NCBI GenBank assembly: GCA_025602905.1
Contig: JAHLKI010000017.1
Location: 620,001-684,000, forward strand
Length of the DNA stretch: 64,000 nucleotides
From: Phlyctochytrium arcticum
Taxonomy: Eukaryota > Chytridiomycota > Chytridiomycetes > Chytridiales > Chytridiaceae
Reading direction: 5' to 3'
The notes below the pieces were generated by a model. The model saw only the letters and a program-made list of their open reading frames with translations, searched no databases and was not told where the DNA came from. The position numbers and the translations under genes are program-made. The stretch's first letter is position 1; every line of letters begins with the position of its first letter. This document shows, one piece after another, positions 1 to 64,000 of this stretch.

Positions 1-7
1 AGCGAGT

Positions 8-901
8 ATGAACAGTGGCAATTTCATAGGTCAACCACATCCGGATGCCGGGGGCTTCGCGGCGGTGAATTCCCAAAACTCACCATTTACCCATCACCAC
101 CATCACTTTACACAACAGCAGCAGCAACAGCCACAGTTATACCCTCCACCACCTCTTCATCAGCAACAAGCGCATCAACTGCAGCATCCACATTCACTCC
201 ACCCACATCAGACATCCACTTTGCTGACACTTGGACACATGTCTCCGCAGCACCATCCCAACGCCAATGCCAACATGCCCCCGCACTTCCAATCACCATC
301 ACCGATGGATGCCTATGATTCTGGCGCTGCGTCACTGATGCAAGGTATGCAGTCGATGCACCTACAGGGGCCGCCGCCTGGCACATACCCACCTCAGCCA
401 TACCATCCTGCCAACTTTCCTCCTCAGCAACCTCCACAGCAGCAACAACAGCAACAACATATGGGTTACCATATGATTGTTCCTCCACCCCACATCATTT
501 CCTCCCATTCGTTCTCCTCTAATCCCATGTCCCACCAAGCTGAATATCTGCCACCTCTGCAACCAGGTGTCGAGCACATTCTGAACTCGGTCATGCCCTT
601 ACCCGCCCATCTCGCTGCCCTCCTTCCTTCAGCCTCCTCCCCTTTGCAACAACCCTATAGTCAAGCACAGGCACAGCAACAACCCCGTCCACCACAACGC
701 ACAAACTCGGGAGGACGTGTACAACCTGGCATACGCCGGATGCCATTGGGTGCGCCAAACGTGGAAAGTGTTCGGGCCCCAGGGTCCCAGAGTCCGAACT
801 CTAGAAACGGAGGTGGCAACGGCGGAAACTCAAGAAAGGTAGGTAGAGGAACAGGGGTTACCGGTAATGGTGGTGGACGGCGGAGAAATGGCGGCGGGTG
901 A
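8..901 (+). CDS. Gln/His/Pro-rich low-complexity protein, 297 aa or 3' part of a longer gene
   Basis: The reading frame opens with an ATG seven bases from the window edge, so upstream exons cannot be excluded. The protein is almost entirely low complexity: His runs near residues 30-35, Gln runs near 36-42 and 145-150, many PP and HP pairs, then a Gly/Arg/Asn-rich tail with several RR and GG pairs resembling an RGG-like nucleic-acid-binding tail. No folded domain is visible. A short hydrophobic, more conserved-looking stretch (LPPLQPGVEHILNSVMPLP) lies near residue 180. Composition resembles disordered tails of fungal RNA-binding or transcription proteins, but I do not recognise the family. 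It ends convergently with the gene at 1498-2109. Confidence 0.6.
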   Translation: MNSGNFIGQPHPDAGGFAAVNSQNSPFTHHHHHFTQQQQQQPQLYPPPPLHQQQAHQLQHPHSLHPHQTSTLLTLGHMSPQHHPNANANMPPHFQSPSPMDAYDSGAASLMQGMQSMHLQGPPPGTYPPQPYHPANFPPQQPPQQQQQQQHMGYHMIVPPPHIISSHSFSSNPMSHQAEYLPPLQPGVEHILNSVMPLPAHLAALLPSASSPLQQPYSQAQAQQQPRPPQRTNSGGRVQPGIRRMPLGAPNVESVRAPGSQSPNSRNGGGNGGNSRKVGRGTGVTGNGGGRRRNGGG

Positions 902-1497
902 CACCATAACGATAGAGGGTGTTTTTATTTTTGGTACCTCTCTCCCCACGCACGTATGATACAGCTATGTTAGCTGACTGATCCTTGGAATAGTAACCGG
1001 TTAGGCTTGAATAGAGTAGTGATATACATTGGCGAAATGTACAGCCAGCAACCCGTTTATGTTCCACAACTAGTCGTTCTCTACCTATCAAATGCTATAT
1101 AATTTTACGATTTCTATCCACGTATTCATCTACATCCTGGGCCTTGTGCACCGTCATGTCGATGGAGGGTATAATGCTTTACGGTGTTGGCGCATTTTGA
1201 AGTTGCCTGCCAATTTTGCTGATTTCTAAACGCCGCTGTGATGCCCGCTCTAGTCATTTCTCGTGCTCTGCTGGCGGTCCCGGGGCGGTCCTTCAGGCCG
1301 CGGGGTACGAGAGATGTGCTCATTTTACAAACTTGGATATATTCCGTTCATACCGGCTCTCCCCTCAACCATTTCGTCAAATATACATTCCGTCCCAGCT
1401 GCATGGAAAGGTCATATTGTAGATCGTTCACATATACCCCGGTAGCAATTCTTGGTGCCGCTTTGCCAACGTCCATTTCAGGGGTTGAAGATGTCCC
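902..1497. other. Intergenic between convergent genes
   Basis: No coding signal. It should hold the two facing 3' UTRs. AT-rich stretches near 920-935 and 1095-1110 could serve polyadenylation, but no signal is decisive. Short ORFs on both strands have no recognisable content. Confidence 0.5.
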
Positions 1498-2109
1498 TCA
1501 GGATGGGTTTGCAACAATCGACCGATCCCATTCGCCTTTTTCGATACTCCTTGCTGTGGCCTCGCATAATATCATTTCAAACGCTCGCGCTCCCAGAGCC
1601 TGCACCCAACTATCTGTATAGTCCACGAAACCCACAACCAGCTGCCGTCCATCCTGCACACCCACATACATTTTGTAGTCGAAACCGGGATGAACGTAGG
1701 CAAAGATGGCTTCGTCGGTGGACGGCAGGGAGGTGAGATGCAAATGACCAATTTGAGACTTGAGCGTCGGTGAATAAATCTGAGGGGACTCCGGGGCAGA
1801 GGATAAGAGCAATTCGAGGGCGTATGGGCGGGACGAGAATAAGGCGCGGAGGACGGTGGTAAGAGCAGGCGAGGCAACAATCGGGTTCGTTTCTTTGTTC
1901 GTGAGGGTAGTCGAAGTGACAAGACCTGGGGGTATGATTGGTCGATCGAGGCGTCGGGTGCAGATTCCCCAAGACTGAGCCCGTCGGTCAATCAAGGCCT
2001 GGAACGCCTTTGGCGGTGTCGGGACTTCATGGATCTTTCGGTGGTGGAGGACAAATGCTCCTGCGAGCAGTGAGGATCCAAGAAGGATTGTTGTTGCCGG
2101 CCGAGGCAT
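1498..2109 (-). CDS. Hypothetical protein with N-terminal membrane segment, 203 aa
   Basis: Single uninterrupted frame starting MPRPATTILLGSSLLAGAF. Residues about 6-21 form a short hydrophobic segment preceded by an Arg, consistent with a signal anchor or a mitochondrial inner-membrane anchor. The remainder (about residues 30-203) is soluble-looking with a mixed composition and no motif I recognise. The C-terminal part alternates hydrophobic and charged residues (FDYKMYVGVQDGRQLVVGFVDY) like a beta-rich domain. The same DNA has long open frames in two other phases, which is common here, but this frame has the ATG, the hydrophobic N-terminus and the most protein-like composition. Function unknown. 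Confidence 0.55.
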   Translation of the reverse strand: MPRPATTILLGSSLLAGAFVLHHRKIHEVPTPPKAFQALIDRRAQSWGICTRRLDRPIIPPGLVTSTTLTNKETNPIVASPALTTVLRALFSSRPYALELLLSSAPESPQIYSPTLKSQIGHLHLTSLPSTDEAIFAYVHPGFDYKMYVGVQDGRQLVVGFVDYTDSWVQALGARAFEMILCEATARSIEKGEWDRSIVANPS

Positions 2110-2510
2110 TTTTCCAGGTTGAAACCGTGATCCCGTCGGTGTTTGAAATTTGATTGAAACCTGCCGTTGCTGCGCACCACGCTTGACTCACGCGTCGGAG
2201 TGTGCTTCGATTCTTCCCTTTCGCGGGCGGCGAAGCTATAGAGGCCAAAGGCTCAAAGCACACTTGCACCGGGCAAGAACCCAGACAGCGGGAAAACTAT
2301 TAGCGCATTAACAGATTCAACGCTGTCGGCAGCCTTATCACCTTTTCATTCAAGAAGAGCACACCAACCCTGCAGGTTCAGGAGGTTCAAGAGGCTGGGA
2401 AGAAACAAGAGTTATACGGACCCAGAGACGTTCAAAAGCAGAACTGACAGTGGGGGGTACTGCCATCGTTTCGTTGACCGCTGGGACGGCCAAAGACATC
2501 GTACGTGCTC
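2110..2510. other. Divergent upstream region of 1498-2109 and 2511-4045
   Basis: About 400 bp between two start codons on opposite strands. No TATA box or repeated operator is evident. A good splice-donor-like GTACGT lies immediately before the ATG at 2511 (2501-2506), so a further 5' exon of the + gene is possible. Confidence 0.4.
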
Positions 2511-4045
2511 ATGCCTTTGGAGGTTTTTTCCGGGCGTTTTCAGCCCAAAAATGCCCAAGGGGAGCCGATTCTCCCTCCCGGCGGATTGCGTCGCCTGCCT
2601 AGTACTTCGTCCTACTCTTCGAGGCTGGGGCGAAATGTGTCACAAAGGCTGCCGCCAGAACAGTCATATCGGCTACAACAGCCACGGCAATTAGAGAGTG
2701 TGGAAGACCCCGCCGTGCAGAACATGGATGGTCGGTATCGCCAGAACACTGATGGTCAGTATCGACAGGCCTCACCACCAATACCACCAGAGAGTACGCG
2801 GAACAGAGAAGGACAAGGCCCTGGGGGTCAGATACCACAGCGTCCTGATCCTTCGGCGTCGTCATCCACCACAACAAACCGCGCGATGGGTAACTATCAG
2901 TCCCAGGGTGCGCCTTCACGGACTCCTCCGACACAGATGCAAGTCAATGCTTCTTTAGAAAGTGATCGTCCTCTAAGTCCAGTCAGTAGCAAGTTTGACT
3001 CCATAGGTAAGTTTACGGTCAGTTTTCTGGATCCGCGCAATCGCGTACTGATAAAATGTGCTCGCAGCTGATCCATTCAAGTCCCGCGATAAAATGTAAT
3101 GTATTTCAGGTCTACTCTTTACTGTTTCACGTACTAATCCAAACCTCTGATTTCACAGTCCCAGGGATCGCAGCAGATCTCCAGAGCGCAACATGGCAAG
3201 CGAAGATGCTGTACAGCCTCAAGCTCCCAAGTTCTACAACCGCTGGACAAACTTTGATGATGTTCCTATTCCCACCATTCTAAAGCAAGTTGCTCCCGAT
3301 CAAGTACGACCGCTCGACGCGCAAGAATACCCTGATGGATATGTACAAGCAAATAATAACAGATCCCAACCTTCGAATGACATTTCCATTCATGGACGGG
3401 CTGATTCCGCATACAATTCACCACCAAGATCGCCCACGAAAGCAAGGTCAAAACCAAAATCTCGGGAGAACGAGGGCGAACCTGGTCTTTTCCGATCTCG
3501 TTCGCAACGAACGTCTCCAGGCTTTGACGCGTCTGACCAACTCCCATCCTCAACTTCTTACAACCCTATATCCGTGCCATCCAGTAATCCTATATCCGCG
3601 CCTTCCAGTACTTCCGCACTACCTTCTACAACGCGCACAATACCCCTTCAAAATGCTCGCACTGCTGTCGCTCCACCAAGGACCTCTTCTCATCGCCCCA
3701 GTGATGCTGCTTTGTCAAGTACGAAGCGCGGCCCAAATGGCGTATTACCGTTTGCAGACACCCCTAGCCGTGACGATAGCTACCGAAACCCGCGATTCCA
3801 CAACAAGTCGATGCTTCAGCAAAATCAGGAGCGGGCACAGGCTTTGCTGGAAGCAGCGCAGAAATTGCCGCAACCGGTACGTTTGATCTGTTTACGCATA
3901 ATGTCTTCATACTCTAATGTAAACTGTTTTTTAGGAACCTCGCATTGAAAAGAGTGCTTACAAACCCTCTGCATTTCCCCCGCCTCCACCACAACAAAGG
4001 CCACAAAACTCGAAAACAACAGGATGCGCCTGTGTTATTCTATGA
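2511..4045 (+). CDS. Disordered Ser/Pro-rich protein with C-terminal CAAX prenylation box, 450 aa, 4 exons
   Basis: Exons 2511-3006, 3068-3095, 3159-3876 and 3935-4045 join to 450 codons plus TGA. The 28-nt second exon is required to restore frame and gives the junction DPFKSRDK before PRDRSRSPERN. The body is Ser/Pro/Gln-rich and mostly disordered. A less disordered block, PKFYNRWTNFDDVPIPTI, lies near residue 195, and a helix (LQQNQERAQALLEAAQKL) near residues 400-415. The last residues are GCACVIL: CVIL is a CAAX box, and the terminal Leu favours geranylgeranylation by GGTase-I. The second Cys upstream could be palmitoylated. Prenylation predicts attachment to a membrane. I do not recognise the family; a Rho/Cdc42 pathway role would be a guess. 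The exact ATG is uncertain because a GTG lies two codons upstream. Confidence 0.65.
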
Positions 4046-4852
4046 ACCTTTTTCATGTACAGAATCGCCTCATTCAAATGGACGTAGTTGTAGATAGTCT
4101 AGTCCCGTAAGTAATCATTTTATCATAGATAGTTTAATGTAGAATGCACATAATCTGTGCAGTCTTATGTGGAAGCTGGTCTCATTTCAAAGTTGTTCTT
4201 GCGTTGTACCTCATCAAATTAAACATGCCATGCCAGCAATGAATTGGCTGCTCGATGAGCGAGACGAAGAGCACCACACACAGGGAAACCCCCTGATTAC
4301 TTGACTGGTACTCTATAGCGTTGGCTACGGTCCCTTGTATCGACCATGAGCTGAGACACAACTAGAGCTCTCGTATTGCCACTTTCCACGCGATTTAATC
4401 AGGAAGAACGTCCCAGAATCATTTATACCGACCACCATGCCACAAACTTTTTCTATTGACGTCTTGGGCGCTCCGTCTATTTAATACCGGCATGGAGTGT
4501 ATTTGATCCCTCCGCACCTGGGTTGCAGCTCTCACAGTGAGGTGAGATTCCTACCGTGTGCTTCGCATCGGAAATTGGACCAAAGCGTAGGAGTCAAGGA
4601 CTAAGGCTGCGGTGATGAAAGAGGTTGTGACGATTTTATTCGCGAGGCTTCATAACATGCATTCTCATTGGAAGGAAGAGGCCTTTTGAGTACGACTATT
4701 CTATCTTTCCTCCGGCTTCTTCTGATAACCCATAAGCATCGAAAAAACAGGAGGGGATGATGTACTATTCTCGAAGTAAGGGCGAAGGTCTGCGATACGG
4801 AACAAAAAATCTGTCAGATTTCCCACGGTGTTCACATCATCTAGGAATGAGC
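4046..4852. other. Intergenic, nothing recognised
   Basis: About 800 bp between the CAAX-protein gene and tRNA-Gly. It contains only short unsupported ORFs and no repeat, tRNA or domain fragment that I can see. Confidence 0.4.
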
Positions 4853-4858
4853 AAAAAA
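4853..4858 (-). terminator. Pol III T-run terminator of tRNA-Gly
   Basis: Six A on the + strand directly abut the 3' end of the minus-strand tRNA, so the transcript ends in a six-U run, the standard RNA polymerase III stop. Confidence 0.7.
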
Positions 4859-4929
4859 TGCATTGGCCGGGAATCGAACCCGGGGCTGCCGCATGGCAAG
4901 CGGCAATTTTACCACTAAACCACCAATGC
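4859..4929 (-). tRNA. tRNA-Gly (GCC)
   Basis: The 71-nt reverse complement folds as a tRNA. The acceptor stem GCATTGG pairs with CCAATGC and is followed by discriminator A. A D-loop with GGTTTAGTGG (A box) is present, and the T arm contains GGTTCGATTCC (B box). The anticodon arm CCGC-TTGCCAT-GCGG gives anticodon GCC. No intron. A T-run follows the 3' end. Confidence 0.95.
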
Positions 4930-5122
4930 GATTCTTGTGATTTTGAGTCGAGAATGTTGGTTGACATGTGTTTCACCAACGCGCTGCTGGGAACGGACAA
5001 AAAGAAAAAAACACGTGCCTCGCGATTTGCTGAATTTCTTTTTGCGATCTCCGATTCTCGACCATCTTCCCAACCAAATCTTCTGGTGATCCCTCGCCAC
5101 CCTTCTGATTCTTCCATAAAAC

Positions 5123-6097
5123 ATGGTACAGATCGAGGACGTCTCCAATGCGAGCGAGCATCTCTCCTCTCCAGCAGGGATCCCTTCTCTACCTGTGATT
5201 CCGGCTGCCGTCATTGAACCTGACTTGAAGCGACCTCACTCCCCAACAATAAACACCCCCATACCGGCCGTCACTAGCTCCGCACCACCGCCCCTCAAGC
5301 GATCGAAGTCTACAGCAATAAACTCACCGCCCGCCGGTTTCGACAATGTGCCGAAAATCAATACTTTTGGTTGGGAATACAAGAGCGAGCTGGCTTTCGA
5401 TGACAACTATATAGATCTGGCAGGACTAGTTGCTCGAAGTAGTGTTTCTCTGAAGGGACACATGGGATGTGTGGCCGTTTCGCCGCCCGAAAGCGCTCGC
5501 TCTTCGAGAGTCTCAACACCTGGTTCCATCAGTGTTGTGATACCTGGGGAAACCATTGCCATCCCGCCTGGCATTCACCCGATTACATCTTCGGTCAACC
5601 TGCCGATTTCCTCAGATCCAGGTCGAATTCTTTTTCTCTCGACCAATGTCCCTTTTTTCCCGCCACCACCAGGCAAATCCATGAAGCTTGCTTCCGAAAT
5701 TCACGCTGAAGCCCGGCTAGTTGCCACTGCTGCACGCTCCGGTATTTCTTTGATGGGGGCCTGGGTGTACATTACCTTTCCCCCTTGCAAAGATTGCTTC
5801 TCTCTACTGCTATATGCAGGTGTGCAACGGATCATATTTCGTCGTCGCGTATCGAATGACAGTATGAAGACCGTCGCGGAGAATTGGGGTGTTGAGTTGG
5901 TAGAACGATTTGAAAAGGTACAGGACGATGCAAGTGTAGAGCGTTGCAAGGCATGGGTTCGTGCATTTGGTACAACGGGTGCCCTCGATTGCAATGCTTC
6001 TGCCGGAGCTATTCCAGCAGTTACCCTCAATTCACCGGCACAAGCATCAAATATTTCCGGTCCCGAACCTGACGAACCCATACCAATGAGCACATAA
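5123..6097 (+). CDS. Cytidine/deoxycytidylate deaminase-family protein, 324 aa
   Basis: Single exon. Residues 1-75 are disordered and Ser/Pro-rich. From about residue 85 the zinc-dependent deaminase fold begins (LAGLVARSSVSLKGHMGC). The catalytic site is visible: His194-Ala-Glu196 supplies one zinc ligand and the proton-shuttle Glu, and Pro-Cys222-Lys-Asp-Cys225 supplies the two cysteine ligands, spaced as in the dCMP-deaminase/APOBEC/Tad2 group (HxE then PCxxC). About 60 Ser/Pro/Gly-rich residues lie between the first strands and the HAE motif, longer than in typical dCMP deaminases. Substrate cannot be fixed: a nucleotide/nucleoside deaminase or an RNA-editing relative are both possible. 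A tRNA-Gly lies 193 bp upstream. Confidence 0.85.
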   Translation: MVQIEDVSNASEHLSSPAGIPSLPVIPAAVIEPDLKRPHSPTINTPIPAVTSSAPPPLKRSKSTAINSPPAGFDNVPKINTFGWEYKSELAFDDNYIDLAGLVARSSVSLKGHMGCVAVSPPESARSSRVSTPGSISVVIPGETIAIPPGIHPITSSVNLPISSDPGRILFLSTNVPFFPPPPGKSMKLASEIHAEARLVATAARSGISLMGAWVYITFPPCKDCFSLLLYAGVQRIIFRRRVSNDSMKTVAENWGVELVERFEKVQDDASVERCKAWVRAFGTTGALDCNASAGAIPAVTLNSPAQASNISGPEPDEPIPMST

Positions 6098-6398
6098 TAT
6101 GAACAGCGTCTTCCCTCCATACTCTTCTCTCGAGTTTTTATTTTACACGCTGATTATTTTCACCCACCTTACGATTCACCTCCACGTATGGTGGGTTGTA
6201 AAGGTCAGCTAGATTTCAATCCCTTTCTGTGTGCCGCCGTGTCCGTTGCCAATGCCTTTCACCCTGATGGGTTCCACTCTTCGAAGTTCGAAGGTGGTAT
6301 GAGAGATATTGGTGCGGTGGCCAAAGGAACATTCAGCCGCACCGACGTTACTAGTATGTAATGTAAAAACTATGTACAAAAGCCCATGACGCAAAACA

Positions 6399-8471
6399 TC
6401 AGTCTGAGACCTGAGCCAATAACTTGGTTCCCCAATCCGTCCCATTGTTTGGTGCGGGTTGCATGCCCATGACCCGGCTCAACAGATTATATATCCCTAC
6501 GTTTTCGAAATCACCCAAATTTCGGCCTCCTTCAAAACGTGGGCCGTGCGCAACGAATATGGCATGCATGCTTGGTTCCGCCGGATCATAGCCATGTATG
6601 CCGGGGACGTGTTCCGGAATTGACGAGTTCGTAATGAACATCCAGCCCTACAAATGCATTTTAGTTGAGAGACAACGGATAACGACTTGTACCATGGCAT
6701 TCATACCACGTCGGGTAAGAGGACGATCGGCCCGATGCGCATGTTATCGGAATAATGGAATTGTGAAGGCGCCGCTTCACGCTTCCAAACTTTGAAGTGC
6801 CAGTTGGGGTCCTTGGAAGCGGCCTCTAAGGTAGCATAGTTTGGATCTGTATCTGCCGAGTTCGTGAGAGATGGACACCACGAAGGTGCGCAACAAGAAC
6901 TTACCAGCGTCGCTGTTTGGATACACGTATATCATAGGTAGATTGTCGATTATTTTCACTTTGCTTATATCAATCAACTTGTCGAGTGCGAGGAGCCGCT
7001 GGGGCGAACCATCCGCCATTCCATGGTCACTGACCACTACCACATTGACATCTTGCTCCATCCCCCTCCGCGCGATTTCGCCCACCAGATAGGCGAGCGC
7101 GCCATCCACAACAGTCAAGGCCTCCTCCACCTGAGAGCTATTCGTGCCAAAATAATGTCCAGCTGTATCCACATTCGAGATATACACCGTAGATAGCAGA
7201 GGCCGATCTTGGACAGGAAGGTCGAGCCATGCCAAGACGTGATCGATTCGAGATTTTGGAGATACTGATCCTTTGTAAGGAAACCAATACGTTGGACGCA
7301 TGCCTTGAATGGGAGCTTCCGAGCCCGGCCTGGGAGTGCATCTAGATTTAGAGACAGAAGCGCGTATCGAAAATGACCAGACCGAAGACCCTACGTACCA
7401 CATACAAGATGCAGACTTGTAGCCTTGCTTGATGACTGTATTCCAAATGGGCTCGCCTCCCCACCATTTCGCTTGGGTATTCTTGGAATTGTCGACATAT
7501 ACAAAAGTGTCATTGAAAGTTGGGTCATACTATTTGCAGTGAGTGAGTTGTTGTAAAGAGTGCCATCTTCCACTCTCGATCTTACAAAAATGTTTGCAAC
7601 AATCCCATGGGATTGGGGGTATAAGCCGGTGACGATAGTGTAATGATTGGGAAATGTTATAGACTGGATGTTACCACGACTTCAGTGATGTTTCTTGTCG
7701 TCATAAATATATACGTAAGACGGGGGATAGGGTGCTTACAGGAAATGATGGGCGGATCACGCCGTGCCAGCCTCCCCTTGCTATCAAAGTGTCGTGCTCC
7801 ATCAGTGTTCATCCCTTTTACAGTATACCCAAGTAAGCTGATACGCACCCATAGCGGAAAGTGTGGGAGTCAATCCCTTGTCAAGGTATGAAGCCCGAAA
7901 GCCGTCCAGTGATACCAGTATCACTCGTCGACCACTGAGAGTATCAGAATGTGCTTGCCCAGTCGTCAGGACCAGAACCGTAACCAAGAGAGACATCAGG
8001 ATAGATGCGGCACTCAGGGCAAGACAAAGACGGATAGTGAGCCATGATGGTATCTACCTAAGGAAATCAGCGGCTTTTCCTTCGGCAATGAGGTTAATCA
8101 CACACATTTCGCTTTGTCCGCTGCGCTCCTTGTGCCCGCTCATGAGGCCGTTCGCCTTTATCGATCAAAAGCGTGCGTCCAGAGATGTCTTCGCTTCCCC
8201 ACCATGATCGATCAGCTTCCCCTGCCCCCTCCGAGACACCCCCCAGTAATGAATCCAAGCTAGTTTGCCCATTCTCCGTATTCCACATATCCCGTCCCTC
8301 CCGCGCACCTCCACTTCCACCTTCATCAAAAAGACCGGGTGATAAAGCCCGTCGGAACGAATCAGGCAGAATCGTCAAAGGTCTGGTGAAACGGGCAGGT
8401 TCGGTAAAAGGGTCGCCGGCGTCAGGATTGGATTCTCCAGAACCGGTGTTGTTGGTCATAGATTTCGGCAT
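6399..8471 (-). CDS. ENPP-type nucleotide pyrophosphatase/phosphodiesterase, type II membrane protein, 546 aa, 8 exons
   Basis: Exons 8471-8106, 8053-7849, 7780-7740, 7663-7586, 7529-7399, 7329-6905, 6852-6707 and 6647-6399 join to 546 codons plus stop. Residues 1-122 are a disordered, charged cytoplasmic tail. About 127-153 is a single membrane span ([13 protein letters not shown]...), and the rest is lumenal or extracellular. All catalytic marks of the alkaline-phosphatase-like NPP family are present: Asp172 in VSLDGF, nucleophile Thr207 in SITFPNH, Asp328 and His332 in DTAGHYFG, Asp375-His376 in SDHGM, and His482 in GIHGYD. These bind two zinc ions and hydrolyse phosphodiester or pyrophosphate bonds of nucleotides outside the cytosol. 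The 41-nt third exon carries VIRPSFP just before the nucleophile. Its 5' end and promoter are duplicated near 12.7 kb. Confidence 0.9.
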
Positions 8472-8844
8472 TTTCGACGTCGCCGGTGGATCCTGGGACC
8501 GATCTCGCCGGGGACGTAAGTTTCCTCGGGGGATATATATTGCGTAAAGGCTTTCTGGAGGCGATCTGTGTTGGTTTGTTTTTGACGTTGAGAAAAGCTT
8601 CAAAGTTGGAATTTGCCAAAATTGAAAGTTCAAAGGGCCCGTGACATCAGGACATCGGCGTTTGAAACTTTGAAATTTCCCTCATCTCTGGTCTCAAGAA
8701 GAGATTTCCACAGCTCCGACAGAGAACCGGAGAAGACCACCTATACTCTTTGAGGAAAGTTTTCGATACCTAGTTCCATCAAACATCACGCTTCCAAAAC
8801 GCACACTGGTCGCAATACGGCTGCAGAGGAAGAGAAGATGCTCG
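8398..8844. repeat. Copy A of a duplicated head-to-head intergenic segment
   Basis: This segment matches 12681-13091 in patches. Shared blocks include GGTTCGGTAAAAGGGTCGCC, GGGGGATATATATTGCGT, TTGAAAGTTCAAAG and GAGGAAGAGAAGATGCTCG, in the same order and orientation. In copy A the left side is the live 5' end of the ENPP gene. The right side is a relic of the acetyltransferase start, in which the ATG corresponds to ACG and the match ends after about 13 codons. Confidence 0.85.
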
Positions 8845-9014
8845 TCAGCGAAGTCGTCCAAAGCATATCACAGGACGCTCCGAGATATATAATTAACGAG
8901 AGCGAGAGAGAAAGAGATTTTAAAAACCTCAGGATGACTGGCACTACGCTTGTTGATCGGATCCCGACACCCTCGAGGACATCCAGACCCAAATGGCACT
9001 TCGGGTGCTTTGAT

Positions 9015-9936
9015 TGAAGCGCTCTCCTAAAGCAATCGTACAGGACTCTCTGATTCTTCGGCACAATATTCTAGAATTGGCCATTTTGGGCAAGAAGGGT
9101 CGCTGGCTGGGAGCCGGGGCCCGACAGTCAGAGGCATTCGCCGGAGACAAGCAATACATTGGAATGGTCAGCATCCTGGATATTGTCGATTTCGTCCTCT
9201 CCTCCTGCAGGACGACCCTCCGGCGAAGCTTCTGACACATGATCTCACCGGTACACACCCAAATCTCTCATCAGTGCGTGTTATTGAACTGGTTAGCGCG
9301 AGTGATGAAACTAGATCTCTGTGGGACGGACGACCTGACGTTCCCTTGCGTCTGTCCATTGAACCGATAGGCCGCGGTGTGCATCGGCTGCTGGTGCCAA
9401 CGCAGGCAGACGCTGTGAACCAAGCATTTGGTGCTCGCGGACCATCTCCTGCAACCTGCCCAGCTCTACTCGACGATGCCTTTCGCTTGAACACACAAAC
9501 GGATATAATCCGATTCTTGCTTGCTCATGTGGATAAAGACCCTACTTTAAAAGAGACCCTCCCACAGTCAGTGGAGAGATTGGGCCTTGTAGTGACAGCG
9601 GTCCTGACATCATTGGCGGCGGTCTCATTGAAGCAAATGACCCCCCAGCCGCTGAACGTTGTACCAGTGGTAAACAACCATTTGAACGGCGTTTTAGTTG
9701 GAACGCTCAACCTTTCCGACCTTCGAACTAGCTTGGAACAGTCGACCATGGCGACCTCCTTACAATATCCAAACCCTACGCAGTCTCTGCGTAGCTCAGC
9801 TCTCGGAAAAGGTCAAGCCTGGCGCCCGCACAGGAATCCCCGACACCCCAGCCGGTCAAGTTATGAGAAAGGCAGAGTTCATCGTCTGTAGGTAACAGAC
9901 AGAGAAAGTGTCCCGACAAGCGTGGTCAGCTATTGA
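9015..9936 (+). pseudogene. Decayed CBS-domain protein gene
   Basis: Three frames together read as a fungal CBS-pair protein. Around 9085-9205 the text GKKGRWLGAG then QYIGMVSILDIVDFVL is typical of a first CBS domain. Around 9207-9750, in a different frame, it continues THDLTGTHPNLSSVRVIEL, then DIIRFLLAHVD, then VVNNHLNGVLVGTLNLSDLR, a further CBS motif. Near 9760 the frame changes again. At 9880-9935 VHRL is followed by TAG exactly where a Trp (VHRLW) would be expected, then VTDRESVPTSVVS. No introns with usable ends explain the shifts, so this is best read as a broken gene with at least two frameshifts and one nonsense change. The intact family binds adenine nucleotides through CBS pairs. 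It abuts the broken end of duplicate copy A. Confidence 0.75.
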
Positions 9937-10644
9937 GGCTTGATTGCACATGTAGGAGCCGAGGCCCAAGCTAGGTAGAATTCGTAGCTTTTTGTAATTA
10001 CATTGGTTCGCTGTGTTGTCCATATCTACCACCGCAGGGCATCGCTTATATCGCTTTCTTCATACGATATCGATATAACAGGATTGGCATCTTACCTTTT
10101 ACGAATGTTCCATCTCTGTCCTTGCCTTTGTATGTTCCATCTCTCTCCTTGCACACTACGAGCGTACCATCTCTATCTTTGCCTTTGTGCACTCCATCTC
10201 TGTCTTTACACTCTAGGAATGTTCTGAAAGACAGAACAGCTCCATAAGACAATTGGTACCTTTGTTCGGTGTAAATTAAGGGCGTAAAGTAAGAGGGGAA
10301 AGTAGAGTTCTAGGTAAAGGTTACGGGGGAGAGAGTCTGTGGTAACTATATAATATGTACAGGGAAGACGGGAGAACGACGGCGACTGGCTGGGCGTGGG
10401 AATGCACGGACACGTAGCGCAACACGACGCATTCTGAAACTAACAGGCAGTCGACTTGCTACAATCGACCAGGTTTAGGAAGGACCCACAGCGATGATGG
10501 ATGTGACGGCCACCTGCTAGCCCCCCTTCCAAATGATCTTGTTTATGGGTAAGCGACTTGTCGCAAAACACTACTTTCGAGTTGACTGATTTTATTAAGC
10601 AAAAGTCAAAGGGTAACTTGTACCGAGTAACAACGGTTGCGAAA
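9937..10644. other. Intergenic with short imperfect tandem repeat
   Basis: No gene. Apart from the CCATCTCT-type repeat at 10105-10210 nothing is recognised. Confidence 0.4.
10105..10210. repeat. Imperfect tandem repeat, CCATCTCT(G/C/A)TC(C/T)TTG core
   Basis: Four copies of a core reading CCATCTCT then TC(C/T)TTGCCTTTGT or a variant, spaced 27, 33 and 27 bp. On the minus strand it encodes repeated KDRDG in a 68-codon open frame, but there is no other support for a gene. Confidence 0.6.
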
Positions 10645-12281
10645 CTAGATCGTGTCCTCTTCAGTCAGTGGAGACATCTTCAGCGTTGGCAATGTCGGAG
10701 TGATATGTGAGCCTTTGCTGTCACTCGGTAAAGACGATGATCCGATACCCGACGTCTGTGCAAATGTGGTGATCATGGATGCATCGGGGTCGGGCGCGGT
10801 GATCGGGATATGTTTGTGCACAATAGTCCGAAGACCCGTAAACCAGACTTGGGCCATGCACGGTATTGCGATGACTACCGAGACTGTGCGGGAAAGGCAA
10901 TGTCGGGCAGATGTTAGAATGCTGCCAAACGAACGTAATTATACGTGGGCTGACTGAGCTACTCACAGAGTTGTAAAAGGTAGCTAACGAACATCATCCC
11001 TTTTGGTCGATTTAGACAGATAGTGATAATCGTCCAGGTGACGACTCCGATGTTGTTCACGGTCATCCAAGCACAGGCTGCCCCAAGGAACCGGCCCACC
11101 CACAGAATCTAATGAAAAAGACGTTGTCAATACAATGGCTCTAGGAGCATTCGATCGGCAAGTTATCATGTGCATCGTTTCGTTTGCCTTTGATCCAACT
11201 CGTAGCCTCACCTTTTGCGCACTCTCCTTCAATTCGAGGATTGACCTCTTGGCACCATCCCTATTTTTAGGCCCTCCCCTTGACATAGCCTTCATCTCGT
11301 CGCACAAATTCGAAATGCAGATGGCCAACCGGTGGCTACTGGTCTAAACAATCCACGCGCAAATCCCCAAACTGCTACACCACGAGGCAATGATCAGTAA
11401 TTTGGTAATCGAAGCAACATCCCGGTTGTGTTGGATGCGGTAGTAGCAGTCGATGGGCGTGAGGATGACTTGCGTGATGCAGGAGAACACGCGAGCAATG
11501 ATGAGTTGGGTTTTCATGCGGTGCCGGGCTCCGTTCCAGGCGTTTGTGATGCTATTTGGAATTTGAAGTATGAGACAAGGAAGAGAAAATGACTTTTGCG
11601 TACTCCCTTCCTTCATCCCTCCCTCTCTCCTTCAACTGCTTTCATGCGCTCCACGCTTCGCAAAGGACACGCTTGATTCGCTCGAAAGATACATACCTAT
11701 CAAGACCCTGGGGCGGCCGAATACAGCAATACACATAGGCTGTGTATGACATCCAAGACAAGGCCACCTCAGAACCCGCAAACCACGCAATCACGCCTAC
11801 CCAGCCATGTCCACCACCCCACACAATCCAAGGAACACAATACCCCGCACTGGTCCCAAACACAAGCAAGTTCAACTTGAATGAGTCTGAACGTGTATAC
11901 CCGGGTCGTCTCGAGGCGTGGTAATGTTCAGTGAACAAGGCGAGGCCGGCAAGAAGCGCAAACATGCCGACTAACATGTAGCTAATGCCATGATAGAGTT
12001 GGGCATCACGACATTGGCTGGTAATGAACATGGTATTGTCCAATCTAAAATAACCCAAAAAAAAGCAATAAGTAGGTTGTTTAACGCCGCCACAGTGAGA
12101 GTTGCAAGGCCCCACATACACTTGTCCTGGTGGACACACCATCGGCGGGTATTCCGTACGGCCCCACATCAGTCAGTTTCTTCAGTGTATACTTTTTGAG
12201 CAGTAGGTTCGGAGGTTCTCTGATAGAACGGTAGCCGGTAAAGGGAGAAAGTGGAGAAGGGGGGTGAGGCATGGTCTCCAT
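10645..12281 (-). CDS. Hypothetical multipass (about 7-8 TM) membrane protein, possibly inactivated by one in-frame TAG
   Basis: Exons read from 12281 (METMPHPPSPLSP) leftwards. The N-terminal part needs two 41-nt introns to stay open, giving DKCMWGLATLTVAALDNTMF, and is uncertain. Later exon junctions are clean: ...PPQGLD to SITNAWNG (donor near 11694), ...LKESAQK to ILWVGRFLG (acceptor near 11109), and ...VSYLLQL to FSVVIAIPCMAQVW (acceptor near 10894). Membrane spans are visible at YHGISYMLVGMFALLAGLAL, KLNLLVFGTSAGYCVPWIV, WVGVIAWFAGSEVALSW, QLIIARVFSCITQVIL, ITKLLIIASWCSSLGICAW, FLGAACAWMTVNNIGVV and SVVIAIPCMAQVWF. The C-terminus is a Ser/Thr-rich tail. A TAG at 11344-11346 interrupts an otherwise continuous frame between the sixth span and the next cytosolic loop. 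I do not recognise the family. Confidence 0.55.
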
Positions 12282-12680
12282 GTGCTATTATTTGTATTCA
12301 CTGTTAATGGGCTTGAGTCTTCCAAGGTTTCTTCCATCTTCTAGCAGCTCTGCAGAGTAGTCCTTGTTGTGCATCTGACTGTGCATGGGGCAATCTATTT
12401 TTACAAAAGTCCCGCGAGACGCGAAGCTGGCCCAGTATTCTTCGCTTGACAATAATACCGTATGCCGCCCATGTTGCACTCGGAGTCAGCGTCCATGGTC
12501 AGCGTCCTATAACAAATGTGAATATACCGTCTGGTGCCTAGAGGCGCTTCAACTGAGCAACAATATGGTCTCTCGTACGCAATCACAGACAAGAAATGCA
12601 TATTTATTGTACAAGAAGAGACGTTACAGGTGCTTGCACGCCGCACATGTATCCTCTTATTCTACTGCTACTCCAGCGTA

Positions 12681-12752
12681 GGTTCGGTAAAAGGGTCGCC
12701 AACCGCGGCTGGCGTCAGAAGTGGGTTCTCCAGAATCGTTGTTCTTGGTCAT
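12681..12752 (-). pseudogene. Relic of ENPP-gene 5' end
   Basis: The minus strand from an ATG at 12752 reads MTKNNDSGEPTSDASRG, aligned with [20 protein letters not shown] of the ENPP gene. Beyond the following stretch the similarity disappears and no phosphodiesterase domain follows. It is the truncated partner left in copy B of the duplication. Confidence 0.7.
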
Positions 12753-13091
12753 AGCGGTTGCAGATCCTGGGACAGATTTCGCGGAGGACTTAAGTTGCCG
12801 CGGGGGATATATATTGCGTGACAGATTGCGTGAAAGGTTTCTGGAGACGAGGGTTTATTTGGCACTGAACAAGGGGTGAAAGTTGAAGTTGAAAGTTCAA
12901 AGGCAAGTCAGTCGCGTCCAGACCGTTCCCACTCAAAAAGCGCGATCTCCCACATATAAGGACTGGCGAAGATCACCGACACCCTCAAGGAAAGGTTTCG
13001 ACATCTGCTCCTATCAACCCAATCGCATACAACTCGCAACTCTCCAAGATGGCTGAACCGCGCGCTCGTACAGAGGAAGAGAAGATGCTCG
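12681..13091. repeat. Copy B of the duplicated head-to-head intergenic segment
   Basis: This matches 8398-8844. Here the right side leads into the live acetyltransferase gene, while the left side is only a relic of the ENPP 5' end. Confidence 0.85.
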
Positions 13092-13925
13092 CCGGAGATC
13101 TGTACAACTCCCTGGATCCCGAGTTGATGGCAGGCCGAACCCATGCATCCGCGTACTGCGAAGAATTCAACTCCTTGGGCGCAAAAGTTGCTGATGATGT
13201 GAAGAAGGGAGTCTTGAAAGAGCTGTTCGGGGCGTTCGGATCAGACACGACGATTTTGGCTCCGTTACGGGTAGACTATGTGGGTAGAAACAGATTTTGG
13301 TAGATGCTGGGTACGATGGAGCTCAATAAAGCTCTAGGGAAAGTATACATATATCGGCGATCGGGTGTTCATGGTCAGTACTGTTGTCCCCATTTGTCAT
13401 AGGTTTCCCGTTTCTGATGGTGTCATTTCATTTAGAACTTTGGCACTACTATTCTGGACACATGTGAGGTTCGGATAGGAAACGATGTGTGAGTATCTTT
13501 GTTTTCACTACGCCCAGTCATTTACTATACCGGTATTGACCTTTCCTAAAATCGATGAATAGCCTCTTCGGACCAAATTGCAGTTTGTTTACCGCGACCC
13601 ATCCATTGGATCCTGCGGTTCGTCGCAACTGGGGCCCGGAATTGGGAAAACCGATCACGGTGAGTCCAGTGCCTAACTAGCGCCAATGCACATGGAATTC
13701 CCTTCTCTTAATGCACGGAGACAGATTGGAAATGATGTTTGGCTAGGTGGTAATGTTGTGGTCCTTCCTGGCGTTACCATTGGCGATGGAGTTACAGTTG
13801 GAGCTGGAAGCGTTGTTACTAAAAACGTAGAACCTTATGTCGTTGTAGCCGGCAATCCTGCTCGCATCATCAAACGTCTAGAGAAACCCCAAGACTACAA
13901 CAGTAACTGTAAAGTAGACAAGTAG
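13049..13925 (+). CDS. Maltose/galactoside-type sugar O-acetyltransferase, 205 aa, 5 exons
   Basis: Exons 13049-13279, 13338-13373, 13436-13488, 13563-13659 and 13725-13925 join to 205 codons plus TAG. The N-terminal Mac domain begins [19 protein letters not shown]. The left-handed beta-helix follows: the 36-nt micro-exon supplies [12 protein letters not shown], then [34 protein letters not shown] (catalytic His of the family in THPLD), GKPIT then [20 protein letters not shown], and [11 protein letters not shown]...[10 protein letters not shown]. All expected segments of the family are present, so the gene appears functional. It uses acetyl-CoA to acetylate a sugar hydroxyl, probably in the cytosol. 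Its start region is copy B of the duplication shared with the ENPP locus. Confidence 0.9.
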
Positions 13926-14030
13926 TTGTTTTAGAAAACGATGTACAGTACAATACCAGGAGCGAAATACGATGTTAATAGGTCATTCTAGAGTAATAAT
14001 AGGTATCAAACAATAATGCTACTTGATGCG

Positions 14031-16359
14031 TCACTTGGCCGGTGGACTTGGGTAGGAATCCTGAGAATTCTGAGAATTGGTTAGTGAAGCGTGCTGCTGA
14101 CCTGCTTTCCTGAAAAAAGGCGTAGATGAGTATGTGGGGAGTCGCTGCATGGTCGTTTGAACCAAGTGAGCTGATTGATAAGGGCCTGGCGATCTTTCAT
14201 TGTTCCTTCGATAGGGTTGAGGTGTTTGCATTTGAGGAGGACGAACAACATTCGTTTTTGGAGGGGGGGCAGAGGTCTTGGGGACATCTGTGAACATTAT
14301 GCCGTTTTGACTAAAAGCACTTTTCGAAAAAGGTTTTGGCAACGAGTTTGCGGTATTTGGGTTTCCTGTCGCAGCTACTGAATCTCGATCGCCTGCATTT
14401 TGCGCTTGAACCGCCATTTGTTCCAACTCAGTTATGAATTGTAAGTCGTCATCTCCAAGATCAAAGTCATCTTCCAAAAATGAAGATGTCCGCACTTGCT
14501 GCCCGATATCATTCGGCAAGTGAGCTTCAAAAGAATCAACAAGCTGCCCTTGTGATGTCGCCAATTCATCTATACGTGATGTTGGATACGCAGGTTCCAC
14601 AAAGCTATGGCTGCCACGATGACTACGACTTCCCTTCCCGTGAGACCCCCGCTTATTTGAACGCTCATCCGCATCATCAATACTGCTGAAGGTAGGTTGC
14701 CGAAGTCTAAATTGATCCGTATCACTGGCATTTCCAATTTGATGGCCACCACCCCAGAGAGATGTAGATCGCCCGGGCGAAGGTGGTGCGTCAACGGAAA
14801 GGGAATCGACGTGAAAAAGATTCGGCCCGTTGTCGAACGCACTTGTCCACTTAGGTGTACCAGGATCGGCTACCGTAGGTTGTAAGGCATCTTGACAATA
14901 ATTGGACATGGGGGAACCCCTGGCCTCTTTCGCGAGCTGCCCAGAGTAAAGGTCACGGCTTTGAGGACAGCTGGGATTCAATTCCAGTGGAAAAGGCTGC
15001 CTAGATTCCTCTGCAATCTCGGCTTGCTGCTCCTCGAACCACAACTCCCCGGCGGAAGAATTTCTACTGCGTTTTTGGATTTGAGGTCCATATATGCTGG
15101 GCAGGAACTTTTCCGGAGGATTGTGAATACCTCCAACCTGAGGATCCAAAAGCTCTGGCGTCTTTGCGTGAGTGCTACGCTTTGCGAAGGACGGGCGTCT
15201 TGGTGCTTTGGGAGAATACGGGCCAAAGCCAGATATGGGTCTCGCCGGTGTGGTCGAAAACGGTAAACTACCCACTTGCCCACGATGACCGATGGAACTC
15301 TCGAGGTCATAACGCCCTGGGGGCGCAGGACTCAAAGATTCTCGAACAGAGTCCCCCTTCCGTTGCTAGTGGAATGTTGATTTAGCCTTTCCACATGTAC
15401 TTGAGACTCTCCGTACGTACCCAAAATGAGGTTCTCTTGTCTGGTAATGTGTCCCAAGCGGGATCTTCCTGATCGCGGGTCCGTCTTGACTGCACTCGAG
15501 GAGAGCTTCGGTGGTTTGCCAACATAGGATTTTCGGAAAAGGGTAGGTTGTGCGTTTTCAAAAGCAGCGGCTCTCGCTCAGCCATTTCAAAGGAAGGCTC
15601 TTCAAATGTACGAGATTGCCCGAGCCTCTGTTCTCTGCGATGTTGCAACATAGTATTAAACTTTTCACCTAGATTGGTGGAGTTGTTGCGACGTTGAAGA
15701 TCAGCAAAGTCTTCGTACAACGCCTTTGGAACTGAATGGGCATTTTGCGCGATGTTCTTCTGGCGGGCAGGGGATTTTCGGTTGAACACAATCTCCTCGG
15801 CAAGCTGCTCCATTTTATTCTACAAATACAACGATTAGATCTCTGTAATTCCTGACTTTGTACATGATATACCTGCATGTCATCATATTTAGCATTTAGC
15901 CCTTTTCCTCCAACTCGTGGCGATCTACTAGAAGTAGGGGCAGTGCTTGGTTCATATATTGACGATCTGCTCGGACTCGGCATGAAACTTGACTGAGGGT
16001 ATGGCTGTGGGCCATCTATTCTCACAAATGAAATGGTTAATCTCAATTTCAGCGTGAGCTGGTCAGTGAGATATACCTTCTGCGTACGCGGAACTATTCG
16101 AATTGCGTAAGGGCGTTGCATATGGGTTGACAGAGATTGGGGCCTCGCGGATCAACGAATTGATGTAAGAGGGCTCTCTCTTTACGACCACCTCCGAGAA
16201 TCTACCCATTTGAAGTTAGCGAGATCGCCTGAAAGAGGCGACTACCTACTTGGCAAACGGAATGGGGCTAAACTCCCTTTGCAAAGCTTCATAGTCTGGC
16301 AGATCTTTGCTGGAGAATATTTCGGAGCGTGTGTCGAAATCGTGCGGATTCGGATCCAT
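14031..16359 (-). CDS. Hypothetical, largely disordered protein, 703 aa, 5 exons
   Basis: Exons 16359-16250, 16201-16077, 16015-15873, 15819-15421 and 15365-14031 join to 703 codons plus stop. The N-terminus MDPNPHDFDTRSEIFSSKDL and the following FSEVVVKREPSYINSLIREA look the most conserved. A basic region near residue 145 (EEIVFNRKSPARQKNIAQN) precedes a short helix. The remainder is Ser/Pro/Gln/Asn-rich with an acidic patch (DDFDLGDDDLQFITELEQM) near residue 550 that looks like a short interaction helix. No catalytic motif. I do not recognise the family; a nuclear or cell-cycle scaffold is possible but unsupported. Confidence 0.65.
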
Positions 16360-16537
16360 TGTAAACAATTTATGATTCTCCGACGCAAAGTTTCGTGGGA
16401 AGAATTTACCAAAATTCGAAGCGCGAAGGCTTGCGCCTGGGTGCATCTAGAATCTTCGAGTACCGTATTATACATATGCTAATAGAACAAGAATAGAGGT
16501 ATGTATAGATGAACTTCAATCCCATACACGACTTCCA

Positions 16538-19500
16538 TCATTTCTTCCACCCAATGACAACGCTCCCCTCGGCCAGATCTGTTGGCTCCGCTCTGGTCAG
16601 AGTCCAGATCCTTTCAAAAAACTGAACAAACACACTTTGCGATAACACCGCCAGCAAAAACTCATTGAAAGAAAGGCGGAATAACGCAGTCGAATCTGTG
16701 TTATTAGCAGCGCCTGTTCCAGTACCACTGACATCTGAGGCTGATGATGATAGCGTGGCTGCATCTGGAGCCATAAGATCGTTTGGCGATCCGCTGGAGA
16801 AAGACGCTGAACGCTTTCGTCTATGCCCGTATTTTGTAAGCATTCCTCTCGAACTTCCAGGCAGAAGATTCGGCGCCGAGTCTTGTCGCTGCGGTTCCAG
16901 AACAGGAGGAGTACTGCCGATGTCACTCTCAGTATCCTCTTCACCCAGTGGAGCATCAATTTTTGGCTTGAAGTAGGCCTGATGTCGCAGTCCGCTTGGT
17001 CGCCGAGTAGCCGTTGCAATATTTGGGCTAGGTATGGCTGTGTCTTTGATTGGGGTGGAAACAGTGTCAATACTTGCAGACTTTTTTAGTCCAGAATTAT
17101 TGATATTCAGCGAGGACCCGGTTTCACCACGATTGTTGCCAAGCTTGAGAGCAGTGTTTAAAAAAGAACTCACGGCTCCCAAGTACAACTCCTCCTCTTC
17201 ACGACGCTCCCCCGTTGGGTGTTGATTGGAAGGTTCTTGACGAAGTCGTTCGAACATCTCCAGTAAACTGTCCATTACCGCTTTGAGCTCTCCTTTATTC
17301 AAAAAGCCATCACCATCCAAATCATGTATATCAAATAGAAACCTCAGCCTCGAATGCAGCGGTTGCTTCATGATGATATCCAGTATATGCACCATTGTTG
17401 CCAAATCTACGATGTAGTTGCTGCGGTCCGGAGCACGGTTGCTGGCCTCCTGATTTTCTGTATCTCGGACAGACTGAGGGGCCAGCGGTGACTGCGAATC
17501 CGGTCCTTTATGCGGTTTCGCAGTCCGCAAAAAGTTGTAATGCAATGAACAGTAAAAGTACACCCGGTCGGTTAATCCGATCTGAACTTCATCTGACGAA
17601 GTGGCACTCCGTATACTCTGATTGCTGCTGTTGGGGTCATTACCTCCTTTGACGCTAGTATTTGAAGGCCACCCCCGGAGTGTGCTGACTGATTCACGCC
17701 CTATTGACGCGCCCTTCACTGAGGTTGATGGGCGGTACTCCGATTCTTTAACAGGGCTACCGAAACCGGTAGTGCCTGACCGCCACGGACTCACGACACC
17801 CAAAACTTTACGGAAGTCGCTTAGCCGAACAGTCTTTTGACCGACTTCCTGTTGCACTTGCTGTTTGCTACGAGGTTTTGACTTCCTTCTTGAGTCGAGG
17901 GAAGCCTTACTGGCCATGCCCCATCCGCCAAATGATATGAGCATACGCCGCATTTCCACTTCCTCCCCCATTTCTTCCTGTTTTTTAACGGCAGCTGGTC
18001 CGCTTTCATCCTCGGTCTCTTCCTCATGCATGAATTCATATCTGCGCAATTCATCGTATACTACTGCGACCTCATCGAAGCTGAGGGAAACCTGCTCACA
18101 AAGCGTTCGAATTTGTGACTTCCGACTAGTATCCTCCATTTGATGCACAACAGAAAAGCGACATTTTGCTCGAAGTGATTCGATCGTGTCATTGGTGACC
18201 ACCGGACCAAACACACTGTACGCCACCGTCATGAGGTGATTGAACAAAGCCGGCCCAGCCAACTTGCTGGGATCCACCAATTCCGGCCCGCTACCAACGA
18301 ACCGTCGCAAACCTCCGCCTTCATTACTATTGCGAGCAGGTGCAATAAGGCCCTCGCCCTCTTCATCCGGGATAGCATTGTCGTCTAGGGCCAAACGCAG
18401 GAAAAAACCTTTAAGAATTTGCATGAAAATATCGTCGTCACGTCCTTTGGCAATCAATTGCACTTCATTCACTTTCAGTATGGCAAGGGACAACCAGAAA
18501 GAAAACTTGGGGCCATCCAGAAAAAAGGCGTCCAGAAATTTGACGCCAACTTTTAGGGAGACTGTGTTTAAAAATAAGCACACGATCCAAGGGACTGAAA
18601 TCGTTGATAAGTCCATGTAGAGCTTCTCTAGATGGGCAGAAAGACCCGGCAAGTGAATCTTCACCAACTGTGTGAGCACGGCTTGGTCCACCACTGACCC
18701 CATAAGGGTCTTTGTGTAATGATCAGGAAGCAACGATTCAACCATTGTGCATAATAACCAGAAAGCGTCCTCCTCCTTAAGATGCAGCAGCAGTACAGCC
18801 GAAATGATGTTCAGTGCTTGTGCGTAGCCAATCGCTGGATTTCTCCAAGAGTAGGCCGTCAACAGCCGGCGCAGTGCATCAATACCAATAGGTGACTGAT
18901 ATGCCGGATGTTCGGGAAGAGATCGCCGCACGTCCTTCTCAATTTCTTCTGCGAACATACTTTTCTCATCCTGATGGCTCACTATCATTCGTTGATAATA
19001 ATCGGGCTCCGGGCGCGAAAACCATGCACCAGCACATATCATCCACATATCTCCTCGAATTTTGACTGGCAGGCCATTCGTTCTGGTGAGCAAGTCCCGC
19101 ATAAGTCTCAGGTCACGGACCATACAAACATCACGTCCGTTGCCGTCCAGATACTCATTCCAAAGGACAGTCGCGTCACTGGATGAGTCGGGTTCGGACT
19201 TCTCAGTCGATTCCAGTTCGTCACTTGCTCTTGCAGCAATTGGTGGGGACAAGGCTGACTCTCCTAGAAACGTTCCAAATAAGAAGCCCAGCCCTACTTG
19301 CAGTAAGCGAACTCCATTGCCAATCGACTGAGCAAAAATGGAATCATCTGGATTGCTTGCAATAAACTCGTCCAAACTCCCGGTTGAATTGTTTGCACCT
19401 GCCACACGAAATGTAAACGATGGTGTTGCGGCCGAAGGTGTGGCAGGAGGTGATCCTACATCCGGGATTGGACCATTTTGCTTAATGCCGCCGTTCCTCT

Positions 19501-21427
19501 CGCCAATGATGAGGTCGTCATCAAAATTGAAGTCGACCTGCTTCATGCGCTGAAGAAGAACATCAGCCACCCGGTCGCGACTCTTCACATTGCCGAATGA
19601 TAACCACAATTCCTGGCGGTTCTTTGTAAAGAGGACCAAGTATCCGGACAAAGAGAAAGTCGATAATTTACCGGCTGCCGGGAGAGCTGTCGGTGCCTGC
19701 TTTTTGACGGAAACGATATGAGGATAGGGCACAACTAACAGCAGGGTAGGATCCTGGGCACTTTCGAATAGCATTGATGTGAGTGGGGGAGGATTCGAAG
19801 CCGTGGAGATGATACTCGTGCCAGCGCTAGTTCCCTGCGCAAGACCTACAAAGTTGAGATAATGTTGGGAGAGGAAGAGTTTGCCGGTAGTATTATTGGA
19901 GGTGACTTTGTGGTAAAAGTGACAAGGTGCTTCTTCCAATACAATGGTTTCGAGGCGCGGCAGTCGAAACAGACGTTGAAATTCCAAATTCTTCAACTTT
20001 GAATCTAGATCTTCCACGGATTGAATCGTCGCAGCAAGGAGATGAGCAGATGTAAGTGGCCCAGTCAATTTGTTATTCGAAGGGTCCGAGTCGGCGCGTT
20101 CCAGCGTGCTGGTCTTCTCCAGCTCCCGGTTGTCCAAATCTGACTGATCTCTTTTTGCCGAATTAACTCTTTCCAAAGTCTGGTCGGCGAAGTCAGACTC
20201 GTCCAAAGCGTCACTTGTCATACTCAAGGAGCGTGTATTCGAAAATGAAAGATCTTCGCGTGACCGGCCCATGGTCAAAAGCCCACCACCTCTGTTCCCA
20301 GCGTTGGCAGAGAGATCTCCGCTAACATTGCCCTTTCCAAACATGTCAGACAACGCGGATATGGAATTCTCTGCTCCTTTGATGAGTCGGTTCATCGCAG
20401 CATTCCCAAGTACAGAAAGCACACGGTACACTTCCCGGCGGTGAAAATACAGCGAAAACGTATACTAAACAAACTATTCAGCTTTTTGACAATTTGGAAA
20501 AACTGAACCGCGTGCGTACCTTTTTGCGCTTGATCGAGATCTCTATACTGTCCGGCGACAAGAGACGATTCAGGTTTATAAGATCCAATGCAGTCACCAG
20601 ACGGAATGGAATCAGCAAAGAAGCACTTTGACCCTGAGAGCCAGCTCCCTCGATTCCGGTGGCATGAAAGCACATGTAGTTGCGGGTGATGCATAACTGC
20701 CCTCGTGCCGACGTACTGTCATTCAACCAATATGTACAAGCATAAACTGTAATGGGATGTCTTTTGTAAGTTAGGTGGGTAACCGCTTTAGCAGAAAGAG
20801 CCGCGGCTACTCACAATTCAGCACAACCTCGTCGGTAAGAGTGGGAAAGTTCGGAAGCAAATCATTCTTCACTTGTAGCAACCTTGCGTGCACTTCTGCT
20901 GCACGAGGATCTTCGAGTGGATAAAATAAGGCCCACAAGTATTTTGTCACTCAGACCCCTCTCTTACCCACGACCTCCTCGGTCAGTTCCTCAAACTGCT
21001 TGATCAGCAAAGAATCAAGTCGATCAAGTGTAATGGCAGACTTTGTCGCATCGATTTCAGCAAGCTGGTATTTCACTGGATTAGCCTCCAATGATGATTT
21101 GCGCTCTGATTGAGCATGCACCTTTAAAAATAGGTTTCTTTCCACCCAATTCCAATCAGTGTGAATTTTCTCAAATGTGTCGTCCACAGCAACAACGTAA
21201 TCAGCCTTCCGACTCGGACAGCGTAAGATGATGCGATATTCATAATCCATCAAGCTCTTCCTATAGGATGCATCTGGGCCACTTCCCAAAGATAGAGCGG
21301 CAAATCCACTGAACAGGGACCGCACGGCATTCTGCTTGCGCGATTGCAGAACAAAGTGGGCGTTGCCAGAATGGTCCTGAAAAGTTGCTGCTGACAGCGT
21401 AGCTGCATCCAACGGTTTAATAAACAT
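16538..21427 (-). CDS. GRAM-TBC-EF-hand RabGAP (TBC1D8/9, Gyp2-like), 1569 aa, 4 exons
   Basis: Exons 21427-20968, 20910-20815, 20746-20520 and 20464-16538 join to 1569 codons plus stop. The N-terminal exon (AHFVLQSRKQNAVRSLFSGF, then the DWNWVERNLF block) matches the start of TBC1D8/9 proteins. A first GRAM-like domain follows (YACTYWLNDSTSARGQLCI) and a second lies near residues 430-570 (LFLSQHYLNFVGLAQG). The TBC domain begins near residue 725 (IRGDMWMICAGAWFS). It has the arginine-finger motif in IEKDVRRSLPEH and the glutamine finger in IGYAQALN, so GAP activity is expected. A canonical EF-hand loop DLDGDGFLNKGE lies near residue 1306. It should stimulate GTP hydrolysis by Rab GTPases on endomembranes, with lipid binding by the GRAM domains and possible calcium control. 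Starts divergently from snu66 with 270 bp between ATGs. Confidence 0.92.
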
Positions 21428-21698
21428 TCTGACGGTGCTTGCGGTAGCCCATGCGCTGGCTCTGGCATCTAGAAAAGTCGCAGATGCATTTCGCAAGTTC
21501 CAAATGCGCGTCAATTCAACGAGAGGCCCCTCCCCGCGCCACAATTGGTAATCTGAGTTTGCGCAGGTTTCGTTGAGTTCTCGAGTTTGTACTATTTGCT
21601 GAACTTGAGAGATCCAGAGGTAGAGTCGTTGCACCCATCAGGGCACAGTGACAGTACGCCCAACAAGAGCATTCCGCCAAATTGCTCAAAGTTCCATT

Positions 21699-24285
21699 AT
21701 GGCCATAGATGGTATGTTGTCCGCAATGTCACTTATTGCTGGTTCTTACAAGTGCTTTTCTTGCAGACGAAGTGGAGGCAGAAGTCTCCCTCTCTACTGA
21801 GCAGACAAATGCCTTGCGAGCCAAGCTGGGACTCAAGCCATTGACTGTCGGTAATAAGACCAGCCAGGAGGAAGACGCCGAAAGAAACTATTCAAAGCAT
21901 AAGGCCGAGGAGAACAAAAAATCACAGCGTCGAGCGCTGGTAGAGCGCATCGCCAAGGAGAAAGAGCTTGCTATCCGGAATAAAAAGCTCGAGGGATCCA
22001 CCTTGGGAGATGCATCAGAAGACGTCGATGACCCGCTGATTTGGATCAAGAAGCAGAAGGAACGAGAAGCAAAGCAAAAGGCAAAGGAGAGGACAAGGCA
22101 GGCAGAACTTGCACGCAAAAAGGCAGAGGAATTGGCAGAGTTGGACCAATCCGCAACTGAGGTGTACGGAAAAGCAGATCTGAAAGGGTTGCGAGTGGAC
22201 CATTCTTTGCAAGATGTGGCCTCGATAGGGGAGACGATTTTGACGCTAAAGGACTCAATGATTACCGAAGACGACGAGGAGGGCGACGTTTTGATGAATG
22301 TGAACCTAGCGGATAACGAGAAAAGTCGCAAAAACGTGGATAACAAGAAAAAGCGGCCAGGCTACAATGCTTATGACGACCAGGGCCTTGGCGAAAAGAA
22401 GAATTTGCTGTCTCAATACGATGATGAGGCAGTCCAAGAGAGCTTTACTATCGATGAAAACGGCACAGTCGATTTGGAGCAACGTCGCCAAGAAGTTTCG
22501 GAAAAACTGAGAGAGGGTGCCATCTCCCTGGCATATGAAAAAACGCAAGAAATAAAAGACTACTATACAAAAGACGAAATTGTTGCCTTCAAAAAACCCA
22601 GGAAAAAAAAGAAGTCAAGAAAGGAGAAGAGCATGGATGGAATTGGCGAGACCGAGGATATTGCTGATGCATCATCGAAAAGGTCCCGGAGGCGTCGACC
22701 GATTGACGATGAGGAGGAGGGTGCTATGGACACTGATCCTTCTCCAAACACGTCAGTCTCAATGGCGAAAACAATGCGAGTGGATTATGAACTTAGCAAC
22801 AAGAAATCTGATGTTAGCGACATAAACTTTGTAGACGATGATGATTTACAAAGCGCCTTGGCTCGCGCGAGACAATGGAAAGTTAAACAAAGCGCCTCGG
22901 AAGAGTTGGAGCGATTAGCCAAAGGTGAGTCCAATCCGAAAGTTTACGTGATCGGCCAGGAGTTGTAATCAAGATGATGTAGCTGCTATGGAAATACAAG
23001 ATGATGAATCAGTGCCGGAAGGGTCGGCCGTCCTGTCGGCCACATCCGAGTTTGTGCGAACACTTGCTTCCGCCCCTGTCGTCAAAACTCCGGAAGTGAA
23101 GCAGAAGCGACCCGCGTTGCCTGTCGATGACACCGAAGATGAACCTGCGAAGGACGATATGGATATTGATGTGGAAGTTAGCATGGACAATGAGGAGGAA
23201 GAGAAAGGCGGTTGGGCTGAAGAAAACGTGAAAAAGTCTGGCTCAGAATCGTTATCGTCAATGCCGTTAGTCAAAACTGAGTCAGGGGACATGGACGTGG
23301 TATGTCAGCTTAAGGAAAGGTGTTGTTTTTTGGCAATAGCTTAACATTCTTCTCCCTCATCAGCCTGCACCAATAGAAGACGAACCCCTAGTCGGTGCCG
23401 GTCTTGCCGCGACGGTAGCATTACTCAATCAGAAAGGATTTGTGGCAAGAGCGACGCCAGAAGACTTGGAGCGCGATCGGCGGCAGACGGAAAAACGACT
23501 ATGGCTGGCGGAGCAACGGCGTCGCGACGCGTTGAAGGAAATGGAGAAAGAACGTGAGAAGGCTCTCAAAAAAGAAAGAAACAAAGCTGCCGCTGCCAAG
23601 GGGAAGGGTGGGGGAGGAGGACATGATGATCGTGATCGGGACTGGTACCGCGAAGAGCAAGAAGCGCGGTATGCCGAGCGAGAGCGTCTACGCGAGGTTG
23701 AAGAGCGTTATAAGAGCTACATACCAGAAGTGAAAATCGCATATCATGATGACCACGGTCGTGAACTAAGTACTAAGGAAGCTTTCCGACAACTCAGTCA
23801 TAAATTTCATGGAAAATCCTCTGGCAAAATGAAGACTGAAAAGAGATTGAAAAAGCTGGAAGATGACCTCAAGATGGAAAGAATGACCAGTAATGATACC
23901 CCACTAGGAACGGCACATGCATTTTCGGAGCGCACCAAGGCTGCTGGTGCGGCGCATCTGGTTCTAGGGGTTGGCAACCGATCGTAAGTGACACATACCA
24001 TACCTAGGTTTTTCATGAACGTTAATATCTAAATCATGGGTGTCCTGTAGGATCCTACCACCAGAGGTATCGCTGTCGGAGACCAAGCCGATTGCAAAGG
24101 CTCCCCGTACACAACGTACCACAGTCACCACCACAACCGTGATCGACACAGATCGAAATGTGAATACGTACAATCGCGAGAAGGTAGCTTTCGGATTAGC
24201 GATGGGCCAAGCAGCAAGCACGGGTAAAAGAAAGCAATCAAGTCCTGATGATAATGCATCCAAGCGGATGAAGCAAAAAGAGTAG
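21699..24285 (+). CDS. snu66: U4/U6.U5 tri-snRNP component Snu66/SART1, 783 aa, 5 exons
   Basis: Exons 21699-21711, 21767-22924, 22974-23299, 23364-23983 and 24051-24285 join to 783 codons plus stop. The first coding exon is only 13 nt (MAID). The N-terminal SART1 signature EVSLSTEQTNALRAKLGLKP follows, then long Lys/Glu/Arg-rich coiled coil. The C-terminal family signature AFRQLSHKFHGKSSGKMKTE, RMTSNDTPLGT and the final basic tail are present. Snu66 is a structural part of the tri-snRNP needed for spliceosome assembly, and acts in the nucleus. The stop lies 35 bp from the stop of the convergent NEPRO-like gene, so 3' ends must overlap. Confidence 0.93.
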
Positions 24286-24320
24286 GATAATATTAGAATT
24301 TTATGTAAATACTGTAGATT

Positions 24321-25606
24321 TTAGCCCAGTGCACCAAAAATGTTGTCTATTTCATTGCCAGCCGCAGATGTGCCTGGTGGTGCAGCTGATCCGCGCACTT
24401 TTATGCGCATTTTCTTTTTGTTTACTGATTTCAGAGGAGGGATTGCAATGTCTTCTTGCGGTTTCTGTTAAAATCATTTGTATCAGGTTCCGTTCGTATA
24501 TCCGTGCACTAAAAGCGACACTAGACACCGACCTTTCTTGAAACTTCTTCGGCAGATAGACTAGACCAGAAGTTGTCTGAGACCTCCGCCTGTATGTGGG
24601 GTTCCGACGGCAGTGAGTTGTCAAGCGACACAAATTCGGGATTCGAAACTATTCCGGTATCTATGATCGGAACATGCACTACTTCCTCCTCTTCGTGAAT
24701 AGGCTCTCGAGTAAGTGCCATTGGGAGGCTCTCCGGTTTGATGAGGAGCGGTATCGTTGAATCCACTTTCGCAACTAAGCTCCAAGAGCGTAGTAAGGAG
24801 TAAAGACCTTCAGCCGCGTTTTGTTGCTCTTGGACAAATATGAAGAGGCGGGACAATGCTGCCATGACAAGCATAGACAGGGGCATGAAGTATGTTTGCT
24901 TCACAAGTGCTCGGAACGCTCTGTTCGCAAGTGTGAGGAATGATATTGATAGCCAAAAAAAGAAAGACAAACTGACATGTAGGCGTCCTTTAAAGACTCT
25001 TCAAGCTGAATGACGAAACAATAGTCAGGAATAAGTGCCGCTGTGGAATTTCGAAGCGCACCTACTTTGAATAGTAAACGATGGAGAGATGCTGTTCGGA
25101 TGGTGGAATAGATGAGAAAGTTTTGTGATGGAACAAATTCCAATGGTCCTAGCCCACGCTTGTTTCTAAGAAAAACTAGTTCAGCGATCAAGCTAGCCGA
25201 GCCAAACCTGGAATATCAAACCTTTGGGGGTGCATACAATCTATGATGTCCGTCAGGAGTCCGGGTATATTCAGTTCATTCAACCGCTGCAGCGTTTTTC
25301 GAGTCTTTTACCAAATTCAGATACATAAAGTATACTGCATAGGAGGAGGAAGGCACTCACCTCCTGCCACCTTCGAAAGTGTAGCGATGTGCGGTGTTGA
25401 TTATGATTTTTGTATCTCAAACGGTCCATCGCTTTAACGTCGAGCCAGAACTCACGACGGACGAAAATTCGCCTGGCCGCCATGAGCTTCTTTAGACAGT
25501 CTTCTGCAGCGGGACCCGCTGGACCACAATGCGCCTCCAATCGTGGAAATGCATTACAAGGGGGGATGTCATGACATTTCGAGTTCAACAGTTCTTTGAA
25601 GTCCAT
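24321..25606 (-). CDS. NEPRO/Rmp1-like nucleolar protein (RNase MRP-associated family), multi-exon
   Basis: Exon 1 is 25606-25361 (MDFKELLNSKCHDIPPCNAF...). Exon 2 is 25304-25222 (TRKTLQRLNELNIPGLL). Then come exons carrying NKRGLGPLEFVPSQNFLIYS, a short LEESLKDAY exon, a large exon with IAFRALVKQTYFMPLSMLVM and LSRLFIFVQEQ, and a last exon ending in NEIDNIFGALG. The last exon starts near 24471 after TTTTAACAG. The pattern of a helical N-terminal domain with YxMPLSxxxxAxLSR and a short acidic IDxIF tail resembles NEPRO and yeast/fission-yeast Rmp1, subunits or partners of the nucleolar ribonuclease MRP. That assignment is by motif impression only. It is divergent from sen1 with only 65 bp between start codons, so promoters must overlap. 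Confidence 0.55.
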
Positions 25607-25671
25607 ACCGGAGGTTTTTGCATTTCGGTAGGCAAAAATTCTTGGTGCTCAATGCTCGATGACAAAATTTC

Positions 25672-28600
25672 ATGATGCCAGATTTGGGTATAGTGGTCCG
25701 AACTCTCAGGAAGCTCCGACAAAGTTCAAAACTGTCCCATTTATTCAAGGACGACGGTGGGAAGTTGGAAGATCTTGTTTACAAGACGTTATTCCAACGT
25801 GCCATTCCTTTTGCAAGAACATGGAGTGGTGACGTCTCAATCCACACAGAAGAAGACGCCGCCTCACGAGCATCTTTCATATTTCCCAGATATGAGTTTA
25901 GAAACAGCGAAGAATGGACTTCTTGCTGTACACTCCAAGCATGGTTGAGACTGTCTTATTGTACCCGCACGCATTCCATTCACTGATGCCTTAATTAGTT
26001 GCCAACCCCGAAAATGAACTTTTGCGCACACAGTTTTACCATGAAGCTTGCAAATACTTTCTTGAAGAATCGTCCCCAGACGAACATGTATTGTGCGCTA
26101 ATGCCGAAATCGCGACAGACTTGCTTGGCCTGTTTTCCTTAGATAATGTTGCGGTGAGGAAGGAGACTAGCGTTCAGCAACAGCCAATGTCTCATTCAAA
26201 ACATAGGGAACACAAGTCGGAGACATCCAATCATTGATAAACGACTATCTCTCGGCATGTCTAACATGCGTTGATACGTATCACGATGCAAAAGCAAGAT
26301 TCAAGCGCCGCTATGAAGCCCTGTATGGCGAGGAACTTATGGATGGTTTCCTTACCCGGCTCTGGAATTGGGATGCTAAAAGGCAAATTGACGCAGCGCA
26401 GTCGTTCGTTTCCAGGTTAGAGGCCTCAAGGGATGGTGCCAATCGCGAATGGAAAGCTACGCGCAAAGGTGCTACAATCCTGATGTATGAAATATTGACC
26501 TATCCCGAAACGCTGAAGGATCTATCACTGGACCTTTTGTTTATACACCTTTTTCATGAGATCCACGGGACTTCGAAAAGTTCGGCTTTAGAGTTGCGTG
26601 GAGAGTCAGTCATGCCAGGAAGTCTTATTCTTGCCATTCACGAAGACAACAAAGTCCGGAAATGGGCGCGAAAGGCGATCGACGCTTCTCCCGCTCGCAT
26701 ATCACCGGAACAGCTTCTTCCAATAACTTCAATATCGAAAATTCTGAGCGATGTTCTGGCACTATTATCTGGGAACCTGTTGAAGGAAGATTCATACCGG
26801 TATACACATGACCAGTCAGAACTCTGGAAAGGAATCTCTGTCATTCTGAGCGCAATGGATGCAGTAGCTATCGGGGAGCCCCTACTACAGCTCGAGAAGG
26901 CATCTGCTGTGTCTCTGAATGCATTAGTAGTCCGGCAAATCATGCAGAGTCCCGAAAATATATGGGATTACCTTGCGCCTTTCATCCCTCTGGCGAATCA
27001 CCGGTCAGACGTGCTCACAGTCGCCACAATGGAAGAAGGATCGCTTGGCTTCTGTAAGGCCATCCTCAACAATTCGACCTTTCGCTCATGCATGGAGAAT
27101 GACATCGATGTGCAATCACATCCTATGTGTTGCAAATGGATAGTTCCATTTCTTTCGCGATCGGGAAATGCATCTGCGGCTCAAGAAATCCTTACAAACT
27201 CACGAACATGGTGTCCGACGGCACGGGGCGCTTTAGACATTCTTTTGCTTGGAGCATTGCGCAAGCAAGACATTGAGGCCTTCAAATTTTCTCCTACACT
27301 CTCTTGCAAAGTGGCACTCCATCTGATGGAACGTTTTGACGCAACATCGGATACTGCGCCAGACGTTTTAAGTAACGTTTTACCGATTTTGCAGAAAGAC
27401 GGTGATATTCTCAGCCAAATCAACCTTGCCTGTAAACTTTTGGAGTATTTCTCGCAAGTGCAGATTGAATTAATGACAATTGGGGCTTTGGACTTGAATG
27501 CTTGGTTTGAATCTTTCGCGCTTCCAGCTTGTTTGTTGGCTGCGGGCATCCGTTGGGCCAAGCTTGTATCCGGTGCAAGTGTCGCTATTAGTGATATGAT
27601 CATGAAAACCATGCGCACGATCGAGTTATGTCTGGACATTTTTGACAATCAAATGCGGACCGAGGATGTTCAAACTCAGCAGTTTATGGTTACATTCGGA
27701 AACCTCGCAAAATGGATGATATCACTCCATCCTGACATTTCCCGAAAATCATTCCGTCTTCTATATGAAATGCTGCGAGTCTCATGGCGTGTAGGAATCA
27801 AGGTCGATAAGATTGTTCTTGACCGCCTGACTCGCTTGGCAAATGGAAGTATCAAGTCTCAATTGAGTACTCTAAAAAAGACACTGATGCTGACGTGGAT
27901 ATCTCAAAACGAAGATGTAGCTGAAGGAGCCGATATTCCCATGCGACCGAGCGAATCACTATTTTCTGAATCACAAGGCTCGGTTATTGATCTAAGTGAG
28001 GCAGAGTACATTGCTCCAACGATCAAGCCGGCCGTGGGAAACCACCTACCCAAACCACAGGTTATTGACCTCAGTGCGGATGAGGTATCTCCATCAAAGT
28101 ATCCTTCTGCGACCATTGTGAAAGAAGAGAAGCCAAGCTCTTATACAACTCATGATGAGACTAGCTTTCGGCCAACGCCAAAAATGAGTTCATCTGATGC
28201 AAATTTAAGAGCTGGATATTCAACTGGTCCTGGAGGATCCAAAATCACAAGTACCAACCGAAGTGTGCAAAAGAGCAAAGAGAGTGAGCGGGGCGCCATG
28301 AAGAAGTTTCTAGACACTACTCCTACGAAAAGCGTTTGGGAGGAGCTTGCTGCTGATGCTTTAAAATTTCCGGAGAAACGCCCAGAACCCAAAAGTGCGG
28401 CCTTTTCGTTGAGTCGCCCATCCAAGCTTGTCCCCAAGATACCCAAAACCGACAAACCAGTTGGGTCAAAAATGCAACAGTTACGTATGCAGATGGCGGA
28501 GGAGTTGCGGCTTAAGGATAAAAATCCGGCTCGACCGTTTGTACCGAGCGTTCCGGGAGGACCTGCCCGATCTGCTTTACCTGAAGTGACGATCAAACCT

Positions 28601-31600
28601 CATGAACTGGAGAGCGAGGCAAGTTCCTTTTCTGCCTTCGAAAAGCCGAAAGGCGTGCAGCTCCTGGACGCCCCCACCACTGGATTGGGTGGTCCAAGGC
28701 GCGCAGGAATTCCTATACAAGTCCCCCGAGCCAATGCTACGTCGAAGCCGTTGCGAGATATATCTGATCTTTACAACTACGTTCTCTCCTGGACCATAGA
28801 CATGGATGGTGACATGCCGATACCCTCCAAGCTCAAATGTCAATCTATACCCAGTGACTTTCACAGCCCGGAGCAATATGCCGCCGTTTTTGAACCTTTA
28901 CTCCTCCTGGAGTGTTGGGAGCAATTGCAAAAAGGCAAGGAAGAATTGTCTGACCAACAGCCTCTTCGTGCCGCCTTAGAAAATGTGCAGATGGTCGATA
29001 ATTTTCATGATCTGACGATCAAGCTCGGCGCACAAGATGTCCGACTTTCGGGATTCTCAGAGCATGATGTTTTGAATATAGAGCAAGCCTCCTCCAGGCC
29101 GTCAGACAAGCCGAAGGCATCTTTTCTAGGGAAAGTTCAGTCGGTCAGTTTCCGTGGAGATGTTGCTATCATGACTCTCCGTGCGCATATTGCGGCGCGA
29201 CCCAAGTTGATGCCGTTTATACTCTTGGGCTCCAACTGGACGTTGACCCGAGTCTTTTCTCTTACTACCAATTATCGCGAGTACCACAGTATAATATCGC
29301 TGGCGTCTTTGCAGCTCACGAATGAGATTTTGCAGAAGGTGCGCCTGCGGAAGGTGGAACCTCGACGTTCGGAGCTTGTGGAAATACAGCGGAATTACGG
29401 TCTCAATGAACCACAAGCAGCTGCGATATCGGCCTCACTGAACTGTTCTCAAGGCTTCACTCTTATACAGGGCCCACCTGGAACCGGAAAAACCAAAACC
29501 ATTATGGGACTTATCAGCGCATACCTGAGCGTGAAGCACGGAAGTGCCATCAAAGTGCCGGGACAGATGGTCGCTCCAGCCAGTAAAATCAATAAGAATC
29601 GAATTTTATGTTGTGCGCCGAGTAACGCGGCCATTGACGAAATCGCTCGAAGGCTGAAAGAAGGCATCAGTGACGGTAGGGGGGGTCGTTTCGTGCCCAA
29701 AATGGTTCGCATTGGTACATCAGATGCCATTCACGCTGGTGTTCGGGACATTACTCTCGACGCAATTGTCGACCAGATGCTTGGCGAAAGCAGGGAGTAT
29801 CAGAAATATCTTGAAGAAGGCGGAAACAGTGAGGTTCAAAGCGATGAGATGCGAGCTGAGATGGCATTGTTGAAGGAGGAGAAGGAGACGCTCCGCGCAC
29901 AAGAAGCTGACGAAAACATTGATGCTGCACAAGCTCGGGAATTTGGTGAAAAGATATCTGCAGTTTCAAAGAAACTGTCGCAACTTCATGAAAAGCTCGT
30001 TCAGGAGAAGCAAGCGCGGACTCAGTCAGGTGCAGCAAAAGATCGTTACCGTAAAGCGGTGCGAATAGAAATCTTGGCCAAGGCGGATGTCATCCTCTGT
30101 ACGCTATCTGGCGCTGCCCATGATGTCCTTGGAGACAGTGGCACTGTATCTTTCCCAACCGTCATCGTCGATGAGGCCTGCCAGTCAGTGGAATTGAGTA
30201 CCCTCATCCCTCTGCGGCACGGAGCCAAGCGCGTAGTGCTTGTGGGCGATCCGAGTCAACTGCCGCCTACAGTGGTTTCACAGACAGCTCAATCTTTCAA
30301 ATATGAACAGTCCTTATTTCAGCGCATGATGCAGAACAACAGTGACGCTGTGCACCTTCTAAGCATTCAATATCGTATGCATCCCGAAATATCTCAGTTT
30401 CCAAGCGAATGTTTTTACCAGGGAAAAGTCCAAGATGCACCTCGGATGGCAGAAATTTGCAAGGCACCCTGGCACTCGGACAAAATGTTTCCCGTATACC
30501 AGCTTTATGATGCTCATGAGGGGCGCGAGCAAGGGGGAAGGGGTCATTCATATTTCAACCAGGACGAGGCCCGTTTGTGCGCTCAGCTGGTAGAGACACT
30601 TTGCGCGCGCTTCGGAGGATACAGTTTCGCCGGGAAGATTGGTGTTATTACCTTCTACAAGTTGCAAGTTCGAAAGATCAAAGACGAGTTCATCAGAAGA
30701 TGGTCGAGGGACATTCTGAAGTACATTGACATCAACACGGTATGACTAAGAGCTCCTCTATCTCGGGAGAACCACATACTTAAAGCCATTTTTACCAGGT
30801 GGACGGCTTTCAAGGTCAGGAGAAGGAAGTTGTGATATTGTCATGTGTTCGAGCAAATCAAGGTACTCCCACCTGTGCCTTTTAGCTACTCAACTGTTGT
30901 CGCTTACTTCTTATGAAATAGACGGAGGGGTTGGGTTTATTGGAGATGTTCGCCGAATGGTAAGCTCTTACCCATACAAAGTTATGCACTCATGTCTCAA
31001 ACTTTTTTAAAGAATGTAGCATTGACCCGATCGAAGCATACGTTACTGTTGGTAGGGAACGCGCGTGTTCTCCGGCAAAATCGAACATGGCGTAGTTTAG
31101 TGGAAAACGCTGAAGGAAGAGGCCTGATTCGCTCAGTGAGTTTCTGTATGTTGTCACTTTTGCTACTCCTACTGACATGCGAAGTAGCCATATCAGTTGG
31201 ATTTTGCTCAAAGCGGGGGACGAGCGCCAGCAAATCTGTTTGGAACCGCAGTGGAACCTCCAAATGGCTCCGATGCAATGCGATTCGCTACCCAGCGACA
31301 GGAAAACATCAGAAACCAACGGTCGACAAGCGCTGGAGATGGTAAAAGAGACCCGTCACGATCCAATGCCGGTCCAAGATCAGATTCGGGGGCGGCGAGT
31401 GCATCATCTTATCATTCACGACCACCGAATTCAAACGAGTCAAACCCGCGACGACCAGACAAGGACGGGCGGCGACCTCGTACCGATGATGACGATTTTT
31501 CAAAGGTTATTGTTGATGTCGCATCTATACTGGAAAATATACTAACCGCGAGGATGAATTATAGCGTCGAAGAGACAATGATTCCGACCTCCGGAGGGAT

Positions 31601-31642
31601 GATTATCGAGATAGAAAGCGGATAAGGAGTAGCGACCGATAA
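25672..31642 (+). CDS. sen1: Sen1/senataxin superfamily-1 RNA-DNA helicase, 1836 aa, 9 exons
   Basis: Exons 25672-25828, 25890-25943, 25999-26153, 26207-30739, 30799-30862, 30922-30959, 31013-31135, 31197-31505 and 31565-31642 join to 1836 codons plus TAA. The N-terminal half is the helical Sen1 domain. A disordered linker near residues 700-900 holds two VIDLS motifs (about 715 and 741). Helicase motifs follow in order: Q motif/LNEPQAAAI, Walker A GPPGTGKT (about 1211), CAPSNAAIDE, Walker B VDEACQS (about 1443), VGDPSQLPPTV, QYRMHPEIS, VDGFQGQEKEVV and NVALTRSKHTLLLVGN. The C-terminus is Arg/Asp/Ser-rich. Sen1 unwinds R-loops and terminates Pol II transcription in the nucleus. The two ATGs at 25672/25675 are the first in frame; an extra upstream exon is possible. 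Confidence 0.95.
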
Positions 31643-31812
31643 TTGCACGAATTTCCGTCCAAGTTATGGGACACGAAGTCATTTATTTATTCTGATACCT
31701 GATCAACTTGTATTTATACGAATCACTAAGCTATGAAAATTGGACTGAGGCTATTTACAAGGTGAAGGATGGCTATGTTGTGCATATGTACGAATAAAAG
31801 GGAAATTGTTCA

Positions 31813-32457
31813 TCAAAGATTAGGCGAAACGAGCTGGTCCAGAGCAGCGCGGGTGGGCTCCGAGGTTTGCTTGATAAGTTTGGACATGTCTCTGAACTTG
31901 TCGTGTGACGAATCACGTAAAAGCTGGAAAAGTATGGCTTCGGAGCTGGATATGACTGCACCCGCTTCACGAAGTCGAGCCAACGCGAGCTTGACCTCTC
32001 CGCGATTACAAGACGAGACGCCGTCCGCTACTACGTAAACACTGACATTGTTGTCCAACAGATCCAACGCAGTTTGCATCACGCAAACATGCGATTCAAT
32101 ACCAAAGAGTACAGCAGAAGGATTGTTGCCCAAATTCTGCTTCATGAACTGTTCAACTGCTGGTATCCACATGGAGAATTTCGTTTTTGCCTCGACAATC
32201 TTGGCGTGCGAGATATCCAGCTCGGAGACTGTTTTCCCAAGCGCCTTGGGGTTCTGCTCTGTGACAATGAGTGGTATATCCAACAGTTTGCCGCCTGCGA
32301 TCAGTTTTGACGCGGTGTTTATGACATGAGGATAGTTCCAAATCATGGGCCTGAAACGCTCTTGGATGTCGCAGAGCAGAAAGGCGGTAGATGCTGGCCG
32401 GAGCGACATGAGAGGTTGCAGAGCCCGGCCTGAAGCACGTAGAGCACCGGTAGACAT
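31813..32457 (-). CDS. Isochorismatase-like hydrolase (ISOC1/ISOC2 type), 214 aa
   Basis: Single exon with full-length cysteine-hydrolase fold. The expected triad is visible: Asp30 in FLLCDIQERF, Lys91 in AKTKFSM and Cys125 in GIESHVCVMQ. The order and spacing match the ISOC1/2 branch rather than nicotinamidase, which has extra metal-binding histidines. Residues 1-24 contain three Arg, no acidic residues and many Ala/Ser/Leu, compatible with a mitochondrial presequence. The substrate of this branch is not established. It starts divergently from the ferric reductase gene. Confidence 0.9.
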   Translation of the reverse strand: MSTGALRASGRALQPLMSLRPASTAFLLCDIQERFRPMIWNYPHVINTASKLIAGGKLLDIPLIVTEQNPKALGKTVSELDISHAKIVEAKTKFSMWIPAVEQFMKQNLGNNPSAVLFGIESHVCVMQTALDLLDNNVSVYVVADGVSSCNRGEVKLALARLREAGAVISSSEAILFQLLRDSSHDKFRDMSKLIKQTSEPTRAALDQLVSPNL

Positions 32458-32635
32458 GTTTGATGCGGATTGGAGGTGATCTTGCGCGAAGTTGCTTGCC
32501 CCTGACAGCTTCTCGGAGGGATCCCGTGAAAGTCACGTGCCGGACTCATTAGCCAATCGGCGCGACTTCCGAGTTCGACGCGCGAAGTTCCGCCGCGAAC
32601 GCGTTGGCAATCAAAGACCATCAACCGTTTGAAAG

Positions 32636-32881
32636 ATGGTCCTGCTTAAAATGAACCGACCTTCCTGGGCGATCCATTTCCAAGTCCTCTATGCAGAAAA
32701 GCTGCGTGCGCGATCAGGTTCAGCTTCGATACTATGGACCGCACTACTGCTGATGCCACTTGCCATCATCCTAGGCAATACGGGGTTGCTCCAGCCCTCA
32801 GTCGGAACGCACAAAACTCGTCAGATGCCTCAATATCTTACGACTTTTCCGTTATTTCATCAAATCCCAGGGAGCCAGTAA
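32636..32881 (+). other. 81-codon upstream ORF overlapping the reductase start, with a hydrophobic segment
   Basis: An ATG at 32636 opens a frame reading MVLLKMNRPSWAIHFQVLYA, followed by a membrane-like stretch (ILWTALLLMPLAIILG). It runs past the reductase ATG at 32734 in another phase and ends at 32881. It could be an uORF that dampens translation, or the true signal-anchor exon of the reductase if an unseen intron or an indel links the frames. I found no usable intron. Confidence 0.3.
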
Positions 32882-35043
32882 AAGCGGCGCCATCGGATTC
32901 TCTTGCAACTTCTCTGCTCGCGGCAGACCAACCCCATCACAGATTTACAACGCTCCAAGTTTCCATTTTCTTCCTTGCTGCTGTCATCCCTGCTTCCTTG
33001 ATATGTTCCGCTTTTTTCATGTTCCGTGACGGCGGCCGGTACTGCTTGGCCCAAGTTTGTCCTGAAATGCGTGGGTTCGCGGGAGAAATGCGTAGTAGTC
33101 TGGTTGGATTTTACGTCTGGTTGGCGTTTATGGCTGTGTTTCTGGCAATAGCGCAGCACACAAACTATGGCCATGGGCATTCCTGGAAGCATAAGTGCAT
33201 ACATTTGTTTGCTCAGGCACCATCAATGCGAAAAGACTCGAGTATACTTAATGCGGGAAGAAAAGGTTGGAGAGTGTCGTACTCCGAAATCGCTGTGTGG
33301 GCCCTCGTGGCGCTCCATCAGTGTCTGCAATTCACTTATTGGTACATCGTGTTCTACAATCGAGACAGCAAGTTTAGTGATTTGCGTGCGCGCAGATGGC
33401 GAGCTGGCTACCGTGCTATTGCCTTTCCCATCGGTATACAGGTCTCCTTGGCTCTGTTGCCGATCTCGCGAAACAGTCTTCTGGCTGCGTTATTCCGCAT
33501 CAGTTACGATCACGCTCTATCGTTTCATCGAATTTCAGGAATTCTCACAGTCATCCTCTCCTTCGTCCATGCAATTGGATTCGCCATATACCTTTTATAT
33601 CGGACCGGAGATATGGATGCTTTCTGGCGCGTTGTGTTTATGATTGGCGCTTCTCCTACTCAACTGCGTTCGTACCGTGCCTGGCTCGGCCCGGTCGGTC
33701 TACTGTCCCTCCTACTTTTTGTGTGGGTCGCTATCAACTCCTTATCCTGGTTTCGTCGGCGACATTTCAACTGGTTCTGGATCAATCATTTTGCCGTGTT
33801 AGGTGCAATTATCCTTGCCATGATTCATGCGTCACCCATGTTTTACTTTGCCCTGCCAACACTGAGTATGTACCTCATTGACTCATGCGTGCGAACTTGG
33901 AATACGCGTCTTGGATATACCGTTAGCTCGATAACGACTGAGAGGTGCGGATACCTTCGCCTTGACATCGATGATTGTCAAATCACATCGACGCCTGGGC
34001 AATGGGTTTCATTATGCATACCGTCTATCTCAAAAGCCGAATGGCATCCGTTCACAGTTGCCCGCTGCTGTCCCAAGCCATCCTTATCCCCCAGTTCCTA
34101 CTCAAACTGGAAATGGTGGACGAAACCTGGGACATTAAGTGAAATGCAGCCATTGCTTTCTCGTGAACGCGACACATACACAGACGGCTCACGTGGAATC
34201 ATGGAGACGAAGGGCTTATCCCTCATTATCAAACCGTCACTGGAGTATTCATCTTGGACACAGGCAATAGCGATGGCATTCAGCGCCCATGCGGCCCTAG
34301 ACAAGGCACTCAAAGTCCGTATTGACGGTCCTTACGGCACACTCCCGCCCAAGTTTCTCCTTTCCGACCAAGTGATTGTTGTTGTTGGGGGCAGCGGAGT
34401 ACCCGGTGGACTGAGTATCGTTAGAGCAGTACTGGACGGTGCTCTAGCTGCGCGCTCCTCGTCTATCATTCGACCTACACAGAAGGTCCGGTTTTGGTGG
34501 TCTTGCCGGGAAGCTGATGCGGGGCAGATGTCGCTGTATCGAGAGCTGTTTTTGCACCCGCTTGCCGAAGAACTACTAGATGCTCGATTATTCATTACCT
34601 CAAGAACCATGTGTAGCTCTGAAAATGTTGGGGATGTTCATGCGCTCCCGAGTCAGGATTTGTCGCCAACAATAACACATGCGCGTATGGACCTTCCCGC
34701 AATGTTTTCCACTGTATTCAGTCCGACCAGCTCCGTTCTGTCAGTATATACCTGCGGGCCCACATCCCTCACGGAAAGCGTACGGTGCTGCGCAAATCAA
34801 GTTGGTGCCATTGTAGAAAGAGACGGACATCCCCAGGACTCGTTGAACGAATTCGAGGATGTTACATTGGCTCCGCCAATTTATGGTACCGACTTGGAAA
34901 GCAACTCAGCGATGCAGAACCGGGACGGCGGTTCACCAGTCCGCAGCAAGGAAGATGTCAAAAGCCTAGACACAAAAACGATACATTCGGGCAAATCATC
35001 CGGCGTCCGAATACTCCTACACATAGAGGGTTACGGTCGTTGA
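32734..35043 (+). CDS. Ferric reductase/NADPH oxidase family flavocytochrome, 769 aa
   Basis: Single exon. After a soluble N-terminus, six or seven membrane spans run from about residue 75 to 385. Two heme-binding histidine pairs are present: His265 (SFHRISG) with His279 (SFVHAIG), and His352 (WINHFAV) with His365 (MIHASPM), spaced as in the family so as to hold two stacked hemes. The FAD-binding motif HPFTV is near residue 433. The NADPH side has VVVGGSGVPGGLSIVRA near 550 and the terminal YTCGP near 673, then a longer than usual tail. It should move electrons from cytosolic NADPH across the plasma membrane to ferric iron or oxygen; the sequence alone does not decide between FRE and NOX. The start may lie elsewhere because an overlapping upstream frame carries a signal-anchor-like segment. 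Confidence 0.88.
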   Translation: MDRTTADATCHHPRQYGVAPALSRNAQNSSDASISYDFSVISSNPREPVKAAPSDSLATSLLAADQPHHRFTTLQVSIFFLAAVIPASLICSAFFMFRDGGRYCLAQVCPEMRGFAGEMRSSLVGFYVWLAFMAVFLAIAQHTNYGHGHSWKHKCIHLFAQAPSMRKDSSILNAGRKGWRVSYSEIAVWALVALHQCLQFTYWYIVFYNRDSKFSDLRARRWRAGYRAIAFPIGIQVSLALLPISRNSLLAALFRISYDHALSFHRISGILTVILSFVHAIGFAIYLLYRTGDMDAFWRVVFMIGASPTQLRSYRAWLGPVGLLSLLLFVWVAINSLSWFRRRHFNWFWINHFAVLGAIILAMIHASPMFYFALPTLSMYLIDSCVRTWNTRLGYTVSSITTERCGYLRLDIDDCQITSTPGQWVSLCIPSISKAEWHPFTVARCCPKPSLSPSSYSNWKWWTKPGTLSEMQPLLSRERDTYTDGSRGIMETKGLSLIIKPSLEYSSWTQAIAMAFSAHAALDKALKVRIDGPYGTLPPKFLLSDQVIVVVGGSGVPGGLSIVRAVLDGALAARSSSIIRPTQKVRFWWSCREADAGQMSLYRELFLHPLAEELLDARLFITSRTMCSSENVGDVHALPSQDLSPTITHARMDLPAMFSTVFSPTSSVLSVYTCGPTSLTESVRCCANQVGAIVERDGHPQDSLNEFEDVTLAPPIYGTDLESNSAMQNRDGGSPVRSKEDVKSLDTKTIHSGKSSGVRILLHIEGYGR

Positions 35044-35423
35044 CGGCCAACTTAGAATTAGTCCTTGACTATATAAGACCTTCTTTAATGTAGATTCTTG
35101 TATCATACTTCCTGAAATTGATTTACGCTGGGCAGATCACTCATACAGCGGCCCTCATCAAAAGTAATGGAGAAGGTTGGCTACTACTATCATCGACTCG
35201 CAGCGGAAATCTTTGTCAAAAGAATGACCACATCCTCTACCACTTCTGCTATACACTTCTCCGACAGCGCGACCATCAATGAATAGTTGCCCATATCCTT
35301 GAGAATATTCCAAAGGCAAGTTATGTTGATTAAAGTTGAAGTTAAGTTGCAGCTCATTGCCATGAGGAGGTCAGTATGTTGATTAAAATTAAAGTTAAAT
35401 TAAGGTTACAGGTGCCATGGTAT
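35044..35423. other. Intergenic between convergent genes, with a direct repeat
   Basis: 3' regions of the reductase and KNOP1-like genes. A direct repeat starting TATGTTGATTAAA and continuing into TTAA-rich sequence occurs near 35322 and 35375. Confidence 0.5.
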
Positions 35424-36384
35424 TCAAGAGCCGAAAGCTGCTCTTTTGCCCTTCCGCAGATTTTGTTGTATAATGCGTCCTTGCTCAAATTGGTCCAGGA
35501 TATCATTTTGAATCTTTTTTCCAACGTCCTGGTTGATGGCTGATATTGGAGCCGAAGATGATGTTGTAGTAGTTGTAGATGGGGCAGGTGTGCTGCCAGA
35601 TTTCTTTGCGCCAAGCAAACGCAGGAATTTCTAGAGTGATATATGAGACTTCGGCCATGGTAGTGCTTTGAGCTGTCAAGCGACTTACACTCTTTCGCGC
35701 ATCATCTCCATCAAATGATGCTTGATTCCAGTCATTCCACCCTGCCGCTGGTTCCTGCTCCTGAAGGATAATGTTTCGATGAGAATCGGGTATGCTTAGA
35801 ACACTGCCCTGCTGGCTTACCTTTGTCTCAGCTACTGGTGCTTTCTCGGCTTTCGCTACCGCCTTCTTCTTTGGCTTTTTTGTTGAGATCTCTGATGCGG
35901 AGGGAGCTTCCGTCGTTGTTCGATCGGGAGACACGTTTTTCGTAACAGCATCATTACTGTCCTTGATAGCAGCAGCACTACTGTCCTTTTCCTCTCTCTT
36001 GCTTTTCTTCTTCTTCTTCTTCTTCTTCTTCTCTTCACTGCCTGGTGCTTCGCTAGATCCAGCCTCTACTTTGTCTTCACCACTCGACCATTTGCTGTGT
36101 TTCTCCTTTTTCTCCTTCTTTCGCTTCTTTTTCTTTTGAGAAGATTCAGACTCTAAATCGCCAGTTTCTGCTGGCTCCGTTTCCTCAACAACATCTTCTG
36201 ATTTCCGCTTCTTTTCCTTCTTGCTTTTCTTGCTGGACTTTTCCACGTCGTTACTCGTTGAAGGACTTGAGTCTTCCGAAATCTGCTCCTTGGACGAGCT
36301 CAGTGTATTTACTTCCTTCGACTCATCACGGGTGCGCTTTGACCGTTTCTTTTCCTTTCGAACCTTTTCCGTTGTACCCTCCAT
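35424..36384 (-). CDS. Lysine-rich nucleolar protein with C-terminal SMAP domain (KNOP1-like), 2 exons
   Basis: Exon 1 runs from ATG 36384 to about 35691, and exon 2 from about 35630 to 35424 after a CACTCTAG acceptor. The N-terminal two thirds consists of Lys/Glu/Ser blocks, including a run of nine Lys and several KKSK/KKRK elements that should act as nucleolar targeting signals. The conserved C-terminal SMAP (small acidic protein) signature is split by the intron: WNDWNQASFDGDDARKS joins to KFLRLLGAKKSG. A helical tail follows (VGKKIQNDILDQFEQGRI). KNOP1-type proteins sit in the nucleolus; the molecular role is unknown. The upstream ATG choice is the first in frame; longer open sequence upstream has no ATG. 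Confidence 0.75.
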
Positions 36385-36582
36385 GCTGTGATCTTCCTGA
36401 ATTGTGTCGCCAAAAAGTTTCAAAACCTCAGAACTGGAAGCATTTTCATTAGTACAAAGTCGGGATCATTGCGATGTGTCAGCGTCTCTGAAGCGTCTCC
36501 CGCTGTTTGACCGCCAACTTTGACGACGGGTATAAACAATCGTGCAGCAAACGACAGAACATGGCCATACATTAGTGCTGCC

Positions 36583-38886
36583 ATGGCCAAAACAAAGTCT
36601 CCACAGAACCAACAGCAACCTTTACCGTCCAAGTCTAGACAGTAAGTTGGAACAGGAAAACCAGCTTTTCGCCAAGATCTTGACACTCAGCAGGACCTAC
36701 CACGACGCGACCGACTTTGAGCCATGGGCACCGTCTTTTAGCTTGGCCTTCAAGATCCTCTGCGTCTGCCGATTGGTTGCTGCCACCTATTCCAACATCT
36801 CAGGTAAAAGATTACGACCATAATGTGGTGAATTATAGAACCTGAAAATGACCGTTTGGCGATCACAGATTGCGACGAAGTATTCAATTACTGGGAACCG
36901 ACGCACTACCTGCAATATGGATATGGGATGCAAACATGGGAGTACGCTCCACAGTATGCAATCCGCTCCTGGAGTTATATCTCAATTCATGCCGCCATCA
37001 CCCGGCTCTTTGAAGTCCTGTTGACAAAGGAGAAGGTCTTGTGTGGATCAGATCTTACATCAACACCTTCGCTGACTGAAACTATTTCATAGATGGTTTT
37101 GTTTTACGAGATGCGGGGGGTGCTAGCAATCACATCGGCTTTTTGTGAGGCCAAGCTCTATGCGGCGATCTGCAGTACGTTTGGCAGGTCAATAGGGCGC
37201 TACTTTCTCGTTGCGTCCATCTTCAGTACTGGAATGTTTATTTCTGCTGCCGGTACGGTCAACACCCAAAAAACACGGGTGCATAACCTAACAACACGTA
37301 CTCAGCCTTTCTGCCGTCCTCATTTGCCATGTATGCCGTAACCTTGGCGGCCGCCTTCTCGTTAACGAAGCCAAGTCGATCAAGAACATATTCGGTCATT
37401 CTCGTCACGGCTATCGGCGCTACAGTCGGCTGGCCATTCGGTGCTGCCACGGTTATTCCTTTCGCCATTGAGGAGTTATTCTTCTTGGGTCGACACTTAC
37501 ATCGTGCTCGCTTGCTGATTGAAGCGGCGCTCATTGCATTTGTGTGCATTCTGGTAGGTTGCCATCCATGAATTCATTCTCCGCAAACAAAGCTTACTCT
37601 CGTCTAGGTTCCCTTAGTGGCAGTCGACTACTTCTTCTACCAGAAACTCACAGTAGTTCCACTCAACATTGTGCTGTACAACGTCTTCGGCGGCAAAGAC
37701 AAGGGTCCCAATATCTTTGGAACAGAACCTTGGTGGTTTTACATCCTGAACTGTCTGCTCAATTTCAACATTCTGTTTCCAGCCGCCATGGTCTTTTTAC
37801 CCTTGCATGTACGTTGGCAATCTCGACTTGTGCGCCCGCCCACACTGATTGTTGACCCTGCGCAGCTTTTAAACTGGTATCTCAAAGGATCCTCGATGAA
37901 TGTGTTTGCACGCGATTTCAATCGCATGCTTCTCTTTCGATCCCTTACCGTCTATTTGTGGTTCGCAATCTTTAGCTTGCAACCACACAAGGAGGAGCGA
38001 TTCCTCTTTGTCATTTACCCTCTGATCCTCCTCAACGGTGCGCTCAGTGTGCGTCATGCCAGAAACTGGATTATTGCATTGGGTGGCAAGCTATTTTCAG
38101 ATGTACGTCAAAAGACTTCCATCTTGATTTTTTCATTCTCACACACATCTCACACAATACGTCGTAGCCACGGCAAGCACACAAAATGGCATCTGCATTT
38201 GTGACATTATTCTGGACAGTTTTCGCGCTACTCTCAATTTCGAGGACGCTCGCTTTATACACTCAGTACCATGCACCATTAAGCGTCATGGCCCATGCGC
38301 GCACCTTGCCCGCACCAGATTCCAACTCTAGAGGATGGCAAGAATCAACATTATGCATTGGAAAGGAATGGTACCGATTCCCATCCCATTACTTTCTGCC
38401 CCAAGATACGCGTCTGCGGTTCGTGAAATCCAGTTTTTCAGGGTTGCTACCGAAATATTTCCCTGAGGTGCCCCCCGTTAACGGATCGATGGCGGCCCTT
38501 CGACATACTCCGCGTCTGACACATCTACAAGTCGATGGAGTGAATGACATCAACGCGGAAGAGATGGATCGATATGTGAGTATTCTTACAACATGGGGGA
38601 ACGAGGAATGCCCTAAAGGTCGCATGCTGAACCGTGTTGTTGACAGGTCGAACTTTCTCAATGCGATTACATCCTCGATTATACCCCACCCGGCCAATCC
38701 ACCTACAACGATAAAGTACAGGAACCTCTTTACGCTCTCGACGCATCCGTCTGGTCAAAACACTACTGCGAGCCATTCTTGGATTCCGCATCGTCGCGCA
38801 GTCTCGCCCGAGCATTCTATATCCCGGGTGTCGGTGGAAAGTCATGGGGCGAATATTGTCTGTTGCGGCGCAATAGTACAAGATAG
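36583..38886 (+). CDS. alg9: ALG9 alpha-1,2-mannosyltransferase (GT22), 629 aa, 8 exons
   Basis: Exons 36583-36641, 36691-36803, 36869-37035, 37093-37252, 37306-37553, 37608-38102, 38168-38575 and 38647-38886 join to 629 codons plus TAG. The GT22 hallmark after the first membrane span is complete: SDCDEVFNYWEPTHYLQYG followed by GMQTWEYAPQYAIRSW. The catalytic Asp/Glu lie in the first lumenal loop. About ten membrane spans follow, with the family motifs HKEERFLFVIYPLI and SRTLALYTQYHAP, and the lumenal C-terminal end WGEYCLLRR. It adds the seventh and ninth mannose to the dolichol-linked N-glycan precursor in the ER lumen using dolichol-P-mannose. Exon 2 may start at 36691 or 36694 (a CAGCAG acceptor). 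Its stop lies 37 bp from the convergent oligopeptidase stop. Confidence 0.95.
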
Positions 38887-38923
38887 AAACCCCCACAAAC
38901 TTCATAATTTACATATCCTTTAG

Positions 38924-41900
38924 CTATTTTATTTTTAATACGTCACATAAGAAGGCTGCTTCGATAGCGCCCAACTCTAGAATCCCGTCATTGGACTGGA
39001 TGGTATGTCCCTGGCCCTCAAAAATCCGCAACAGTAGTTTTGCACCGCTCATCCCACTCTTGGTCCCATAAATCAACGGATTGCGCTCCCGCATCCTGGT
39101 GGCATACTTTAAGAGTTGCCATAACCCAACTCGCAGGTCATCCTGCGATGCCGTGATCAAAATGGATGGTGGCGTACGTCCGGCAGGATCCATGTTGGGA
39201 ATGTTGTCGTAAGGTGAGTAGCGAGCGATCGTGTTATATGCCGCTGAGTCGGTGATGGGATCGCCCCATTCACCTCGTTCGGAGGCTGTTAGTGGTTCGT
39301 TGGGTGAAAGCATGGCGCATAAGGGGGCGAGAAAGGGGGCCCGGAAAATCATTGCTCGATATAATTCTGTCGAACACGCGGCGGATAAGTAAAGCGGGTG
39401 TACCGCAAACTTTTGCAACAGCGATAGTTACCTGGTCGTCGATTCAATACGGTAGCTGCAACAGACAATGTCCCGTTAAAGCCTTCGAAAAAGATTGTAT
39501 GGGAATTACAACACGCTTACCCAGACACAATCCGCCAGCACTCATTCCCAACCCAGTCATTGTTTCCGGCGAGCCATACCCTTCGTCAATCAGGTACTCA
39601 GTCACCGCGACCACATCTGCAAACGTATTTTCTTTTTGATCCCGGCGACCCGCATGGTACCACTGTAAGCCCAATTCGCTTCCACCTCTGTTTTAAAAAA
39701 GCTCTCAATATTCCCACGCCGGATATTAAAACGATCCCGGTTTTGCGTACCTGACATGCGCCAAAGCTATCACGAACCCGCGAGACAAGAGTGGTAGCAA
39801 CTCCATCCGGAAATGAGGTTTGAGGGATACCCCGTAAGCACCATACGCTTGAATTTGGACCGGGTTTCTAATAAATTCCCACAAATCAGTACGCTTCTCG
39901 AGAAGTTTTGCAGCAAGGAAAAATGGACGTACGTGCCGTCCCGCTTCAATCCTTTCTTGTATATCAGCGTAATTGGAACATCTACGTTCCCTGAGGGAAT
40001 CATAAGTCGCTCCACAGTGTACTGATCACTGGAAAATCCAGATGGTTCCTGTGATGCCAGAAGCGTGACTTTTCGATTGTCAGCATCAAACTGGTAGTGT
40101 CGTCGTATAACCAATGGTGACGATGTGGAAAAGAATGCGACGGGTGAATCGTACGACTGCGAAAAAGAATTCATATCATTTTCACTATCCACATTAACCC
40201 ACAAAACCCCATCTTACCAGATTGGATCCACTCTCAACCGTCGCAATCTTTTCTCTCAACGGGACCGGTGTAAACTCTCCGTTCCGAAAATCAAAGCTGG
40301 TCAGATGAGGGATGGCCTGCCGCTCCATATAAACGAGCGCAAAGTTGCGAAACAGGTCCATTTCTTCGAGCTTATCTTCGGCGGTGGTGTTGATGACATC
40401 TTTTAGGTCTGACCATGTTGCGCTGGCAGCGAGATGGCTTGGGAGACGGGATAAAGTAAACGTTTCACGGTTGTGATTGTGGAGGATGAAGAATGTATCC
40501 TTTTGTATTAATCGTGTCAGTAGGTTATGGATCTAGCGAAATGTTGATGTTTTTACCTCATGGTGATCAACATGGAATTCGGTATTCCTGGACGACGGAA
40601 GAACCGGAAACAGTTGAACGTCGGCGGGCGCATCTGCTGGCAAGGCCAACACCGATAGACTATCCGATGAACTCCGCGAGATGGTTAAGAATTTCTGCAT
40701 CACGTCAATCAGTGCCGACATTCGCCATCGCCATTCATGTGCGCCTACCTTATCCTTTGTCATCCCCACGTCCAGGAATATCTCGGACTCATCTTCCGCA
40801 GAGTAAACCAACACGTCAGATTCCTGGGATTGACCCACAACGTGCCGGAACACCTGCCTTACGCGTCAATTCAATGTACTACACTCAAAACAAAGACAAT
40901 CAACTAGTGTACCTGTGAAGCTCGCAGCGACGCATCCAACCGCGTATAATAAACAAACTGGTGACCATTAGCCCACTGGAAATTGAACACATTGCCCAAC
41001 CTCTCGCTCTGTCATAATAAAAAAAGTCAATCGCCGGCCACACAAATTTGGAATATGAGCAAAACTTACACAAAGAATGCTTTCATTTCCTGTAGTTCTA
41101 AACAGTAGGAACCCCTGCTCCTCATGGGGAAGGCAATTCAAGTAGGCAACAACAGCGTGGTCGGGAGATACGAGACACTTGGTCACATTGGTTGCAGAGT
41201 CACCAACATATCTCGTGTCGAGTAATATTTGCTATCCAGAATGATGAGCAACAAAGGAATCTATTCCAAAGCAATTCACTTACTTCCTGCCCCCCACCAA
41301 CCGGTTTTCGACTGTATATCGCATTCTCGCCTACCCATCTGGTCGTATATATCCATCCGTCCAACACATCCGGCATGACAAATGGCGGCTTATTCGGGAT
41401 ATAGCGTTGCAACTCCTATTCATCACGAACTCAATATAAACAAATCCGGACTTGACATGCAAAAACGCTATTCACCATTCGGAGTTGCCCAATAGATGGT
41501 TTCATCTTGTCCAACTGTTGGCAAGCATACCTATCAGCATCATCAGAGGTCAGTTCACTCACTCCACATAAAATAACCACGATCGGGAATTCAACCTATT
41601 CTCTGCATCGCGAAACGCCAAAACGACCTAGCTGTTTATTGGTGATTGGCACATTCGCGGACGGATATCGTACCAAAAAGGACAGATATACGTACTGGAT
41701 CGGTCAAATTCTCCAGCCATTGAAAGTCGTCGATCCTTTGTCGTCCATGATGGGATGTTGTGTTGGGGATGGGCAATACATAAGGGATTGGCTCTGGTCT
41801 GGAGGTAAATGATGGGTTAGTGGGGTTCCTTCAATGGTGGAAAAGGTAATAGCGTACTTGAATAGTTTACTGGGTTGTCGGGAACGGGAGAACCAGGATA

Positions 41901-41982
41901 ACGCTCTTTGATGTTTGATGCATGTGGTTATAAACAAAGTAGGCGTTATTGATGGTCTCAAGCAGCGGAGCGGAATGGGCAT
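38924..41982 (-). CDS. Oligopeptidase B-like S9A serine peptidase, about 735 aa, about 15 exons, possible mitochondrial presequence
   Basis: Exon 1 from ATG 41982 is Arg/Ser-rich without acidic residues (MPIPLRCLRPSITPTLFITT), like a mitochondrial presequence. It splices at ...SKLFK to PEPIPYVLPIPNT. Many small exons follow, including a 32-nt one (VVLAFRDAEN). The beta-propeller part is followed by the alpha/beta hydrolase: QAYGAYGVSLKPHF, RGGSELGLQWYHAGRR, and the nucleophile Ser in GLGMSAGG. A short exon ATVLNRRP follows, then SPYDNIPN, the catalytic Asp region QDDLRVGLWQ and the catalytic His in EGQGHT. All three catalytic positions are present. The family cuts peptides under about 30 residues after basic residues. 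Exon boundaries were followed by frame and are consistent throughout. Confidence 0.88.
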
Positions 41983-42232
41983 AGTTGACGGGACGCCGAG
42001 TCGTCCTTGAGGATTCTTTCACGTCCCGCTTGGAAACTTTTGGAGTGCAGAGCTGCTCGAGCTGATTGCAAGACAGCGGAAGACAACCGCGTCACGTCGC
42101 AAGATTGTGCACGGATTCCGAAGTCGAAATTCACTTTTCCTCAAACCAAATCAAACCTTCTGGCTGTCGACGCAGTCTACTCGCAAATGTCACAAACCTG
42201 CATCTGAAACGAAGAAAAAGCAAAAAAGAAAC

Positions 42233-42316
42233 TCCGGCTTCCCAGATTTGAACTGGGGACCCTTAGATTGCTGACATGTTACAGTCTAATGCTACTACCA
42301 ACTGAGCTAAAGCCGG
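42233..42316 (-). tRNA. tRNA-Tyr (GTA) with short intron
   Basis: The 84-nt reverse complement starts CCGGCTTTAGCTCAGTTGG and ends AAGCCGG plus discriminator A. The anticodon stem TTAGA/TCTAA encloses CTGTAAC followed by about 11-12 extra nt, giving anticodon GTA with an intron just 3' of it, as is usual for tRNA-Tyr. The B box reads AGTTCAAATCT. A six-T run lies just downstream on the transcript. An identical gene lies at 58414-58497 on the other strand. Confidence 0.93.
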
Positions 42317-42835
42317 ATTTCGGTGAATTTCGCTTGGAATGCAGCGCCTATAAAGAAACGTTCATAGAGAGAGCTTTGAAGTGACGCTCACACAGACATC
42401 CAGATGTACCACAACCAGACGTGATTGAAAGCAGAATTGATTCAATTGAATAGTAATTGTAGTAAAAGAATTCAAGATTTGTACGAAAAGAAATTACAAC
42501 GAACCATCAGACATCAAAAAACATACAGGGTAGCTAAAACAAAAAAGAAAGTGGGGGAAAGGTATACAACGAGATAGGTGACCAGAACATAGTACAACAA
42601 AATACACGGTCCTATCATAAGAGAAAAAAAAAACTAAAGTAAGGTATAGACTGGTCCAGCAATGGGTGGTTTTGGGGGAGTCGGGTTTGAGAGAAGAGTA
42701 TGGTACAAGGAGGGTGCGTTCCGGGGGAGTGAGGAAACAGGTAGACTAGATATATGGGCAGAGAGAACAAAAGTATTTGCAGATCGACTTGAGAAAAGTA
42801 AAGAGGCAAAGCTAGTAAAAGGTAACTAGCTGCTA
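42317..42835. other. Intergenic/3' UTR region of the C2H2 gene
   Basis: Mostly A-rich sequence downstream of the zinc-finger stop codon. No gene recognised. Confidence 0.4.
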
Positions 42836-44200
42836 CTAATAATGAGAGTGGTTGTTGCGGACAATCTTGTTCATGTGGACGGGAACGGATTGGGAATGTG
42901 CATGTTGGGCGGCAGCCTTGGCCTTGTGTTTCAAGTGGGTGCGCTTGTGGGCGGCCAGGTTGTCGGATCGAGAGAAACGGCGATCGCATCCGGGTTCATC
43001 ACATGGAAATGGACGCTCACCAGTGTGCATCCGGCTGTGACGGTTGAGATGCTCGGCGCGCTTGAATGACTTGCCACATCCGTCCTCGGCACAGGTAAAG
43101 ATCTTGCCAGCGGATGAGTTGTTGTTGGAAGAGGTACTGCCGCCTTGCCAGCTCTTGGATCGGCGACCACGCGAGTAGGGATGTAATGGATGATCCGGGG
43201 GAGGCGTAGGAAGTCCTGGCGTCAAGGTAGGTGAGGTAGGGGCCGAGTATGAGTGAGACGGGATGAGGAGAGGAGACGGTCGCAACATGTGAGGTGATAC
43301 AGCCGAGAATTGCTCACTTGGGGCCGACATCATTCCGGAAGGGCTCCCGTCCAAAATTGGCGGCATGATGCTCATTGGGCGGGCAAAAGGAGTACGGGGA
43401 GCTGCTGCTGAGGGCAAACCGCGCCAAATATGGTAGGGAGGAGCTGCATGGTAGTGAGGAGGTTGATGGCGGGGGTGGTGAAGTTGGGACGGGGGAATGG
43501 TTCCTTGACCACTAAAGGGGCTCAGTTGAGGATACTGTTCCGGTGAAGAGCCCAGGCGATCGTGATGTGAGTGGGTGTGATAGTCAGCATCGGATCGACA
43601 AGGTCCGTTGGTTAAAGAGAGGTTGCGGGATGTGTACGGGGACGACGACAAAATGGGCGATCCTGGATGCTGATGGTGGTGGTGGTGATGGTGGTGAGGG
43701 TGATGATGGTGGTGGTGAAAGGGCATGCTTGGCGGAGGCATATCATGCAGGGGATGAACCGGATGAGAGGAGTGCGTGATGTGATGGTGGATGGAGTGGG
43801 TAGAGTGATGGTGATGAGCGTTGTTGAGGGACCGTGCGGACGCTGCCCATTCGTCCTTGATGCTGGAGCCAGAGTGCGACCATTCGCTTTTGACGGGTTG
43901 AGAGTAGACAGACAGGTCTGAAATGTCAGAGCGGACGGGGCTGGCGGGGGCGGTCAGGGGCGAGTGGTGGGGAAAGTTGCGCATGGCAGGCGATAGCGGT
44001 GATGGCGATTCGTCAAAGGACGAGACGGAGTCGCTGGACGAGGGACTGGCAGGTGCTGTCAATGAGCTGTTCGGGTGTTCCTTGGAGTAGGAGGGGAGGT
44101 CAAAAGGGGAGCTGAAGGAAGAGTGGTCGGAGCCGACGACGCCGGGGAAATCGAAGGACGATGACAGCAGAGCGGGGTTCCAATCGAGGAGGGCCGTCAT
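42836..44200 (-). CDS. Two-finger C2H2 transcription factor, 454 aa
   Basis: Single exon. Residues 1-360 are low complexity (Ser/Pro/His-rich) with a long interrupted His tract near residues 160-180, encoded by CAT/CAC repeats. Two tandem classical fingers lie near the C-terminus. Finger 1 is C-x4-C-x12-H-x3-H in [20 protein letters not shown] and finger 2 is in [19 protein letters not shown], joined by the linker HTGERPF. The finger helices (RAEHLNR and RSDNLAA) are close to those of fungal Msn2/Com2-type stress factors that read AGGGG-like sites. A basic tail follows and may be the nuclear signal. Probably a nuclear DNA-binding regulator. Confidence 0.88.
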
Positions 44201-47200
44201 TACTGGCGGTGTGTTGGCTGGTGGTTGGTAGTGGTGGACGGCGGTGGTGGTTGATGGTGGTGGTGGGCCAGTAGGATCTGGAAGGAAATAGGTTGTTTGT
44301 CGTCGTCGTCGTCGCTGGCCGGGGGGAGAAGGGTGAGATTTGGATTTGACGCGAGGTGGGAATATTAGGGCTGGAGAACGTTGAGTGTCGCGTGAACACC
44401 TATTTGTTTATACTCGAGGAACACTAGCGCACGTTTCGTCTTTTGCTTTTGAAGCTGTCGCTGATATGGGTCGTCGTTGTCGTTGAGATGATATACGATG
44501 GACTACTTGATATGTAGATCCAGTAGGAGTGGGCGACGTCGGGCAAGGATAAACAAACGGATCGAGGAGACTTGACGTTGAAAGTTGCGACAGCGATCGT
44601 AGTCGGTAGTAGTGTAAGTGGTAGGTTGGTAAATGGTGGAAGGCGACGAAAGGAGGTCGGACTTTGCCAGAAGAAGGAGGATGGAAGGGGGGGCGACGGG
44701 GTCCGGGAGGAGTAGTTAAAAGGAGTTTGCGTAGTATAATCCTCGATGGACTGGCGGGGTGGGTATTCGAGTAGGTTGGTGGTTGGTGGGTGGGTGATCG
44801 GCCTGGAATAACAATAATGGCAGGGCGAAATTGCCAGGGGCAAATGTCGTTCGTGGTGATTTTATAGATAAATCGTAGTGGTCGGATCTTGCCCAGGAAG
44901 CGAGATTTCCTATTACGAGAAGGACTTTTGAAGGAGCGAGAGCGCGACGCGACAGCGGGTTTTTAATTAGCGGGGTCCTTGCTAGGGACAGTGAATATGA
45001 ATTCCTGAAAGCAAGGAAAAAAGTTACGGTGGGGAACGGCGCCAAACCCAAGGCGGAAGGAACGGAAGGGCAAAGGGGCAAGACAACGGACCAGCCAGCT
45101 TTAGCTGGAAATTCAGGGCCACCCGCTGCTTGGGACAGACCATTTACTCCCGACCGAGCGCGCAGCGAGTCTTGCGCATCCAAGATCCGCCAACAACAAC
45201 CAGAAACCCACAAAGAACCCCCCCCCCCCCCCCCAACATTTCCCGCGCTACCATGGCGGCCGGGCCAGCCGGTGGAACAAGGTGCAACCAAACAGTCTCG
45301 CCGGCCACAAGATGCACTGTCAGTGCAAAAATATTGACATTCCGATCGAGGCATTACAATGATTGGGATTGTATGATACGAATAGATCTACGAGGTACTT
45401 GGTATGATAAAAGCAGCGTCGCATATGCTAGAGTTGAAAATTTTCCATGATGCTCCCGAAATTTCAGCCGAAATTCCTCCCGTGGATTGGGATCACTTTC
45501 AATTAAGGGTGCTTGCGTTGTTTGCCTCAAAACAGATAATTCCATCTCCCGGATGGGTGCTCAAAGATACCATTTGAACAAAGTCGTTTCGTGCTCGGGA
45601 GTTGTTTGCTTGACGCAAGGTGTGCTGCTTTTTGTCGCACCCCAGAAAAAACCCCATCATTCCATAAAACTCTGTTGCAACCACCAAAAAAAGTGGCATC
45701 CCCCACCGCAGCAGCAGGGTAAATTAAAAACCAACACAACGGCGAGGCAAACGCGGACAACCTACGGACTCAACTCCACCCTGCCACAGGTCCAACGCTT
45801 CGTTGTTAGCTTGTTTTGTTCCAACCCATTTGTGCCCGTCATTCCAACTTACTTTGTGCGTGCGGCTATACATGACACAGCTGCTGGCTGGCTGGCGACG
45901 CTTGGCGACGACGGTGGATGCCCACCACCACCCAAAACATTTTGGCAAACGTTCGAAATGTGGCATATCCGCTCGCGGAACCCCCGACCCCATCCACATT
46001 TTTTTCTGGATACTGGCATTTTGCTGGATAAAAAAAAATACGCTATCCTAGTCCCTGCACTCAGATTTATTTTGGAGACTCTGTGTGAGTCGTGTGGCCG
46101 GAGACAGCGGAGCAACCAAAAGAAAAAAAAAGAAAGTCCTGAAAAGGGCTCATCTCTTTAAAATCTTATGGTTGAATTTGGCCCCACTTCAAGACTAAAC
46201 TGACTCGTCCGGAAGGGTTGCTATCACGGTCAAAATGCAGTTCCCGCCAGCGTGCGCTCTTGTTGAATTGAACGCTATGCATGTTCGCCAGACAATGATT
46301 ATCTGGTGGCACTCGCACGATCGACCATTCCCTCCCGCGCGTTCAGAATGTTTCAACCCTGCACAAACAGGTCGACGGTCGTCGACACACAGCTATCATG
46401 CTATCAACCTGCTATTCATACGGCATCTGTGAATATAGATGATCCCAGACGATCATGTATAACTACTCGAGTAGCTATCGATCGTACCACCTCATATCTT
46501 GTGGCAAATGCAGGTCCAAAATGCCATCTGTATTCATGTTGGTATGCCCAAGTGCTCTCTTGGCCGAGCCCCAAATTTCAAATGCCGAGCCCCACAAGGC
46601 CAAGCCAAGTCCGCAGCATCTTGACCTTGCGAGTCGCGACGACAGATGTCCGAACACGTCTGAGTAAGCCCACGTTTCGATTGCCACATGCCGATATCCG
46701 TGGGTTGACGACCTTCAAATTTCAACGTCCGCTCTCCATACATCCATGCAGACTTCGAGTTACGATAATTACAGTCGTCTATCCCATATGCATTTTTAAT
46801 CTCAGTCCAAGTTTCTGGAAAGCTCGGAGTTTGGATTTAGATGTTCTGGCGTGCTCACGTACGTTATCATAATAATTGGCAATGTAATTTACGGATGGGA
46901 TGAAACCATCTTGATTTGTCTCTTGTCGCAAGAAAGCGGTTTGATTGAAATGACCATGGTGACATCTCTTCAAAACAAACCCAACTCTGAATCTCTGAAT
47001 GAACAGCAAGAAGCATCTCGCAACGCGCCAAAGTTATTTCCTACGTCTTCGTGCACCAAATTGCATCTTGCCCGCGCGCGTGCGATCAGCATTTCGAATG
47101 GCATTTGCCCGATTGGGAACTTATCCAAAAAGACCTCTTATTTTCCGGATCAACATTTTTTTGTTAAACCAAGAGATACATGCACCGAGTTGGCACCCTG

Positions 47201-50023
47201 TCATACCTTGGCCAAAACATATATGTGTTTGGATCCTTTTGTTAACAAAAATGTTTGGTCTCTATGCTTTGTTCTTCTTCGTTTTTTCTTTTTGGTATGG
47301 CACACAGAAAAAAAGCCATGCCGGATTTGTGTTCTTCTTGCATCATGTACGAATAGCAACATGATGCAATAAAAAAATCATGCAACTCTATGTTATGAAA
47401 CAAGCGAATGCGCGGAACGCGCCCGGTCCAACGTCTTTAGCGGTGCTTATGATTAGTTTCAGAATGTCTTTGTCTGTGGGGGAAAGGGCACTCATGTATA
47501 TGTATCGAGGTCTTCCTCGCACTCCCCCTTTACACCTTTACCCGTCTCACTAGTTTACCAATACGAATAACCTCCATAACTATTGCAATCACTACGTCCA
47601 ATCGGTATATTCATAACACTCTGTACTTATCCCGCTCATTTTTGGAGGTTTTGAGCCCAATGTCTTTCCCAATGGTCGTAACATTGGTGTTTACATTTGG
47701 CAAATTTGTGATGATTTGATTTCAAAAATGATTTCAAAAAAAAATGTGAGCAAGAGATGAATCAGCGGCTGAGACCTTTGAGAGTATCCCCGCAGGTCAT
47801 CCAAAGTCGAACTCCAACAAACCTTCAATTAACCGTCAACCCAGGGTATGGCCCGATGACTGAACGCCGTGCACGGACTGGAGGAGCAGAGAACCATCAT
47901 CACATGAATTTAGAGCGGCGGTGCACAGATTTGGGTTCCCAATTGCTTGATGTGTTGAACAAAGGTCTGCAATTTCCGCCGAGAAACCGGCTGTTATCGA
48001 GCAATAGGCTGACTTGCACGGGTTAAAAGCTGATCGTGGTGCTGGAATAAGTCAAGGTCTTGTCAAAAAACCATTGCAATATTGGCGGAGTCTGATGACG
48101 ATGTTGGCAAATATACATGTCAATTCATTGAGCACAATAATTTACTCTAATTGCTCCACGAACTTTGGACCACTTGCCAAACAATCCGTTTGGCTCGTGT
48201 TCTGCTTTCGAAAGGCATACCATCTATTTTGAAAGGGATTTAGGATCCTAAATCGAAGGACCTGTATTCTGGCAAGTATAAATGTGAGTAGAAGTTTTTG
48301 AATGATATGATACTTGCGAGCGGAGAAGGTCTGAAAGTGTGCGTCGGAGATGCGTGCGTGTACTCCAATACGAGTATTTCCCCCGCACATGCAAGCAGTA
48401 CACAAGGCTGATTGATACGATACCACGGCCATCAACGAGGCAGCCCAAAGTCCATCTTCGGGTTCGCCAGCAACCAATTGGCAATCGCCCAACAACACGG
48501 GCGTTAAGAACACACCCGTGTCTCAACTGGCGACTCGAGTATACGGTAGCCACGAAATCCGCCTCGTCCACTTTTCTTGACCAGAGTTTTTCCTGATCCC
48601 TCTCCATCCCGACCTACACTAAACTGAAACGACCGCAAACCCCCAATCTGGTCCTGGTCCTAATCAATGGAGCGGAATTTGAAATGGTCCTCATGGGTTG
48701 ATGATCTTACTTGGGTCCATACAAATACAATCATGGCCAACTTGTCTGCAATCCCGAAGTCCCGGAGATTACGGAGAACATCAGGAAAGACATGACACCC
48801 GGCAATCTTCCGTATTTAGGCTGGGCCGCAAGGTCCATTTGTCCTTGCAAATAATGTTTCATAGCCCAAACTTACCCCAAACCTTGGACTGGAGTATCAA
48901 ATCATGGGAAGCCAGCCAGGGCCAGCCCATCAAGTTGTCAAGTGATTTTGTGTAGGGCATCTACTCGTATGATATATGTAGAAGAAGCACATGGGCCATC
49001 ACAAATACCCTATTTAGAGACCCGAGCCAGGGCCTCCAACGAGTGGGAGAAAAGGAAGGAAAGGCTTCCCTTCTTCGATCCCTTGCGCAGAGCGTCTCCA
49101 GATTGAAGCGGCGAGTACTCGAGTATTCTAAAAAGACGATATAGCAGACGCCATGTAAACTCCGCCCACTCCGCGACTCCGACAAGCAGCAAGGTTGTCG
49201 TCGTTATCTTAGTGGCCTGTGCTTTCGGCCCTTGGGCCCTGCCCTTGGGCTCAATTGACCCTTCCCCGGTCGGTTTTCGGGTCGGTCGTCGCCACACTTT
49301 TTGAAATGTGAGGCTCAGCCCCACCAGCCGAGCAGACCCCTGGCAGTTATTGGGGTAAGGGTTTCCTGCTATGTCCCCATCCGTGGTAGCCCACCTATTA
49401 TTGTTCTCATATTTGTTTGTCGGCGTATTTGTTCTATTCTGACCCATGGGCAGCCGTGTTTGGCACTATTCATATCCTATTCGTTTAGCCTAGCTAGCAT
49501 AAACTCATAGCCATATCATAGTGTTTTCTCCCGGCATATACCCATAGTCTAGCCTCCCTATAAAAGGCCCGTCAAAGTACATCCCACTTCTTCTGTGTGC
49601 TCTCTAATATACTTTGACTATAACAACAACTACGTTTCTCCCTGTTATCTTCCTCATCTGAGTCTTCTAACCTAAAAGCAGTCCTTCACTCGACAATACA
49701 TCTCGGAGATATTACGTGTGTTGTTGGGTTGCCCATATGAGAATATTTTGCAATTTCTTCCCTATGTGACTGTGGTTAGGTTGCCTGCATCAGAAGGCTC
49801 CGCCAATTTGATTTGTGCCAGACTTGCTCACTGTTTCCACTTCCACTTTTTCCATGCACCAATTCCAACTCTTGCACGCATGCATGCGGCAACAATATCA
49901 TATTGTCGCCGTCTGGTTCGTTTGGCAACTTCAAATTCAGTATCAGACTCGGTATCCACACGTTTGACCGCTTTCAGGACCGCTTTGGCCAAAGTGCTGC
50001 TCCACGCAAGGTGAAAGACGCAA
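44201..50023. other. 5.8 kb gene-poor region
   Basis: The first kilobase, upstream of the C2H2 ATG, is probably promoter and leader. It is rich in GGTGGT/GTCGTC elements. A 17-base C run lies at 45218-45234. Beyond about 45.4 kb only short ORFs without domains occur. A TATA-like CTATAAAAGG lies near 49559 with no gene behind it. I see no tRNA, rRNA or recognisable transposon protein here. Confidence 0.5.
45218..45234. repeat. Poly-C tract (17)
   Basis: An uninterrupted run of 17 C. Length may be uncertain in the assembly, and the G-rich strand could form quadruplex structures. Confidence 0.8.
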
Positions 50024-50029
50024 GAGATT
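50024..50029. repeat. Left target-site duplication (GAGATT)
   Basis: The hexamer abuts the left inverted repeat and is repeated exactly at 57528-57533 beyond the right inverted repeat. Confidence 0.85.
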
Positions 50030-50056
50030 TATGGTGGTCACTTTGCCCAGAAAATA
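50030..50056 (+). repeat. Left terminal inverted repeat (27 bp)
   Basis: Begins TATGGTGGTCACTTTG and ends CCCAGAAAATA. It is the reverse complement of 57501-57527 except at positions 6 and 9. Confidence 0.88.
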
Positions 50057-50062
50057 CACAAA

Positions 50063-50267
50063 TGGCAAAGGTCAAGCGCGGCACACACAAGGTCTCCACA
50101 GCTGCTACAAAGGGTCCGTCGTTCAACACACACAATGCTCCCACCGACGCACACACAAGGTACTGGTTTTGCCGACAGGAGGGCCTACTTTCGGTACATA
50201 TGAGTCATTTTCCAGTGGCAAAGGTCTCTTTGGGGATGGCAAAGGTCGCCTTCCCGATGGCAAAGGT
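50063..50267 (+). repeat. Left subterminal motif array, TGGCAAAGGT x4
   Basis: Exact TGGCAAAGGT at 50063-50072, 50216-50225, 50237-50246 and 50258-50267. The same motif occurs inverted near the right end, as expected for transposase binding sites. Confidence 0.8.
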
Positions 50268-50554
50268 CAAAGGTCGTCTGCTCGCAAAATGGCAACGGTT
50301 CGGTAGGTGCACAACTCTCTCGTTTGTGGGTGAAAATATCTTTCCATCTTTAGTGGGCTGCTCAAAATTTGTCATACCATATCCGTTGGAAGGAACGCCA
50401 GCTTGCATTTCCGGAGGTTTTTCAACACGCACGCAGTCCCATTCGAATCGAAAGCTCCTAAGGAAGTCCTGGAAGACATCAGGGTACCATCACCTCGTAA
50501 GCCCATTAGCATATCATCACCGTCACGGAGAGAAAGTGCCCAGAGCTTTCCGCG

Positions 50555-52530
50555 ATGAGTGACAGTGACCAAGAAGAGGACTTTCAATTGGAGGACGAGT
50601 TTCACGATTTTGAGGACACCGATTTTGATCCTTCGACTCTACCACATATCTCGGAAGGAGAGCCACTTCCTTTTTACGACCTATTGAACGAAGTGGCGGA
50701 GGATATCGTAAAATGTGATTATGCAATGAGGCTCTGTGCTCCAAATGACGGCCATACTATCGTTCGATGTCACAGCAGCATCCGCTTAACCATGCGCGAT
50801 ATCATAAACATCATGATAAGGTAAAGGAAAGCGGAAACCCCTTTGCGACCAGAGCCTCACAGCGAACCTGTTCCTCGATGTAGATTTTCGGACTGTCAGC
50901 ACCCTACTCTCTCTAATGATCCACGAGAGAAACGGCAGCAAGTCGTTCGTGAAATGGAAGGGTTGCTGCAGTATGCACAAAGGGTGTTTCAACAAGCAAA
51001 AAGCAGACTGGACGTATTAGTGGTTGCATACGAGTGCGGAACGGACGGCCAAGGGAATGCGTTTGATCATATGTCGACTATCCAGATCGGCCTCAGAAAC
51101 AGCGGGCTCAAAGGGCGACCGAAATATATTCTGCCGACTACATGGATTTACACCCTTCTTCAGTTTGGATACACCCAGATCAACATAGCGGCAAAACTTC
51201 GCATCTCTCGCGAGACATTGAGGGTTCATTTGAGGGCAGAAGATTTGTTGCCCAAAGATCGCAAGGCATTCACGGACGATGAGTTGGAATGGATTATTTA
51301 CGGGTTGAGAACATTCATGGGCAATGCCGCAACAATGGGATCTATGTTCCTGCAAGGTACGGTAATTGCTCAGGCCCCATCCGATTCCTTTTCAAGTATT
51401 TACAATTAGTCACCAGGAGTCCTTCGGAGCCGCTTTGGGATCAAGCTCAGTATCAGGAAAATCAAGGAGATCTCCCGCAGAGTGGATCCGAGAGGGGCTC
51501 AATCTCGACTGCGGAGAGTCGTGAAGCGGAGAGTGTACCAAGTAAGTTGAATTAATAGCAATTTCGAATCTACAGCAATATTTGTGTTCGCCAAGCGTCG
51601 TTGCTGACCGGTCTATAGGTTGCAGGTCCTTTCAGCCTGTTTCACATTGACGGATGGCACAAACTGAAGGAATACCGGCTGGTGGTCCATGGCTGTATAG
51701 ACGGTTATACACGTTACATCCTGTACATGATATGCGCTACCAACAACCCAGCCGATACGGTACTACAAATCTTTGTGAAGCATGTCTTGGATACCTTCGG
51801 AATGTGTCCCAGCCGCGTCCGAGGAGACTACGGTGGGGAAAATAACGGGGTCGAGGATTTGATGATAGAACTGCGAGGCGTCGGGCGCGGATCCTTCATT
51901 CGTGGGGGCAGTTGCAACAACCAGAGGATTGAACGTACATGGGGAGATGTGAATGCAGCCGTGGGAGTTCAGTTTTACCGAACCTGTTTCTTTCTACAAC
52001 AACATCGGGTGCTCAACCCGGATGATGAAGTGGACTTGTACTGCTTGCATACGGTGGGTTCTCGCCGTCTCAAGTTCTTATGGCTCGAGGTTGATTCAAA
52101 AGCATCTGATATTTGTTCTACCTTTCCTCTATAGACATTTGTTCCTTACATCAATTATTCACTGAAGATGTTCGTCGATGGCTTTAATCAACATTACAAC
52201 AGGAAATTGCAGGGTAGACCAGACGATATCCTCAGGCGCTTTGTGGCGCAAAAAAAGGTGGACGCCGGTGGAGATATCGATATACACGCTGATGACGATA
52301 CCATTGCATTTGTGGACCCCGCCGCATTCGCATCCACCTTCGACCGACATGGGCAGCCTCATCTGGAATATGAGCCGGTCACGGAATTCTTACCGCAAGC
52401 GGTGAAAGAAACTCTGTTGACGGGGGTAGACCATCACCCATGGCAGTTGGGGGCCGACGAGCAGATGCGGACATACTGCAGATTCAGGGAGGCTGTACGA
52501 AACTATCTTCATGACAACTCCTCTCTGTAA
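50555..52530 (+). CDS. DDE integrase/transposase (rve-like, DD34E), 571 aa, 5 exons
   Basis: Exons 50555-50820, 50863-51356, 51417-51541, 51619-52053 and 52135-52530 join to 571 codons plus TAA. An acidic N-terminus is followed by a helical region with a helix-turn-helix-like stretch (INIAAKLRISRETLRVHL), then a basic linker (RRVDPRGAQSRLRRVVKRR). The catalytic core follows: first Asp in FHIDGWHKL (51649), second Asp in RVRGDYGGENN (51826) and Glu in NNQRIERTW (51931), with 34 residues between the last two. This matches the integrase-core family common in basidiomycetes and other fungi, whose cores read HIDGWHKL then D.GGEN then NQRIERLW. It would cut and join the element ends in the nucleus. 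If the first intron (42 nt) is not removed, an in-frame TAA would stop it. Otherwise it looks intact. Confidence 0.9.
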
Positions 52531-53377
52531 ACACTGTCTTGAAGTAGGATGGTGAAGGCGGAACTTTGGAGGAGACTCGCGACTTCGTTTACTTAGAGTT
52601 TTCTGTAGTAGAACTGGACTTGCTGGTCTCCTTTGAGGATTCAACACCACCCCTCCGTGAAGTAGCGCAGGTTCAAGTTTGTGACAACTCGGCTCGTCAG
52701 TATCTTTATTACATTTTTGATTCACGCGTCGCGTACTAGTTCCTATTATTGGCTATTATTGGCTGTTGACCGTCCTTTACCTGAGGTAGTTAGCGGTAGC
52801 TTTTGTACCTAGCTACTCACTTTATATGACTCAAGTCTTCTGGACATCCCCTCCTACTCCTTTAGCATTACTTTACGCCTAGTACTTCATTCAATAAATT
52901 ATAGTTTTGCTCAACAACCCTGAACCAACGAGTCCTGTTATAAAGTTGCAGTGATAGACTCGAAAAAACGAGCTACGAGTCGTTATGTTTGGGACATTTC
53001 ACTACTAAGCTAATCAAAGGTGAACAGCTGAAAATGTCCAACCGTAACGCTCGATACTACGACCTTATTCAGCGTCGATTTTAAGTAAAGTCAAACGATT
53101 CGCAGTAAGAAAGTATACCCTATACATCAAACATCGGTCCAATAAAGAATACGCCTCTACGGCTAACAAGCATCAAATATCGGTCCAATAAAGAATACGC
53201 TCTACAACTAACAAACATCAAATATCGGTTCAATAAAGAATACGCCTCTACGACTAACAAACATTAAATATCGGTCCCATAAAGAATACGCCTCAACGAC
53301 TAACAAACATCAAATCTCGGTCCAATGGAGAGTACGCCTCTACGACTAAAAAGCACTATATAATTACAAACAAGGGT
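52531..53377. other. Region between the two convergent transposon genes
   Basis: Holds facing 3' ends, including AATAAA-like sequence near 52893, and the 46-bp tandem repeat. No further ORF supported. Confidence 0.5.
53125..53352. repeat. Tandem repeat, about 46 bp x 5, inside the transposon
   Basis: Five consecutive copies of a unit that begins CATCAAATATCGGTCCAATA and continues with AAGAATACGCCTCTACGACT, each differing at a few bases. It lies between the convergent integrase and HECT genes, at their 3' ends. Confidence 0.9.
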
Positions 53378-56300
53378 TCACTTGGCGTTGAAGCTCAATA
53401 CGCCCTGTTTCCCAAACCCCGTCATATACGCGTCCCAGCAGTTCAACAAGTCTGCGGGATTCTCGAAGTTGCGGCCCAGAATCAGACGTCGACTGCAGGT
53501 GTTGGTCTTTGGAGCATTCTCATCCCTCTTAGCCAACCGCTTCCCTTCATCGAATGCTTTGTTGACCGCATTGACACACTCCGCGTTGTCCATCCCTCCA
53601 GGGTATTGATCGACGATGTGAGCATACCTGTGAACCTTCGAACTTTCCTCCCATTGTAGCTCCAAGGCGGCCAACCGCAATTTCTTGTCTTCCCAAAAGA
53701 CCCCAACCTTACCTTGGTAAGCGCGACTGCCACAGACCCATTGGAGGAAGTCCTCCACTTGGTCTTGGGTCCATTCATCACGAATGTGACTCCGGAGGGC
53801 TGTCTCAAACTCTTGTTGAAGAGGGAAGGGCGTCCTCGACGTAAAGTGCAGTGTGAAGTCGGCGAGATCCGCGGGGGTTGGTTTGTAGACTAGGAGTTGA
53901 CTGATGGCGCCCTTTTCTTTGTCCAAGAAGTCGCGGACAGGTTGGAAGGACGACCAGAGCTGCATTCCCTCACTCATGGCCTTCAGGGCATGACGGCGCG
54001 CCTGCTTCCATTTGTCCTCCAGAGCCCTCGGAAGGCGGTGGATCTCAAAATGAGTAGGTGCTTCGCGTAAAATGCTCATGATAGCAGACTTATGCGCGGA
54101 AGGTAGGTTAGTCCATGTTAAAGTGCCTCGACTGGATAGTATTTGGTGGATGTTGGGGTCCAGGAGAGACCAGTCGATAGTGCCGGTAGCATCGGTTGTT
54201 GCTAACATACATGTGCTCAAGAGGCACGGATTAAGCTTGAGCAGGTGGCTGTTATGAACCAAAGAAAAGACAAACAGCCATCCAATGAACTTGTAAATGC
54301 GTAGCTGAGCTTCTGTCGGGCCGTCAGGAACGAGATCGTAGGGAAAAGCGCACGGAATGAAGGTGTCGCCGTAAGTCTTCGAAAAAACACAGTCAATTGT
54401 GGTTGAACCTTCACGTATGACAGTAACCTTACCTTTTCAAACAACGGTAGCCCTTCCAGCGCCTTCGTGGTAAACTCTTCAAAAGTGGCGCCTATTACCG
54501 ACCGTGTCGGTCCCCCCGCATCCACGGCTTTGTACGCTGTCACCAAGGGAGTCACCCTGAGAGAGTACCGGGCTTCTGTTAGTCGAGAAGAAACTTGAGA
54601 AGAATAAAAAAGGCGATAGTGTACCTGACAGTGCTCCCAGAGTACATGATTCCTGCAAGCTTGGGATCATCACCAATTTCAATGAACACCTGACTGCAGA
54701 ATGAGTCTGCAAGATCGGCGATGTCGTCGGCTAGTTTAACTGAAATTGATTGGGCTTTTCTGACACGAGCTGGTTTCAGGAGGTTCCGTTGCTCCTTGAC
54801 GTCCACACAAATTCCGACAATGCGACCGAATTCGGTGCTGGTTCGGAACACCTCCGTTGCCTGTTCTTGATCGAGAAAGTCCCGGAGAACGATGTTTTCC
54901 GCTGGGACGAACGGTTGTAGCAATTCCTCATGGTCGTACAGGTCGTCTTCGCTGTTGCCCTCAACCGCACCGAAAGGGCTAAGGGAGATGAAATGAGACG
55001 CGGTAGGTTCGAGAAAGTTGTTTGCTACCATGCCGCCAGCTTGGACGGAGTGGTCGATTTCAAGCATCCACGGACTGTCCGTGATGAGGTCCGCGTTGTG
55101 AAAGTCATCCGGAACTTGGGCTAGTTCCGGGATGAGTATGGGTTCCATAGTCTCGATCGGTTCATCGACTCTGCTGGATAGAGAGACATGGCGACTGCGT
55201 GGGAAAGTGAATTCCCTGTCAATGACCGAGTCCGTGTCTGACGTGAAATTCGATGAGGTCCTCCGGTTTGTAATCATGGGGTAAGGTCTGGCGGGTGGTT
55301 GGGTGGACGAGGAAGGAAAATGGGGTGAACGAGAGCGGCGACTGGAAGTTGACAATCGGGAACTGCCAATGGGAGACTGCGACCGACGGGGCTCCCGACA
55401 CAATTCCTCGTATCGGACTGCTAGAGCCCGAAGCTCCTCCCCGAAGTTCGGACTGATAAAGCCCAGGTACATCCTATAGATCGGCCAGTCTTCTTCCGTC
55501 TTCTGCCCACGTTGTAAGTTGGTGAATCGAGGAATGTGAGAGGCATTCCATGATTCTGATAAGGAGTCGATTATACTTCCACTAGGTAGGTAGTTGCAAT
55601 CCTTGAGGCGCTGCGCCTGTGACTGGAAAATCACCAGGTTGCTCGTGTCGATGTACTGAAATTGGTACGGTAAGCCAATCAAAGTTGATGGACATCATGA
55701 TTCAGGATGGATCTTACCTGATACGCCAAATCTTGTGCTTCCCGCCGGAATCGCTGTGCCAAGGATCCCCCTTCCGAAAAAGCCTTTTCCATATCATAGT
55801 CTTGCCTCAGTAGAGATGGCAAGTTATGCACGAAACCCAGCCTTAGTTTCATGACCATCTCGGCCATAATTTCCGAAGCGCTTGTTACCCGGGGTTTTAT
55901 GGAAAAAGATGAGGTCTGCGATAACAGAGAGAGTCAATCAATGTTACAGGGCTAGCAAATACACACGCTCTGATGCCAAATTTGCTCACCGAGGCACGAA
56001 AGTTGAAACTATCTTGAATAGACCGCGGATGAGGATTTAAGAACACGGTTGCTTCAACTCCTACACCTATGGAATACATGTCTGATTTGAAATTGAATCG
56101 ATTCAAAGAAGGGCTGCAGGTTCCATACCGGTGGGCTTTTCCACAGACTGCAATTTGGCCTTTTGGCGACTCCTCCTGGCTCCGCTGGCGGCCGTCGCAA
56201 CGTCTTGTCTACGGATGAACGTGCTAGCCTTCTGGCTCGTACGGGGGACTCTTCCGGCAGCAGTTCGTTCTTCGATGGGGGTGGGAATGCTGACATCCAA

Positions 56301-56930
56301 AGGAGGTAGATTGAAACCGGGATTTGTGGAGAAAATTTGTCCAGCCGACCTTAGAGCAGAGTTGTTGTGTCCGAAGACCCTCGTTTGTGCGTTGTCTATG
56401 GCGGCGACGTATGCGGGTGTAGCGGTGATCGTTGACGTTGCAGTGATGGAGCCGACATGATTGATATTCTGGAGGTTGCTGGAACTTGAAGTTGGCAGTG
56501 CGAGCCCAGGTGATCCGACCATTGTGCCAACTCCAGGAGTAATGGTCCTCTCAATGAGTATCTTGGTCATGGTTTGTAGACCTGCGGTAAGGGAGAAGAT
56601 GAAATGGTATCAGGCAAGGTAGAAACTACTTGAAATAGAGGTATTAAGTGCTGCTCTACCTGCGACTTGCTTGGTAAACATTTCATCCAAAGGCATAAGC
56701 TTTCCTTGAGAGTCAGAAGCGTAAACTCTCCACTCTGCCTTGTTAATGCTGTTCAGCATACGCTTGCTGAATTCTGCCATGAGTGCATAGCAGAGATGGT
56801 GGGCTGATTGCCATGTCTGGGGTGACTGTTCCCAGTTGTTAATGATGGTGTTGTTTGCACGGACCTCCACCGGGAGAGGGGCATTAAGTAACAGGGGTTG
56901 GTTGCAGGGAAGGGCATTGGGGACTTCCAT
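53378..56930 (-). CDS. Transposon-carried HECT-type E3 ubiquitin ligase-like protein, about 1054 aa, 7 exons, with one frame conflict
   Basis: Exons 56930-56660, 56581-56129, 56066-55990, 55915-55718, 55655-54625, about 54568-54433 and 54376-53378. The N-terminal 600 residues are a helical start (QSAHHLCYALMAEFSKRMLN) and disordered Ser/Arg-rich sequence without a domain I know. The C-terminal 380 residues follow HECT order: LRVTPLVTAYKAVDAGGPTR (the GGxxR motif), LRIYKFIGWLFVFSLVHNSH (N-lobe helix), VEDFLQWVCGSRAYQG, then the C-lobe with NTCSRRLIL, where Cys (codon 53495-53497) sits 39 residues from the end, close to the usual place of the catalytic Cys. The exon 5/6 junction does not keep frame with a canonical acceptor. 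Function in the element is unknown. Confidence 0.65.
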
Positions 56931-57122
56931 AAGTGCTACTGATGCTGACCCTAATCAGGATGGGAAGTTACTGGTTTGAATCTTGAAAGGTTTTCGACCA
57001 AACGACGGACGGACACGTTTGACTGGAATTTCTAGGTAGATCCGCTACTCCGACTCCGACTCACCGGTTAACCACAAAATTAACCACAAAAATGAAATTT
57101 TTGCCACGGTCGGTACCTCGGT

Positions 57123-57212
57123 ACCTTTGCCACATTACCTCGGTACCTTTGCCACGGAGGGTGTTTGAGGGTGTGGGGTTTGAGGGTGTGGGGTTTGAGG
57201 ATACCTTTGACA
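57123..57212 (-). repeat. Right subterminal motif array, inverted TGGCAAAGGT
   Basis: ACCTTTGCCA at 57123-57132 and 57145-57154, and ACCTTTGACA (one mismatch) at 57203-57212, that is, the left-end motif in opposite orientation. A 22-bp tandem duplication containing CTCGGTACCTTTGCCAC and a GTTTGAGGGTGTGGG repeat lie in the same block. Confidence 0.78.
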
Positions 57213-57500
57213 GACGAGCGGAGCTTGTGGCGCATTTCTGCCGTAATCGTTGTCACATGACCTGCCAAGACCTGCCACTCTTTCAAACCTGGCTGATCCA
57301 GCTTTGCCTCCAAAATCCAACCCTTGTTAAAAACCTGGTGCTCTGCCATAATATGCACTCCAGAGCGCCAAATGACCACTAGCTTGTGCCGTTTGTTGAG
57401 AACGGCTTTGCCAAATGTGAATTACATAATAAAAGCTTGTGTGTGCGCAGAAAACAAGCTTGTCCATCCTGAAAATCACGTTGCTCATGCCAGAAAAAGC

Positions 57501-57527
57501 TATTTTCTGGGCAAAGTGCCCCCCATA
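57501..57527 (-). repeat. Right terminal inverted repeat (27 bp)
   Basis: On the minus strand it begins TATGGGGGGCACTTTG and ends CCCAGAAAATA, matching the left end at 25 of 27 positions. Confidence 0.88.
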
Positions 57528-57533
57528 GAGATT
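57528..57533. repeat. Right target-site duplication (GAGATT)
   Basis: Exact copy of 50024-50029 directly outside the right inverted repeat. Confidence 0.85.
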
Positions 57534-58413
57534 TGACAAATTGACAGAATTTACAGAGTTGGACCCTGGGGAATGACAGAAACCGCAACGATAAGACACC
57601 TACAGGCATGGGCGTAAATGGTAGAGTATATAGTGTCTTTCCGGGATGTGTTCCTTGACAATTTTCAGACTCCGATGAGTTGTTTGGAAGTTGGTAGAGC
57701 GGCCAGAGTTGTCATGAGAATCGATGAGATGCACGGAGGAGATATAGGGAACCGCCGATAGCCAGCATTGTGTAGATCGCAAATGATCGCATCCAACAAA
57801 GAACAAAGTGAGCGTCGCATCTCAAACAACAATTCAACAATGAGGACGTATCGTCCATTCGCCAAACTCCATTATATTGGCGGAACACGTACAAAGGCGT
57901 TCTCCCCCAGGCGTTCTCGAGCAACAACCCCACTTGCCAAATTGCCAATGGATTTAATAAATGGACCCTGGGGTAGATCCACCATAGGGAGCCTTCTTAC
58001 CATCTACAAACTTGTACTTGATTGGCAAGATGGTGGACGAACAACGAAAGACGCAAGAGAGCGGTAAATTGGCGACCTGCCACCTTGAAGCTCCCTTACC
58101 ACGGTACGCATGGTGTAGGGGACCTACGGTATTTCATTCATTCATGATAGCAGCACGAATTATTGATGCCGCAAGCAGTTGTCCGCTGCACTCCGTACCA
58201 GATCAGATACCAGATACTCGTACTTGCGGATGAATTATTTCTTTCATCTTGGTCATTTCCGCAATGAATCACAACACAAACACCTAAACCACATAACGAA
58301 AACTTAGCGCAATTCTAACTTTAGCAACCATATTCCTGCCTTTATACCTTTTCAGGTACACGGAATATGCTAACGCATAAGTAACATAAGAAATTCTGGA
58401 AATTCATCGAAAT
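57534..58413. other. Intergenic, right flank of the transposon
   Basis: No gene recognised. About 35 bp before the tRNA, the sequence AAATTCATCGAAATCC resembles the 5' flank of the other tRNA-Tyr copy (AAATTCACCGAAATCC). Confidence 0.5.
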
Positions 58414-58497
58414 CCGGCTTTAGCTCAGTTGGTAGTAGCATTAGACTGTAACATGTCAGCAATCTAAGGGTCCCCAGTTCAAATCTGGGAAGCCGGA
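58414..58497 (+). tRNA. tRNA-Tyr (GTA) with short intron, second copy
   Basis: Same 84-nt gene as at 42233-42316 in the opposite orientation, including the intron after the anticodon loop and discriminator A. The 5' flank (about 16 bp) and the T-rich 3' flank are also conserved between copies. Confidence 0.93.
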
Positions 58498-58502
58498 GTT
58501 TC

Positions 58503-58513
58503 TTTTTTTTTTT
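58503..58513 (+). terminator. Pol III T-run terminator of tRNA-Tyr
   Basis: Eleven T begin six bases after the tRNA 3' end. Confidence 0.75.
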
Positions 58514-59756
58514 GCGTTTTTCGGTTTTCCTTGTTTTTCTTTTGGGCTAATATCATTTTCGTTACAGGATGTGCTCAAGCTCTTCTGCTTACCATGTAAT
58601 TTTTCGTTCTCCTGTTATTAGTACTTTAATTTCAAGCCGGAGCAAAATAAAATCTGATGTACCATACATATCCTATTACAGGTCCTACAATGCCCAGAGA
58701 AACAGATTATACTCTCAACCATATATAGCAATACCCGAATGCTATCAGATGCACTACCCGAATGTTATCAGATGTTGTAATTGTGATAAGCATGAGGGTA
58801 AAGCAAGTAGGCTCACCACTGCCTTTTTTACTCCCTATGCATTCTGACCATGTCAATGTCATTAAGGTATACCGCTATATCCATTACAACTGATTGAACT
58901 GGCGGATTCCCACGGTACAAAGAGAGGGTTGGGCGTGGGAATGTTTGGTATTAGTCATTTTTCCAGTGCGCGTTCATGGGGTTTAAACCAGTATGACATA
59001 GGGGTTTAATTAAATGTATTCTGATGTCGAGTACAGAAAGACGGAGAAATGAACGTTTAGAGTATGGGCTTCACGTATCCTGTCCTGGGTAAGTCACGTT
59101 GACCCACCGCAATGCACGCAAGAATCGTCTTCTTTTTCGAGTGCAGCACTGCATAGGTACGGACCAAGATGCCATATGTGCTGAAAGGGAGCGGTCTACT
59201 ATAGCCTAAAAACTGTCAATTGAGATCAGATGAAGGCTGGTGGGGAACGCCAAATACTGGCTACCGCTTCACAATGGACTTAAGCATACACGTATCGCAT
59301 AATGCCAGCGAAATGTCTTAGTCATTGTTCAATTCGTCATTTACGTGGGAAAGTTCGTGAGGCGTGGGCCGTAGTATCTTTTTTTAACGTGCCAAATTTA
59401 ATCAAAAAGTCGTCCCTATTTGGAAATTATAGGCGAAATCGAGGGGATTTGGAGCGACACGTTTGAGACCCGCGCCATTCCAGAAAACGTTACAGGCTAG
59501 ATCGCGTCCGGCTAGTATTGAAGCTATATATGCTATGGCGGGATATATGTTTGCTTATGTTGTACCCAAGAAGGTAACAGCGAATATTAATGTGTATAAG
59601 CAGCCAGAAAATGACCTGTCACTTGTAGAGCGCAGTAGAGCTTAGCATAGTTACACCAGATGCGCATATAGTCCTGCCTCAGACCTTGTATTGTAACCTT
59701 GGACTTCTAATACACTACTTGTGACAGACTCTGTGTGAACGAGCGACGTGAGGTGC

Positions 59757-59788
59757 TATCTATCCATCCATCCATCCATCCATCCATC
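59757..59788. repeat. (ATCC)n microsatellite
   Basis: About seven near-perfect tandem tetranucleotides. Confidence 0.9.
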
Positions 59789-60109
59789 GAATTCAATATC
59801 ACGTTAAATATGTCCCAAGGGGGCCGTTACCAGTGTGGTGTATACATCAATAAAATAATATCACATTAGTTTCTGTGTGAGTATTTACCTGCATATTGCT
59901 GTCCACCGACTGGTAGGTGAGATGCACGAGGGAAAAAATCAAATTGGATATGTTGTTCGTTGTCTCTGCGGCAATTTTCAAACTCAACATTGCGTTCATG
60001 CCAAATCGAGGCCGTGTGGACGCCACTACGCAATCCTAGGATCGAAGTTGTTGTGGAGAATTACTAGTGTATAGAGCAGCTTTCCATGATCTGGTAACTG
60101 TCGCTACCT

Positions 60110-61890
60110 TCGCGTTCAAACTCATGCGTTAGCCTTCACGGTCCACAGATTGCCGCAGCGCGAACGCTCACTATCGTGCTAGGTTCGATATGCCTCTTTC
60201 AACCTTCCTAGTTGTGAGTTCGTCACCCATTCCAAGTTTGAGCTTGGGTTGATGCTACAATTTTACCTCCTCAGCCTTAAGACGGTCCCAAGATCGTTGT
60301 TACGTTACGTTGTCTTTTACTATCCAGTGCTAGCGTACGTTAGCCTCCACAGTCCAATAATCACCGCTGCGTTTGTTCTCCATGTATCGCTAGTCTTTAC
60401 GATCCTAAAACCGACGGTCATTCCTGTGTCGAGTTTGGGTTTGCCTATACCAGCCTCCACGTTTCTCTTTGATTTTGAATATATCCTGATGCTCCAATTA
60501 TTTTTCAATGCAGAATTCTTGGTATTGGGATGGTCTAAGATCGACGTCTCGTTACTGTTCATTATACATTGTTGCTTACATTATCGGGATTATCCTCCAT
60601 GTTCCCTATTGACGTTGAATTGCTCCTCGTTGCTTCAGTATCCGCTACCTTTTGATGCGAACTTGGTCTTCATGTTCACTGTATAGATATCCGCTTTCTG
60701 CTGATACCTAAAGTCTCCCTCTGGTTTATATTGACTTGATATTCGCTGCTACGAGCACCTTTGAAAGCTAATACAGTATCCATGGATCACGTCGAGTCTA
60801 ACTTGATGTTTGCCACATGTTGAGGCCGAAGGTAGAATCCACAGTGCATGCTCACTTGATGTCCACTACACGCTGAAACCGAAGTTTGCATCCGCGGTCT
60901 AGGTTAACTTGGTACTGTCCGCATTGATGTCTGCTGGCTGTGCCCCTAGTTTGTTCTCCATGATTCAGTTGACTAGAAACTTGCCACCTTGATGCCCGCT
61001 ACACATTCATTCAAGGTAGCATCCACGGTCCAGATCGATGTACCGATGCCCGTTAATCCGAGCTAGTCCCACGCTCCACATTGAGTCTGCACTCTGACCC
61101 GATTAATGATGAAGTTGTCATCCATGATCCGCTTGACTTGATGTTCGCAGCATTAGTGTCCGTGCACACGTTGGTTGCTGCCTACTTTGTTCTCCGCGAT
61201 CCAGGCTGACTTGACTTCATTCTTGGAGTCTTTAAATCCGTTGCCCACCGATACCTAAATTAGTTTCCAAGATTTACGTTGGCTTGATGCTCGCCGCCTT
61301 GATGTCTGGGGCAGTTTAGGTTGATACCCAAATTAGTCTTCATGTGGTCCAGTTTGACTTAATGTTAGCGGTACTTGAGGTCCGCTCAACGTAGATATAC
61401 AATTTATTCTCTAAAATCCACGCACGCAAGCTTGATCTTCGTCGCCCGCTGCTGATACCTAATTTAGTCTCCAAAATGTTGAACTAGTGGGGGGTGCTCT
61501 CGAATGATCCGTTCCCCGTTGATGTCTACGCCAGAATCCACTGGTCAGGTTGGCTTGTTGTGCGCTGCGGTAATGTTGATTCAAAAGTTAGTCTCCGCCA
61601 TTCACGTAGAACCCGAGGCATCGCCGCCCGCTAAAGGTATCTCCATGGTCCATGTGCTCGTCGCATTGATGACTGCCACGTTCATGATCCTTCATGATCC
61701 ACGCCGACTTGATGCTCGCCACAGTCTTCATGGCCCACATCAAGTTGATCCACAATCTCCCCTGTACTTGCCATTATCTCAACACAGACAACCTTGATAT
61801 CCGCTACCCGTCGATGTCGTTACGCCCAAGAATACCAGATTCAGCCTCCACAATGTTACCTTGATGTCCACTTGGCCAAGATCGATGCGG
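60110..61890. repeat. Diverged minisatellite/tandem repeat, about 1.8 kb
   Basis: The stretch is built from recurring phrases in a loosely fixed order: CTTGATGTCCGCT or CTTGATGCTCGCC, a TTGATACC(T/C)AAATTAGT phrase, TCTCCA(T/C)GATCCA and GTTGACTTGATG. Each recurs many times with substitutions and length changes, with spacing of very roughly 40-100 bp. The open frames here (for example 60249-60686) are by-products of the repeat. Confidence 0.75.
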
Positions 61891-63318
61891 AATGTATCAA
61901 GACGATCCACCGTCGCGTTTGGATTCCGTGTTGGGTGTCAGTTTTACGAGAAAAAAAACCCGTGGTGCTGAAGCAAAGTGGTAGCAGAGGTTGGTCGGGC
62001 GGAGAGTAGCTGAGAGGGGTCTAATGGCAATGGGACTCTTGAACCCTGACTGTTTTGTGCTTTTGTAAGGTCGTGACGCCTACGATAGGAAGAAATATCA
62101 GCCGAGGTACGTTAGATGAACTGGTATTCCAAACCGTAAGCGGCGGTAAGTGGTGGAGGTGCGGGTTGTTTTGAATTGTGGAGGGAGGGAGGGAGGGATA
62201 CGCAATCTCTCGTCTATTTATACGGAATTTTTTGGGCCCGCCCCTGTAGACCCTTAAACCTCAGAGTTTTTGCTGTATTCTGACGCGTTTCGTGCGCAGA
62301 AGTGATTTTTTGTCAGCAGAGTTCGCGACGATCGAAATAGGTACAGCAGAGTTTAGTTTGAGTTTCATACGAGACAAATGTAAAAAGTGTCCGCTGTACC
62401 TTTGTCCTCCCCACTTAAGTCTATCCCGAAAAAAAAGTCACACGCAGAAAAGTCCTCATTCCGCTTTTGATTCATGCCCCTCCTACGCGTCAAGACACCA
62501 CATAAAAAGTCTGACGCGACCACCAACGACGAGGAACGATTGCAGGACAGTGGCTGTTCAGTAGAGTTGTTTACCGGTGAGATTTTTTTGTTGTTGCGGG
62601 AACGTATCTTTTTGAGCGCTGCCGAAACGCTTGGAGGGGGGCATTCGTACGGCGTCAATCCTCAAGGACGAAAGAGCAGGATTTCCTGGTACAGTGCGTG
62701 AAGCGGATCCTAAAGCTATCATATTTGCTAACCCCATCACCCCGTTTTTAGTGTCGACAGTAAGTCCGTAGACCAGTGCGGTATAGAACCGAGGCCCGTT
62801 ACTGCCCAGGAGAGAGAACTTATGTTACGCACACAACGGGTCAACCAAAGAATACAATACCAACATTAGCAGAGTTTCACATTTAGACTCTTCTTTGCCA
62901 TGCCAGGGTCGTAGTCCTTTTGGCCAACGAGAACCCCCCCCCCCCCCCCCCCCCCGGCGGCAATCCACAAAAAAAGGGTACGTTTGACCCAAACTGACAT
63001 TTTTCTCATTCGTCTCCTTGCCCAAAAAATATCATCATCATCACCATTTTCCCCATATCTTCCGTACAATTTTTAACGGGCACGCTTGCTATTTTCCAAC
63101 CCGAAAAATCTCAAAGCACTTTCACACTAATTTGCGCAGCACATTGATACTCGCTATCTGCGTCAATCATCAAGAGGTGTGTCGCCGGAGTTTGAAGATT
63201 AAGGTATGTATATATGAACTTGTACTGGTTATGTGAGATATAGAGTTCTAAAACTAGACTACAAACTCCTTCCATCCAACGAAAAAAAAAAGGAAATCCT
63301 ACAAACGAAAAAAAAAAT
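61891..63318. other. Intergenic with G- and C-tracts
   Basis: No gene recognised. Contains a GGGA repeat near 62180-62198, a 22-base C run at 62934-62955, and A-rich stretches near 63280-63320. Confidence 0.45.
62934..62955. repeat. Poly-C tract (22)
   Basis: Uninterrupted C run. Its length is likely to be unstable or assembly-sensitive. Confidence 0.8.
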
Positions 63319-64000
63319 CTACAAAAGCGCCAACTCCCTAATCCTACATTCAACCGCCATAACCCCCGCAAAGCCCACCGGAACCATTAAATCCGCCAGG
63401 CCTTCAGCAACGAGAGACGGATCCGCCGCGTAGGCTATTGCACAAGCCAGGATCAGGATGGATAGGAGCGAGGTTAGGAGGACTGTGTGGGTGAAATAAA
63501 AGTGGGGGAGTGGGGGTCGAGGATGGGGTGGGCGTGGGGGACGGGATGGGAGTTGGGAGGGAAGACATGGGGAGAGTAGTGAGGGGGTTGGGGTTTGGGT
63601 GGCGAGGGAATCGGTGGATTTGGTTGCGCGTTGGGAGAGGTAGGTTTGGTGGGTTGTTGTTGTTATTAGTGGGGGTGGTGGGGCGGGGAGACTTGTTTGG
63701 TCTAGTGATGGGACTGGAGGGGGTGGGGCGGGTAGACTTGGTTGATGGTCCTGTTGAAGGGGATCCTGGGACGGCATATGGTATGACCCACTCGACGACG
63801 CCAGAGAACTTTTGCCACGCGCCGTCATGAACGTCGTATCCGTACTGCGGTCGGGAGAGGAAGTACTCTCACACTCTGATTCAGACTCACATAATTTCAT
63901 GGACGGACCCCTCGAACTGGCTCGGGGTGGTGGAGTCAATACATCCAGTTTATCGTTCGGTGGGGGGGCGGGCATGGGAGCTGGTAAGGGCGGGATATCC
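63319..64000 (-). CDS. Proline-rich protein with C-terminal membrane segments, 5' end outside the window
   Basis: The frame is open to the window edge; an internal ATG at 63975 gives 218 aa, and eight further Pro-rich codons precede it. The N-terminal part is Pro/Ser/Thr-rich with repeated LPAPPPP motifs like profilin or SH3 ligands. Near the C-terminus a hydrophobic segment (HTVLLTSLLSILILACAIAY) and a second weaker one (LMVPVGFAGVMAVE) suggest membrane anchoring with the proline-rich part in the cytosol. Family not recognised. Confidence 0.5.
   Translation of the reverse strand, partial: DIPPLPAPMPAPPPNDKLDVLTPPPRASSRGPSMKLCESESECESTSSPDRSTDTTFMTARGKSSLASSSGSYHMPSQDPLQQDHQPSLPAPPPPVPSLDQTSLPAPPPPLITTTTHQTYLSQRATKSTDSLATQTPTPSLLSPCLPSQLPSRPPRPPHPRPPLPHFYFTHTVLLTSLLSILILACAIAYAADPSLVAEGLADLMVPVGFAGVMAVECRIRELALL

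Follow-up and report, generated by a model that had tools for sequence, protein, structure and literature searches.

We identified a complete DNA transposon of 7498 bp with two intact convergent genes in the genome of the chytrid fungus Phlyctochytrium arcticum, at positions 50030-57527 of the 64,000-nucleotide stretch that was analysed (hereafter the window). We judge it likely to be a complete cut-and-paste transposon of the IS3EU/GingerRoot superfamily that codes, beside its transposase, for a divergent HECT-like helper most likely to transfer ubiquitin by means of Cys1012.

Element boundaries and copies in the genome

The left 27-bp terminal inverted repeat (TIR; 50030-50056, plus strand) starts with TATGG and reads TATGGTGGTCACTTTGCCCAGAAAATA, and the right one (57501-57527, minus strand), also recovered by pattern search, ends in CCATA and is the complement of TATGGGGGGCACTTTGCCCAGAAAATA; the two are identical at 25 of 27 positions. 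In the extracted flanks, the element is bounded by a perfect 6-bp target-site duplication (TSD), GAGATT, at 50024-50029 and 57528-57533. The chance of at least 25 matches between the TIRs is 1.8e-13 and that of the 6-bp match 2.4e-4, both figures holding for one given pair and being uncorrected for searching. The flanks adjacent to the junctions are single-copy sequence, and three partial matches elsewhere were found for the distal portion of the left flank (49500-49677).

A search of the 31.5-Mb genome with the TIR pattern, allowing up to 3 mismatches, returned nine matches, every one of them an end of this element family, and the reversed control pattern returned none. Searching the genome with the element DNA recovered three near-identical full-length copies, namely that of the window (C17), C20 and C14, together with a diverged, older full-length copy (C3; 89-97% identity by piece), a copy truncated on the right (C4; ~92%) and an isolated left end of 157 bp (C39; 100%). 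The left end of the window copy recurs in C20, C14, C3 and C39, and the TATGG..CCATA ends are present in C17, C20 and C3, the right tip of C14 having one changed base and reading CCATC. Perfect 6-bp TSDs flank two of the four two-ended copies (GAGATT at C17 and CACTGC at C3), and the flanks extracted at C20 and C14 have no target-site duplication. The initial annotation had claimed a complete transposon with 27-bp TIRs and the TSD GAGATT, and a genome-wide search for the ends had been set beforehand as its test; both claims are borne out, with several copies sharing the same ends and a second TSD of different sequence. The element has apparently spread recently in P. arcticum or a very close relative.

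The inverted subterminal motifs noted in the initial annotation are likewise real. The motif GGCAAAGG occurs four times within the left 240 bp (at 50064, 50217, 50238 and 50259; 50064-50266, plus strand), and CCTTTGCC occurs twice, some 0.4 kb short of the right end and inverted relative to the left motifs (at 57124 and 57146; 57124-57153, minus strand); the remaining 56.5 kb of the window has only 2 and 0 occurrences, respectively. The left subterminal region also has a 21-bp tandem repeat at 50216-50268, and the right one a 22-bp repeat at 57114-57155. Nested between the two genes is what is probably an old solo retrotransposon LTR (52680-52942), flanked by the 5-bp duplication AAGTT (52675-52679 and 52943-52947). 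Since the alignments of C20, C14, C3 and C4 run through this stretch with no large gap, the probable LTR predates the divergence of the copies. A 46-bp tandem repeat of 4.9 copies (53124-53349) also lies between the genes.

The transposase and the affinities of the element

The transposase gene (50555-52530, plus strand) codes for 571 amino acids in exons at 50555-50820, 50863-51356, 51417-51541, 51619-52053 and 52135-52530, with GT-AG splice sites in C17, C20 and C14. Its product matches the Pfam rva_4 domain (E=3.3e-53) and displays the catalytic residues D306, D365 and E400, with 34 residues between D and E, in agreement with the DD34E integrase gene claimed initially; the Pfam scan listed no zinc domain in it, and IS3EU/GingerRoot transposases are characterised by the lack of an N-terminal HHCC zinc motif. 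At E<=1e-3 it has 151 homologues; among the 120 listed, PF24764 is present in each, and those that are named come from fungi (Gonapodya, Tilletia and Tremellales) and animals. The catalytic D, D and E are invariant in all 21 aligned transposases, these being 20 of the 120 listed homologues and the query. In a tree of 20 homologues and the element, its transposase groups weakly with the fungal rows (55/87), at a point where long branches meet.

The published account of IS3EU/GingerRoot (Repbase; PMC10045372) gives as its traits a 6-bp TSD, TA..TA termini and an rve-type DDE transposase, all of which are seen here, and the fungal IS3EU elements described in PMC12730594 end in TAYGG..CCRTA with a 6-bp TSD. 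Hence, the DD34E rva_4 transposase, the 6-bp TSD and the TATGG..CCATA ends place the element in the IS3EU/GingerRoot superfamily, an assignment based on published traits and one that upholds the earlier suggestion of an "IS3-like eukaryotic group". Compared by description with IS3EU/GingerRoot, the present element differs in being 7.5 kb long and in having a second, HECT-like gene. Fungal IS3EU elements that carry TET/JBP and alpha-kinase genes have been reported from rust fungi and Tuber, and they resemble it further in combining the transposase with an oppositely oriented gene (PMC12730594). Their accessory genes are TET/JBP and alpha-kinase, whereas that of the chytrid element is HECT-like, and the TIRs of the rust elements exceed 30 bp as against 27 bp; the words "HECT" and "ubiquitin" are absent from the main text of that report (PMC12730594).

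Among stretches matching the pattern, IS3EU relatives were found in 0 of 39 from viral contigs and in 4 of 34 from prokaryote genome contigs, the latter on contigs of 3.4-4.2 kb, three of them from one sponge-symbiont bin. These four contigs look like eukaryotic contamination. No HECT gene was recognised by eye in their listed reading frames, and the three sponge-symbiont contigs have no TATGG-type TIR pair. On a sponge-symbiont contig, a 16-nt inverted pair surrounds the transposase L069.

The accessory gene codes for a divergent, probably HECT-like protein

The second gene (53378-56930, minus strand) codes for 1050 amino acids in seven exons (56930-56660, 56581-56129, 56066-55990, 55915-55718, 55655-54625, 54556-54433 and 54376-53378), and its predicted product is near-identical to the annotated protein P0001. 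The C-terminal region, residues ~671-1050, is HECT-like with Cys1012 as the putative catalytic cysteine, and the N-terminal 670 residues have no Pfam match above the cut-off. Among 5.8 billion proteins the single relative found is P0001 of P. arcticum itself, both when residues 540-1050 were searched at E up to 1e-3, scoring the 7992 candidates that shared most words, and when residues 672-1050 were searched at E up to 10.

The protein shares with the HECT E3 ligases (PF00632) the landmarks DxGG, F-x-x-V/I-G, DP, an FVTG-like motif and the catalytic Thr-Cys. These five appear in the HECT order, as VDAGG at 688, IYKFIG at 745, LLDP at 789, FLQWVCGS at 928 and TNTC at 1009-1012, with HECT-like spacing apart from one insertion of ~28-46 extra residues before the cysteine; the Pro found in HECT proteins after the cysteine motif is missing here. 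A five-block anchor chain scores 69.1, against maxima of 45.0 in 1000 shuffles (none of which reaches it), 26.2 among 117 transposases and 33.0 among 210 six-frame chunks of the window, in a test that, relative to a seven-block one, had three blocks dropped, three shortened, a DP block added and the spacing tightened everywhere but ahead of the last block; these changes were all made once the protein had been seen. With host spacing and no insertion allowed, the scores of 57.6 and 66.2 are still reached by 0 of 1000 shuffles, and the fourth block then misses FLQWVCGS. The earlier seven-block chain gave a z of 2.8 (reached by 10 of 1000 shuffles and 0 of 117 transposases), and an earlier alignment of the whole domain with six HECT proteins of the host a z of 2.2 (reached by 5 of 200 shuffles).

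In contrast to HECT ligases, the accessory protein falls below every profile threshold tried. The Pfam HECT model finds no match in it at E up to 5, and of the 18 that it returns genome-wide at E up to 10 none lies in the element; no HECT chain is among the PDB matches of phmmer or of a three-sequence profile at E up to 10. Scores of hhalign against HECT are not above those of column shuffles, the local score being reached by 13/100 and 20/100 in two settings and the global score by 51/100. Single-sequence AlphaFold models are of low confidence (mean pLDDT 34.5 for the whole protein and 39.9 for the last exon). The HECT-type ligase gene proposed initially is thus probable: the order and spacing of the anchors support it, and Pfam and hhalign yield no HECT. 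On these sequence features, we posit that the accessory protein is probably HECT-like and homologous to HECT, with a putative ligase activity.

The LLDPNIHQ stretch of this protein recalls, to some extent, an alpha-kinase motif. A divergent alpha-kinase would agree in superfamily and in opposite gene orientation with the TET-carrying IS3EU elements of rust fungi, as described in PMC12730594. Nevertheless, Pfam finds no alpha-kinase in the protein at E up to 5 and the five HECT landmarks are in order, which disfavour this identity; a genome-wide search at E up to 10 was likewise negative, a weak argument as no control gave a match. We regard this reading as highly improbable.

Selection on the accessory gene

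The accessory gene is present in all five long copies (partially in C4) and is intact in C17 and C20; that of C14 has one stop, at codon 87, and C3 has decayed, with indels that break the frame. Codons 671-1050 have an omega of 0.20 between C17 and C3 (5-95% bootstrap 0.14-0.30) and of 0.27 between C17 and C4 (0.17-0.40); hence, with omega at 0.20-0.27, the HECT-like part evolved under purifying selection. For the transposase, omega is 0.21 between C17 and C4 (5-95% bootstrap 0.12-0.35) and 0.63 between C17 and C3, with an interval up to 1.04.

DNA transposons commonly capture cargo without function, and the second gene could accordingly be a host gene caught by chance between two ends and useless to the element. 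Against such passive cargo, the gene is found in every long copy, including C3, a separate insertion with its own TSD, and purifying selection acted between the element lineages. Moreover, all 40 matches of the accessory protein in the genome lie inside the five element copies, and at that sensitivity the search revealed no relative in the host. Passive carriage is already disfavoured, and we give it very little probability.

A more serious competitor accepts the same IS3EU transposon and takes the accessory protein to be a HECT-derived or unrelated scaffold devoid of ligase activity, for instance one that transposition requires as a second factor for DNA binding or targeting. It would account for the failure of every profile method tried to call HECT, for the loss of some HECT residues and for the constraint on the N-terminal 280 codons, which at an omega of 0.19 (C17 vs C3) equals that on the HECT-like part. 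However, the anchor order and spacing fit HECT, and the Thr-Cys is kept in four of the five copies (C17, C20, C14 and C4), the exception being the decayed C3, in which both DxGG and Thr-Cys are altered. We hold a scaffold to be rather unlikely, with a non-catalytic structural helper as the main alternative for the step of ubiquitin transfer.

Conclusions

For the HECT-like helper that we favour, we propose the following course of events, modelled in its transposition steps on the family. The DD34E transposase would bind the TIRs, and perhaps also the inverted subterminal repeats, which are possible transposase-binding sites; it would excise the element and join it to a 6-bp staggered cut. The convergent second gene would supply a helper of the element itself, a divergent HECT-like protein acting most likely through ubiquitin transfer by the candidate catalytic cysteine; this transfer may either limit the transposase or mark a host repair or silencing protein. 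More tentatively, and with slightly less than even confidence, we suggest that an IS3EU lineage adopted a fast-diverging HECT ligase into its own machinery, a counterpart to the TET/JBP and alpha-kinase genes found in other fungal IS3EU elements, and that this E3 controls the level of the transposase or brings about the degradation of a silencing or repair factor of the host. In the literature that we found, which covered titles and the starts of abstracts and few subscription papers, no DNA transposon is reported to carry a HECT gene. The G2E3-like multi-copy HECT genes of fish and invertebrates look transposon-borne, and our literature search found no paper confirming this.

Given its compactness and its near-identical copies, the element allows a direct test of whether transposition needs a transposon-encoded ligase. 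The accessory protein presents a domain that is suggested by its landmarks yet missed by the profiles tried, and similar cargo may hence go unnoticed in other elements. The accessory genes of DNA transposons reveal the host systems that a transposon must handle: for the TET/JBP genes this is DNA methylation, and for a conserved HECT-like gene it would be protein ubiquitination. Thus, given that the second protein is probably derived from a ubiquitin ligase and has been preserved by selection, such transposons may use the protein-tagging system of their hosts.

Structure, copies and history of the element

The element in the window (copy C17) occupies positions 50030-57527 (7498 bp), with 27-bp terminal inverted repeats (TIRs) identical at 25/27 positions and GAGATT directly outside each end, which bears out the initial annotation of a complete 7.5-kb transposon with 27-bp TIRs and a 6-bp target-site duplication. 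A genome-wide search (31.5 Mb, 91 contigs) with the TIR pattern, allowing up to three mismatches, returned nine matches, all of them ends of this element family, and none for a reversed control pattern. Searching the genome with the element DNA recovered two full-length, near-identical copies (C20 and C14), a diverged full-length copy (C3) and a copy truncated on the right (C4); several copies thus far share the same ends. We also observed a 157-bp, 100% identical left end (C39; locus L040, ~1284-1440), whose adjoining DNA does not match the remaining element, be it through deletion, an abortive event or a truncated insertion.

C3 displays a perfect 6-bp duplication of its own, CACTGC, and the two different duplications establish that the whole 7.5-kb unit was mobile in the past. 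No target-site duplication was detected at the flanks of C20 (L041) or C14 (L042), the latter with its last base altered; later rearrangement may be the source of these absences. The C17 flanks are single-copy directly outside both junctions, and the distal left flank (49500-49677) has three partial matches elsewhere in the genome.

Relative to C17, C20 and C14 show 17 and 15 substitutions, respectively, across the aligned element with indels left out, pointing to a recent spread of these three copies. A probable, old solo LTR relic (52680-52942; 263 bp, TGTGACA..TGTTATA) with a 5-bp duplication, AAGTT, lies between the two genes and is common to all five long copies, which implies that the element tolerated this insertion before spreading. 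LTR-related repeats of ~256-267 bp form two subfamilies (12 of the related places examined), and two same-strand pairs of them lie ~5 kb apart. Downstream of the accessory gene is a tandem repeat (53124-53349; 46-bp unit, 4.9 copies). C3 (locus L038, C3:634000-643500) is a mosaic, with a transposase half near to C17 (dS 0.05) and a distant accessory half (dS 0.27), suggesting exchange between element lineages.

The transposase and its superfamily

The transposase gene comprises five exons coding for 571 aa, with GT-AG introns and no internal stops in C17, C20 and C14; in both C3 and C4 it is disrupted by stops or deletions, with two splice sites lost in C3. The protein matches the Pfam rva_4 profile (E=3.3e-53), and its catalytic D306, D365 and E400 are invariant in 21/21 aligned sequences, namely the query and 20 of the 120 homologues listed among 151 found. 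The tree of the transposase is weak, with a long branch for the element. Published accounts describe IS3EU elements with TA..TA termini and usually 6-bp duplications (PMC10045372), and rust IS3EU elements with 6-bp duplications, TAYGG..CCRTA ends, and TET/JBP and alpha-kinase genes as cargo (PMC12730594). The element fits these traits, in agreement with the earlier annotation, in which TSD length and integrase type (a full DD34E gene) pointed to the IS3-like eukaryotic group. Eukaryotic-looking IS3EU-type transposase genes were also observed in four contigs (L069, L070, L071 and L072) filed as bacterial MAGs, in bins of the sponge symbiont Cycloclasticus and a Myxococcales; these are probably contamination.

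The accessory gene and its affinities

The accessory gene, convergent with the transposase gene, comprises seven exons coding for 1050 aa. Both genes are intact in C17 and C20; in C14, a stop interrupts the accessory reading frame at codon 87. The splice dinucleotides of the accessory gene are kept in all 6 introns in C3 and in 5/6 in C4. All 40 matches in a genome search with the accessory protein fall inside the five element copies, and protein searches with residues 540-1050 (E<=1e-3, scored over the 7992 candidates with most words in common) and 672-1050 (E<=10) found no relatives besides P0001, a hypothetical protein of the chytrid Phlyctochytrium arcticum identical at 1046/1050 residues. 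Because P0001 differs from each of the three near-identical genomic copies by 3 to 4 residues and its gene is on a contig of 7,934 bp, the public assembly probably holds one more copy.

The initial annotation had called the product a HECT-type ligase (HECT proteins being a class of E3 ubiquitin ligases); in the present analysis the HECT landmarks were spotted by eye ahead of tests. Standard profiles recovered no HECT domain in the protein (Pfam, E<=5) or within the element (genome scan, E<=10, with 18 matches, all elsewhere), and PDB searches (phmmer and a 3-sequence profile, E<=10) brought up no HECT chain. hhalign placed the correct segments in the correct order, with a score no better than shuffles (reached by 13, 20 and 51 of 100 in three settings). 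When the whole domain was aligned with six HECT proteins of the host, z was 2.2 (score reached by 5/200 shuffles), and a 7-block anchor chain yielded z 2.8 (10/1000 shuffles, 0/117 mutually related transposases), mid-domain placement being poor in both. A 5-block chain (DxGG, FxxVG, DP, FVTG and TC at host spacing; slack 15, up to 40 extra residues ahead of the last block in the main setting) scored 69.1; shuffles averaged 14.8 and peaked at 45.0, and the highest scores were 26.2 among the 117 transposases and 33.0 among 210 six-frame chunks. These figures and those that follow overstate the case, since blocks and spacing were adjusted after looking (relative to the 7-block chain, three blocks removed, three shortened and DP new). 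The score was reached by 0/1000 shuffles in each of four spacing settings, with FVTG landing at another place when extra residues were disallowed; dropping DxGG or TC left 0/500 shuffles reaching, and the three middle blocks alone were reached by 8/500. We consider HECT ancestry quite probable, and ligase activity less so.

Selection has acted on the element proteins. For codons 671-1050, pairwise counts that include post-insertion decay of C3 and C4 give omega 0.20 for C17 versus C3 (dN 0.057, dS 0.293) and 0.27 for C17 versus C4 (dN 0.038, dS 0.138); over codons 425-540 the constraint is relaxed or uncertain, with omega at 0.69 and 0.49 and intervals that extend beyond 1. Transposase omega is 0.21 against C4 and 0.63 against C3 (bootstrap interval up to 1.04). 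The C4 values for codons 1-280 (0.69) and the whole accessory gene (0.48) were set aside, because C4 lacks element sequence past ~56,317. C3 has frame-breaking deletions and C4 stops in both genes; as such decay raises omega, pre-insertion constraint on the accessory protein was, if anything, stronger than measured.

Proposed mechanism

By analogy with its superfamily, the element would move by integrase-type cut-and-paste with 6-bp staggered joining, the TIRs, and perhaps subterminal repeats, serving as transposase binding sites. The accessory protein may transfer ubiquitin to some target. Better supported than HECT-family membership, for which the profile scans were negative, is the broader proposal that this transposon has a helper gene whose product works on a host protein or on the transposase.
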